Positions 1 to 64,000 of a stretch of DNA of 64,000 nt are shown in pieces. The stretch is taken from NCBI GenBank assembly GCA_023159155.1, contig JAJNNX010000020.1:765571-829570 (forward strand), read 5' to 3'. Both the position numbers and the translations under genes were made by a program. Under the pieces are notes generated by a model. It did no database searches. It worked only from the letters and a program-made list of their open reading frames with translations, and was not told the origin of the DNA. Each line of letters opens with the position of its first letter. Positions within the stretch are counted from its first letter, which is position 1. The DNA comes from Ustulina deusta. Lineage: Eukaryota; Ascomycota; Sordariomycetes; Xylariales; Xylariaceae.

Positions 1-754
1 AAGTCATTCAACAGCGGTAGCTGATGATGAGCTCTCAGGCAGCTTTGAGCACCCGTTTATGCATGAAAATAAGCAAAAGGCGCGTCCCATTCCTACGAAT
101 ACCATCAAGCTAGAGTTCTCAAACTACGCGCGGGTGGATGTTCAACGCCGTGGGCACAAAGCTAAGAAGTACGAGTTCGAGTGGTGGCAACATAAATATG
201 CTTGGAGACGAATTGTAGACAAGTTGACGGGAACAATATCCTTTCATCTTTTCCGTGACGGCGACAACACTCCGGTCGCTCATATCGTCCCCGAGACTCG
301 ATCACCGAATCAAATCGCTATCGATGAACATGCAGGTGGATGGATTCCTCCCTACCACATGTGGATAGGCGACCAGAGCCTAATTGATGTGCAGACAGAT
401 GTCGCAGAGTAAGTACATCCGTCCACCCTTGCCCTCCTAAGTACCCAGCCTATCCACTAGAAAAACCTGCATATTTACACAATGCTTGACTATAAGTCAC
501 CCCTAAATACTCTGCTTACCTAACTACTTTAAAGCGTTGTCGTTGCAACTGGTCTTATGGCCCTTGTCGACGACTGCATCAAGTCACGCTGGCAACCCAA
601 CAAGCATCACGTTCGCCGTTTCAGCCTACCGGACGTTGAATTCGTCAAACCTCGTTCCTTTGTACAACATCTACTTCATCGCCGATTCTCAGAACATCAC
701 CAACAGCGCCCACAGAGCCCCCTTCGCTCCCAGAAGGTGGTGGCTGCCTACTAG
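1..754 (+). CDS. Partial gene, C-terminal end of an uncharacterised fungal protein (tubby/scramblase-like fold possible)
   Basis: The reading frame is open from base 2, so the 5' part lies outside the window. Two exons fit: 1-408 and 535-754, split by a 126-nt intron with donor GTAAGT and a TAAC branch point just before a TTTAAAG acceptor. The join keeps frame and gives ...TDVADVVVATGLMALVDDCI..., ending at TAG... the stop at 752-754. The visible part is about 209 residues, rich in Trp and aromatic residues (EFEWWQHKYAW; GGWIPPYHMWIGD) and without a signal peptide or membrane segment. Such a beta-rich pattern ending in a hydrophobic helix resembles tubby/phospholipid-scramblase-like C-terminal domains found in many fungal unknowns, but that is an impression and not a domain match. 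A simple unknown protein is equally possible. Confidence 0.6.
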
Positions 755-1738
755 GCAGCCGGCCGGCATTGGCTGAATAACTCAATATTGTGACGACAGA
801 AGGCTCTCAGAGCCGAATACGACCTACATTGCATTGTGACTTGCAGAAGCGGGAAAGGGGGGCCAAAATTTTTTATTATCGTATCATCATCGCGACCGCC
901 ATTTCGTCACTCCCGGCGCATCCAGGTTGCCTCGTAAGCAGATCTCAGTCAGCCAACCTAAGGCTGTCGCTTACGAGGATGCTTCAGCACATCGATACTC
1001 TCCCCGCAACTTCTTTTTTTCTTCAATTCTTATACTCTCATATTTACCAATACTGTCTTTACTAATCCTCGATTCAGCCGCCTCAAGCACTGCCTCTATC
1101 TCCTTGATGCCAAGGTTTCGGAGCCCGCGCTTCTCATGATCGCCGGCGCATGTCATCAATATCATCAATATCATCATCTGTCTCATTTCTTTCTTTTCCT
1201 TGTAGAACAAAATGTGGCTTATCTCACATCTCTTGCGTTTTGTCGTTGGATCACTCCTACATACAATCGCTCGTTCCTTCTCTCAGCGCACCGCATAGCG
1301 CGCACACATGGTCGGAGTTTAGCATCTGCTTTCTTCTGGGTTTTGGGATGAATTGGAACTCGAGGGTCTCGGGTTCGTTATGTGTATATGAACATTTTCC
1401 TTTTTTTACTTTTTTTTATTGTTGCAATTGGCCCGGTTTTCGTTATATACGCTGGCTCGGAAGGTGCTGGAAAAAGGCCCTGGAGGGAATTATACAGGCG
1501 ATGGTTTCATAGCCTATTTACTTGCATGAGGCGGCACTTGTCTCTCTTGATCAATTGATTCAAAATTACCTAACGTCAAGACATTGTCGTTTTAGCCTTT
1601 GTCGTACTGCATTGCATTACATTGGCTCTCCCTATATTTCTTCATCACACGTGTAATACCTGTCCCCATCGTACATGATACAACATGCAGCAATGCTTCC
1701 ATTCTGGTCCTCAGACAACATGAACAGGGATATCATAA
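755..1738. other. Intergenic, no gene seen
   Basis: Convergent 3' flanks of the partial gene (+) and GCP4 (-). It is pyrimidine-rich with TCATCAATATCATCA-type simple sequence around 1150-1185. Open frames here are short, overlap one another and lack coding character. Nothing else is supported. Confidence 0.6.
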
Positions 1739-4078
1739 TCATGAAAAATATTCATCATCTTGTGCCTGCGCATTTCGTCCCGATCCGTCCACCGGCGGTC
1801 CGAACCAGCCCCCAAAGTCAAGCTTCATCAACAAGCGGTCAATACCGCCTACGCGGTGGGGTCTGTATCCCACCACCCCATCCCCATCCATCTCATCCTC
1901 TAGGTCTTCCGCGGTCCCCTCTTCCCCCTCCATCTCGGCCGCGAAGCCCGAGTCGAGACTCAGCGTCCGCAGCGCGGAGATGACGTCCTCGATGCCGAAT
2001 TTGACGCGCCGCTCGACGCCGCGCAATTGCGCACGCACGTCTCTCTCTTCGGCGTCGAGATTTGAGAACGCGTCGACGACGCCCTCGTCTGCCTCGAGGT
2101 CTGCCGACACCCAGACGCCGTGCAGACGGTGCACGAGCGCGACGAGATGGTCGATTTGGATGAGCAGCTCGTAGAGCGGTGTAGTGAATGCGTGCTGAGT
2201 CAGCAGGAGACGTCGGGTCAGTGCCCCGAGGTATTGGCGGTGGGCTGTGCTGAGGGTCTGGGGGTCGTGATTTGGTTGAGTATTTCGGTGGGTGGTGGGT
2301 GGTTCCTCGCCGCTGAGCCTTGTACCGCTTACGGCGTTATTATTTCCGGCGAGAGTTCCCCGCAATGGCGAAGGACGGCTGGGCTCTCCTCGTGCCAACT
2401 CCCCAGTACCGGTTACCCAGCTGTGGAAATGAGACCATAGACCTTCGGCTACTTCCACTTGCAGATATGCCTCGGTTTCCCCGAGGAAGAATATCGCGGC
2501 GCTGCTAGTGCTCCAGGTACCACGCATAATCGAAGACCGAAGTGAGGCGCGCTCACGAAGTAGCTTGGTCTTGGCAATGCCGCTCTTGGTATTGCCGTAG
2601 GGTGCTCTAGGGGGTGGTGGATGGTGGCGACGGAGGGAGGTGATTTTCCAGAGGTCGGTAAGACGAAGATGGGCGCGTCGGATTGAGAGAAGGTATGAGT
2701 TAATCGCGGTGTATATTTGGAGGTCAGAATGGGTAAGGAAGAGATCGAGAGGGGAGTGTATTTGCATTGTTAGCGTGACAGGAACGGAGAAAAGGAGGTT
2801 ACGGAAGGGTGTAGGTACAATCGCATCGAGGATTTTATTTGTGGCATGATGGGAGCCTTTAGCTGGTGTGGTCGCTTCAGTAGACCTGGAAACGTGCATC
2901 CGTAGCAGATCTCTGGCGAGTTCAAGGGCCTCGTCCTCATCCGCATGCTGGCTTTGCATGGAGCCTAGAAAGGCCCAGGTCCTAGCTAAAACGGCGGATA
3001 CTTCGCCCTCTTTCACAACGACAGTACCCAGAGTATCTCTGTTCTCATAGGCTAAATTGTCCGCCCGTCGCCAGCGGCGACGAATCTTTTCATCAGCCTG
3101 CTGCGTGAGAGCTATGGCAAACTCGCCGCGGCCAATCAAGAAGAATTCTCTCAGAACCTGCAGTATTTCTAGCACCTTGGCTAATGGCAACAGCTTCTGC
3201 AAAGTAGTCCTGGATAAGGTAGATCTAATGCTTATGATGGCTCGGGAGAATATGACGCCATTGAGAGGTGAAGACAACTGCGCGAGTTCCTGGTGCTGTG
3301 AAGAGATGTGGCTAAGATCGCTGGTAACCAGATCTGTACCGGCCCTTGACCGAGCTCTGTTGATCGAAACGCCGATAAACAACATGGATGCTGCTGTTGA
3401 CGACGTCACAAATTTCGGTAGTAAGTCGTAGTCAATGTTATATCCGTGTGCTTCCTCGTTGTCTTCACGTATGAAAAAATCAAACCCGCCCACCGTCGGC
3501 TTGCGCCCGTATAAAACCCAAGCGGAAACCTGCTTCAGCCAGGAGGTCTCGGCGACTTGAAGTAGGCTTTTGGCGGTCTCGGAAACATCGGCGTAGCCAG
3601 TCTGTAACGCATCCCGCAATTTGTTGATGAGTTTCGCCGCCTGGCAGGGTAATCTGTCCTGTCTGCCCTTGTCGGCGGCCATGAACTCCACTAACTCCCA
3701 GAGCCATTCCAGACGCCGAGTCCAGTCAGAGAACTGGCCAATGACGGCGGTCAAGGGGACGATGTTGTAGGCGCCAACTAACGCAGCATCTCTGCGGAGG
3801 ATGCCGTCCTCGACGTCAAGAATCCTGCGCTGAAAGGAAGCCAGGTGAACAGCGACGATGGCGGTGGCGACGGCGCGACAGATGGCCGAAGGGTGGGCGC
3901 TGCTGATGCGGCTGGTCTGGTCTCTCAGCTTGCAGTGCAGATCGCTCAGATGCGCCGCCGTGTCTAGGAGCTGTCTCTCGGGCGGCGATATGAGGGACGA
4001 TGCTGCGGGATCGGAATGGTCATTCCAGAGTAGAGGTGACGGGTGTCCCGACAACGATAGCAGGATTTCATGGAGCAT
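1739..4078 (-). CDS. Gamma-tubulin complex component 4 (GCP4, Spc97/Spc98 family)
   Basis: A single uninterrupted frame encodes 779 residues. The protein belongs to the GCP family, which assembles with gamma-tubulin into the ring complex that nucleates microtubules at spindle pole bodies and other organising centres. The N-terminus MLHEILLSLSGHPSPLL is the characteristic GCP4 opening, and the helical body (for example FSDWTRRLEWLWELVEFMAA near residue 130 and the C-terminal MQIHSPLDLFLTHSDLQIY, LLTQHAFTTPLYELLIQIDHLVALVHRL) follows the GRIP1/GRIP2 layout. The C-terminal part carries an acidic, low-complexity insert typical of fungal copies. The ATG at 4078 opens directly on the conserved N-terminus, so the start is secure. 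There is no intron. The neighbouring (-) gene begins 2.8 kb upstream, so it has its own promoter. The family call is strong; the exact GCP number rests on the N-terminus and length. Confidence 0.9.
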   Translation of the reverse strand: MLHEILLSLSGHPSPLLWNDHSDPAASSLISPPERQLLDTAAHLSDLHCKLRDQTSRISSAHPSAICRAVATAIVAVHLASFQRRILDVEDGILRRDAALVGAYNIVPLTAVIGQFSDWTRRLEWLWELVEFMAADKGRQDRLPCQAAKLINKLRDALQTGYADVSETAKSLLQVAETSWLKQVSAWVLYGRKPTVGGFDFFIREDNEEAHGYNIDYDLLPKFVTSSTAASMLFIGVSINRARSRAGTDLVTSDLSHISSQHQELAQLSSPLNGVIFSRAIISIRSTLSRTTLQKLLPLAKVLEILQVLREFFLIGRGEFAIALTQQADEKIRRRWRRADNLAYENRDTLGTVVVKEGEVSAVLARTWAFLGSMQSQHADEDEALELARDLLRMHVSRSTEATTPAKGSHHATNKILDAIVPTPFRNLLFSVPVTLTMQIHSPLDLFLTHSDLQIYTAINSYLLSIRRAHLRLTDLWKITSLRRHHPPPPRAPYGNTKSGIAKTKLLRERASLRSSIMRGTWSTSSAAIFFLGETEAYLQVEVAEGLWSHFHSWVTGTGELARGEPSRPSPLRGTLAGNNNAVSGTRLSGEEPPTTHRNTQPNHDPQTLSTAHRQYLGALTRRLLLTQHAFTTPLYELLIQIDHLVALVHRLHGVWVSADLEADEGVVDAFSNLDAEERDVRAQLRGVERRVKFGIEDVISALRTLSLDSGFAAEMEGEEGTAEDLEDEMDGDGVVGYRPHRVGGIDRLLMKLDFGGWFGPPVDGSGRNAQAQDDEYFS

Positions 4079-5185
4079 GGCGGCGAAGACGACGAGGAAG
4101 AGGACGAGGCGCTAATACATGCTCCGCGTCAGCTCCGAGCGACAACCGCCACGACGGGAACGATGGGCTCAAACCCTTGCAAGGCCTGGGACTGCCTCCC
4201 AGAGCGGATCTTATCGCCGATGTCTTGGAATATGAGAACGATCGACCCCAGACACTCGTATCGACACATCGAAACAATTGAGAAAACCCCGAAATAAAAG
4301 AAAACAGATGGCTCAAATAAACAAGAGTCGCCGATGCGGGCTGTCTCTGAATAGCGATGGATTGAAGTTCGTTGTCCCTCGCATGAAACAGCGACTGTGG
4401 CCATTCAGCAAGGAGATGTAAGTGGAATGGCTCTGGAAGAAAGGCACTGAAGTGGTAGTTCTTGTATGTACAACACTCTCGTAGCACTCATAATTATTTA
4501 CAGGCCGGAAATTGGCCTAAACCATCATTCATGGCCCTGTTTTAATGTGGTCGCTCTTACGTGCTACATGCAAGATAAAAAAAGAGCGTCGCGTCTGGGT
4601 TCCTTCCATCAAGCGCGTTTTTGATTGAGGGTTGCTGGGTCACGTGACGCTGTTCGATGTCTTCAAGTCTCATTGCTGCTGTAAGCCATGAGCTGCACAG
4701 AGCCTAATCTTTCTTGCTCAGTACACCGATAGCAGCGGCTAGAGAGTGCTCGCGCAGGGTGGCTCTTTGCATGATATAGAACATCCCCATTCATGCTCTT
4801 CGGTAGACATTCCCCAGGTATTTTGACACCTTATAGTGCGCAATTAGGTTTAACCCGCCGACTGGCTGCATCTGGGTTGGGCAAGTCTATACTAAGCAGC
4901 TACCTAATCCAGTGAGTTGGGTTCGATTCCTGACAGCGCTATGATAGGTATTCGCTAGATAGCTCATTTCTCTAAAGGGGGTCAAAATCATGCCTCGCAT
5001 AGGTATTATCTTGTCTACTTGAAAAAGAGCGCTAACCGATCCGACACATACTCGCGTTGATAGGACTCGAACCTATCCTCTATTACCTGTCAGCTTAACG
5101 GACCCCGCAGCTCTACTGATATGCCTTCATCATTCGAGCTCTGTCGGACCCAGTTCGATTTCTCTACTTCATGCCAAAGGCAACC
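4079..5185. other. Intergenic with tRNA-like motifs
   Basis: Upstream region of GCP4 and 3' flank of the senescence-domain gene. It contains a perfect Pol III B-box GGTTCGATTCC on + at 4920-4930 and another, GGTTCGAGTCC, on - near 5070, described separately. Open frames at 4068-4487 run out of GCP4 upstream DNA and show no family features. Confidence 0.5.
5039..5149 (-). ncRNA. tRNA-like element, probably degenerate
   Basis: On the minus strand a perfect T-arm is present (stem ATAGG/CCTAT around TTCGAGT, matching the Pol III B-box). The flanks GTCCGAC (5149-5143) and GTCGGAT (5045-5039) can pair over 7 bp like an acceptor stem, AGCTC/GAGCT can form a D-stem-like helix, and a CTTTTTC terminator follows within 20 nt. 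However, 12 nt separate the T-stem from the acceptor strand, the D-loop would be over 20 nt, and no proper anticodon arm can be drawn. It may be a decayed tRNA, a tRNA-derived repeat or a tRNA carrying insertions. A second, weaker element with an intact B-box lies on + at about 4833-4942, flanked by pairable ATAGTGC and GCGCTAT. Confidence 0.25.
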
Positions 5186-6928
5186 CTATTTCGGCGCCGT
5201 CCTTGCCGACGCACCGCCGATGCTAGCTGAGTCCTTGGCTATCGGGTCACTCTTACCACGTGCGGCGGCTATGGGTCTGGCATCATCGCCAACGATAACA
5301 TCGGCGGTTTGGTTGTTGCCAATTTTGACTTTTCCAACCACCATTCCTTTCCCAACTGCTTTGATAATCGCTTTTCGAGAGACACCCGTGACGTCAATGT
5401 AGACGAGGCCAACGTTTTTGACGCTGCCGCCAAGGTGCTTGGTAAGTTCTCCCGCTTCCTCACCCCATCGATGCGTTACCATCGTCGTAGCCGACGAAGA
5501 TGCCGAACTCAGGAGGCTTCTCGTCGCATGGTCGATTCCGTCGGCCACCGTTGAGAAAGCCATCAGGCTTTTATTCAGAAGGCCTGGTTTGAAGTCTTCA
5601 AGAGGTTGGCCGTCAGGGCCATATCCTCTCTTTCCACTCTTGTCTTTGTAGCCTCGCCCTGCGATGTGGGCCCCGAGGTTCTGAGCCACCTTGCTGATCT
5701 GTCCGACTGTTTTGGACGACATTTCAGCTACTCCACCAGACAACTTACCAATCCGACGCACTCGGTCGTGAGTTGCCGGGGTAAAGGTCAGTGGTTTGCT
5801 TGAAGCCTTTGTGGTCTTAGTAAAGCTGTCCGACCCGGTTTGCATGACATTGGAAACGAGATCGGTTGTCGTGATGATGAGCCGGGACGCATATGCGGCT
5901 TTTGACACGATGAACGACTTCTGGTACGCCGGGTGTAATTCCATCTCGATAGTTTCCGCCGACGCCGGTACAACCGCTAGCTGGTTCCCCTCGGTAGGCA
6001 GCGTAATTTCGACGGGGTCTGCAGATCATCTCGGTTAACCGATTCACCGTATTCCCCAATGTCGGGTCATTATGTGCTTACCCTTGGACCCAGGCTTGAC
6101 GCCGGATTCAACGACCTGGAATCCATCAGACAACTCGCCAATGACACTTCCATCATCTTCGTCGATGAGCACGATCTGACCGCACTGTGCGGAGCTGTGG
6201 CTTCCTTTCACGTACCCCTCGCCAGGTTTATAGGAGGCGGGATTGTAGGCGGGAAGCCGCTCCTCGGCTGAGGATTTTGACTTGGATTTTGACTTGGATT
6301 TAGACGCGGATGTGGAAGACCTCGTTGCAGTTGCTGGGGTGGAGGGCGGCGACTTTTCTTCGCGCATCTTGGCAGCCTTGGGCGGGGGAGCCCTTTCGAG
6401 GAATGCAGTGCATTGTGCCAAGATGGTCTCAAACGTATCCACGTCTTCCTGGAGACCAGGACGACTCCCAACGGCAGGAAACTCGAGGCGAGTGAAGGCG
6501 CCGCTGTCGGGGCCGAGATCCCATCGGGGGATCAGGTAACTTCTAGGAGGTTGGTGATAGATCTGGGTGGTCGCGGGAAGAGGAATGTCGAGCTCAGGCG
6601 GCAAGTGGAGGTGTAGATAGAAGTCTTCGGCTGGGGCATCGCCTTGCGCATCAAAGGTCGAGGGGTCTGCAAACGGAGAGGATGTCGGGACCATCAATAG
6701 CGACAATGTCTGGGGGCCGCCGGGCGTCAATGATTCCTCTCTGCCGTAGGCGAGATGGTAGGCGGACACGCCCTGGATCGCGTAGAGCAGCTTCGGGTCC
6801 TGTTGGCGAGACGATTTCTTTAGCACTCGGTAGAGAGGAAACCGCACTGATCCGGAGTAGCGATGCCATCCACGATGTCATGCGCAATGTCATGCAGGGC
6901 GCATACTCACATTATGACCAGATGCCAT
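5186..6928 (-). CDS. Senescence-domain (spartin-like) protein
   Basis: Three exons on the minus strand: 6928-6911 (MASGHN), 6799-6082 and 6018-5186, joined by GTGAGT/CAACAG and GTAAGC/CTGCAG introns. Total 1569 nt gives 522 residues. The C-terminal half holds the senescence/spartin-type domain (from ELHPAYQKSFIVSKAAYASRLIITTTDLVSNVM to GMVVGKVKIG), with alternating small residues and Gly-rich amphipathic helices known to bind lipid droplets and endosomal membranes. The N-terminal half (DPKLLYAIQGVSAYHL, YHQPPRSYLIPRWDLG) is the conserved fungal lead-in, followed by a Ser-Lys repeat linker (KSKSKSKSKS) coded by a short tandem DNA repeat near 6280-6300. The start was chosen because the longer open frame lacks ATG and runs into a stop at 6880, while splicing the 18-nt first exon keeps frame. 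Role in lipid-droplet turnover is inferred from the family. Confidence 0.85.
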
Positions 6929-9433
6929 GTTAGAAGACAGTGGGCAAGGGACGGGCAAAGGGGGATGTCGACGGCTGGTTGGCGCAACGTTTTCCTATAC
7001 CGCGGACGGGGCGAGCGCTGTAAGCTGTATGTATGCACCAAGGTCTGACGGTGATTGATTGTATGTTTGCACAAGTAGGTATTTAAAGTAGTATGTCCAA
7101 CGTTCTCGTTACAAAGGATCTGCTGTACACGTACGGCGCTTAAGTGGACGGCAGATGCCCAGCTTTCGCGTCGCCAAACGTTGGAGCGCTTAGAGGCAAG
7201 CTATAGCCTATAGGTACCGTAGTAGGGCTGCGTGGAGGAGAGGCCTCACGGCTGCATGCACAAGATTAGGTACCCAGATACCTAAGGTAATGATGAGGGG
7301 GAAGAGAGAGACCCCTGGGTACGTGCAGGTGGTTTTGGTGGACGTCATTGGCGATCCACTGCGTAATCACCACCCACAGCCAGATTAGTGCCGGCTTTAG
7401 CGTGGGGGGGTTCTGGCTGCACTGCGTACCTGCTTAGGTAGGTAGTGTACCTATAACAAACGAAAGGCGGCTGCAATAATGATGTTAGATAGATACTTAG
7501 ATACTTCTAGAAATACAGGGCTGTATGTTCAAAAGGTAGACGTCTCCCAGTAGATTTATGAGTTGTTTGTTATTACCTAGGTAGGTACCTATTGAACGTT
7601 CTCCGAGTTATACAAGCTAAAAATACACAGTACCTAAAGTGAGGGGCAGTTCAGGTGACAGAACTTTGATGAGGGGTCTGAGGTTTTGAGCACTTATTAT
7701 ACCTATTTTTAGCCCCCAACTACCTGGACAATAATTATGTAACCTCTGTACGTAGAGTACTAGGTACCTAGGTATCTATCACCCTACCCGGTATAGGTAG
7801 ACATGTAGCTCACTGGCTGTTCAAACGTTCAAATTCCAATGCTCCAACAAATATATATACATACCTACTTAGGTATATGAGGTACGGTGGACACAGATGA
7901 GGCCCCACCAGTCCCCCACTATAGTACCTGTAGGTACCTACCCTCCTACCTAGCCCAGGGACCTCCTGGGTACATACCTAGGTAAGCTACTAGTACTACT
8001 CCTTGTCTCTCCACATCGTCTGTCTGTCTCATTTTCTATCACCAACAACACCAACAACATCCACTCACTGGCCGAGTGTGAATCGCATTCCCACTCACAA
8101 GCCAACAGTGGTTCAATTAACAGCTTGCCTCTCTCATCAGCCCCCGGACATTCGATCCTGACGTAGGTGGCTATCACTAGATGGCTACTGACCGACTCAC
8201 TTTGGGGGTTCTTCTCTTCGAGGTGGGCGACGGCATTCTCATACCCACCCCATGTTGGTCTATCCTCTCTATGTCTTGGTTCGATGTCATCATGTACCTA
8301 GTATGTGTCCGTCTGCATCAAACGAATTCGCCAATATGGCAACATCTTGACTACCAACAAGCACCAAATCTAAGGGCTGGTGTACCAAATAAGATGCTGG
8401 ATTGTGAGCAGACCCATATCGAACCCCCCCTGTATAAGCAGATGAGATATCCCACACGGTGATACTGCATGGTCAGGATGCACATCTCTGTCTCCGCCAG
8501 ATGTCTCTGTTGTTAGGCATGGGATGCTTGCATTGCTGCTCGCACTTAGTACGAGGAAGGTTACCTAGGGCCATCGACCCGACCCGACCCGAGCTCACAG
8601 ATGGTGGTGTCTCGTGTCTCGGTTCTGCTACCGGTCTAAGTAATGCCTGTCCTCGGTGTGCTTAGGACTTCTTTGCTCTGGGTCTGCAGCATACCATGTC
8701 CCGATGCTCTGGATAGACATTCATCTCGATCCAACACTATTCCTAGACCTCACCTAGTAATGTCGTGCCTCAAAACTAGATGCAGACCAGCCCGCCCGCT
8801 AGTGCTACTATGTAATGGAGCTGGGAGCGGCAGATGGAACCTCCCGTCCTGGGCTGAACCATCTATCCGCTGCAGTAAGACACTGTTGGTGCTTCCCGCT
8901 CAAGCCGCTCTGGTGCACGCGTCCGAGTTTGATGGTTCTGGACGAGGTTGCCCGCCCTCCCTCACCGTTCATTGGTTACCGATCTTCTGATACCTATCAT
9001 TCGTTCGGTTGCGTTACGTTGGTTTGTTCCCATCACAATATACCACTGTAATCACACAAGATGTATCCCCCCCGCGTCTGCCGCCTAGATGGATCTCATT
9101 ATCCTAGTCACGCCCAGCATCCCATCTACCCACCCACCGCCACTCAACAACGGGAGCTTCTGTGCCTACATTTTGTGACCTTCTCCCCCATTCTATCCAT
9201 CATCTCATGTTGTTCCTGTTGTTGTTTTTCGCCTCGGATTCAATACATATTTTCGGTAAAGAACAAGATCTTCCAACCTATTTGATTCCGTCAATTTAGC
9301 CTTCATTCTTTCCTTTAGTTTTTTTCTCAGGTTAATATCACATTATCCATCCCTAGGGATGTGGGGACACGTCACAGAATAAGCTTGGACACAATCAACT
9401 TGCCTCTGCTATCTGTCTGACGGCTTTGTTTTG
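6929..9433. other. Long intergenic region with dispersed TACCTAGGTA palindromes
   Basis: About 2.5 kb between divergent genes. No convincing coding sequence is seen. From 7200 to 8000 the DNA is packed with variants of the palindrome TACCTAGGTA and TAGGTACCTA (for example near 7270, 7435, 7575, 7765, 7865, 7925-7985). 8050-9430 is pyrimidine-rich and probably holds the promoter and leader of the downstream regulator gene. Confidence 0.6.
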
Positions 9434-9734
9434 ATGATGAGAAATTTAAACGATCCGCAGCAGCCATCACTCCTTCATGCTGTACCTGTAACACCTAGTC
9501 GGAAGGTGAACACTTTTTAGTGATAGATAATACGCCCCAAGCTGCCTGGAATTTCCATTTTCGACTATTACTGGGGGAGAAAAAGGAGAAGAAAAAAAAC
9601 CTAGTCCAGGGTCCTCGCCGGTTACAGACGTAACGCATTTGCTCGATCTGTTGTTAGACAGACTACGCCATCCTATACTCTTCGAAAATCGGCCGCTGGC
9701 TCCAGGGCGTAATTTCCACTTCACATTTGAATAA

Positions 9735-12623
9735 TTGTCTCCCGGGTCTATCCAAGACCCAACCGTCACAATTTCAACTCCAATTCGTATTCACTCGATT
9801 CTTTCCCCCCCAGACCCCCAAGAGTTTGATGAGAATTTGAGTATCACGTCAGGTCGCGCGACGCCAAAGCCAAGATTAGCAAGATCATTTTCCCCGCCCG
9901 ATACCTTTTCTAAACCACCCACTCCTGTTACGCGAGCATACTCAGAAGTCGAACCATCCGATACCGAGCTACGAAGAGTGGAGGGGGTTGGTGGAGGAAA
10001 CGCTGGCGAATATGGGGCGAATAAGGTGAGGCCGATAGTTGCCAACAATGTGGAGAGCAAGAAAGAGCCCAAGATACGACCCCCAATGCGATCGAGCATC
10101 GCCTGCACGAGATGTCGTAGATCCAAAATAAAGTGTGAAAACACGAATGGCGCAAGCCCCTGCGACGGCTGCGTAAAGTCAGGGAGTCATTGCATCTTCA
10201 AAGTCCCCGATCCGGCCCCCCCAAAACGGTCGGACCCCCCCGTGGTGGTCAAGCAAGAACGAGATGGAGGATCAGACCGGAAACGGCTGAAAAAGATTGA
10301 TGACATATCAAAAGATGACAGCCAAAAAGCGACGGCACTTGCTGAAGATGTCTTGTCCGCTTCATTCTTGACAGAAGATCTGTGGGAGCAAGCTCTTGAT
10401 CTCTACAAGCTACATTTCGCCCCTGAGCTTCCCTTCTTACACCTACCTACGATGAAGGAGAAACTTGGTCGGAGATCCAAAACTACGCATTCCGAACATA
10501 GCCCGGACAGTAATCTAGTTTTACTCGGTGTCTTGACTCTGACTGCGCGTTTTCATCCGGACCTAGTCAGATATACAACGCATATATGTAATAACCAATC
10601 TGGCAATGCAAGGACTCGCCCGCTCCAAAACCAGTCTGATCCAGCTGCAGCATCAGAATACTATGCTGACGTCCTAGCTACGGCCCTTGGGCCTTTGCGA
10701 ACAACCATGAGCACTGCTTCTGTAGACCGGGTAGCGGCGTTGCTCATGCTCGGTCTCTACGAATGGAGTCAAACACAGCCGAAGGGCGGAGGCATGACGG
10801 CGTGGATGTATGTCGGCAACGCTATCAGGATGGCTCAGTTCTTGGGACTCGGCTTCGAAGATGCGAAAGAACCTGGAGACGCAAAATTTAGGGCAGTTGA
10901 CCTGCGGCTTAAAGGTGTCGCCTGCCAGTCCCGACTTGCCCTACAAAAAGAAACCGGACGGCGAATCATGTTTAGTTGCTTCATCCTCGATAGAATGCTC
11001 GCCTGTGGCAAACACCGGGTATCGATTATACGAGGCGACGATCTTGATATCCAGCTTCCTTGCTCTGAGGATAAGTTCGATTTGGCTATGGAAGTACAGA
11101 CTGGCCGCCTAACTCAGCTAGAGCGTCATGCAAGCGTGGACAGCGTACTAAGTCGTTTTATACAGTTAGTGGACCTATGGGGAGAGATATCCAAATACAG
11201 CTCCCGAGGCGGCCGTGTTGAAGATAAGCGCCCTCCTTGGCACACAGAGTCGGACTTTTACAATTTGAATAAGGCCTTGGAAAGATTCGACTCATTCCTC
11301 CCGGACACCTTCACTTTTTCGAGGTCGAATTATTTTAAGCACGAAAACCACCAGGCCTCGAGTACCTTCGTTTTGCTCCATATGCTTCGGTTCGTTTGTC
11401 TCATCATGCTTCATCGAGAATACGTCCCGTTTGTGCCAATTCGCTGCCGGGGGCCGGAAGGACCCCTTGATCAACCCACTTTTACGAAAGAAGAGACTCC
11501 AGCAGACTTTTGGCGAACAAGTGCCGAAAAGCTCTTCAAGGCGGCTAGGGGCATTGTGGATTTAATCGAGATCTGCCAAAGAAAGGACAAGCTACCGCAG
11601 TCTACCATTGTCCTCTTTGCCATATGGACTTCAGCTTTTGTGGGACTATACGGTGCTCACTTCCCCCAGATGGATACAGAGAGACATATGCTGAATTTTG
11701 ATTATGAAGACGCACGGGAAGACGGCCTCAAAGACGTTTTTAAGCGTGGGCCTACCGCCCTAACATTTCAAACACTAGTGAAAATGTCTACTTGGCAAAA
11801 GATGGCGTCCACTTACGTGGACATTTTGCATGGTATGAATGATTACTTTGACACAATTAAGGAGGACTATTTCAGATACAGCGACCAGAATGGACGGCCC
11901 AATCAGGCGACGCTTCGAGTGCGAGAGGGTGGTACGGGCGGCGGGCTTGAGGAATATCACCCCTTGGGCAAAAAATTAAAGGATTTCGGTTCTCTTCAGC
12001 CAGATGAGCACGATGTCATGGACATATCAGAACAACTCCGAATGCGCAACCTAAATCGACAGTCGAACGACATGAACAATCTCGGCCCTAATCGATCCGC
12101 ACCTCCAGTATCCTTTACAGCAATCAATCATGATCATGGCTCTGTCTTGCCGACCCCAGAACCGACTCATCCACTCAGCCAAGCCATGGCAAGCACGGAC
12201 CCGCCACAGATGCAGTCTGGCCCATACGCGGAATCTTGGCGTCACCACAGCACGTCATGGCATCAAACACATTCATCTACCGTCCAGGCATACCTCACAC
12301 CTGGCTCAGTGCTTGACCCGGAGTCCACACGTGCGCTAGCCCACGAGCAAATTGTGATGGACGATAGCGAAAACTTCTGGGACAAGCTCCAGAAGGATGA
12401 GCTTTTTCGGTTCGGTGCCACTGGTGACCTAAGCCTTTTCTCGACCGGTCAGTCAGAAGTTTCAGTTGCAGATTTGCCCTTTGACGCCACGTTATATATC
12501 CCCATTATGGGCGGGTCCTCGTATCAACTCCTACAGCAGACCGGAGACGACCAAACACAGACAAGATGTAGACAGATTCAGAAGGCGGTAGGTGGGGAGA
12601 GAAGTAGCAGTCCCCAAAAGTGA
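9735..12623 (+). CDS. Zn2Cys6 transcription factor with fungal-specific regulatory domain
   Basis: An uninterrupted frame of about 960 codons. The binuclear zinc cluster has spacing CX2CX6CX8CX2CX6C (CTRCRRSKIKC ... CDGC ... C) at 10110-10200, followed by a basic KR-rich linker and then the fungal-specific transcription factor domain in the middle (for example TAWMYVGNAIRMAQFLGLGF, GRRIMFSCFILDRMLACG). The protein is expected to be a nuclear, DNA-binding regulator; target genes cannot be read from the window. The start is unresolved. The first in-frame ATG (10086) sits only a few residues before the zinc cluster, but the preceding frame from about 9757 (VTISTPIRIHSILSP) is clearly coding. A likely first exon begins at ATG 9434 (MMRNLNDPQQPSLLHAVPVT) and has a donor GTGAAC at 9506. 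Its phase does not match the best acceptor (after 9756), so the junction needs cDNA. Confidence 0.88.
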   Translation: MSPGSIQDPTVTISTPIRIHSILSPPDPQEFDENLSITSGRATPKPRLARSFSPPDTFSKPPTPVTRAYSEVEPSDTELRRVEGVGGGNAGEYGANKVRPIVANNVESKKEPKIRPPMRSSIACTRCRRSKIKCENTNGASPCDGCVKSGSHCIFKVPDPAPPKRSDPPVVVKQERDGGSDRKRLKKIDDISKDDSQKATALAEDVLSASFLTEDLWEQALDLYKLHFAPELPFLHLPTMKEKLGRRSKTTHSEHSPDSNLVLLGVLTLTARFHPDLVRYTTHICNNQSGNARTRPLQNQSDPAAASEYYADVLATALGPLRTTMSTASVDRVAALLMLGLYEWSQTQPKGGGMTAWMYVGNAIRMAQFLGLGFEDAKEPGDAKFRAVDLRLKGVACQSRLALQKETGRRIMFSCFILDRMLACGKHRVSIIRGDDLDIQLPCSEDKFDLAMEVQTGRLTQLERHASVDSVLSRFIQLVDLWGEISKYSSRGGRVEDKRPPWHTESDFYNLNKALERFDSFLPDTFTFSRSNYFKHENHQASSTFVLLHMLRFVCLIMLHREYVPFVPIRCRGPEGPLDQPTFTKEETPADFWRTSAEKLFKAARGIVDLIEICQRKDKLPQSTIVLFAIWTSAFVGLYGAHFPQMDTERHMLNFDYEDAREDGLKDVFKRGPTALTFQTLVKMSTWQKMASTYVDILHGMNDYFDTIKEDYFRYSDQNGRPNQATLRVREGGTGGGLEEYHPLGKKLKDFGSLQPDEHDVMDISEQLRMRNLNRQSNDMNNLGPNRSAPPVSFTAINHDHGSVLPTPEPTHPLSQAMASTDPPQMQSGPYAESWRHHSTSWHQTHSSTVQAYLTPGSVLDPESTRALAHEQIVMDDSENFWDKLQKDELFRFGATGDLSLFSTGQSEVSVADLPFDATLYIPIMGGSSYQLLQQTGDDQTQTRCRQIQKAVGGERSSSPQK

Positions 12624-15084
12624 GCCTCAAGTATTTCCCGTTTCTCTAAGATTTTCGGGGAGTTTATGACCAAACGAGTATGAGGGAGTATAGATTTAGG
12701 AAGTTTGGATGACAAAAGTGAGTTTTGGTTATGAGCAATGGCGGCGTATAGGCCTTTCAATGCGAGTCTGTAGCAGGCGATCGGACTGCGCCCTGCACAG
12801 CAGGGGTAAAGTGATTCGGTTTGAAATTTGGGTCGCTGCTCTCTAATGAGTGTTCAGCTTCTTCTACTCAGGGGGGGGGGAAACACTCTATCGGGATCTA
12901 CCGTCTAACATCTGCTCAACAGCTGGAGCGTTGTCTTCAGCGAGAACAGTATCTATAGAGCAATTAATTAGTCAGTACAGTAATGTTCCTGGCTCCTGAA
13001 ACGATAGTGACTCGTTGCCTAGGTAACCATCAGTATCTGCTGTAAAAGGGCTGTCAATATTGCTCCCAACCATCAAACCGCGATTACCGAGGCTGGCGTT
13101 TGGTCGATTTCTTACAGAGCGATCGGCTTTCACTAAGTAAATAGGTAGTTAGCTCATCTAGCGGAAATAGAAATTAGGGCTGATAGGCTAGACGCTACTG
13201 GTTGGATGCTCAACTAGGCACCGGCGCGCGAGAGATCTATCCGCCGCTAATCTGGCCCGTGGACTGATGAGGTAAGGCACTATTTACCGATATTATTAGT
13301 CTACAGTATCGTGCACCTCACTGCTTAAAAAGTCGGAATACACTTGCTATGTGAATGGTATCGTCAATATTGTCGGCCATTTTCGATCCCGCGAGAATAA
13401 TCAACCTATAGGTTAGGTTTACAGTGTCAAAACTACCAGAATACCTCAAGCGAACGCATCCAACCTATTACCTATTAGGTGGCAATATCCTGAGAGAAGC
13501 CTCTCGAGAATTGAGTCTATAGTATAGCCAATGGTATATAGTACTGTGGGCGAGGCTTCGGTATCAAAGCGCTGGAGCATCCTGCTGAGGCCCTGCATCA
13601 ATTGTACGACGTGACAATGTGACCAGGATTGATGCTGATGTAATATGTCTTTCACGACGGCATAAACTCTGTCTTCTTCCGATTATCAAGCACTCAGCTT
13701 ATCATTCTATAGGCACCGGATCCGCGGCCGTGATGCGAGATTTCACTCGTAAATGAGTTGCCAATTAGTTGCTTTAGCGGCCGGGATAATTTTTCGTGAC
13801 TTTATTCCCTTTCTTATTCGTATCTCAAAAAAAAAAATTCTTTTTCTTTTTTCGCTTCCGCAAGATATGGGGCGGATGACCTGTTCTCTTCTCCATAGTT
13901 TCTCTCCTTGTCCTAGTGTCAGAGCACGCGACCAGTTCTAGAATATGATGTTGAATCTGACCGCAAGTGTGCTCCCGTTTCTGGCACGCTTGCTGCCTGC
14001 GGTAGCGTGAATGTACATTGATGAAGATGCTGAAGCATCGGGGTCCAGATGACGATCACAAGCCAGCTCTTGACGACGATGACGCGTTAATCGCGAGACA
14101 GTGCACTTTCTACCAATTAGTTGGCCACAAAGACCCGGAAATGGGTACATGTAAGCAGAGATATTGGCGAAACGCAGAGCACTGCGGACCAGGAGAACCT
14201 GTTGAGAGTTGCGAGAGATCCCATCCCTTCTCGCCAAGAAGGTGTTGACCCTTGAGGATAGTCCGCATCAGGCACCCGCCATTGCGAAAGCGGTCGAGAT
14301 CATAGGTATTATCTCTGTAATTACAGGGCTAGAAGAGGCCAGGTCCTAGCAATAGGATCCCAATTAGATGATGTATACCCCTGGATATTTGTACGTTTTT
14401 ATTTGGGTTACATCGATGTTTATATAATTACCTACATTGTTGACAGCGACTTGGAGGCCAGGAGGGCGCTATAGTGGCGGAGCGCTCGCAAATCTGTAAC
14501 AGACCTCTGTGCCCTGTTTGTGCAATAGTAGTTCTCTCTAGCCCGTATAGCTTCACATATAGTATATTTCCTACACTTGATCAATTGATCCCCCAGGAGA
14601 ACAGAGTGATTACTATGCTAGGAAGTGCAAGTTCGGCCTATCTCCTGGTGTAGGGGCGCTGCGACATGTCCACAAGGTGTGAACAGCTATTTACAGTTTC
14701 CCACTTCAATATCGTAAGGTATCTCATCATGCTTGTTAGCGACGTCCTCGGTGCAAGCTTTGAGGAAGCAAGCCTAGAGGAGATACAGGATGTGTGTGCC
14801 TGCCCCATGCGGGATCACTTGGGCTGCACTCTCTCCCTCTACGCATCGCCGCTGGTGAAGTGTGGCCTTGTTTCTAGAAGGTATTACGCAATTGTTTCGG
14901 CGCCGGGTGCGGTTGACTACGGGGGAAACTATCATTTACCTTATTAGACTCAGCTTCACGTAACCGTTGCTTTGCATCTCTCGATATCATTCTGCCTACC
15001 TAGTCTCGTTCCTTCACGTCCGTTTCCACGTACTTTGATATAATTCCAGTATTATGCGTTTCCCCCAGTCTTTCTCCTTAAACC
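12624..15084. other. Intergenic, no gene supported
   Basis: Holds a 10-G run near 12871, a poly-A/T-rich stretch near 13830 and several short open frames (for example 13938-14237, 14666-14947) with no domain, no intron pattern and no biased codon use. I see no RNA gene here. Confidence 0.5.
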
Positions 15085-18000
15085 ATGAATCCTCTTTGGC
15101 CTCCTCCACCCGGCCCCGGTTTCACCAAATACTACCCTTACGAGCATTCGTCATTTTTGGGCAAAAACAGTTACTTACTTTACCAGGCATACCAGAAACG
15201 CTTCGTCACATGGCTTGTTAAAGCCGCAGCCGAACATGGAGAACATTTCCACGGTGTTGATCAGAGCCTCACGGAAACATTCGTCCCCTTCAACAAATTG
15301 ATTCGTCTTGCCGAGGTAATCGCGCGCCACGGCGAGGTACCCCAGTCTGCACTCGCTCATCTTAATTTCCTGCTGCAGTTACGCGGGGATTGGGACCCTG
15401 GAAACGAGAAGAAGCCCGCGCCGGCTTCGGAACCAGAAAATGAGAAGGATCTCGTGCCGGAATGGGAACCTAAAAACAAGGAGACGCTCCGGTTCGGCTG
15501 GGACGACGAATGTGATCAAATTGACGACGAAGTTGATCCAATTGACCATGGAGTTGATCCAATTGGCAATGAAGCAGATAATAATGCTCACCAACATTTC
15601 TTGGCAATGTCAACTCTGCGTCAAGTCAGAAGCCTCCTGATGTTGGCTCCTATAGTTGTAGGCCAGGCTGAGTTCGTCGAAGAAGATTATTCCTTGCCTG
15701 TGTTACCGGGTGAGGCATTCTGTAAGTAATTTCGAACGTCATTTTCTTCTTACTCCGTACATTTCAAGATGCAAGAAATCATGGTTAACTTGGGAATTCA
15801 CCTTGGAAGTTTCTTCGCTCCTAAAACACTTATAAGCACACTTAGAATGGAAAGTACTGACTCCAATTGTTGTAGTCGCCTGGGTGTGTTTTTTTAACGA
15901 CTTGCTCGTCATACGAGAATATCTGAAAGTGTATTGGCACTCTTATCAGCAATCCTTTGGATCCTTGACTTCGGCAGCCCTTGTCACCAATACAGCTATC
16001 TGGTCAGTATGATCGAGTCTCCCGTACCCTATTTTGATCTCCCTCGGGGACAAAAGCTGCATGGATGGATTTTCTACTCCTATAACTCCTCAACGTCCAC
16101 TAAACCTTTCATACTATTCTACTATGAGCAGAAAATATTAATTCTTGATGTCCATTAGTCTGGTACGAGCAAACTGTGAGGCCCATATCAAAGCTACAGC
16201 GCATCTGCCTGGTATGCCAACCGAGTACAATATTACCGAATGGATTTGCCGAGGAATCACTGGAGAATTCGCACCAGATCACACTTTCGAGGAGAGCTGG
16301 CAAAATTACGAGGCGAGTTGGTGTTGCTATGAAGTTCAATCCAGCTTGAAAGCGAATGAATCCCTCGATCCAGACGGGTGGCAAAAATGCCTTACAATAG
16401 ATCACGCAGATACTTTAAGAGAGACTGTGAAAGCAATGGATTCTCAGCCAGATTATGGCATATACAGAGCAGCCGCTGTCGATTTATTCGCAAATCGTTT
16501 TTGTTACTTCATGCATAACATCCATCTTCGAGGTTGGGACAGAGACGACCCCACTCTTCTCCCTTGTTTCGATGAGCTCACAACCGGCTGGTTGTTGTGG
16601 GAAAGAGATCCCGATTTCAAAATGGGAATTATGCCACTTTGGCTTACAGTGACCTTCCAAATTTATGCGGATATCAGGTTGACTCTTGGTCGCTATTCTC
16701 CCACCGCGGTCGAGGATCTCAAGGAGCACAGTCGAAACCGTATCGAACTTTTTTCGAAATATTTATCCCGCACCAATACAGAGAAGGGTCAGATAACCGA
16801 ACTAGAAGAACGACATAATGTACAGGCTAAAAATCACCTCTTTACCACCATACAGTTGGTTGCAAAATGCATAAACAAGGATAATTACATCAGGGCCATT
16901 AAGCGCAGATCCGGTCTTGGAGAATTAGAGTTTATCAAGAAATATTGTGAGCTACCTGAATTCTATTTTCTCGAACAGGGCCCGGCGCTCTGCGGCATGC
17001 AGTCATGGTGGATAGAGCAGCAGTATAGGATTTTCGAGTACCACGCACTCAAACTGCACGAGGCAATCCTGCCAGCAGCTCTCTTATATGTGTCGATGCG
17101 CAGGTTGGGGCTAATTGGTCAGTGGGGAGATATGGATTTTGTCCGTCAGTGGCCCTATCTAGGTTGCCTGCTATTTTCCCTGTCCTTTACGCCTAGCAAA
17201 AGATCTATTTGATATAGAAAGCAACTGATCTTTCTTTTAGTTATGACCCGAGGTGCAGACATTTTACATCCCATGCACCACCGCTGGGAACACTATGAGA
17301 TTTGGCCAGACCGCCTCAGAGTCAATATGTCCATTAACAGTAGGCTGTTCCTATCGCCAAGTTTCCATCTTAGTCACTAACCTATTAACACCTTAATAGT
17401 GCACTTCGCAAGTCTTTATGCACAGCCTCCGGTCCGGTATCATCACAACCCCCTCGCTCGCTATCTTGCTGGTTTATTCACGCTCTACTTTGCGCCCAAT
17501 CCCCGTGAATTTAGACTATATAGTTCAGGGCCTCCGTCCGCCAACACTCTGCGCAGGATAATACGCCGTGTTTATCCTTACCCCCACGTGGCTTGGAGAG
17601 AAAAGGCAATCCACGACCTGAGGGAGAAAAACATTACCAACATATTTGAGGTATTGTATCTAGTGTCAACAGCCCGTTACTTTGACGAATCGATGGCGTG
17701 CTTCGATTGGTTTAGCATGCATGATACCTGCAAGAAGTTTTTAGTTTGTCTGAGGGACAAGTATATGGAAAGTTACAACGCATATCTCAGTAAGTCGCGA
17801 TCTTCTCTCGCTCCATTGGAGGTTCTTCTATCAATATTATCATTAATATTGTCTGTCACTATGATGATTTGTCTTCTATTGCTACGTCACTCCTTATTTT
17901 GTCAGTTCGTGGGCGACTACAGCTCACCACTGGCCTCTGATTTAGACAAGGACCCATTCTCAGGGTCAAATCGCCCCCCGGGCGATGAAAGCAATGGTCT

Positions 18001-18694
18001 AGGTTCTTTGATTGCCTTGTTTTCCATCTTATTTAAAGAACCCTCTGATAGAGGCACTGAGAACCTAATCATGGCTAGTCTCTGTATTGACCCACATGCG
18101 ACGCAGTCTTACGATATCCAAGATATAAAACACTTTTTTGAGCGATGGGGGGATGGTATTATATGGCATATGGGGGAGCTGGGGATTTCGCTCGAATCTG
18201 CCGCAGCCGTCTTTCAACCTCTGGTCGAGCAAGAGGGGTGGGCAGTTTTCACCAAGGCAGCCGAAACGCAACGTGGGCATCACAAAACAAGAACCGAACG
18301 CCCAGACCACTTGACCGATTTGTACGAGCAGGCTGAGCGCCGCAAATGGTACCACCCTTGCCATACCCCCCAAACTGCAGAGTAAGTTTCCCATTGCTGG
18401 CCACTCTTCTCTGCTATATGTCATATAGTCCTCATATTACCTTTTAGAACCATCCACACCTGCCACTTAATATAGCCCGTCATCCTTGCACTGCTTACTA
18501 GTTTCGTTAGTTCGAGTCAGAATTCAGTTTGCACACCTACCTCAGAGACGCTTTCAAATGATTCTGCCGCCGCATATCTTCAGAGCTCATACGATCCCGG
18601 GCAAAACGAGCACGCAATTGCAGACAGCAGCTCGAGATCGAGCAGCCCCACGAACTCAAGCGTCTCAGCCGCGTCAACTTCCACGTTGAAGTAG
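15085..18694 (+). CDS. DUF6604-type fungal protein, seven exons
   Basis: Exons that keep frame throughout: 15085-15721, 15876-16002, 16159-17144, 17241-17339, 17400-17789, 17946-18381, 18511-18694. Together 2859 nt, 952 residues. The N-terminus (YLLYQAYQKRFVTWLVKAAAEHG ... ALAHLNFLLQLRGDW) and the later NTAI-LVRANCE segment match the layout of the DUF6604 family, large Pezizomycotina proteins of unknown function often present in several copies. The first exon has a near-repeat of acidic DPI/DEVDPIDHGVDPIG type. The last exon codes for a Ser-rich tail (SSSRSSSPTNSSVSAAS). Most donors are good (GTAAGT, GTCAGT). Intron 5 (17790-17945) is 156 nt, a multiple of three, and has no stop, so its retention would add a hydrophobic 52-residue stretch. 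No signal peptide. Function unknown. Confidence 0.75.
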
Positions 18695-19045
18695 GCTAAA
18701 GCGAAACGGTTCTGGTCAGAATAAGGGAGGACGGACTCGGCTCCGGATTGAATGCGCAATGGTTACCTGGTTTAACAGCGGCGACAACAAGAAAAACGAC
18801 TGTGGATGACTTTATGATGTCTTTGGGGCTAGCTCTCTAGAACATAGCGTAAAATAGAAGTATTATGTAGCGTTTGATCAGCGATAATATTACCCTACCA
18901 TCTCTTTATGAGACTTGTAGTTCGGTTTCGACGCTGGATCGTGTTGTGGAATGAGTGAGATTATCAAGCTATTGAGTAGTTCTAATATCGTCTACATTTC
19001 TATATACACTATTGATTGGGATAGGTCTCCGGCCACGCCAAAACT
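18695..19045. other. Short convergent intergenic region
   Basis: 3' flanks of the DUF6604 gene (+) and the UNC93-like gene (-). Nothing recognisable beyond AT-rich 3' UTR-like sequence. Confidence 0.5.
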
Positions 19046-20580
19046 TTATACGGTATCCCTCCCGACACCCGCCTCAGCGGAGGCGAATCTCCCCTTTTCT
19101 CCCGGAAGGATGACGATAGGTGCCTCGGCGGCCTTCTCGATGTCGCTTTCCAGTTCCGCATCTGGTGTGGCCGGATTCTCTATGTCATTCGTCGTCTCCA
19201 CTGGTACATGGTCGCGTACAACCAGCCAGGTAGGGTACACGGAGAGACCTGTGGCGTATACGTCAGTAAATGAATAATCTGGCTGGCCACGGCAGAAGTC
19301 AGAGACTATTACTTACCTAGCAAGATCGTGTTCACGGCCAAGGGCACGCGACCCCCGACCCACGAGCGGGTATTCAGCCCGAAGCTGACCGCCTGCGCGA
19401 GACTCTCCTGGCCGCGCAGGATGCCGGAGAACCGGGCAAGCTCCGAGATGTTGTCCGTCTTGGTCGAGACGAGGTAATACAGCCAGTTCTGGAGGCCCTG
19501 TCTCGCGAAATCCCACAGTAGCAGGACGAAGTACCCCTCGACGAAGCCCTTGTCCTCCCAGTCGTAGGCGGGAGGGTTAGCCGTGTATTTCTCCTGCACA
19601 ACCCATCCGTAGACCCAGGCGACGATGTGCAGGACGACGGCGTAATAGAAACCCCACACAATGCGCTTCTTGACGGGGATTCCCTTGTAGTCGAGGAGTG
19701 TGCTCATGAGCTGCGAGGAGAGGAGCGTCGCGAAGTTCGTCGTGAAGCCAATCAACGCCCGGGCTCGGACGCCGAAATAGTATGTTTGGAAATTGCCCGA
19801 GTACTGGTTGAAGTAGGCCGCCCAGAAGATAGGCAGGAGGAGCAGGATGTCCTTCCGCGTGCTCACTTCCCAAAGAGCTTTCAACTCCCCCTTGAACGTC
19901 TTCTCCGCCTTGATGATGACCTTGCTGCCGTCGGAACGTTGGACTTTCTCCGGAGGGGTCAGGAGGAGCGCGATCGGGGCCGCAAGTGTCTGCAACGCGG
20001 TGAAGACTAGGTACGTCGTATAGCTGACCTTGCCTTTCTTCTTGGCGCTCGCGTCGTGGTTGAGAGCGAGGACAATGGCTCCTCCGACGAGGGGTCCACC
20101 GGTGCGGAACCAGAGCCAAATGTTCAGATACCGTCCCCTCTTGCCGGGCTCGGGATACCCCAAGGCAACGGCGCCCTCGCTCGCCCAGAACAAGCCGGCG
20201 CTAAACCCGCACGTCACGGCACCGAACAGGACTAGCCATTCGACGCCGTACCGGTTGTTCAAGTACAGACCGGCCGAGTAGACGGGGTAACCCACAGCCC
20301 CGAAGAACAGCGTCCACGACAGCCCAATTCGGTTCGCGATGGGCCCGCCGATAATACACATGATGCCTAGGATGCCGAACACGAGGGCGTTGGCCGCATT
20401 CACGAGATACGGCTTCTCGGCACCGCCCGCGCCTAGCTGGTTCATGGCGTTCCATAGACCCGGCGCGATGAAGCCGACGGCACCGATAACGAAGGCGTTG
20501 AATAGCGTCGTGCGGTACCATAGCCGCTTGACGGGGACCGCCTCTTGAGACGAGGTGTCTTTGGAAGTCTGCTCGGCCAT
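19046..20580 (-). CDS. UNC93-like major facilitator membrane protein
   Basis: Two exons on the minus strand: 20580-19317 and 19278-19046, split by a 38-nt intron with donor GTAAGT and acceptor CCAG. The product is 498 residues. It has about eleven to twelve hydrophobic segments of MFS type, starting with LWYRTTLFNAFVIGAVGFIAPGLWNAMNQLG, which is the UNC93/DUF895 opening, then GLFWASEGAVALGYPEPGKRGRYLNIWLWFRTGGPLVGG, the central family signature. The cytosolic tail after the last helix (VRDHVPVETTNDIENPATPD...) is acidic. The family is found in plasma membrane and endomembranes; fungal members are mostly uncharacterised putative transporters or channel regulators, so no substrate is assigned. 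The intron is very short, but the phases match and the frame stays open to a stop at 19046. ATG 20580 is the first Met of the frame. Confidence 0.85.
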
Positions 20581-21008
20581 GGTGGCTTGGTTAGTGGTGG
20601 ACGAGCCGAGCCGTGTAACTTAGTACTATTAGTGTGAGTGAGGACGGCCCGAATCTTGTGTCGTAGGTCTGGGGATAATCACGCCTATTAATGTCCTACT
20701 GCATATGGGCAGACCGCGACCTCGGTAGGTTTGGGTGATGACCCACACCGATGGCGACATTCTCTTGCCCGCGTGCGGCCAGGGGCCTGACCTCAGCACA
20801 AGCTTGCATGATTGGTCTCGATGGAGTTGTGGCGGCCTATCGAACTGACCATACTCTGATAACAAAAAAACTTACCTGCTTGCGTGCTCGGTGCGCTAGC
20901 GATCAACGGCTATTCGAGGGATATTTGTACGAACTGTGAGGAGATTCTATTGCGGAAGCGAGGTTCTAGATTCCCAGCAATTGTTCAGCTCCTGTCGCCC
21001 CTCCCCCC
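20581..21008. other. Intergenic between two minus-strand genes
   Basis: Promoter region of the UNC93-like gene and 3' flank of the peptidase gene. No additional gene is supported. Confidence 0.5.
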
Positions 21009-21839
21009 CTAGTTCGCTTGCTTCTTGTAGTCTTCCCACAGCTGCTCGACCGGCCGGCCTAGAATTCCCGTCCAGAAAGATTTCTCCTCGTACTTGCTCG
21101 TCCTCAACCCCTCATTCAGCCGCCTCACCGTACCCTCGCCGAACCTCTCCTCGAGGTACTGCAGGAAATACGCCGTGTGCTGATACCCGGCATCCCATTT
21201 GCCCTTGACCTCGTCGCCTTTTTGCCAGTGCGGCGGCGCCAAGCCAGCCCCTAGACGCACCCAGTCTGCGACCCCCTCTATCAGCCCACCCGGTGCGTGG
21301 CCGTGGCCGTTATACTGATAGCAATGCACGAGCTCGTGAATTATGACACCCTCGATCTCATGGCTGCGCCTGTCAGGCGAGATGGAGGCGATGTAGTGGG
21401 ATGAGAAGTGGATTTCCTTGTGTTGCTCCGGGTCAAGATCAATGCCTGTCGTGTACGCCACCCCATCCATGGGTCGGACTATGAGCGTCACGCTGCGTGT
21501 GCTGGGCATGCGGTATCCCCCGCTGGGATGAACATAGAGGGCCTTTTGCACCCGCGAGACCGCGGAGGGAAGGAGAGTTGAGGGGGAAATACTCGACAGG
21601 AAGATCGATGTCCCATCGTCTGCGAGGTCGTTGAAGTGAAGTCGTAGATGGGGCTGGGGGAATTCCCCGGTAGATGGAGAGGAGGCACCATTGGCCGATG
21701 AGGCTGTCTGGTCGTCTGGTGCTGGAGCCTCTTCCTCTTTGGTCCGTTCAGGGAGTGGCGTGGATGTTGGGTCTGCGGGCGACATGCTGGGGACGAAGAT
21801 GGGCGGTGGGATGGGTGTGGTGTTGGGGGGCAGAGACAT
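21009..21839 (-). CDS. Plant-type basic secretory protein (BSP) family metallopeptidase
   Basis: One exon, 276 residues. The zinc-metallopeptidase motif HELVH lies at residues 168-172 within GVIIHELVHCYQYNGHG, and is followed by APGGLIEGVADWVRLGAG, the conserved second half of the BSP family signature (HExxH ... GLIEGxADxVRL). The core starts near residue 64 (HLRLHFNDLADDGTSIF). Fungal members commonly have a Pro/Ser/Glu-rich N-terminal extension instead of a secretion signal, and that is the case here, so this copy looks cytosolic despite the family name. All expected catalytic residues are present. Substrate unknown. The ATG at 21839 is the first in frame; the same-strand UNC93-like gene lies 0.4 kb downstream. 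Confidence 0.9.
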   Translation of the reverse strand: MSLPPNTTPIPPPIFVPSMSPADPTSTPLPERTKEEEAPAPDDQTASSANGASSPSTGEFPQPHLRLHFNDLADDGTSIFLSSISPSTLLPSAVSRVQKALYVHPSGGYRMPSTRSVTLIVRPMDGVAYTTGIDLDPEQHKEIHFSSHYIASISPDRRSHEIEGVIIHELVHCYQYNGHGHAPGGLIEGVADWVRLGAGLAPPHWQKGDEVKGKWDAGYQHTAYFLQYLEERFGEGTVRRLNEGLRTSKYEEKSFWTGILGRPVEQLWEDYKKQAN

Positions 21840-22832
21840 GAGTGAGACGGGAGGCTGAAGGCCACGGATTATATAGGTACTACCTATATGGATTTATATT
21901 GCATGTGCACAGCCACGACACGATGAGCCGTCGTCTCACATGGCTGGAAGGGGAAAGAATCCGGCCTATTTGGGAATGGAAGAGCCAACTCGAATTTAAC
22001 CCTCGAGCAAGATCACTTAGCAAAGGACTGTATCCTATGCTAGGTATGATAACTACAGAAACAATTGAAAGCTCGCCAGCTGGTTGAAGATGTTGTACAT
22101 GTAACAAACAGTTGGGAGAGAGATGAGACACATAATCCAGCCGGCGGTCATAAATAATACCTACATATATATACCTCGGACACTTGCCTACAAGGTATCT
22201 CGTAGGTCTGCACTGTACCGTGAATGCCTGTATGTGTACCATGTTGCCCCTCATCTCCAGTATCTGTAGGTACCTAATTAGTGGACTACCCAGCTGCTCG
22301 GCCGATGGTTCGGCGGGGCAACACAGGGGTACAACAGGGGTAAATAGTGCTCAATTCAACCCCTGATTGGCTAATCCCCTCCCCTGGCAAGGGATACTCT
22401 GGCAACTAGCAACAACAACCAGCAATTTGTTGTCAAATAATATTTTGTTGTTGTCACAACCAGGCTAACCCACCTGATAACCTAGCCTAGACTATCATCT
22501 CGAAAGATAGAATTTATCATCTACCGACTTACATCCAGCACTTTCACGTTTCTCCTATATGCCACGGCTCCCACAACCCCTCCAATCCGTATTTCCGGCC
22601 TCAATACCTATATCGCCACACAGCGTGCAGACGAACGCCGATGCACCTTGAACCAATCTGAGTATTCCCCTTCCATCCACATTGGCCGTGTCGCCCAGCT
22701 TCCCCAAATCTCCGATCTCCGCATTCAATCGACGCCGAACCTCCTGAACACCGTCGCCAATCACACAACAAAGAACACGGCATTTTGTCCGCGCACGTCG
22801 AGGTCCTGCCAGATCCGCCATCCTCGGGGATC
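21840..22832. other. Divergent promoter region
   Basis: Lies between the BSP peptidase (-) and STU1 (+), so it carries both promoters. It includes a (TTG/CAA)-rich segment near 22410-22450 and short TACCTA motifs near 21880, 22160 and 22270. No gene seen. Confidence 0.5.
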
Positions 22833-25800
22833 ATGGCCGAAAGACTCACTGACGACCAGGTCCAAGGCCTGCTGACCATCCTGAAGAAGGACACCACCAT
22901 CGATGCCAAGGTCCAGTATGTTACCGTCATCAAGTCCGGCATCAAGCAGCACACCGTGCCCGATACTTGCGTCGCGCCTCTCTTCGAAGGTCTGCGCCAA
23001 GCCTCGACCGCCCAGCACGCCGCGCTCGTCAACGCCGGCTTCACCGCGCTGAACCACCTGCTCACGCGCCTGTCGCGCCAGGACCCAAAGTACCTGCTGA
23101 GAGAGGCGAAGCAGACCCTGCCCCTCATTGTCGAAAAGATGGGCGACCAGAAGGACAAGTTCAGGGCCTTGGCTCTCCAGGCTATGGCGACCATGTACGC
23201 CCATGTGCCTGCCGATGCTGAGAGATTCGTTCGCAATACTGCCATGGTTGGCAAGAATCCAAGGGCTAAAGAATCAAGTCTGCAATGGTTGCTTCAGGTA
23301 CGGACCACCCTAGGACGATCGCCGATCGGAGTGAAGGCGCGCTGACTTGGCTTAGATGCACAAAGAACACGGCTTGCAATTCCGGTCCTACGTTCCGACG
23401 TTGATGGAGTTGCTGGAAGATGCGGATGGTATGGTGCGCGACGCTTCCAAGGCAGCCGTCATCGAGCTTTTCAGGTACGTGAGAGCGTAGCAGTATCGAT
23501 ACTCAAATCTCTAACGATGCTGTAGGGAAGCGCCGAACGCGGCAAAGTCGGATCTGAAGAAGCAGCTGAAGAATTTCAAAGTACGTCCTGCTATTGAATC
23601 AGCTATCGTAAAAGAGTTGAACCCTCCAGGTGCGAGGACCGATCCCGAGTCTCGTCCCGCATCCGCTATGCAAGTTCGACCCAATCTCGCTGCGAGTACT
23701 TCGTCCCTTATGAGCGACAGGCCAACCACACCAATGCTCCCAGAAGCAAAGACGGAATCGGTTGAACCCACATACGTTAATACCCAACGAGAACTCGACG
23801 AAATCATCAAGGGCATGCACCAGTGGTTCGAAGGCAAAGAGACCGAACAGAATTGGATGAAGCGAGAAGAAAGCATGGTGAAGCTGCGGAGGCTCATCGC
23901 TGGCAATGCCTCGACAGATTTCCCCGACCTATTCGTTGCTGGCTGTCGTGGTCTCCTAGACGGTATCATTAAGGCTTCCATTTCGCTGCGGACAAGTTTG
24001 TCCAAGGAGGGCTGCGCTTTGGTCCAGGATCTAGCCATCACCTTTGGCGCCGGAATTGACCCAATGGTGGAGTTGCTGATGCAGACCTTCATCAAGCTTT
24101 GTGCGGCCACTAAAAAGATAAGCTCGCAACTTGCCAACTTAGCCGTCGATACACTTATTGGCAGGACGACATACACTATGAGGATCATGCAACACATATG
24201 GGCTGCCTGTCAGGATAAGAATGTACCACCGAGATTATACGCAACTGGGTGGCTAAAGACTCTGTTAAAGAAGGAGGCTCACCACAAGAACCATCTTGAA
24301 CATGGAGGAGGCTTAGATCTGATTGAGAAATGCATTAAGAGGGGCCTCGCTGATCCGAACCCAGGTGTTCGAGAGAAAATGCGATCTACATACTGGGCAT
24401 ATGCATCTGCTTGGCAAAACAGGGCCGAAACGATCATGAATGGTCTTGACACTACGGCGCAGAAGCTACTCCAGAAGGATCTAGGCAATCCAAACGTGCC
24501 GAAGAAATCGGAGCCGGTTGTTCGCCCTGGCTTGGGTCTTTCTAAAAGTACCATGGGTAGCTCTAAGCCCTCGTTGCGTGAGACGGTGATGGCACAGAAG
24601 AAGGCTTTAGCCACTAGAAATCTCCCGGCAAGACCAGGATCCGCAATGGCGACACTATCGCCAATGCGGACAGCTCCGACCACGTCGGCTGCTTCCTCAT
24701 CACAGCCTGGGACTCGAGTTCGTCCAGAGTCTGCAATGAAATCACATGGTGGCATGTCCGTGGCGCCCATGCGGCCAGCTAGGAGACGGCCCGAAATAGC
24801 AGCCCGACCCGCCACAGCAGGTCCGTACTCAGTCCGAAGCCATGATGGACCATCAGGTGAACGGTCGAGTCCGGAAAGTATCAAGTCTAAAGCTATAACT
24901 CCTAAGACGATATCAGGATCTCCTAGAAGGACGGCTCCAAGAACTCGTCCCGGCCATGCTGCAACTGCGAGCGAATCGAACATCGGCGCTTCTACACCGT
25001 CGAAAACGTCTGTGAGCAAAGCTGTTGCTTCTCCGCGGACAAGTCCCGCCAAAGCCAAAACAACACTTGACCATCCCCCGTCAAGTAGCCCTTCCAGGGA
25101 TGAGAATCTCACTTTTGTTGGTATGCCATCTATTGAAAGCCTGAGAGAGAGCCTACAGCCTTCTTCGCCCCGAATTGTTGTCTCGCCCGAGGACGCATCT
25201 CATGCTACTCAACTCGCTTCACCAGCGGTTGTTTCATCTTTAGAAGTTGATCCTTCCTCTCCATCAGAACCACAGAAGGACGAGAATACAATGCTATCTA
25301 GCACGCCTAAAGCAACACCATCAAAGCCAGTACAAGTGTACGAAGATCCCTTCATTGATGATCAGACAACGCCGCAGCCACAACCGAATAAGCCTACGGA
25401 ACGGCCTGCACTTGAGGACATCCCAGTCAACGAAGATGTAGCCAAGCTTTCTCAAATCCCAGCAGAAATTGGTGATATAGCTCCACCTTGCTCTCCGGAT
25501 AAGGCACGCCAAAATTCTCGTCTCCTTGAGAGCGGTATCACACGCGTCAAGGGCCAAACCTTAGACGTGCATGGCTTCCGCAAGTTGCAGAGCTTAATCC
25601 GTGAAAACAAATTGCCTCTCGACGACGACAAGTTCAATGCACTCTTGGCAGGATTGTTTGATTATCTTGAGTCACCCCTTGAGGGCCTTGCTGCCCAAAA
25701 GGCACAAGACATTAAGGCACAAGTCCTCGCCACCATAAAACTTCTCCTTAAGAAGCATAGCGACGACTTTCAGCCTTATATCTCACAGGGTCTGGAGTCA

Positions 25801-26247
25801 TTGCTGCGTACGCGAAGTTCTTATGATGCCCGTACGCACATTGTAGCTGGACTCGAACTTCTCGCCGACGAACTAGTGCACATCGGTGACGCTGCCGAGA
25901 TTACCGTTACAATGACTCGCTCTCTAGGACAGATGGACCTTGATACGGTAGGCTACCGCGGCCTGAGTATGGGTTTACACGTGCTCAAAGAGCTTATCGA
26001 CTCACGCCCCTCGTTCGTCCCGACGGAGCGCGAAGTTGCTGGGCTTGCCGGCCTCGCGACTCGGTGTCTAGACTGCAAAGAGAGCGGCGTCCGCATGGAT
26101 GCGGTCCAGTTATGTGTTGCGCTCCATGCACGCCTCGGAGATGCTAAGTTTTGGGAATCTATGAAGACGGTCCGCGACGATCCGAAAAGCTTGATTACAT
26201 ATTACGTCGTCAAGCGCCAGCGCGAGACAAAAAGCACTCCTTGCTAG
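22833..26247 (+). CDS. STU1: CLASP-family microtubule-stabilising protein (STU1)
   Basis: Three exons: 22833-23297, 23356-23474 and 23526-26247, with introns GTACGG/CTTAG and GTACGT/TGTAG. 3306 nt gives 1101 residues. An N-terminal TOG/HEAT region (residues 1-230, for example VQYVTVIKSGIKQHTVPDTC and SSLQWLLQMHKEHG) is followed by the CLASP N-terminal domain at about 280-510 (WMKREESMVKLRRLIAGN; RTTYTMRIMQHIWAACQDKN; GVREKMRSTYWAY), a Ser/Pro/Arg-rich microtubule-binding linker (515-800) and a C-terminal helical region. STU1 binds and rescues spindle microtubules and acts at kinetochores and the mitotic spindle. ATG 22833 (MAERLTDDQVQ) is the first true ATG in the open frame. Potential splicing at 23581 is rejected because the read-through (FKVRPAIESAIVKELNP) is in frame and family-like. 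Confidence 0.93.
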
Positions 26248-27528
26248 ATGGTCATGTGCTGGTACTTATGCTGGTGGTATTTTCTCCCTGTCGTCGTATT
26301 TTGGTGGGTTCCTTTGAGGATCTCTCGTCTATTTATCTGGACTTTATCAGCTGCTGTCAGGCGCTGCCTAGCTGCATCGACACAGTAGCTAGTTGAATCG
26401 TTGCACAAATTCCGAGCTGCAAAACTCGATGTTCCTTGGCCATATATTCTCATGGATGGCATTATAAGAAGGGTAGCAGCCGGCGTTTGGTGGGAAGATG
26501 GACACAAAGGCGGCGTTTTCTCGCAGGTTGATACCTCGATACCTTGTTGGGTTTCCTTGGGCGCGTAGAGGGAGAGAGAAAATGCCGGTCAGCCCCATTC
26601 TTGATTCACGTATGAACTCTTGTAATTATAAATAAGCAGCGCTTTGTCTATTGTTAGGTTCTAGTTTATTGAAAATTCTTCCAGAATACTCGTTGTGCTG
26701 GTCATAGCTACGGGACTTTGTATAAATTGACAAGTCACAATCAACCGTTGTAGAATGCTGTATGTTTTGCTCTTTGCTAGATTTATAACACTTTAGTTTC
26801 TTGCCTGTGGATTTTACATCTAGATTCGAAGTTTAATCAATCGCCATCGAAACTTGCAGGACAAAGGTCTACCAAGGCCCAACAAGAAAACTTAATTCAA
26901 GTCAGAATCCGAGTTCTCAACCTTTCTTCCTTCAAACCGGTCAGACTATATTATACTAATGAGCAGAGACATAGATGAAATTTTGTAAAAAGATGCAAGT
27001 AACGGTTTCTATAAACAAGTTGCACAACTACTTCTTGTTTCTGTCCTGTAACTAGGTTGTCATAGGGCGTAATAATATAGGGAATGTGTCTCCACGTGAG
27101 AATATAGTGCCAAACAAAGGGGGCTTAGTTTTGACGACTATATTGCTCGCATCTCAAGAGAGATGGAGTTGAGGACATGTTACTAGCAAGTTTTTTGCCC
27201 TTCTTAGATTGTATGGAAGTTCATTGTATGATTAAACAACGCTGTTGAGTTGTCCTATTGTTAGCTACTACTCTGCCTTTATCCCTCTTATAACAATAGC
27301 ATTGTCTGCATTACTCCCGTTGGGTTTGACTGAATAGCACACATGTAATTCATCTATATCTATCTATATATATATATACTTCCCAAATTCTCCGAGCTTC
27401 ACGAAACATTTGTGAGTTGTCAATCCATAGTTAACTAATACCGACTTAACCTAGAGAAAAAGAAAGAAGAAGAAGAAGAAGCAGAAGAGAGAAAAGAAAA
27501 AAGCCTCCAATCTACTAACCCTGTCGAG
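26248..27528. other. Intergenic, AT-leaning, with microsatellites
   Basis: 3' flank of STU1 and promoter of the small Cys-rich gene. A (TA)n-rich TATCTATATATATATATA stretch is at about 27356-27380, and a purine (GAA/AGA)n tract lies at 27455-27500 just before the next ATG. No gene supported. Confidence 0.55.
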
Positions 27529-28095
27529 ATGTGTAGTGACGCCCTAGTCATTTACGCTCTCTGCACTTGCATGCGGTGCCATTTCTCGAACGTTCTCGAC
27601 CCGGAACACAGCGGGTACTACCCCCATTACGGCTCCCCCATCGTGGCCGGGGACTACAACGCCGGGTACACCTATATCCTCGTCTCGCCCGAGGACAGGT
27701 GTGAAAGCGCTGAAATTGACCACAACGGGTACTGGGCGAGGTGTGACGACCCGCCCTACGTGCTGGCAACACGGACCATCTTCGCGGGCAGTGTGGACCG
27801 GCACTTCTGTGACGAGTGCGAGCGCGTCTGCTTCGGCCAGCGCCAAGACGTCGATTTGCAGGGCCTAGACCTGCTCGAGGTCTCGGATGACGAGGGCGAC
27901 GGGGAGCCCGAGCCCGAGCCCGAGCCCGAGTCGGCGAGTAGTCTGGATCGCGGCGCTGGTGATGAGCACGAGAGGCAAAGAGAGAGGTCCGCGCTGCGTC
28001 AGCGCATATATCGCGGAGTGCTGGCTTTGCTGGGGTACCCTGAGGGAACCCGGTTGCCGTTTGACGAGAGGGTCATTGCGCACCCGGCTTTGTAG
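27529..28095 (+). CDS. Small Cys-rich protein of unknown function
   Basis: One exon, 188 residues, GC-rich with codon use unlike the AT-leaning flanks, so it looks real. The N-terminal half has nine cysteines in pairs (CTCMRC, ... CDECERVC), which could bind metal. It is followed by an acidic tail with an EPEPEPEPE repeat, coded by a 6-bp GAGCCC tandem repeat at 27905-27930, and a final helical segment (LRQRIYRGVLALLGYPEGTRLPFDERV). No clear signal peptide. I do not recognise the family. It is probably a lineage-restricted protein; a metal-binding role is only suggested by the cysteine pairs. Confidence 0.65.
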   Translation: MCSDALVIYALCTCMRCHFSNVLDPEHSGYYPHYGSPIVAGDYNAGYTYILVSPEDRCESAEIDHNGYWARCDDPPYVLATRTIFAGSVDRHFCDECERVCFGQRQDVDLQGLDLLEVSDDEGDGEPEPEPEPESASSLDRGAGDEHERQRERSALRQRIYRGVLALLGYPEGTRLPFDERVIAHPAL

Positions 28096-28799
28096 AGAGG
28101 GCGGTTGCGTAAGGTTAGGTGGTATTTTTTTACACTGCTGAGAATTAGTTTGAAATATTGTAGTTATCTTTGATGTGTTACATTCGGAGTCGTACGGAAT
28201 TGACTTTGCTCCCCCCCTCATTTCTTCTTCTTACTTACCATATAGGACCAGAACCATTTTGTTTTGCTTGGTGCGACCAAGGGGTCGAAGCATCATAAAA
28301 AGTATGTATGACCATGCAGGTGCCCAAGGCTGTACGATTTGGTCGTGGATTCGCATTCGCCCTCGTCATGGTTCTTTTTCAGACGGCCGGGGGTCAAGGG
28401 AGTGAGTGAGTGACATGACATTGTTAGAAATAGCGATGCTGTTGACCTATAGCCGTCTTTGTGCCACGGCGGGGCGGATCTACAAGAATTGAAGTCTCAG
28501 ATACCTGGTCAATCTAGATGGGAATTGCCGCTTATGGGCAAAAAAAGTTCCAGATAGGGTTCAACATTTCCCCGAGGGTTTCGGCAGCGCCATGTGGGAA
28601 GCGCGCCAGAGCCAGAAATAAAAGACTCGGGAATCCATCCGTCCGTCCGTCAGTGCTGGCCGCGGCGCAAAGTAGTCTAGAAGAAACTCTCCCCGACTTT
28701 GAAGAAAAAGACTTCACGAGTGGTTAACAAGTAGCTCGAGGGTCTGGACAAATTGTGGGGGCTCCATCTTCTCCTATTAGCTAGGCGTCATCAATCATC
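28096..28799. other. Intergenic
   Basis: 3' flank of the Cys-rich gene and promoter of the acetyltransferase gene. Contains a short CCGTCCGTCCGTCAG repeat near 28640. Nothing else recognised. Confidence 0.5.
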
Positions 28800-29487
28800 A
28801 TGTCGACGCCTACAGTAAGGTTATTATCGCCGAGGAACGATGCGCACCTCGTGCCCTACCTAGCTGCGATTCACGCAGCCTGCATCCATCACGATGCGAT
28901 GGTCGCGACGTTCCTGCCACCGCTCGACAACGACAAGCTCCTCGCGCATTGGAGAGCGGTGATGGCAGAGGCCAGCGCAGGCGCGCGGCTCGTCGTCATC
29001 CGGCTCGATGAATCGGAGCCAGGACTTGCGGCGAAGGGCGGAGAGCTCAAGGGCGTCGCGATGCTGAGCATGCCGCAGACCGAGACGTGCGCGCACCGTG
29101 GACATCTCGAGATGCTGATGGTGAGTCCGGCGTTTCGGCGCCGAGGGGCTGCCGGGGCCATGATGCGATTCATCGAGGGCGAGGCGGTGAACAGAGGGAG
29201 GACGCTCATAGTAAGATAATAGCAAGATCCTCCTCACTCCTTTTTCCTTTAGTCCCCGATCCGTGGGCTGCTGACTTTCAAGACAACAGTTGTCGAGTGT
29301 GGAGGCCGGGAGCTTGGCCGAGAAGACATACCCGAAACTTGGATACTCGGAGTGTGGCAGGGTTCCGGGCTGTTCTGTCAGTCCTTCGGGAAGCAGGGTA
29401 GACGACGTCGTCTTCTACAAACAACTCTCGCGCGACGATGGTGAGAACAAACCTGCCAGTCTCGCGACGGTACACTCGGTCAATTGA
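28800..29487 (+). CDS. GNAT-family N-acetyltransferase
   Basis: Two exons, 28800-29210 and 29290-29487, with a 79-nt intron (donor GTAAGA, acceptor AACAG). The product is 202 residues, a normal length for the family. Motif A for acetyl-CoA binding is HLEMLMVSPAFRRRGAAGAMM near residues 100-122, and the C-terminal segment EAGSLAEKTYPKLGYSECGRVPG is the typical fungal GNAT ending just before VFYKQL. It transfers an acetyl group from acetyl-CoA to an amine; the acceptor (small molecule or protein) cannot be told. Without splicing the frame would stop two codons after the donor and lose the conserved end, which supports the intron. The frame then adds an unusual 20-residue tail after YKQL. Confidence 0.88.
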
Positions 29488-30187
29488 TTGACGCGCGGCT
29501 TGTATGTCGATGGAGGGAATGAGAATAGGATACCTACCATATGAAAAGGCGTGCGAACATTCACTCAATCTTCTCCCATCTTGAAGCAGTCTAGGCGGTT
29601 TGTTGAGTCGGGATAGTGTAGATAGAGCCGCGTTACATCCGCCCTAGCTTCAGCTCTGCTTGGCAGACGAACAATTACTACATAGTAGACTAGATAGCAT
29701 GGGCCATTTTGCACGTGGCAATTGACACCAACCAATGACCAATGAGTCGTCTCGATATCCACCATCATCTTCGCCTCTCCACGGGTAACTCCGAATTCGA
29801 GATGGTACCTACCACAACAACAGTTGCCCCGGCATTCAGCTCCGGAGTAGAGAGCGTCGCAGATGAGGCGTCGAGGTGTTGGCCTCTCAGAGGCCTTATC
29901 TCGACCAGGTGGGCGCCGCGAGATCCACCCTTCGATGCGACCGGGCTTCCTATCTCGTCATGGACCCTGCGAGCTCCCTATTCGAGCAAGCTTCGCCTAT
30001 CCTATCCCGGCTGCTCGGGTCTAGATCAAAGATGGGAAAGATCGTGGGGAGGAAATAAATAAGAAACGTCGCTGCGTCGGCCATCTGCTTGCTTGCTCGT
30101 AGACTGTCGTTGTTGTTGCTGTTGTTGTCGTCGTCGTCGTCTCCTGTCCGTGATCCTCAATTGTGTTAGTTGTTGTTGGCCGTCAAG
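29488..30187. other. Intergenic, promoter of the RNase T2 gene
   Basis: Holds a (TTG)n then (TCG)n microsatellite at about 30107-30143 directly upstream of the RNase start. Short ORFs here lack support. Confidence 0.5.
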
Positions 30188-31638
30188 ATGTCGGCAGCGC
30201 GACGAGTCCTTGCTCTCGCCGTCTTCTCCCAGGGCGTCCTCGGTGGTCTGTATCCTGGATTGAGCACCGCCAACCACACATGCAACCTCGGTAGGCGCGC
30301 AGACTCCCCTTGCGACTTGAATTGATGCGATCTAGAAGGCTAATACTCCAATAACAGTCGAGCCTGTGCTCTCATGCTCCGACGGAGCCCAGCCCGGTCT
30401 TGTTGACACGTGCTGTGCCGAGACGTTCGGGGGTCTCGTCGTAAGAATGCCTAGTCGTCACGAATGATTCACTGGCGCAATTAATTACGTAGACCTTGAG
30501 GCGCGCTGACGACTACTTGCAGTTGCAAACCCAATTCTGGAACACTTATACTGGGCTTGAGAAGAAGGGCCAGCTGCTCCCCAAGGATTCCTGGACAATC
30601 CACGGCCTGTGGCCCGGTAAGTTGGACCACACGAACGATTTAATCCACGGATCAATTGGCTAATGTGTGCTGGGACGGACAGACTTCTGCAATGGTATGC
30701 GAACTGGAATACGTATGGCGCGGTTTCGAGGATTGGTCTAACATGCTTTGAAAAGGATCGTACACGCAGTACTGCGACTTGAAGTAAGGATCATTACCTT
30801 TTTTTTTTAATGGAGGAAAAAATACAAGTTTTGCGCGACACAGCGGCTAACTTGTCCTTCGCTTAGACGTCAATACGACCCGTTCCCGGACCCAAACACC
30901 ACGACCGGCACGCCGCAGGGCACGCCCGTGAAGCCGTGGAAGGGGGACCCGATCTCCGACTTCATCAAGCGCTTCCGCAAGTTCGACTTGCTGGACTACA
31001 TGAACAAGTACGATGCGACCCAATCCCAATCAAGCCCGATCCCTTCCCCTCCCCCGACTCCCTCTTCTGCGCTCTCCCCTAATTTCACAACCGCACCGAT
31101 AATACAAGCGCCTTTCTAACCGCGCCGAACCCAAAGGCACTGGACAGGTCTGAACCAAGAAAGCTGGATCCTCTGGGCGCACGAGTTCAGCAAGCACGCG
31201 ACGTGCTTCAGCACGTTCGACACGGAGTGCTACGGGCCGGCGTACGTGCGGCACGAGGAGGTGACGGACTTCTTCGCCACCGTGGTGGCCTACTACCAGC
31301 AGGTGCCGACGTGGCGGTGGCTCGCCGAGGGCGGCATCACCCCCTCCAACACGACGGCGTACTCCGTCTCCGCCATCCAGGACGCCCTGCAGACCAAGTT
31401 CGGCAAGATCCCGCACATCGGCTGCGCCGGCCCCCGATACAACCAGACCGAGGCCGGCAAGGGCTCCTCCGACAACGGCTTCACCGTGCTCAGCGAGATG
31501 TGGTATTATTACCATGTCAATGGCCGTGTGCAGCTCGTCCAGGGCGTCCCGGTCGATACCACTTTTGGCACCAACTGTGCGAAGACGCCCGGCGCCGTTT
31601 GGTATTACGAGCGGACTCCCCGTTCTGTCGCGTATTGA
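30188..31638 (+). CDS. Secreted ribonuclease T2
   Basis: Seven exons that keep frame: 30188-30290, 30358-30440, 30523-30616, 30683-30694, 30756-30783, 30867-31007, 31137-31638; total 963 nt, 320 residues. The fourth exon is only 12 nt. A signal peptide (RRVLALAVFSQGVLG) opens the protein. Catalytic segment CAS I is SWTIHGLWPDFC near residues 82-94 (His of HGLWP) and CAS II is WAHEFSKHATC near 167-177 (His, Glu, Lys, His), where most relatives read HEWxKHGTC. Several N-glycosylation sites and paired cysteines fit a secreted or vacuolar enzyme that cleaves single-stranded RNA through a 2',3'-cyclic phosphate. The microexon is required: it codes for the end of CAS I (DFCN). Introns are all under 170 nt with CTAAC-like branch points in the last one. 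Confidence 0.92.
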
Positions 31639-31897
31639 ACATGAGCTAGAAGCATTCGTGGCCATCGTCAACGCTGTATAGAGGATTAGGTTCTCGACCC
31701 GATGGGTTTGGAATGCCTAATGATAAAATCAATGTAGTCACGACCAAGTAGAGAGAATTTATCTGTACAATCCCTAGTTTAAAAAAAAAAAAAAATGGTG
31801 GGGCTATTATGCATCTTCATTCGCCAGTTTTCATTAGTTTACAACCCGATACTCTAACGAGACAAGTCCTCCAACGCCGAGTCACTAGATGCAGTCT
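31639..31897. other. Convergent 3' region
   Basis: Short stretch between the RNase T2 (+) and SEC62 (-) stops with a 15-A run near 31781. No gene. Confidence 0.5.
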
Positions 31898-33274
31898 TCA
31901 TGCCTGCTCGTCGTCGCCGAGTTCTTCGACCCGCGGTGCCACGTAACCACTCCTCTGTTGCGGAGCAGTCTGTACCTGGGTTTCCGTTGCCGTTGTCATG
32001 GCAGTAGCGGGAGCAGCTTCGCCTATTGAGCCTGCGAAATGAGCAGCCGACTCAGAATTCATCGTGGTGTTCTTCTTCTTCTTCTTGGGCTTGGCAGTCT
32101 GCGCGAGTGTTAGTCTTTTCGTACTCTTTTCATATATCCTCAGGGGATACCAACCTCGTGCCAGGCCCAGACGGGTCGGAAGCTGTCCATGAAGGAAACA
32201 TCTTCCCAAAGGTTGGGATATAGCCATAATCCAGGGGAGACAACGAAGTAGGTGACGCAGAACAAGATAACGCGGAAGATGGCCATCACGAAGAAGAGAC
32301 CGAGCAGTCCCAAGAAACCCCAGCTAAGATAGTAGACACCCTGTCGTAGCACTAGCGGCCACAGGGGGTACAGGACGACGGTAAATATCAACACCAGCGC
32401 GAGAGCGGCGTAGACCTTGCGCATGACCTGGCTACCTTCGTACAGCCATATGTAGTACATATCGTCGCCGGCCTCCTGCTGAGGCTCTATCCGGACAGTC
32501 CAGAGACCTTTTTGGCGCTTCGCCTTCTTGCTGGGCGGATCTTGGGGGTCGACCTTGGTGACTCGTAGCGCTAGCATAGACATGGGGAGGAGTTTGAAGG
32601 TGTTTTCGAGAGATGCGCGGTCTTTGATCTCGGGCAGCGCAGGGTTCTTCACCCGGAATTTTGCGTAGGCGGGGGATTCGAGGGCGCGAAGAGCTCGCTT
32701 GACTGTTTACGGCGCGTTAGACAAAGAAGGGTCAAAGTTGGTTGGCATGACAAGGTCGAGACACACCTCTGAACATGTCCTTTCGGTCTCCATTCATGAT
32801 GCAGGTGCGCGGCTTGAGCGGTTGGCTGCGCAAGAAGTTGGCGAGAGCGATGGCGACGGGATTGGGCGGTCCGGGCATGATGGGTTGAGGCTGTCCGGGA
32901 GGGGGCATGCCAGGCCGCATTCCCGGCGGTGGCGGCCCCGGCTGTCCCTGAGGGCCTCCCTGCGGGCCGCCCGGGGGTCCTCCTTGAGCGGCTTGTCTCT
33001 GCTGCTGCTGCATCTGCTGCTGCATCTGGGCCATGCGTTGGGCCTTGATGTGTTCGACGAACTGGGGGACGGTCATGCCGTGTTTCTGGGCTTCGGCGGC
33101 GAGTTGAGCCTGCATTGCTTGGATCTGTTGAGGCGTGGGCATCGGCATTCCATTGGGACCCATGGGCATTCCGCCGGGACCTATGGGCATTCCTCCAGGA
33201 CCACCAGGACCACCAGGACCGCCAGGACCGCCAGGACCGCCAGGACCGCCGGGACCAGCGTTTGGATTTTGCAT
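31898..33274 (-). CDS. SEC62: SEC62, ER protein-translocation subunit
   Basis: Three exons on the minus strand: 33274-32767, 32702-32155 and 32098-31898; 1257 nt, 418 residues. Sec62 sits in the ER membrane and, with Sec63 and the Sec61 channel, supports post-translational import of secretory proteins. The conserved cytosolic core (ANFLRSQPLKPRTCIMNGDRKDMFRV, KRALRALESPAYAKF) leads to two membrane helices (VYAALALVLIFTVVLYPLWPLV and GFLGLLGLFFVMAIFRVILF) and the SPGLWLYPNLWEDVSFMDSFRPVWAWHE tail. Before the core is a long Gly-Pro, Gln and Met-rich region that begins with a (GGP)n repeat coded by a 9-bp minisatellite at 33195-33250. The C-terminus has a lysine cluster (KPKKKKKN). The start ATG 33274 was chosen because the longer frame has no other ATG near it. 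The second donor is GTTGGT, non-typical but in phase. Confidence 0.9.
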
Positions 33275-35343
33275 GGCTTGTTTGTAGAGTACTTGAGACC
33301 GAGCGCTTTTCGGGTAAATAGATACGAGACAAGACACAATAACTCCAGATGGAGATGGGTGAGAGAAGTCAACGCGAAACTGCGCCCAATAGTTCTGGGT
33401 TGGATTCCAACAATCACGCTGACGAAATCGAGTTAACAACCTGTCATCAATAATTCCCAGCCTTGGCAAACCCCAAGAATCCTAGATGGACCCGCTTATT
33501 GTGACTGTGGCGCATAGCTGTCTATCCGGGGTTGAGCCGGCCACACTACCTAAGTAAGTACCTTAGGTAGGTACCAAGCTAAGGGAGGGGTGATAGGTAT
33601 CTCAATTTTTCGGTAGAAATGCATACCTGCCTTTGGTAGGAAATACCTACCTAGGTACCTACTGCCGGAAGTATTGCATGATAATTGCCTGTGCAAGCCA
33701 TAACCATACCTAAGTCAACCCATATAATAAGCCCAACGATAGGTACCACCCTATAGTTCCATGTGCACGAGCCACATGCTCTTATGCCATGCGACCGGTA
33801 TATAGTAGGTTTAGGTAACTACTAGGTAGGTAGGCAAGCTACCTATTTTAGCCACAACAAGCCAGAAGTACGGGAACACGGGAGTACCTGCAGGCCTACC
33901 TCGAACAGGCCACGGGTCGTTGACAGTTAGTAGGTACCTAGGTACAGGTAACATTAGCATGAAATATATACCGAGCACCAGATAAACGCCCGAGTTGCTG
34001 CCACCTTCCAGGACCAGGCAATCTTTCTCCATTTTACTGACCCCATTATCTACCTATTTAATTTCGAGACGAAACGCCTGCCGAATCCCCGGGCCATCGG
34101 TTTCGGCGACCTGGTCATGGTGTTTCCCCCCCCCAATTTCCAATTTCCTGGAGGCTGTCGACAACCGATAGTCTCGTCTCAGTTGCCGCCCATGCCTTAC
34201 TACGTTCGCTGTTTAATCTAGCAGTATTGCCTGAAATCTTACAACACACTTGTTGATGACATAACATGACAATAATAGTAATCACACAAATCAAGGCACA
34301 GTCTAAACAATGACAGCGCATACCTGCTGTACGCAGAGTATACACTGCCTTCCACCTACCTACAATAATACCTACCTACACATTCATGCACGCACGCATA
34401 CCCGCTGGATCCTAGTTGCTGTTGTTTTGCTTTGACGCGAGATCCCACTTATTATTAGACACTGCAGGCGACACGAATGGGAACAAACAACCTCTCCAGC
34501 ACAGCTTCGAGGCCCAACGCGCTGCATGATCCAGCGTCACAGATAAACACGGCAGTTATTCGTCCGACATGGGTGATGGATGAACTTGGTCACTCGACGC
34601 TGCAGTGGGTAAGCCAAATCGTCACCAACGTCTCTGCGTTGACGAGCCCGGTGGGTGTCTGCACCACACTCGACACTCCTCTCTATGTAGGTCCTGTTTT
34701 CCAGGCACGCATCTCGTCCACTCGACACGGCGGCTTCGGGGATGACGAGAGACATGCTCCTACGCGGTTCATGACGGGTAGGCCCCAGATGCGACGCGCG
34801 ACGGCCAATCTCTGCGACCCACGAGACACACCCTTCCGTTGCGTTGTGGCGAGATGACCACAGAAAACACTGCAAACGGGCCAAGGTGGGCGACTCAGCC
34901 CTCCTAGAGGAAACACAACCAAGGCATTCTAAGACATTGGACTGGCCAAGAGCGCATCCGTCGTCTTACAAGTGGTGGGGTCCTGCACTCTGTGGTGTGC
35001 CGCCAGCCATCGCCTCTTTCGTAGCACCCCGGTTCGTAAGCGCCGGCTGACCCACGCCTCGAGCTGCGCAGCCTATCACGGCTTCGCGCCGATGCATCCA
35101 AACCGTTAACGCTCCTCATCCCAATGGTGAGGCCCAAGGAAGGCCATTTGCCCGCTCAGCTGCGTCGAGCCTAATAGAAGAAGATGTGCGCTACCAAACG
35201 TAACTTGTGAGGACTTTCTGTAAATCTGCTTTAATCCCCCGGAATCGCCATGGTCTTCCCGCTCGTTCGTAATCTCTCCTTCCATCTCTAACCAACCGCT
35301 GGCCGTCCTTTCTTTCCCCTTGGCTCGACATGCAGCTACCATC
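33275..35343. other. Divergent intergenic region with TACCTAGGTA palindromes
   Basis: Two kilobases between SEC62 (-) and the Ser-rich gene (+). 33540-34000 and 34340-34380 are dense in TACCTAGGTA/GGTAGGTACC variants, as in 7.2-8.0 kb. 34480-35140 is GC-rich with overlapping open frames on both strands and no recognisable protein. Confidence 0.5.
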
Positions 35344-36777
35344 ATGAAAGCACTCTGTGGGATATTTAGTTTCTGGTCCCATTGCATTTCTCAGTGTTGC
35401 GAGGCCGTGGCTTCTCCCCTCGACGAGAAGTCTCGTAGCCAGGATAGTTTTAATACTTCGTTCTCTATTGTTTACGACGAACCCTCATTCATGCCGCAGC
35501 CTAGTCTGGCGCCATTAGGAAATACTTCAGAAGTATTCAGTGAGGGGCGGGTCCCGAGGAAGAGGCGAGCATCTGGATGGAGCGGTTTCTCTGTGGGAAA
35601 ACGATTGTTGCCATCTAATACCTCGTTACCGCGCAGGCCGCAAATATCGGGACCATCCAACTTTCGCCATGTCTATTCAGAATCATTTCAGTTCCCGGCC
35701 GGTTCATCATCGCAATCCAAACTTCGGCCAACATCTTTCCGTCCACTTGAACTCAACCTCAACTCGTCTGACACGCAACTCTCGCCCATCCTTCCCCATC
35801 TCAATTATCCCAGCCCGCCTGTCACGCCACCACCGCGGGCTCATACTCTCTCAAGTCCCAGCGACTCAGATAGCCCCGCGATGTCACACCAGCGAAGCCA
35901 CTCGTCAATGTCGTTTAGTATACCCCGTCGGCCGGTGAACGGAGGGTCTGTGTTCGAGTCACCTCGTTCACATACGAGCACGCCGCAGCGACTTCAACCT
36001 GTGAGAACAAGAGGCTACGCATCTCCATCGCCGCCGTCGCCGATTGTAGAAGACTTGGTCGAAAGAGTTGCCAACGCCATGCTGGAGCGAGACAGGCTAC
36101 AAGAGCAAATCGACGACATTGTTGAGAAGCAGAGTATCTTTTCCAGTAGCAGGCCTTCTACTGCTCATGGACAGCCAGGTTTGTGGCCTGGCTATGACGA
36201 AAAGTCACTTCAGCAGAATGACCTAACTGTTATGGCAGAAATGGAGCCCATGCCGGAGATACCAGCCATGCCTCCTAATGCTCCATCGTTTAGCGAGCGA
36301 CTCAGCTCAGACCACGTACAAAGCACATCAACCAAGCCGTCAACTCGCACACGATACCAGGCTAACTCGTCACGGAAGATGGAAGGACGAGTTCCGCCAC
36401 CCCCGTTACCACTTCGATTACGCCCTCCTTTGCGTAAGAAGAAATCATTTTCCAGAGTCTCAAGTTGGTTGTTCCCCGCCGGCGCGGAGCACAAGAAAGA
36501 AATCAGCCTTGATTCTCTTACGAATGTCCCTAGGCCCGTAGGAGGCGGTGGGGGCTTCTACCAAGTTGCACGTCCAGGACCAACCCGTCGTTCCAGCTTT
36601 GACAGCGCGAGCACCGTTTCCGACTGGACTGTTGAAGAGCAAACTATACCCACAAGCCTATCACCAAGCAGCGTTACAACCCCAAGGACTATGGCTGGTC
36701 CGTCGATGGGGTCACCATTTGGCTTGCGAGAGCCCATACAATTTCGGCAACGCAAAAGCGTGGGTGTTGCCTTTTAA
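35344..36777 (+). CDS. Ser/Pro-rich disordered protein of unknown function
   Basis: One exon, 477 residues from ATG 35344 (MKALCGIFSFWSHCISQCCEA). The N-terminus has four closely spaced cysteines in a hydrophobic stretch and could be lipid-modified or membrane-associated; this is inference. The remainder is mostly disordered, rich in Ser, Pro and Arg (for example SHQRSHSSMSFSIPRRP), with one predicted helix or short coiled coil at VEDLVERVANAMLERDRLQEQIDDIVEKQ near residue 240. Such proteins are widely conserved within Pezizomycotina without assigned function. Many RRxS and SP sites suggest phosphorylation. A longer frame upstream has no ATG. Confidence 0.75.
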   Translation: MKALCGIFSFWSHCISQCCEAVASPLDEKSRSQDSFNTSFSIVYDEPSFMPQPSLAPLGNTSEVFSEGRVPRKRRASGWSGFSVGKRLLPSNTSLPRRPQISGPSNFRHVYSESFQFPAGSSSQSKLRPTSFRPLELNLNSSDTQLSPILPHLNYPSPPVTPPPRAHTLSSPSDSDSPAMSHQRSHSSMSFSIPRRPVNGGSVFESPRSHTSTPQRLQPVRTRGYASPSPPSPIVEDLVERVANAMLERDRLQEQIDDIVEKQSIFSSSRPSTAHGQPGLWPGYDEKSLQQNDLTVMAEMEPMPEIPAMPPNAPSFSERLSSDHVQSTSTKPSTRTRYQANSSRKMEGRVPPPPLPLRLRPPLRKKKSFSRVSSWLFPAGAEHKKEISLDSLTNVPRPVGGGGGFYQVARPGPTRRSSFDSASTVSDWTVEEQTIPTSLSPSSVTTPRTMAGPSMGSPFGLREPIQFRQRKSVGVAF

Positions 36778-37344
36778 TCCGAATCTGTAGCATAGAATTT
36801 CATTATCGTTTGGTACGGGATGCCAATGTATTTAATCTTCCCACTCGCCAAACAGCGACCAGCAATGATTGGAGTTGAAAGATACTAGGCTCTGGCATGA
36901 AGTCTAGATAGAGGGATGGTTTTATTGTTTTCCTGATACCATGGTCCAGGTTTTGACGACGAGCTCGTCCGCTTAGGCAGGCTGGGCCCAAAAGATGGAG
37001 GAGATAATCGGAATGGCGAAACGAATTTAACGTTTAATAAAAATCATTTATAGTCCTCAACTACCGTCTTCATTTGATGTATTACTGATGTACAAATACC
37101 TACTAACTAATGGCCTACGCATAAAGTAGGTACTTATGTCCAACATTGTGAACAGGATGAGCTACTCCTATGGGCATAAAGACAAGGGGCGTTGACGGAC
37201 CGATGCCGGCCGGCAAGATAACTGAGTCCCAAGTCAGACGACGCGGTGGCACGCCCTCATTTCCCCGTCACGCCACGACTTGTGTCAGGTTCGTCACCAT
37301 CACATTGTGCAGAAAATGGAGGAAATTCCCTCGTTCTTAACTCT
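36778..37344. other. Intergenic
   Basis: Between two + strand genes; includes TACCTA motifs at 37095-37135. No gene seen. Confidence 0.5.
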
Positions 37345-38925
37345 ATGATGGCTTTCTCGGAGTTAAAAGACCGACTCACTTCTTTAGTGAGCCGGAAGCA
37401 ATTCAACTACAGCGCTCTCCCTGAAAACGCCAGCCGGGAGGAGACCCTCAGACGGGCTGCGACATGGACTGGCCGACACAAATCAGTCATCCGGCTCACC
37501 GGGGTTGCACTCCTCTTGGCAATCATTGGTATTTTCGGGGTAAACTCCACGTGCGTCTAGAACTGTCGTCGTCTGTTCATCGACCATACTAACACCGGCA
37601 TCAGACGACCGAGCAAGAGACAATCCTGCGACTATGTGAAGTCGGGGTTTCAATGTGAGCCCGCGATCTCCCACTCTTGGGGCCAGTACTCGCCTTTTTT
37701 CTCAGTGCCATCTGACATCCCGAGCGACATCCCAAAGGGGTGCGAGGTGACTTTTGCGCAAGTGCTATCGCGTCATGGGGCTCGTGATCCCACGCCGGGC
37801 AAGAGCTTAGCGTACGCGCGTCTCTTCGATCGCATACATGGCAACGTGACGGACTACGGGGCACACTACGCCTTCATTAAAGATTACAAGTACACGCTTG
37901 GCGCTGATGAGCTTACGGTATTTGGTCAGCAACAGCTAGTCAATTCTGGTATCAACTTCTACCAACGGTATGAGAAGCTGGCAAGGAATGTCTCGCCTTT
38001 TGTCAGAAGTGCCGGCCAAAAACGCGTGGTTGACTCGGCGGTGAACTGGACCCAAGGCTTTCATCAGGCGCGCTTGGCGGACAAGAAGGCCAAATTCCCT
38101 GATGCTTACCCTTACGAGCCGGTCGTGCTCCCCGAAGTGGAAGGGTTCAATAATACGCTTAGCCCGATGACTTGCACCGCTTTCAAAGAGGGTCCAGATA
38201 CTGGGGACGAAGCCCAAGCGATCTGGGTGAACACGTTCGTGCCACCGATCGCAGAGCGGGTCAACAAGAACCTCGCTAGAGCGAACTTGTCCAATTCCGA
38301 TATCATTCACTTGATGGATGTATGCCCTTTTGAGACGGTCGCCAATACCGACGGCCATCTTTCTCCATTCTGCAATCTGTTCAACGAAGATGAGTGGGAT
38401 AGTTTCGACTACTACCAGTCGTTAGGCAAGTGGTACGGCTATACCAACGGCAGTCCATTGGGTCCGACGCAAGGGGTTGGCTTTGTCAATGAGTTGATTG
38501 CCAGACTCACGGGCCAGCCGGTAGCCGACGCCACGAGCACGAATACCACGCTGGACAGCTCCCGGAAGACCTTCCCTCTCGACAGCGTACTTTACGCAGA
38601 CTTCAGCCACGACAACGACATGTCTGGTATGTTTGGTGCGCTGGGTCTGTACAATACCACGGAACCCCTCTCGAATACGACGAAGGCTAGTCCGAGGGCG
38701 AGCAAGGGCTACGGGGCCAGCTGGGCTGTGCCCTTCGCGGCGAGGATGTATGTGGAGAAGATGCAGTGCAGTGGCATCGAAGAGGAGTTCGTGCGGGTGC
38801 TTGTCAACGATAGAGTGATCCCGCTGCAGAATTGCGACGTCGATGCACTAGGCCGCTGCACGCTGAGCAAGTATGTGGACAGCCTAAGCTTTGCTAGACA
38901 AGGGGGGCACTGGGACCTGTGCTAG
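37345..38925 (+). CDS. Histidine acid phosphatase (phytase-like) with N-terminal membrane anchor
   Basis: Two exons, 37345-37550 and 37605-38925, with donor GTGCGT and acceptor ATCAG; 508 residues. The catalytic RHGARDP motif is near residue 124 ([16 protein letters not shown]) and the proton-donor HD motif near 401 ([18 protein letters not shown]), so both active-site parts are intact. Cysteine positions and many N-x-T/S sites fit the fungal phytase/acid phosphatase family, which releases phosphate from phytate and other monoesters. Instead of a cleavable signal the protein has about 48 cytosolic residues ([20 protein letters not shown]...) and then one hydrophobic segment ([13 protein letters not shown], about 51-65), which suggests a type II membrane anchor with a lumenal or extracellular catalytic domain. 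A KR site (RPSKRQSC) just after the helix could allow proteolytic release. Confidence 0.9.
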
Positions 38926-40013
38926 GAATAAATCAATGACGTTGGGTAGAATGCGTCCCAGCGTTCCAGGGAGGGCACAGATTACTGCATAGACACCTCG
39001 TATTGAGGTTTAGAGTCGACAACCCAATCATGTTCTCGATTAAGAAGGTGGACGAGGGATAGAGGAAGACAGCAAGAGTTGTCACAGCAGATCACAGACT
39101 CGATAGATAGAACACTCCAGGGTAGCCGTTGATCATCAGACACACACGGCCGTGGCGAATCGGAGGGGGAAAGAATCTAGAGTAGAACTATTCTCTGAAA
39201 GGTTACAGTTGCAGCCAGCTCTCAGCTCCCATTCCACACGCACGGATTCCCCTCCCTCCCCCTCTTTCCCCCTACATGATGCATACCACTTGAAGATCAT
39301 GACATATCCAAGGGAACGGGTGATCTGGCGCTCGTATGTGCGAAACGGCCTTGCACGACCTCTCGCGGCCGGATATATGGAGAAAGAAAATAGAGTCACA
39401 AGGCAGATTTTACGTCCGACTTGGCCGCCGGTGGTGAGACATGCAGAGGGCTGATTCAATGCAGAGTGGCTTCGGTGGCGCTGATAGGCTGACGGAGTGA
39501 GACATTTGCATTCATCGTCACCATCTTTACCTACTAGTACTTGTGTGTGCACTACTACTCCTTTTAGCCTGAGCCAGTGGGCAGGTTCAGTGGGTGTAAG
39601 GCTTGTACTGTGTTTAGCTGGTAGGCTTACACTACAGACCCCTCCATCTCCAATACAACATCGTTTCCACTTTGAGACCGATTTCTTCAGCCAAGCCCGA
39701 GGCGAACCCTGAGCCGGCCCCATTTTTCATAAGTTCCTTTGCATTATTCTAAACAGAGTAATAAACGGAAACTGCCATTGAAGCCAGCTAGTATTTCCCA
39801 ATTAAGCGTTTTTATTGCTTGCGACCAACTTCCTAGGTGAGGAAGTCGGCCGGCCTTCAGGCAATGGGTCACTCAGTGAGTGAGTGAGTGACCTTTGGTT
39901 CAAACAAATCCGGTCTTCCTTCTGATTCTGCCTTTCCAGAGTCCATCAGCTCCGACCAACACCACTACACTGACGCCGTCTGCCAGTTGGGGTAGAGTTT
40001 CAACTCCACAGAC
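38926..40013. other. Intergenic
   Basis: Contains a 195-codon open frame on the minus strand (39136-39723) lacking any domain and overlapped by frames on +, judged chance. A (GAGT)n repeat lies near 39872-39890. Otherwise promoter and UTR sequence for the next gene. Confidence 0.5.
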
Positions 40014-41978
40014 ATGGCCGAAGATTCACGCAACGGAAGCACCGTTCTTCCCGAGCCTGGAAAGCGTAACGTCCTTGTTACTAGCGCGCTGCCCTACGTG
40101 AACAACATACCCCATCTTGGCAACATCATCGGGTCAGTGCCCTCGGGGGATGTCTTTGCTAGGTATTGCAGAGGGCGCGGTATCAATACTCTCTACGTTG
40201 GTGGTATATTGTTATTGTTATTATTATTGATATTATTATTATTGTTGTTGTTGTAGTTGTTGTTGTTGTGTAGCCCCTATCTGTGACTTTTCTGGCCAGG
40301 ATGTAGCGTCGATGACAGAAGAAGAGGATGACTCGCGGATACGCATTCAGGGACGGATGAATATGGGACGACCACCGAAGCAAGGGCTCTCGCAGAGGGG
40401 TGCACACCAAAAGAGCTCTGCGATAAATACCGTGTTATCCATGCCGACGTATACAAGTGGTTCAACATCAGCTTCGACATCTTTGGTCGGACCACGACTG
40501 AACTATAGACGGAGATCACCCAAGACATCTTTCTCAGATTGAACAGGAACGGGCTTTTGAAGGAGCGTCAAACAACTCAATTATACTGTGAGGCGCACCA
40601 ATCGTTCCTTGCAGATCGCTTCGTCGAAGGCGAGTGCCCGGCCTGTGCTTATCCGGATGCCCGTGGCGACCAATGCGACCTGTGTGGTCGTCTTCTGGAC
40701 ACTCTCCAGCTCAAGAACCCTCGATGTAAGGTCGACGGTTCCGTACCTGTTACCAAAGAGACGAACCACATCTTTATCGAACTGGACAAGCTGCAACCGG
40801 AAGTCGAAGCCTTCTTCCGGGAATCTAACGCAGTTGGCGAGTGGTCTAATAACGGCAAGGCCATCACCTCGGCTTGGCTGAAGGAAGGCTTGGAACCACG
40901 CAGTATCACGAGGGACATGAAATGGGGAACCAAAGTCCCCCTGCCGGGCTACGAGGACAAGGTCATTTATCCGTGGTTCGATGCCTGCATTGGCTATGAT
41001 TTCCATCACGGCATGCTATACTAACCAGTGGGAGAAGTGGTGGCGTAATCCCAACGACGTTCAACTCTTTCAGTTTATCGGAAAGGATAATGTTGTTTTT
41101 CACTCTATTATTTTCCCAGCTACCCGAATCGGCACTAAAGAATCTTGGACGAAGCTTCACCACCTCTCTACGACGGAATATCTCACATATGAAGGTGGCA
41201 AGTTTTCCAAGTCCCGAAGCATTGGCGTGTTTGGAGATTCGGCCCAGAAGACCGGGTCGCTTCTGATGTCTGGCGATTCTTTCTAGTCTCCCACCGCCCG
41301 GAAAGTAGTGATACCGAGTTTACTTGGGACTCATTCATCAGTGATAATAATAATCTACTGCTTAAGAACCTTGGCAACTTCGTCAGCCGCGTTCTAAAGT
41401 TCGTCAATTCTCGGAACTACGACAGCATCATGCCAGACTGGGCCGAGTATCACGAGGACTCCTTCGGCGCCTTCAAAGGCGATATCGCCAAGCTTCTCAC
41501 GCGATATATTCAGGAGCTCGACGCTGTTAATTTGCGCTCCGGCTTGTCCACCGTCCTCGCCATTTCCCAACAGGGTAACGGCCTCCTCCAGTCGAACAAG
41601 CTGGACGGCAACCTTTTCAACAACGAGCCTTCCAAGTGCGCGGCTGTTATTGGTATTGCCGTCAATCTCGTGCACCTCCTTGCCTCCCTTCTTGCTCCGT
41701 ATATGCCCGACACGGCAAACTCTATCAATAAGCAGCTCTGCGCGGACCCACTACCAATCCCGGATTGCTGGAGCGCGGATTCCATCAAGCGCGGTCATAA
41801 AATTGGCAAAGCAGAGCACTTGTTCCGGCCTATCAAGCAGGAGAAGGCGCAGGAATGGCGCAAGGCTTTCGGAGCCGACGAGGCTAAGAAGGCCAAGGAA
41901 GAGGAAGCTGCTTTAAAAGCAAAGAGGAAGGCAGCGCTGAGAGCCGCAAAGGCGGCGAAGGCTGATTCCAGTAGGTGA
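40014..41978 (+). pseudogene. Methionyl-tRNA synthetase, cytosolic type, disrupted
   Basis: Homology runs almost full length. Exon 1 (40014-40203) has [15 protein letters not shown], the HIGH-type ATP-binding motif. An intron 40204-40350 filled with a TTATTG/TTATTA microsatellite follows, then exon 2 from 40351 ([17 protein letters not shown]) through the Zn knuckle (CPAC...CDLC) and the KFSKS motif ([14 protein letters not shown]) to an anticodon-binding domain and a Lys/Ala-rich tail ending at 41978. Three lesions interrupt it: an in-frame TAG at 40506-40508 (in RTTTEL-TEITQ, where relatives have Gln), one extra base near 40998 (after FDACIGY) and one missing base near 41253 (after AQKTG). 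Unusual residues at conserved sites (VPSGDVF, IYPWFDA, SRSIG) fit relaxed selection. The likely explanation is a duplicate copy decaying; sequencing error is the alternative, because the enzyme is essential. Confidence 0.8.
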
Positions 41979-43177
41979 AGAGCCGTTACAGTCATGAAGG
42001 ACAGTCGTGTAGGGTCTGTTACGTAGTCAAAAGTCTGCGGTCTTCCGTCCCGCCCGTACTACTTGAACTTGCATTATGGCCCCAATCCTCCGGCTTCTTG
42101 CCAACTTCACGTCCACAATATATCAACATGCATAGAGCCGGACCAGCTCAGCCATCTTCTAAGGCAAATGAGAGGGCATTGTGAAGAGATGTATATGTGG
42201 ATGGTTTAATTGAAGGGAATGTGGTTGAGGGCAAAGCTAGTACACAAATGATTGATAGGACCTAGCTAGACAAACCAAATCATCGAAGCGTAACCTCCCT
42301 CTATAATAAAACCCCTAATCTTCTCTGAGCATGAAACCTAACACACAATCATAGTATTCCATCAACGTCTTCATCCCGATTCGCTCCGGCTTTAACCATC
42401 GGTGCTCACTCCAACTCGGTGGACCGGGAATACACATGTAGGGACTAACCCATCGTAAGTTTATATATAGGAAATCAGCTCGGGGCGGGTGACCTACTTT
42501 AGCGCGCAGTGAGGCTGCCGCCGCACTCAGGGCATCTGGCCGAGTTGGGCTCGCCCTGCCAGTTGCAGTCGTTGCAGACCAAATAGCGCTAGGTAGTCTA
42601 CAGGTTGCTAAAACTCGGCGGCGGCCATAATGATGAGGAATTGACAGGTACCTAATTCTAGTAGAAAAAGAAGTGGATCGAGTTATGCAAAGGAGCCAGG
42701 TTGCTTTATAGACGGGCCTCGGGCAAGTCGCCAGTAGAGTTCAAGACCGAAAAAGAAATGAAAGGAGGAAATAGTGTTGCATGTGGGTACCATTTATAAA
42801 AAAGAAATATGCAGTTGGTTCAACTTAAGCTATAGTATTCCAAGCATACAAATGTTGAAGTGTTGGTATGGAAGCCTCTAAGACTGGACTCGGGAGGTTA
42901 TGGCATCCGAAAATGGAGTCCCTCATACCGCGTTCAGCCCACTATGTGGAGACATTTACGTGACCAATATAAGTCATATTTATCGAAAAAAAAAACCCTA
43001 TTAACTATACGGAATCTCTTTAAGCTGGAGAAACATGAGTATAATTCGAGCTGTTGCTATTAATAGAAGTAGACGACTGTGGCGTGAGGTGCGGCGGGGA
43101 AAACGGATAGTACTTGGTACCTGGCGCTTGATTTCATCGGAAACAGCGACTTATGGACAGCCCAAAAGAAAAAGAAC
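41979..43177. other. Gene-poor region after the MetRS relic
   Basis: AT content rises here. Apart from the zinc-ribbon fragment at 42499-42588 nothing coding is recognised. Poly-A runs lie near 42990. Confidence 0.5.
42499..42588 (-). pseudogene. Zinc-ribbon-like coding fragment
   Basis: Minus-strand frame reads RYLVCNDCNWQGEPNSARCP, then ECGG and a short end to a TAA stop. The CxxC...CxxC pairs are those of a small zinc ribbon or the end of a RING/CHY-type protein. No start or convincing upstream exon is found within several hundred bases, although an acceptor-like CTACCTAG precedes it. It may be a relic or the last exon of an unrecognised small gene. Confidence 0.3.
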
Positions 43178-43327
43178 TGGTCAGTATGAGGGTCGAACTC
43201 ATGGCCTTCGCATTACTATATACAGTGAAATTCTGTATTAGTACCTGTGAATAGTCAGTCATGGTGAAGCTTAGAAGGTTTGGACTAGAAGTGCATACGA
43301 CGCTCTAACCAACTGAGCTAACCAACC
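43178..43327 (-). tRNA. tRNA-Ile(AAU), copy 1, with two introns
   Basis: Mature parts fold into a full cloverleaf: acceptor GGTTGGT/ACTGACC, D-stem GCTC/GAGC, anticodon stem TCGTA/TGCGA with loop CTAATAA (anticodon AAT), T-arm ATGAG/CTCAT. A-box TAGCTCAGTTGG is perfect and a CTTTTTC Pol III terminator follows. A 22-nt intron sits at the usual 37/38 position and its hairpin ATACAG/CTGTAT pairs with the anticodon. In addition a 54-nt insertion lies within the 5' strand of the anticodon stem (between positions 28 and 29, ambiguous by 3 nt because GTA is repeated). It begins GTATGC, ends CACAG, and has CTGAC 9 nt before its end. Without removing it the anticodon stem cannot form. Confidence 0.85.
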
Positions 43328-44135
43328 GTTGGGATGTGACTCAGCTGTTTTATTTGCCCTGAGATACGATCATTTGCGCACAGGCAGAGAAAAGGGGGGG
43401 GGAGCCATGGAGTGCGGGGTTAACGTTAGATAGAAAGAGGGGCAAGAGGGGCGTCACGGTGCATCTGCAAAATGTCAACTGTTGGCCCCAAGATCGATCA
43501 AAATTCACTCTCTATTCTTGGTTGCAAGTTCGCAATCAATGTATCACAAGGTGACAGCGACCGGCATGGGAGATATTAATCTTCAATAAGTCCATCCCTA
43601 GTACAACGACTGCTATGCTGCGAGCTGTGCAGTCATGTCTACTGTCTCTAAACCGGTCTTTGTTTTCTCGATTTGCCTCCAGCTGTACCTGACCTCGAAG
43701 AGTCACATGTATTTAACATTGTGAAAAACGAGTCCGTACATTGAAAGCTATCTGCAGTGGCTGTTCTGGCCAACAAGCAATCCGTAATGGTGCAGCTGGC
43801 TAAATGATCAAGGCAATTCATTTGTAGGTACAGTCAAGAATGTTTCCTCTCGGGGTATAATTTAATGATGAGTCGCTAAGAATAAGCTAGTTCTATCCAT
43901 GTTTTAGACACCCACAATGAAGCATGTTCAAGACTACTAATGCAACTAATGATTGATATATTAATACTAAACAGAAATAGCTAAGTACCATGGTATAAGG
44001 TTGCATAGCATACAACATTTGTATTTATTTTCTACTGTTTAAAAATGTAAACTTCCTAACATAGCTAAAAAAAAAAAAAAAAAAAAAATTACAAGATATA
44101 GAAATCTAGAAAAAAAAACAGGAAAAAAAGAATTA
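43328..44135. other. Spacer between the two tRNA-Ile genes
   Basis: AT-leaning non-coding DNA with a 24-A run near 44066-44090. No gene seen. Confidence 0.5.
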
Positions 44136-44283
44136 TGGTCAGTATGAGGGTCGAACTCATGACCTTCGCATTACTTGATACAGAGGGATTCTGTATTAGT
44201 ACCTAGTACGTGTTAGCCACTGGTGATTAATAGGCGGTAGTAAGGAAGACATACGACGCTCTAACCAACTGAGCTAACCAACC
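44136..44283 (-). tRNA. tRNA-Ile(AAU), copy 2, with two introns
   Basis: Same orientation as copy 1 and 0.8 kb away. The mature parts are identical to copy 1 except one variable-loop base (AGGTC against AGGCC). The normal 37/38 intron is again 22 nt with the same ATACAG/CTGTAT hairpin and a different loop. The extra insertion in the anticodon stem is 52 nt, starts GTATGT, ends CTAG and has CTAAC exactly 9 nt before its end. Between these signals it has no visible similarity to the copy 1 insertion. A T7 run follows as Pol III terminator. Confidence 0.85.
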
Positions 44284-47200
44284 AGTTATGATAGTTAAAG
44301 AACGGGTTTTTTATTACCCAATATACGTTGTATATTTTGCTACTGTTGAAAAATGCCTCAGGGGTGATAAAGGGCCTCTGATGAGTCAGCACCCCTTTTA
44401 CCAACTTCACCTAATTTTGACGGCCACTTTCAAAAGTCAAAAAGTTCTTCCGCTACTTGTGCTTACTCACGAATCTCCCATCTGATTTTCATTCCATACC
44501 TTCAATGCTACCCCGACTCAATCAATCCTTGAATACCTTACGGCGCGGGGGGGTATCAAGAAAAGGCTTACAGCTAGGATTTCAACTGCCTGAATTCATA
44601 GCCTCATGAGGTCTCAGGTGATATGCCTTCCCATGAAGACCCTAGCCTGACGATTACACAATTCTGACACCATGGCAGGAGGTCTAACAGCACCATGTCA
44701 AAATTGAACATAATGTCAGGACGGAGGCTTAATTATCATGGCAGCGGTGATAGCGAAGTACCAATTGTAGCTACTTTGTATGATTGCGACACCGGATCGG
44801 GTAAGAAAAGATACTTGACCGCTACCGCCCAGTCGGTCTGGCGGCCGCAACTGCCATGGTATTGGAAATTTCAACATGTCCGCTAATAAAGTCTCGAGCC
44901 TGACAATTACCTAGCGGAAACACTAGCTGTAAAGATGTTCTAGAAACCACCCCGCGCCCTATAGTACGTAACTTGGTAGCCATATTAGCAGAATTCGTTA
45001 GGCATATTAAGAAAACATATACGTATATCCGTACACTTAATAGGTAGCATGATTCTTTAACCTGTTATGGGTTTAGATAGTAAAAGAACACACAAGAGAA
45101 ATAACAGCGAAAAAATTTGAAGCGCAGCTAAGTGTGAGGACTCAATTTAATCGTGACAACTCCAGCGCTGAACATGATCAAGGGAAATATTGTTTAGCTG
45201 CCGGTTAACTGACTTAGTCAAGTGCAATCAAAGGTTTCGCCGGGGCACAGCCCAGGATCAATGTTAATCAAGAAGCCCGTAATACTATTGTCTCTCAACT
45301 TGTTTTGAACAACGGCTATCCCTCGCTAATTAGAGTCACTGCCGACCTACTGCCAAGCTCAGATCTATTATGTAAAGGCAACCAACATATGCACTTAGTC
45401 ACCAACATGCGAAACAAAGAGGCAGGCGTCGCAAATCAATCCATCGGTAATATTAGCAGATATAGCCAATATTGTTCGAACGGACAGTCTCAAGAGTAAA
45501 GTGGGTTTCATGACCGTAAGTATCTGACGAGATATGCCCGTCTCCCCCAGCGAAGGGAGATCAATATAACAAATTTGGCCTCTAACGGGGCTTTATTGAG
45601 AGACGGGCAAGAAACTTTCTCATCACAAAAGAAACTAAAGTTGTAGATATAAAAGGAGAGGGCTTCCCCTCGCTTTTCGCCTTGCCTTTATATTTCAAGG
45701 CTTAGCACACCTAAAAACCAAATGTTGCGTGAAGCTACACTTCTGCATACTGTAATCCTAAGTTACTCTGCTAAAAACAGGGACACGCTTCATTCGTTTA
45801 GCTAGGGACCGAGGTATGAAGTCCCTACTAATCTGGCAGCACGGCAAGCGGTGGTGGGCATAGCATCGGTAGTAATAGCATTACCTAAGGCTTTATAGCA
45901 AAATAGGGGCCTCTTGAGTTTGTTTTAAGCAAGTTACAAATCAATTCAATAACGCTCCTAGCTCGAATTAAAATGTTCTCACCTAACTTAAGCTTTTTAG
46001 TTCAACTAAAACATCATTTTTATTAAGCTACTAACAGCAACATCTATATTATGTTTGGTATAATTACTAGCCCTTGTAAGTTGGTTATCAATCGTCCTGA
46101 TTGCTTTATCCTGTTGGTTAAGATGCGAGGCTTGGCGCTATACGTCGTAGGAATGCTGGCGTCACGGCCCCTCCCTGCCTTTTACCCTACCAGGCCAAAA
46201 CTAGGCGGGGTCGGAATATGCCTAACCTACGCACACAAGAGTTGACTAGGATACAAGGGGGCTCTAGTTAACTATAGAGTCAGGTTTAGTTTTTAATAAT
46301 GTTACTAGTAACTAGTTCTATTTTGTTTATTAAAACAAAGCATAACAGGTCCGTAAAGCTATCCAAAAGAAATTCAAATATAACATTGAGGTAAACTACC
46401 TAACTAGAGTTTTCTTTAAATCTACTTATATATATAATAGACTTAATCAAAGTTAACTTTCAAGCAATCGTATCTAAAAGTAAGCCATAACAGCATCTTA
46501 TCTATCCTATAAGCCAACTCTTTTACCAAACATAAGTCAGAACCTAAGTTGATCAAGCCATCTAGCCTAGAGCGGCCAAAGCTGCTTTAATCCAAAACAA
46601 CACAAGCCAGTTACAGAGATTAGGCGAATCGCTGAGGCCAGGGCCTAACAGAGCAGCGGAGCGTAAACTAAGCCCGCTATTAGCCTAGAGCAAAGCGTCC
46701 TCGAGTCCGTACTGATCCAAGCCCATGTTGGTCTGGGTTCGTACTAGCACGGGACCCATGGTCGTACTGGTTCGAATATTGTGTCAGTCTGTCGGCCAAA
46801 TTGTATTGGTACGGATTTTACGCGGTAGTGGTACGGGATCCCCTGCGCACTGTTATGGAGTTCCAGCCAGCCTCGGGCATAGCCTTCGACGGAACGTATG
46901 ACATAACCACTCGATGTCTAAATTGCTTTACATGGTAAATTATGTGAATATTTAGCTTCTCTTCTTTAATGAATATTACTAGCTTCGATCACATAGCTAA
47001 TCTCTTGTCCTAAGAGCACTTGGCGCCAGGCCCGCATGGTAACTTGGAAGCCGCAGGAATTGTCCCACTATTCGGGGTGGCGGATATCCTGGAATCCTGC
47101 AGACCAACAACAAATATAACAACTAACATACATTAAATTAGGCAGTAGCCCCTCATTTCAGCCATCCTTCTTGTAAGAAAAGGCCGCCTTATCTACCGTA

Positions 47201-48339
47201 TACAATTAGGTATCCACAGGTAGTCACCACTAACATTTCTAGAGCTCTTAGGTAATTCGAGTCTGGTATTACTTTCTAGTAGCCGGGGGTTAATGAAGGC
47301 TACCAACAAGCAATTAGATAGATGATTATCTGTTAGCAAGAACATTCCCCTAAGGGGCGTGCCAATCTCCACATGCCTTAATAGACCTGCTAAAGTCCCA
47401 GAAGCAGTGGGCTCTAGATAATAAGTCTAGGAGACGGATTTCTGTTGCCGGTGCCTTTGACAGTAATGATTGGAAGTTGTGGTTGAACATAGAAACAAGA
47501 ATAAACAATTAGGCTCCATGCACGTTTAGCTACAAAGCCCCAACTTCCATTAATATTACCTACTACGAGAGGCATACTCCCTGGTTTATTACTTCCTTTA
47601 GCTACTACAGCCATTGCATTTATTAGGCAAACAAGAAAATCTTAAATTAATACTAAATAACTATTTAATGCCCCTGTATATACAACAAGAATATAATACT
47701 TGTTATTGTGGTAGCATCCTTGCTACAAATGGTATGTTTAGGTCAATGCGGCTCAATAACAAACCGGTTGTATAAACCGTTTCGAAACGTGTTGGATATG
47801 CATAGGCATGCATAAATCTTGCTGCTCAGGTACCTAAGTACCTATACTAGGTAAGTTGTAGATAGTACTACATAGTTACCTACTTAACTGAGGATCGGGT
47901 GAACTGAGCCTGAGCAAAGCAGCATCTATGTACAGTAAACTCCATTTATTTGCAACACAGAAAGTGGTAAAACCTAGTACGTACCTACTACCTACACTGC
48001 CCTTTATTCCTAGGAAGTCGCCCTATCAGCTACTACATAGGTGAGTAAGTGGCCAAGATGTTGATTCCTGAATTTGCAGGCCGTCTATTAATAATATCTG
48101 CTTCACGATTGCCTATTCAATCATCACATCAAGTTGCAGTTTGCTTTCTTCGCTTAAGTACTATGCTTGCGAGATAATCACCGCCTACTTCGTTTAACAC
48201 AACCTCCTCGCTACGCTACTGAATCACTTCTAGACTGAGTATACTAGCCACAACTAAGCCACATACCGCTTTACACTGCCACAGCACCCATAAGTTAGCG
48301 CTAGCCAACCATTGTTTACCTTGTTTATTTACTTCCTTC
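44284..48339. other. Gene desert, probably old decayed repeats
   Basis: Four kilobases without a supported gene. The longest ATG frames are about 65 codons. Around 45535-45609 lies an inverted repeat (TGCCCGTCTC and GAGACGGGCA) enclosing a second hairpin TCTCCC/GGGAGA, followed by a TATA-like ATATAAAAGG, which could be part of a retroelement LTR. TACCTA-type palindromes recur at 47825-48045. I cannot delimit any element. Confidence 0.45.
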
Positions 48340-48360
48340 TTTCCATCCCTATTGCTACGG

Positions 48361-48801
48361 CCAACTGCATTGGACATCGTGGACATCCTCGACGCGGAAA
48401 CCAAACATCAAGATGCTTTCGCCACCAAAGTTGCCTAGCTTCGGGAGGACTGTCATAGGCGCCGTCAGAGCTCGAAACTCTTTCCTTCAGTCGGCAAGCC
48501 CGTTCTCGACGTCATGAGCACAAGCGGTGACAAGCCAAACGTGATCTATTGGTTTGAGGACGGAACTGATCTAGGCCAGTGTATCCGTCTCTATGATATT
48601 CCAGGCACACTCTCAGGCGATATTCTTCGCCTTCGTCGCCATCTACCCGTAGTTTCTGGCCACTTCGAGGTCGACGGCGATATTGTCCGGCCTCTGGATC
48701 GTTGCCGAGAGCCCCTGGAGTTGCCGGTACCCGAACCACTCGGGGCTGTTGTCGAGGCATGTATACGCGCGGAGCCAGAAAATCGCCACACTCTGCAGTA
48801 A
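48361..48801 (+). pseudogene. Relic of an unknown protein-coding gene, part A
   Basis: A frame of clear coding character runs from about 48361 (LDIVDILDAETKHQDAFATK) through an in-frame TAG at 48436-48438, then LREDCHRRRQSSKLFPSVG and VIYWFEDGTDLGQCIRLYDI to a stop at 48801. The piece after the ATG at 48514 alone would give 95 residues. No intact start is found. Family not recognised. Confidence 0.4.
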
Positions 48802-48907
48802 TTGTGCGTTACATTGGAGAATATCAGGGCTGGTACCGATTGATGTGATTCGTTTGATTGGAATATGTCACTTCTCGCCGACTTCAGCATTGAGCTAACC
48901 AACTTAC

Positions 48908-49186
48908 ATGTTTCCTCATTGCAAACTTGGCAAGGGAGAGATCATGCTAGCAGAGGGGAATGTATCTCAACCGGTTCAGATTGCCGCATCGGGACCTTAC
49001 TATCTTGAACCGTGGCTCTCTAATGGCGAGCCCATGAGTTTACAGTACGCGCAGCTGATGCACCACCGAAGGCGCTGACGGATGCGTTCGACGGAATTGT
49101 GAAGGCGGGCGAACTCGGACGCGTACTTGGTCTGTACCACATCGATGGGGGCAAGGATGCAGTCTCAATCATCGAGTGGGCCAAAG
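48908..49186 (+). pseudogene. Relic of an unknown protein-coding gene, part B, frameshifted
   Basis: Frame MFPHCKLGKGEIMLAEG ... YYLEPWLSNGEPMSLQYA continues, after a shift near 49049 that looks like one lost base, into DAPPKALTDAFDGIVKAGEL and GLYHIDGGKDAVSIIEWAK, ending at a GTAAGA donor-like site. The amino-acid quality on both sides of the shift argues for a gene that was recently active. Whether parts A and B belong to one gene is not clear. Confidence 0.4.
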
Positions 49187-50030
49187 GTAAGAACCTCACT
49201 GATATGTCGACTTTTCAAAGGAGCTTCGGGTCCTGCGTGCAGAGTTGAGCGAGGGCGAAAAGCGTGGATGTGAATGTGAGGGAAGGAAGTTTGGCGGGAG
49301 TCGAATTCCAGTAACCACGTCCAAGTTTCGATAAGCCTCAGGCTGCCATGTGCCATGTGCTATGTGCTATGTGCTATGTGTGTCGCTCAGGTATCTAGTG
49401 GATCATTAGAACCTAACAGTTTTGAAGACCATTTCACTGTATCTGTATAATGGTACGTACCTACAGGAAGTACACGCTGCCGACATTAAATTTAGTGGAG
49501 TGCCCCTCCTGACATGTGGCTTGTTTTAGGCACTTACAAGTAGGCTGGTGGGGTTGGTAATCCGATTGGAATGGCAAGAAAGTCCTAACTTGGCAGGAAG
49601 CTTCGGGGCTCTTGGATACCTGCACGATACCTACCTATACATCAGACAGGTGGGATAATGTAAGCCTTCGTCCAACTTGAAAACTACTACCACGAATGAA
49701 TGAACATGGTCTATGGTTGTTGGTCCGACAGACAATACAGTACACTACAGCATACTCACTAGTACTATCTACGCCCGGCGATCCGATCCCCATTCCACAC
49801 CCCCCTACCACCGTTGTGTCGCGCCACCGACACCGACAACGACGCACCCCTTCCATCCAAGGTCGCGTGGTCATCGGTCTCTATCAGCGACCTACCTCGA
49901 CCTCTCGGAGCTCTCCACCCACAGTCCACGGTCCACGGTCCACGGTCCACACGAATACCGCGCATTCGTCCGTCCGCCCTCCCCCGCTCTCCTCGTCCAT
50001 CTCGCCTCGAGTCTCACCTGAGGTCTGAAG
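49187..50030. other. Intergenic, promoter of the following gene
   Basis: Includes short tandem ATGTGCT repeats near 49350-49380, TACCTA motifs near 49450 and 49625, and a CCACGGT repeat of about four units at 49922-49950. Several overlapping open frames at 49700-50030 are not supported. Confidence 0.5.
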
Positions 50031-51033
50031 ATGGCCGTCAGCCCTGTGGGAACCTTCTTCATCGTGCTCGTCGTCCTGCTGGTTGTTGGCGCCGTCGGCT
50101 GGGTCGTCTTCACGCAACTGCGCGCAAGACGCTTGGGGGTATGTCCATCTGTCCATGTGTCTATCTACCCATCTCTCGTCTCCTCCCTTCCATCGCGCAT
50201 TCTGTTTGTCCTACCACCCTGGAACATCACGTCGCATCACTTCCGTCATCGCCTTTCCCGCTTCCGTTTCCCTCTCCCAATCAGAACCAAGCTCCAAGCC
50301 AAGAACACCAAGATATCAATCACCTTATCTACTTACCCTGGACACCAACATTCGCGCTCTATGCGAGTCATCGCCACTTCGTCGAGCTAACATGTGAATG
50401 CCTACTCTGCAGCTTCCTTCCCCGCCTCTATCCTCCTACATCCCCTTCGCACGCTCCTCACACCAGTCAGCCTATGGAGCCCCGCAGCCCAAGTCCGGGG
50501 GCGTCCGCGGGTGGATAAGCGACCGGTTCCAGTCTCTCAAGAACCCGCGCTCTGCCGCCGGCGCATATGAACAGCCCAGTGCACCCGCCGGCCGCCGCGG
50601 CTTCGGGCCTCTCGACCCGGACGACGCCTGGGACGCGCGCGTTGGCCACGAAACCTACGGCAGCGCATACTACCCCGACGACCACGAGCTGGAAGACAGA
50701 GGGCACCACGGTCGCGTCGACAGCCCGTACTCAGGATCCGGATACCAGATGAATCTCGCCGGCGATGGCACAGACGAGAACAGAGGGCGCAACCCTAACC
50801 CGCGTCCCAGCGGCCGCGAAGTCCCGACTGGTAGACCTTCTGCCGGAGGAGAAGGAGGACAGCATAATCCTTTCGATGACGCTGCTGAGCCGAGCAATTT
50901 GAGCTTGAGAGGCGTGAGTCCGAGACCCATTGACACGCACAAGGCCGCTGCTGCTGGTTCGGCCGGCGGCCCGCCTCATGATAGTCCCACGTCGGTCGCG
51001 GAGAGAAGGTCGGTGTTCAGGGAGGAGGTATGA
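50031..51033 (+). CDS. Small single-pass membrane protein, fungal conserved
   Basis: Two exons, 50031-50138 and 50413-51033, with donor GTATGT and acceptor CTGCAG; 242 residues. The N-terminus MAVSPVGTFFIVLVVLLVVGAVGWVVFTQLRARRLG is a single membrane helix followed by a basic stop-transfer cluster. The rest is a disordered cytosolic tail rich in Pro, Gly, Asp and Arg (GGVRGWISDRFQSLKNPRSA; PLDPDDAWDARVG). This layout matches a group of short Pezizomycotina proteins that databases often label acid-phosphatase-like, although no phosphatase motif is present, so I give no function. The intron removes a low-complexity stretch and links the helix to LPSPPLSSYIPF, which keeps frame. Confidence 0.8.
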
Positions 51034-52368
51034 GTCGGCCGACTTTCGGATAGTCAATTATGCAACTTTGGGGCCCGAGTACCTGGGGATTTTGGCCTGG
51101 TAGCCCGGACTTCTCCGCCATCGGCTTATATACACATTGACGGTATGGGAGGTTCGGACGGCAATGGCAACGCGGACAACGGCGGATTGGGCAAAAAAGG
51201 GGTTCTTCTTTTTATATGCGCAGGTCGTCAATTGGAGGCAGAAAACGACAACCCTCTTTTTTCTCTTTTTTTTTCCTCCCCTTCTTGGTTGTCTCTTCTT
51301 GTAGTGATATTATGGCAGTCTGGGCACGGCATGTTGGTAAAGGCAGGGATGGAGTTCGGGCGTCAGGGCAGACAGCACCTACGGAATAAGAGACTGGACG
51401 GTTCGGGGCAGTCTTGGCGATAAAAGAATCGGGCGCTTTTGAATAGCACTATCAATGTTGTCTCTCTTCACTTGGTTTGTTTACCCATCGGTCTACCTTG
51501 TCTACGCGTGCGCATATCATGTTCTGTTGGATAATATCCTGCTATTCTAGTGTCGTCGGATCTACTTTCCTGGGTTATGTATTAGTCAGCGTTGGAGGTT
51601 GTAAAGTGTTTGTTTTAGATATGACTTCGCCGCCAAATAGACGATTGCAAGAACCCGGGGGTGTTATAGAATTTTAGCTAGTTTGCACTCCGTCTCCGTA
51701 GTTAAGGGGTTAGTTTATCCAAGTCCAAGCAAAATTCTATATCTTGTCTTGCTTCTTTTGTGAATCGATCGCAGTACCTAGGCTATGCAAACAGCTATTA
51801 GGTATGTTACTTAGCATAGGGCAGTATTGCCTAGACTATGTGGTTACGAGCCTACACCCACACTCATTAATCAGTATCATTGCTGTTGTTGTGTCAAACT
51901 GCCATTCTCTTTCACGTCGAAACAGCAGGGCGAATCGACGTCGATGCTAGGCTGGTTGGTAATTGAGTTGGCAAGCTTCATCAATAAGTATCAGGTAGGT
52001 AGCCCACCCACGCCCCAGTCAGAGTAATTAAGATCAGATCAGATACGCTGCCTCCCTAGGTAGCTAACTATAACCTAAGCGAATAAACCTCTTATCGCAG
52101 AACGAAACGCCAAACTTAATTGTAATTATAGCTTTTCACCCTACTTATTATAGCTACGTGTAAGAAGAAAGAAAGACTAAATAAGAAACCCACTTTCTGC
52201 AGCTTTTTCCCCACCCCTCTTAATAAGTAAGTAAGAAAAAGAGGATCTGTGAAACTCAATAGGTTATAACGTATCCGCCACCAACACGGAAGTAAAAAAA
52301 AAAAAAAAGGGTTAAAAAAGAGAAAGGCAGCTTAATGAGGCCCCTGATTGTCCTCCGCGTATTTATTC
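51034..52368. other. Intergenic
   Basis: Pyrimidine tracts near 51260 and short, unsupported open frames. AT content increases from about 52000. No gene supported. Confidence 0.5.
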
Positions 52369-52453
52369 GACCTCGGCCGGACTCGAACCGACAATCTCTA
52401 GAGAATGATATTGAAACCGAAATCTAGCGCCCTAGCCATTAGGCCACGAGGCC
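52369..52453 (-). tRNA. tRNA-Arg(UCG) with 13-nt intron
   Basis: Minus strand. Acceptor GGCCTCG/CGAGGTC (one G-T), D-stem GCCT/GGGC, anticodon stem CTAGA/TCTAG, loop TTTCGG plus C, T-arm GTCGG/CCGGC around TTCGAGT. The anticodon is TCG. The intron TTTCAATATCATT sits at the canonical 37/38 position. Unlike the tRNA-Ile genes it has no second insertion. It is the last recognisable functional gene before the AT-rich block. Confidence 0.88.
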
Positions 52454-53860
52454 AACCGAGCTGGCGGTGGTGATGAAGTGGGCTGGCGCTATCGTGGGTC
52501 CAATGATGGGACCTTGGGGGTGGGGAGTCAGTGTAAGGGAGTTGTCGCGAAACGACTGGGGCAAATGAGTACCTGACTCATTTATTACAGGGGCTTTGTT
52601 CGTAGGTGATGGATAATTCCGTTGTGTGGGTTGTGTGTGGGCTTGATCTGTTATAGCGGCGACGTGCAGTAGGCGAAGACATCTTTTGGAGTTCCTGTGA
52701 AGCATAGCATTTTCAGTTCAGCCGACATGGTATTTACGTTCCGTTTTTAACTTCAGAGGTAAGAAGAGGTTATTAGAAGTTATCCATTGTTTTGGAAAGG
52801 ATCTCGCGCTACGGAGGATAGAATATTAGTATATTCCTGCTAATGGTAGGGCTTAACCTTGGTGATTTTGCTGCTGACAAGAAAGAGAGTACCGTGTTTA
52901 GTCTACAAGACCATACAATATAAAAATTCGTTGAGGAGCCTAAGTACGAATTAGAGCAATATTCGAATAACTCTAGTTAACGCATAATCGGCGGATAATT
53001 ATAGAGCACTGCGCGCGACCTAAAAAGCTAACCACACCTTTCCTTCTATTTATTATCCGTGCGCAAGCTACTATTAGTAGTTTTGCAGGCACACTACCAA
53101 AAACCTTAATACACTACTAAATTAGCGCAATTTCTACAAAACACCAAGGGCCTAATTAATAATAGTTTTTAGTGCTTAGCGCAGAGCTTTACTAATATAG
53201 GACTTTTTTACTTTGTTACGCCCGGCTATAACCTTTAATATATATATAGAAATAATAATTATTAATATACTATTAAAAGCTAATTTTTATTAAGCTAAAC
53301 GGATAAAAATTTATATAATTAATTTGTTTTTAAAACTAAAAATAGTTAAAAAAAATAATAATAACTTAAAAACTTTGCTTTAAAATATATTTATTAAGTA
53401 ATATATACTAATTAATTATAAAAATAAAATCTATAAAAAAGTTATTATAATACTAATAATAGTACTAAACAAGTTTATTTGTTTTTTTAAAAAAAATGTT
53501 TAAATTAGCTATAAAAAAATAGCTTAAGATTATATAAAAATATTAAAATAATACTTTAATATATTAGTATATATATAGTTAAGCAGTAGTATAATAGCAC
53601 TTTTTTAATTTATTAATATATTAGTATAAACCGAAACTTTAAAATAGCTAATGTTTTAATTATTAGTATTATTATATATTAATATAGCTAAATAAAAAAG
53701 TGCTAAACTAGCCCCTAAGTTTTTTTTTAAGCCTACTTTATTACTAGCTTTTAATAGATATATAATTTATAGCACTAATATAGCGGACCTTTAAAAACTT
53801 TGCAAAAATATATATATTTTAGTATAACTAAATAATAAAGCAGCTGAACTTTGCTAAGCG
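52454..53860. other. Transition into the AT-rich isochore
   Basis: Up to about 52930 the composition is mixed; from about 53180 nearly all C and G are lost. No coding sequence. The segment 52970-53170 still has CG-rich islands (GCACTGCGCGCGACC). Confidence 0.6.
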
Positions 53861-53865
53861 ATAGC

Positions 53866-54108
53866 TATAACGGTTAGTATAGTTTATATAGTTTTGGCAA
53901 AACTTGCAAGAACTTTAGACCTATATAGCAATAAAATAAAAAGTTTACGTACGGACCAACCTAACTTTATAGCTATATATATAAAATCTATATTTATTTA
54001 TTTTATAAACTTTAACATTTTTTTTTTTTTTTTTTTTTTTTAGCTTAAAATTTTTGTTTATAGTATTAATAAACTAGCTATAAAAATTTTATTTAACTAA
54101 TTATAACA
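53866..54108. repeat. 5' long terminal repeat
   Basis: Aligns with 59704-59947. Shared blocks include GCAAAACTTGCAAGAACTTT and ACCTATATAGCAATAAAATA and a long T run before TAGCTTAAAAT. Its first third keeps G residues that are A in the other LTR. Confidence 0.85.
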
Positions 54109-56680
54109 TTACTTTAAGCTTACTAATTATTTATTAATAAATATTTAATAAATATATATTTTTTATTTTATTATAATTAGCAAAATATAAATAAACTTTT
54201 TTTTTTAGTTATATATTTAATATAAAAAATTATATATTTTATAATATAAATTTAATTTTAATATAACTTTAATAAAATTTTTAATTTTTATATTATTTAA
54301 AAATTAATAACTTATAAAAAACCTAACTTTAAATATTTTTATTTTATTTTTAGTTTTTAAATAATTAAAATAACTTTAATTTTTAAAGATAGCTAGCTTT
54401 TTATTATTAGATAATTTAAAAAAAAAAAATTTTATAAAAAAAAAAAAAATTAAGTACTAAACTTTTTTATAAATGTTTTAAGCGAACTAATATTTAAAAA
54501 AAAATCTAAAAAAAATAAAAAATTAAAACTTAAAAAAGCAAAATCTAAACTAAAACTAAAACTATTTAAAATAAATAATATATTTAAAAATATAGCACTA
54601 AATATTATAGCTATATAAGCTTATAATTTTATATTAGTTTTAGTAAAACTTTTTTAATAAATAAAAAAAATAAAACGTTAATTTTTTAATATATTTATTT
54701 TAGTACTTTTAAAAAATAATTATAATTTAATAATAAAAAATATATTTAAAAATATTAACTTTAAATTTTTTAGTTTTGCTGTTTTATTTGTTTTTTATTT
54801 TATTAGTTTATTTTTTAGTACTTTAAACTTTATTTATATTAAAAAAGCTAAAATATAAAAAACTAATTTTAATAAATTTATAAAAAATAAAGCTTTATTT
54901 AATAATTAGGTTTATAAATTAATAAAAAAGCTAAATAAAAATATTATTATGTTTTAAACTAAAAATAGCTAATTTTAATATATTATAAATTAATTAAAAA
55001 AATATATTAAAAAATTAATAAAAATATGTTTTTATTTAATTAAAAAACTATTTAATAATATTATTAAAATAATTTAAGTTTTATTAATAATTTATTATAA
55101 TTTTAATTAAATAACTATTATTTATAAAATATTTTAAGTTTATATATATAAAACTAATAAAAATATTAATTAATTAAATTATAATAAAAATATAAATTAT
55201 AAAACTATTTTTATATAAACTTAAAAAAAAATTTATATAAAGCTTTTATAAATTTAAATATTTTTTATAAAATATTTATTAATAAAATTATTAAATTAAT
55301 ATATAATATTAAGCAAACTTATAAAAACTATTAATAAATTAAACTTATTAGTTTAATTAAATAAAAATCTAATTTAAATAATTAAATTTTTAATAAACTG
55401 GCTTGCTAACTTTTAGTTAATTTTAAAATAATTAAAATAAATATTAACTATAAAAAAAAAAAAACTTATTAAAATAATAAAACTTGCTTTATTTATAGTA
55501 AAAAAAAACATATATTAATTAATTGCTTTAATTAAAAGCTTAAAGTTTTAGGCGTTTAACTAGCAAAAAAAAGCCCTAATAAAAATAGCTTTAATAGTTT
55601 ATTTAATTTAAAAAATAAATAAAACTAATAGAAATTTTTTTATTAGTTTTTTTATTTATTTTAGCTAAAATATATAATTAAAACAAATTAATTATTTTTA
55701 AAATATTTATTTAATTATAAATTAATAGTATTAAAATAAAAACTTTAGCTTTATATAATATTAAAACTTATATTTTTTTAATAATTAGCTATAAGTTTAT
55801 ATAAAAAATTAAATAATAATTAAAAATAAAAATAATTTAATTAATTAAACTTTAGAAATTTTATAATTATTAAAACAAAATAATTAATAAAATTTATAAA
55901 TATTTAATATATATTATAAAAATTAATAATTAATAATTTAAAAACTAAATATTTTAAATTATTAATTTTAGTTATAATATTATTATTAGTATTAAATAAT
56001 TAATAAAATAAAATATTTTAATAAAAACCTAAAAATAATAATTAATTTAGCTAAATAATTTATTTTTATTAGCTTAATTTTTGCTAATAATTATAATTAA
56101 ACTTTTTAGTTATAAATAATAAAATATAGACCTAAAAATATAAAAAAATATAAATTAATATAATTAAATATTAAAAAAATATTATTAAATATTAAAATAA
56201 TTTTTTAAAAATAAAACAATTATTTTAAAAATAACTTAAACTAAAAAAATAAAAAAAAAACTTAGAACTTTTAAATTTAAAACAAAAAAAATCTATATAA
56301 TAATTTAAAAAAAAAAAAAAACTAAACTACTATTAAAAAAATTATGCAAAATTTCTAAAATTATTTCTATTAAAATAAATAAAAGTAATTAGCTAAAAAA
56401 ACTTTAAAAAAATTTATTATAATTAAGTTTGTAATAATTAAAAATAATTATATTAAATTACTTAAAAAAAACTTAAAAATAATTAATATTTTATAAAAAA
56501 AATAAATTTAAATTAATTAAATAATATTATAAAAAACTTTTAATAATAAACTAATCTTATTTTTAAAAAAAAAAATCTTTAATATATAAAATTAGTACAA
56601 AGCTTTTTGCTTTTTAGCTATTATATTTAAAAAAGTTTTTTTTAAAAAAAAAATCTAAAACTTTGCTACTATTATAACTA

Positions 56681-56734
56681 AAATTTAATATAATACTAAA
56701 ATTTAATATAATACTAAAATTTAATATAATACTA
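56681..56734. repeat. Tandem repeat, 18-bp unit, three copies
   Basis: Unit AAATTTAATATAATACTA repeated three times without gap inside the retrotransposon interior. Confidence 0.8.
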
Positions 56735-59703
56735 AAACTTAATAGTAAAAAATATATTTTTAGCTTTTATTAATATTATATATTTATATAGTTTATTTTA
56801 TTTAAAAAAAAGTTTATAAATAAGCTGCTAGCTAAAAACTTTATTAAATAAAATATAAACTTAAATATTACTTTTATTTTGTTTATATTTAAACTTAGGT
56901 TAATTAAACATAAGTTTATAATTAATTATTAATAAAAAAATATATATTTAAAAAATTAAATTATATTAGCTTTAAATATTAATAGTATTATATTTAATTA
57001 TTATAATACTATTTAATTTATAAAATTAAATATTATTAAAACTTTTTATTAATTGTTATTAATTATAAAATTATATTATTTTATTTTTTTTTAAACTTAT
57101 AAAAAAATATTTTAATAAAAAGTTTTATTATTTAGTAATAAACTTTTATTAATATATAAATTTAAAAACTTTTAAATAAATTTATAAATATTTATATAAA
57201 TAATATTTTAATTTATTTTAAAACTAAAAAATAATACTAAATTTATTATAAAAAAATAATTTATTGCTTATATTAAACTAAATATTAAAAAAATATTAAA
57301 AAGTTTTATTTTAATATATTTATTATTAATTATTTAAAAATAGTTATAAAAACTAAAGTAAAAATTAGAATTAATTTTATAAAAATTTAAGCAATCCTAA
57401 ATTAGAACTTTAATAATTTTAAAAATATTTAATCTATTTAGTTATTTTTTAAGCTTTATAATTATATTTATATGTTTATTTATTACGCTAATAAAATTGC
57501 TATTTTTTTAAATTAATTATTAAAAAAAAATAAGCTATTTATAATAGGACTAGAACAAAAATAAGCTTTTAAATATATAAAATTATTAGTTTATAAAATA
57601 TTTGTTTTAGTTTTTTTTAAGCTTAGCTAACTAATATAAATAAAAACAAATATTTTATATAATATAACAAAAAAAATTATTTAGTAGTAATAAAAAAATA
57701 TAACTTAAAAACTTAGAAAATATTTTTTTAAAATAATAATACTAATTAAATAAACTTATTTAATTTAAAACTATAAATTTTTAGTAATAATATAAACTTT
57801 TAGTAATAATATAAACTTTAGAATATTATTATTTAGAACTTTTTAAAACTAAGTTTTTTATAATAATTAATTATTAAGTTTTATTATATTTTTTAAATAA
57901 ATAGATTTTATTAATATAACAAATATATTAGGCCAACTTTTTATTAAACTTTAATATTATTTTTTAATACTAACTAAAATAAAAAAATATAATAGCTAAT
58001 ACTTTATTAAAAAAAATAGCTAAGCTTTTTATAATTAAAACTAAAAAAGCTAAAAAATAAATAATAGTATTAGTTCTGCTTAATAAAATACTAAGTTTTA
58101 TATTAATTATAGACTTTTTATTTAATATTTTTTAAAAAGCTAACTTAATAAACTTAATTAAATAAAAAAACTAGCTATAAAAACTAAAAAATAAAAATAA
58201 AAAGCTATATATATTTAAAATTATTTTAAATAAAACTATTTTTTTTTATATAATTTTAATTTAAAAAGCTTATATATTTTTAATTACTACATACTAAAAT
58301 TAATATAAAACAATTAAAATATTAAAATAAAAATACTACTAGCTTTACTTAAAATATAATTATAAATAATATATATATAATTATTATAATTATAAAAAAA
58401 CAAAATATTATAAAACAAAACTTCTAGCTTTTTTTATTTATTATTTATATTAGCTATAATATAGTAATATATACTAATAAATAGTAAAAACATATTATCT
58501 AATTAATAAAGTTATAACTATATATAAATATTTATAAATAAGTTTAGCTATTTAATTATAACTTTATTTAGCAAAAAAATAAATATTATAAAATTGCTAG
58601 CTATATAATATTATAAAAATCTATATAAATCTTTTAGTATATTAAATATATAAATATTAAATAATATAAAACTATTTATTTTTAAGTTTATAATAATAAT
58701 TAATAATTTTATAAGTACTAAGTATTGCTTTAATAATATTTACTACTTTTAGACCTAAAAAGCAATAAAATTAACTAATTAAAAATTAGACTAATAATTC
58801 TGTTTTTATATTAATAAATATTAAAATAATTAAAATATTAATTTTTTTACTTTAAACTTTGCATATAATTTTTTGTAATATTTATTAATTAATATATTAC
58901 TACTAAAAATAGCAATAAAAATTAAAGCATAAAACTTCCTAATAATAAATATTAGTAAAACTATTATAAATTCTAATATTAAATAATAAACATTTAAACT
59001 AGTCTATTAAACCTAGAATATTTAAAAAATAATATATAATATAGCAACTTTTATATAAAAATAATATAAGCTATAAACTAATAAAAAAAAACGCTTAATA
59101 AATTTTAAAATAAAAAACAAAGTTTTTAAAAAAAAAAAAAGTTTTGTAATACAAGTATTAACTACTAGATTAAACTTTTAGTTAGTTAAACTTTTTAAAA
59201 TTTTAAAAAAATAAAAATTTAGCTATATTTTTAATTTGTTTAATTTTTATAAAATAAAAAACCTATTTTATACTAACTAATTATAAAAAATAAATAATAA
59301 CCCTTTATTTTAATAAATCTAATTATTGTTTTTAGCTAAAAATATTAATAATAAAGCAAAATTTAAAATTATACAAATTAAACAATTAAAAATATAAAAA
59401 AAAAACAAAAAGTTATAATACTAAATTGTTTAAAAAAACTATAATTTTAATAATACTTAATACGTAGCTTAAAATTTTAAAAATATACTAATTAAACTTA
59501 ACTAATTTTATAAAACCTATAAAAAAGCTTTTAAACTTTCTATAAAATTACAAAAATAAATATATATAGCAATAACTAACAAATTTACAAGCAATTATAA
59601 AAATAATAATAAAGCAATATAATATAAAAAAACTATATAAACTTAATGTTATTAATAACTTTAAATTAAAATTATATTTAAATTTTTAGTTTAAAAAAAA
59701 TAG

Positions 59704-59947
59704 TATAATAATTAGTATAATTTATATAATTTTAGCAAAACTTGCAAGAACTTTAAACCTATATAGCAATAAAATAAAAAATCTATGCATAGATTAACCT
59801 AACTTTGCAGCTATATATATAAAGTCTATATTTATCTACCCTATAAATTTTGATTTCTTTCCTTTTTTTTTTTCTTTTTTAGCTTAAAATCTTTATCCAT
59901 AATATTAATAAACTAGTTATAGAAGCTTTACTTAACTGATTGTGACA
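59704..59947. repeat. 3' long terminal repeat
   Basis: Partner of 53866-54108. It keeps C residues in its second half (TATCTACCCTATAAA, TTCTTTCC) that are T in the 5' copy. Ends TGTGACA. Confidence 0.85.
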
Positions 59948-59952
59948 ATAGC

Positions 59953-62900
59953 TTATGCTGTAAGGACAGCGCTACTATAGAGCTTGTAACTTCTAACTAA
60001 GGCTATCTAAAAAGTTTAGCTAATAAAAACAAAATAGGCAATTAAAGCAATAAACCTAGTTATAAAAAATAAGCTTTTAGAACTATAAAATATAAAAATA
60101 ATTAAACAAACATTATACGCTTGTGCTATAAAACTGCTTAAAAATAGATAATATATATAGTTTTTTGGGTCTTTTTATTAATAACTAACTATATAATAAG
60201 ATTTTTAATAAATATTACCTAAAATATAATAATAATAAAAATTAAAGTTTAAATAAGAATTACTCTAATAAATGTTTATATATTTTATAAAAAAATAAAT
60301 ATATAAATAGGCAATACTATTTGGGTAGTTGCTTTTAAAAAACTAATAAAAAAATTTAAACTCTTTTTAGCAAGCAAACTTTTTTATAAAAAAGAGAAAT
60401 ATAACTATATTATTTGTTATAATCTTAGATATTAAAAATATTATATTATTAGGTTTTATAATAAAAAATCTTTATATAAAAACTATAACATAAAACTAAA
60501 TATTTATAACTTAATAAATAATAAATAATATATATTAGTACTAAAATATATAAACTACTATAGTTTTTATTTAGTAAACTATAAGAACTACTTATATAAG
60601 CTAAAAAAAATAAACAAAATAATTATTTTATTGTTTTAGGCTAAAATCAAAGTAATATAATAAGTAGGGCATAAAGATTATATTAATAAGAACTAATTAT
60701 TTATAGCTGTTTTAATAAATAATAAAGTAGTACTAATAGAATAACTAAGGCAATAAAACAATAGTAATAAAAAAAAAGCGTTATTTATTTTAATAAAATA
60801 ATTATTAAATAAAACTAGTATAGAAACTATAATTATAATAATTATAATATTTAGCAAAGATAATAAAAAAATAGAAAACAAGATTACTATAGCTCTAGCA
60901 ACTATTATACTAGTTATATTAGTACTATTACCTTAGACTAGGGCGCTAGCAAAAATAATAATAAAAAGTAGTACTTTTAAGCCTATAGGAATAGTAAAAA
61001 AAATAATACAAAAAGCGGCAAAAGAGCTAAAAAAGATCCCTAGATAAACTATTAAGCCTAATAATAACTAAATAAATAATAGTACGGATATATAACTAAA
61101 TAGCGCTAATAAATTAATATAGCCCTAACCCTTAGAATAATATATATAGTAGCTTAAAACATAAGATATAGCGCTAATAATTATTTAATTTTATTATAAA
61201 AATACTAAAATAAAAAAATAAATATTATAATAGTTATAGAACTATAAATAAATAAAAAAAGAAAGAAAAATATAAATATATTAGGAATATTATAACTATA
61301 GACTAGTTAATACTTAAGATATATAAGAAATAAACTAATTAAAAGTTATAATATATATAAAAATATAAGTAAGCTTTATAGTAAAAATAAAAGTTTTAAT
61401 ATATTATTAAGATTTAATATAGCTTAATATTAATAGCTATAAATTTTTAATATATTATAAAGCATTAAATATAAACATAGTAATAAATTATATTATTATA
61501 TTTAAACTATTAAAAAATTGTTTAGTAGTAAAAAATTTAAATATATATTATTTAGACTAGGAGCTTAGGGCTACTACTTTTTATAAAAAATAATAAGTTT
61601 TAAACTAGTTAGTTAAAGTTAGAATATGTTTTATAAGAATACTAAAAAAAACAATATATAAAGCAGAATATATAATAAATATATTATTTTTAAATATTTT
61701 GTTTATTAAAAATTAAATAACTAAAGAGCTTAAAACTTTATTAGATTATTAGCTATTATAAATTATATTATTATAGATAAAACTGCTATAATTATTAAAA
61801 AAAACAGTTAAGGTCCTAATTAAGAATAAAAAACTAAATTAAAAAATCTAACAAATATAAAGCTTAATATATTATTAGATATTAAGGCTGCTATAACATT
61901 TAAATAAGTAAAAAAGGTAGCAAAAGCGCTAATAATATTAATATTAACTTATATAAAAACTATTAGAACTAAAAAACAGAAACAAAACAAATTAATATTA
62001 TAGTAAATAATAGAATATATAAATATATAAATAAAGTTTAAAATATTAATTAATACTAATAAAGCAATAATTATAAAGTACTAGTTTTTTATAGTAGTAA
62101 AGAAAATAAAAACAACTTATTAAAAAAACAAAATAAATAAAGCAAAAAGTAATAAAGAACTAATAAAAGTTATAAACTAGTATAAATAAAAAAAATAATA
62201 AAAGTATTGCTATTTATTAATAGAAAAAAAGTAATAATAAAAACAAAAAAAAAATAGAATATTTTATTAAAAGTATTTTTAGAAGATTTAATATAAAAAA
62301 TAACCTGCTAATAATTGAACTTTTAAAACTTACTAATTAACTATAGCTACTCTAAAGTATTAAAATAACTATAAAAAAAGTATATAGGTATGCTATAAAA
62401 ATAATATTAATATTACTAAAAGAAAATCTAATAATAATTAAGTATCTAGCTATAGTATAGCTTATTATTAAAAAGTATTACTAAATATTATTAAAAAAAT
62501 GCTTTAAATATAATATATTTTTAAAAATCTAAAAAAAAACTAGCGTAGTTATATTACTTAAAGTAGGCAAAACAGATTTTGCTTTATATAAGTCTTAAAG
62601 ATTTATTGTTTTACTATTATATATAAAAAAGAGATTTAAAAGATTTATAGTAAGACAAATAATATAAATAGCCTTTTAAGCCGGCCTAATAAACCTATAA
62701 TATGCTAGAGCAGTACCTAAAAAGTTAGCAATAGATCTAATTGCTAGTTTAATATATAATATTAACTTAGCTCTAGCTAATAGGATAGTAGCTATACTAA
62801 TTACTATAAATATATAAGAAATATTTAATATGTTATTAGGGAATAGATTAATAAATAGGATAATAAAACAGGGCTGGCTTATAAAAATTATTAAGCTTAT

Positions 62901-64000
62901 AAGAAGTTTTCTAATAAAAAAGACAATTATTATATATCTAAAAAATACAAAAACGGAACTAAAAAATATAACCTGCGGTATACTACAAAGCTCCTTAGTA
63001 TTACTAATGCTATATATATTATATTTATACAAATTAATAAAAAGCAACCTAAGTAGGTAGAGATATATTAATAATATAATAATACTTATTATAAGGAAAA
63101 CTTTAAAACAAAACACCTAAAAAGCTAAAAGAAAAGTTAATAAAATATTTAAATATAGCTAGAACAACAAAATTACGTTTACTTTAAAAAAATTAAAAGC
63201 TATCTATTTTATTAAAAATAGAACAAAAGCTAATGTTAGATTTGGCCTATAGCTAGTAGCTGTGAAGAGAGCTAATTAAGTATGGATAGCAGGATCACTT
63301 AGTTATATAAGCGTTATAGCTTAATAATATAGCTTAGTAAGTGTAGCTAAGCTATACTTATTAGCAAGCTTATAAATAAATACTTTATAAAAGCAAAAAA
63401 GGACCTATAAGAAATAATAATAAATAAAGCAATTTAAATATATATATATAGTACATTTTATAATATTAAATCTAACAATTAAAAATTTTATTAATAGCGT
63501 TTATAACTATAATTTTTAGAAATATATAGTTTTAAAAAAAAAGCAAGTTTTATAGCTTTAGTTATTAAGCGTACTACTAATAAGTAATTTCTTTTTTATT
63601 AGAGCTACTGATCTTAATACTATAATATATATAAAATTAATAATTATTAAAAAAGCGCTATATTAAACGCTAAATAGTACTATAAAACTGCTTTTAAATA
63701 TTATATTAACTATTAAACTAAGTTTACTAAGCTTACTAAATAAATATATAACATAGTTTATTTAAATTACTGTTTAATATAAATCAAAGCTAACCAAACA
63801 ATTAATAAGTAGTATAATAACTTAGAAAGCTTAAAAATATAGCTTAATATGTTTTAAAGTTTAAATATAAGTTAAAATATAAAGTTTTTATTAATTTTAT
63901 AGCTAAAAAACTTATTAAAAACCTAACTAAATAAATAAACAAGTAACTTAATAAGGTTTTTAAAGCTTATTTAAAAAAAACTTTACGGAATACTTATCTA
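59953..64000 (+). mobile_element. Tad-like LINE (non-LTR retrotransposon), RIP-degraded, runs off the window
   Basis: Traces of both ORFs survive on +. Near 60400-60620 a Tyr-rich stretch (KYINYYSFYLVNYKNYLYK) has Tyr where LINE gag zinc knuckles have Cys and His, as expected from C:G to T:A change. At 62550-63060 the reverse-transcriptase blocks are readable: VGKTDFALYKS-RFIVLL (relatives: PGKxDYxxPKxYRPIALL), LAIDLIASLI...NRIVAIL, LLGNRLINRIIKQGW, and CGILQSSLVLLMLYILYLY in place of the GIPQGSPLSPILY block. Stops interrupt throughout. The 5' limit is unclear. 61000-62300 should hold the endonuclease and 63200-64000 the RNase H region. Confidence 0.7.

Follow-up and report, generated by a model that had tools for sequence, protein, structure and literature searches.

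Two doubly interrupted tRNA-Ile genes

The window, a stretch of 64,000 nucleotides of the Ustulina deusta genome, encodes two tRNA-Ile(AAU) genes, each of which is interrupted twice (Table 1). Both contain an ordinary 22-nt intron at 37/38 and a second, GT-AG insert at 28/29, which splits the 5' strand of the anticodon stem. Excision of both inserts from either gene yields a 73-nt tRNA-Ile(AAU) with all 21 stem pairs, and the two predicted mature tRNAs differ at one of 73 positions (T/C at position 48). As exon and insert have GTA in common, the insert can be placed in four ways that all yield the same tRNA, the GT-AG placement being one of them. These observations agree with an initial annotation of the locus, which had described two tRNA-Ile genes with a 22-nt intron at 37/38 and a further 52-54 nt insert at 28/29 that starts with GTATG, ends with AG and carries CTRAC 9 nt ahead of its 3' end; both genes are encoded on the minus strand. 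The cloverleaves described there as perfect and identical are perfect but not identical, and the first gene starts at 43179 instead of 43178.

Neither gene was detected by ARAGORN with the settings used or by Rfam at gathering score, and the sole tRNA that the two reported in the window was one tRNA-Arg. An ordinary tRNA-Arg(TCG) with a short 37/38 intron is located at 52367-52454 on the minus strand. Proteins encoded in the window include Fungal_trans and Zn_clus domains and one protein close to solved phytases.

Table 1. Coordinates of the interrupted tRNA-Ile(AAU) genes (window positions) and of the two intron-bearing U6 genes (contig positions).
Feature	Position	Strand	Length or sequence features
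tRNA-Ile(AAU) gene 1, doubly interrupted	43179..43327	-	149 nt
Gene 1, GT-AG intron at 28/29	43245..43298	-	54 nt; donor GTATGC; ACTGAC 9 nt before end; CAG
Gene 1, ordinary intron at 37/38	43214..43235	-	22 nt
Gene 1, A box	43309..43320	-	TAGCTCAGTTGG
Gene 1, B box	43190..43199	-	AGTTCGACCC
Gene 1, Pol III terminator-like T5 run	43169..43173	-	6 nt 3' of gene
tRNA-Ile(AAU) gene 2, doubly interrupted	44137..44283	-	147 nt
Gene 2, GT-AG intron at 28/29	44203..44254	-	52 nt; donor GTATGT; GCTAAC 9 nt before end; TAG
Gene 2, ordinary intron at 37/38	44172..44193	-	22 nt
Gene 2, A box	44265..44276	-	TAGCTCAGTTGG
Gene 2, B box	44148..44157	-	AGTTCGACCC
Gene 2, Pol III terminator-like T7 run	44123..44129	-	8 nt 3' of gene
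U6 (L126)	C91:574090-574241		53-nt intron GTACGT...ACTAAC...CAG, with B-box-like AGTTCGAATCC inside
U6 (L127)	C69:1560121-1560227		50-nt intron GTAAGA...GCTAAT...CAG

GT-AG inserts in tRNA genes of four isotypes

The assembly examined comprises 56.1 Mb in 123 contigs. An incomplete tRNA survey identified eleven tRNA genes with a GT-AG insert of 49-64 nt, which represent four isotypes, lie on eight contigs and are interrupted at three sites: three tRNA-Ile and four tRNA-Asn genes (28/29), three tRNA-Lys(CUU) genes (52/53) and one tRNA-Arg(CCU) gene (19/20). None of these inserts is located at the canonical intron position 37/38, where the separate 22-nt introns of tRNA-Ile are found. A third tRNA-Ile(AAU) gene, on contig C24, contains a 55-nt insert at 28/29 (donor GTAAGT, CTAAC 9 nt before the CAG end), and a fourth, on C91, has a 24-nt 37/38 intron alone and no GT-AG insert, three of the four tRNA-Ile(AAU) genes found being doubly interrupted. 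In the single tRNA-Arg(CCU) locus found, a 59-nt GTAAGT...GCTAAC...CAG insert splits the D loop after G19.

All four tRNA-Asn(GUU) genes found carry a 49-58-nt GTAAGT...YAG insert at 28/29 and lack a 37/38 intron, and ARAGORN names all four as tRNA-Asn(GTT) once the inserts are excised. They were retrieved with an 11-mer of the anticodon arm searched across the assembly, a search that reaches genes sharing this anticodon stem. All 14 occurrences of the 11-mer (compared with 13 in the backwards control) were read; four are tRNA-Asn genes, ten are not tRNAs, and no uninterrupted tRNA-Asn gene is among them.

tRNA-Lys(CUU) is represented by seven loci, three of them uninterrupted, three with inserts of 55, 63 and 64 nt at 52/53 (donors GTGAGC, GTGAGT and GTTAGT) and one decayed. 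At the decayed locus (L070, C29:551000-552700) the insert starts with GC and, by our reading, the acceptor stem contains two mispairs, as though the donor and the gene had been lost together. All seven tRNA-Lys(CUU) loci (L008-L010, L072-L075) also share a conserved trailer with a small hairpin just 3' of the gene, the stem of which has changed on both sides between copies and which is followed by a T4+ run in six of seven; this is perhaps a structured trailer or a second small RNA.

In total, about 90 tRNA loci were tallied (61 of 63 scored places after two below the cut-off were dropped, 4 Ile, 8 Gly, 5 Pro, 1 Leu, 5+2 others and 4 Asn), eleven of which contain GT-AG inserts; the tally includes one decayed Lys locus and a few doubtful ones. 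One scan, in which 63 of 2,280 candidates were scored, failed to pick up eight uninterrupted Gly genes. A B-box pattern, GGTTCGANTCC, occurs at 283 places in the genome compared with 87 in the control, and the matches listed (100 of 283; 82 read, nine already covered) added roughly seven more tRNA genes, whose 37/38 introns are ordinary or long; no further GT-AG case was present among those read of the 100 listed. Phe and Cys are among the isotypes never seen in the 63 of 2,280 candidates scored and the 100 of 283 B-box places, and a tRNA-Phe query and a first tRNA-Asn query gave no match and are uninformative. The interrupted-Ile and -Asn patterns had no match in collections of prokaryote and viral contigs, which is of little bearing, and the Lys 5' half had none in the viral collection.

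The survey also yielded several observations on other tRNA-like loci. A tRNA-Arg(UCU) gene (L071, C59:339800-341400) contains a 164-nt insert at 37/38, which exceeds the 6-133 nt quoted in PMC4090602. Many of the B-box places (L090, L094, L097, L102 and similar ones) belong to a dispersed family that contains GGTTCGATTCC within an imperfect inverted repeat and is perhaps a tRNA-derived repeat. Two similar elements (L093 and L150) start with TGGCCGAGTTGGTACGGCC and end with GGTTCGATTCCCT(T/C)GTTGGCCA, showing tRNA-like ends and no clear cloverleaf, and L178 (274-372) contains a tRNA-like gene whose acceptor and T arm are well formed and whose middle is odd, with two hairpins.

Splice signals and exon boundaries

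The published fungal intron consensus consists of GTRWGT, RCTRAY and YAG, with 6-36 nt between branch and acceptor (PMC5832005, in part). The inserts were matched to this consensus because collections of mRNA introns from the same genome were too noisy in all three attempts, two of which yielded 95 matches against 93 in the reversed-sequence control and 28 against 10. All eleven inserts begin with GTNNG and end with YAG; GTRWGT is present in eight and GTRWGY in ten. A YTRAY branch motif lies 8-14 nt before the end in 10 of 11, and the strict form RCTRAY is found in 6 of 11. The inserts thus have the GT...AG ends, extended donor and branch motif within the published range that characterize fungal U2-type introns. 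Two inserts have a weak branch motif (TTTAAC in Lys C102 and CTTAC in Asn C54b), and the donor of Lys C90 is GTTAGT. Among 400,000 random stretches of matching lengths drawn from the window and other fetched DNA, 1,546 were of the form GT...AG, and only 11 of these (0.7%) combined G5, YAG and YTRAY 8-14 nt from the end, compared with 10 of the 11 tRNA inserts.

Boundaries were evaluated with a 25-point cloverleaf score (21 stem pairs and four invariant bases). In each of the four tRNA-Asn genes, no other excision of equal length matches the 25/25 scored by the GT-AG excision. For tRNA-Ile and tRNA-Lys, the product is identical for four or five placements, which include GT-AG, and for tRNA-Arg(CCU) the GT-AG placement scores 24 and another placement 25. 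Virtual splicing of 703 GT-AG candidates from 309.6 kb of DNA from the window and other fetched loci created eight tRNAs across the junction, of which seven were the interrupted genes identified up to that point and the eighth was an artefact at the 3' end of a tRNA-Thr, compared with two tRNAs, both at existing tRNA genes, from 703 random excisions. As most of this DNA had been fetched around tRNAs, the screen is a check of specificity and no census; Asn C54b, with its CTTAC branch motif, lies outside its reach.

Conserved exons, divergent introns and Pol III gene anatomy

Exons of the interrupted genes are conserved and under selection. The three interrupted tRNA-Ile genes differ at 1-3 of 73 positions, and the joined exons of the three interrupted tRNA-Lys genes are identical. 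The tRNA-Asn genes are of two types that differ at positions 6 and 68 alone, an acceptor-stem pair in which both sides have changed and pairing is kept. After removal of the splice motifs, one pair of Asn inserts is clearly similar (z 4.7) and another more weakly so (z 2.8), with z at most 2.1 in all other comparisons and, apart from the two Asn pairs, at most 1.9 within a site; with the motifs left in, z reached 3.9 at most among the nine introns compared. As inserts at the same site are otherwise dissimilar, the preserved splice signals are themselves evidence of constraint. Copies at one site share descent, so that independent insertions may number only three or four.

All eleven interrupted genes retain an A box, a B box and a T4+ run at most 52 nt downstream, the internal boxes and T-run terminator that by sequence anatomy characterize tRNA genes transcribed by Pol III. 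The Arg intron begins directly 3' of the A box, and the Ile and Asn introns are situated between the boxes. The Lys intron extends a single base into the B box, where GGTTCGACCC is restored by the final G of the intron itself. The A and B boxes are separated by 82-91 nt in the Asn genes and by 87-109 nt in the other seven (Ile, Lys and Arg), compared with 57 nt in the uninterrupted tRNA-Ile. Avoidance of T runs was considered as a signature of Pol III transcription and discarded: T5 runs are absent from all eleven inserts, but shuffled sequences are expected to contain only 0.7 per eleven, and the two T4 runs within inserts, against 2.5 expected, are uninformative.

Introns in both high-scoring U6 genes

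Seven U6 matches were identified in the genome. Two of these exceed the Rfam cut-off, and both contain GT-AG introns, which are located at different sites (Table 1). The Rfam alignment of L127 ran through the intron; by our reading its true 5' exon is identical to that of L126. The five weaker matches score 22-38 bits, and the three that were aligned all depart from the conserved core, one of them also containing a decayed insert. As U6 is essential to the spliceosome and both good copies are interrupted, removal of GT-AG introns from Pol III transcripts must take place in this organism, barring a better copy absent from the assembly, and judging from these two genes Pol III transcripts are very probably spliced here. 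Of 33 5S rRNA matches, 29 exceed the cut-off, with spans of 98-128 nt, and no intron-size insert was found among the matches scored.

Evaluation of alternative explanations

The sequence provides gene anatomy, splice signals, promoter boxes, terminators, constrained exons next to freely drifting introns and a set of tRNA-Asn genes in which no uninterrupted one was found. On this basis we consider it highly likely that the inserts represent genuine major U2-type spliceosomal introns in Pol III-transcribed tRNA genes, which would be removed by the spliceosome. The spliceosomal reading proposed in the initial annotation for the two tRNA-Ile genes is strengthened by its apparent recurrence at three sites in eleven tRNA genes, which represent four isotypes, and in both U6 genes above the cut-off.

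Interrupted copies might instead be pseudogenes or silent, with mature tRNAs supplied by uninterrupted genes, which the initial annotation had named as the outcome that would count against its reading. Uninterrupted copies do exist for tRNA-Ile (one of four, on C91) and tRNA-Lys (three of seven), so the Ile and Lys introns could reside in silent genes; one Lys copy is visibly decaying, with an insert that begins with GC and two acceptor-stem mispairs, and insertions in the D or T arm of one of many synonymous eukaryotic genes are regarded as probable pseudogenes in the part of PMC4090602 available. Against this, tRNA-Asn has no uninterrupted gene among those found, tRNA-Arg(CCU) was found once and is interrupted, exons are conserved while introns drift, the acceptor stem has changed in a compensatory manner between the two Asn types, and promoter boxes and terminators are kept in 11 of 11 genes. 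Pseudogenes were rejected as a general answer because of tRNA-Asn and the conservation of exons, and we regard silent copies as an unlikely explanation. Processing by the tRNA endonuclease at a bulge-helix-bulge (BHB) or a relaxed form of it, with the GT-AG appearance being coincidental, would accommodate the unusual positions, since this pathway is known to handle more than one intron in a tRNA as well as introns in the D arm, anticodon stem and T arm (PMC4090602, in part), and 3 of 13 introns allow a 4-bp central helix, which lacks flanking helices. However, the full motif (at least two outer and at least two inner pairs, 3-nt bulges and a 4-bp helix) was found at 0 of 13 introns and at 13 of 3,000 random loci, and coincidence would not produce GTNNG...YAG in 11 of 11 inserts. 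The initial annotation had looked to a BHB at both ends of the insertion as evidence against its proposal; modelled with 3-nt bulges, no full BHB was present at these introns. Endonuclease processing of this kind was rejected on these grounds and appears very unlikely.

That the inserts are recent copies of one mobile element, or an assembly artefact, and are not spliced at all could be suggested by the GTA repeat that flanks the Ile inserts in the manner of a target-site duplication. Such a repeat is absent from the Asn inserts, motif-stripped inserts are unlike each other apart from the two Asn pairs (z 4.7 and z 2.8), and the pattern recurs on eight contigs and in four isotypes, which leaves this explanation very improbable. 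A self-splicing group I or II intron was also considered and rejected, with Rfam at gathering score reporting only the tRNA-Arg in the window. Inserts of 49-64 nt are too short for the catalytic cores of group I or II introns.

Proposed maturation pathway and its implications

If the inserts are spliceosomal introns, transcription, removal by the spliceosome, the order of steps and the origin of the introns can be inferred as follows. Pol III would read the whole gene from the internal A and B boxes, which appear usable despite every intron, and the spliceosome would then recognize the donor, branch motif and YAG acceptor and join the exons. For tRNA-Asn, tRNA-Lys and tRNA-Arg(CCU), this step would give the tRNA body directly. 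In tRNA-Ile, it would rebuild the anticodon stem, after which the tRNA endonuclease could measure and remove the 37/38 intron. The introns possibly originated by reverse splicing or by exchange between tRNA genes, and reverse splicing or gene conversion may have carried them from one Pol III gene to another; tRNA-Ile and tRNA-Asn share the 28/29 site.

As these tRNA genes are split by mRNA-like introns, production of the tRNAs probably requires the spliceosome. The interrupted genes appear to be the only genes for one essential tRNA, tRNA-Asn. We lean towards the spliceosome being obligatory for tRNA maturation in this organism, with all Asn decoding, three of four tRNA-Ile(AAU) genes and the sole tRNA-Arg(CCU) gene found depending on it and U6, the catalytic RNA of the spliceosome, bearing introns as well. 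Splicing capacity would then directly limit translation, and asparagine decoding would be under splicing control.

The splicing of tRNAs and splicing by the spliceosome are taught as two distinct pathways, each with its own substrates. Were a tRNA to require the spliceosome and, in the case of tRNA-Ile, subsequently the endonuclease, both pathways would be joined in one molecule, and the spliceosome would have to act on transcripts of Pol III in which the first exon is very short (18-52 nt plus leader). Because standard tRNA finders miss or misname such genes, more of them may be hidden in other genomes, and a comparison of relatives would make it directly testable how introns enter structured Pol III RNAs.

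Comparison with known systems

No report of spliceosomal introns in tRNA was found in searches of open-licence papers, an absence that is no proof. The accessible parts of PMC11782384, PMC2784804 and PMC3978253 contain no such case, and no word beginning with 'spliceosom' occurs in that of a 2014 review of tRNA introns (PMC4090602). According to the same portion of this review, non-canonical eukaryotic tRNA introns are known from nucleomorphs and a red alga, and other such insertions are probable pseudogenes. U3 and U6 are described as the sole small structured RNAs in which introns are known to be frequent, with spliceosomal introns in 138 of 310 fungal U3 snoRNA genes (PMC5832005, in part), and U6 of Schizosaccharomyces pombe contains an mRNA-type intron thought to derive from reverse splicing near the catalytic site (PMC10484740, in part). 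The initial annotation's statement that no precedent is known thus does not hold for Pol III transcripts, given fission yeast U6, and stands for tRNA, for which none was found. The inserts are most likely spliceosomal introns in tRNA genes. This kind of intron and its presence in a Pol III gene, U6, are known; its repeated occurrence in tRNA genes, including those that appear to be the only ones for an essential tRNA, is new as far as was searched.

Like the U6 introns of S. pombe and other fungi (PMC10484740 and PMC5832005, each in part), the inserts described here are short, have GT-AG ends and a branch motif, and reside in genes for essential Pol III RNAs. In contrast to U6, which is a component of the spliceosome, the hosts are tRNAs of four isotypes with introns at three sites, and tRNA-Ile would additionally need endonuclease splicing. 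Fungal U3 offers a second parallel, as normal spliceosomal introns in a small structured RNA, which is however no tRNA. The 22-nt introns of the two window genes resemble ordinary eukaryotic 37/38 introns, whereas the second inserts differ from these in their positions (28/29, 52/53 and 19/20) and in carrying splice signals. In archaea, Cyanidioschyzon and nucleomorphs, too, introns occupy the D arm, anticodon stem and T arm, and a tRNA can contain several of them (PMC4090602, in part). Contrastingly, introns of archaea and C. merolae rely on the BHB according to the available part of this review, whereas no full BHB was found at the inserts described here, which carry spliceosomal signals, and the non-canonical tRNA introns of Guillardia measure 3-24 nt (PMC4090602, in part) compared with 49-64 nt here.
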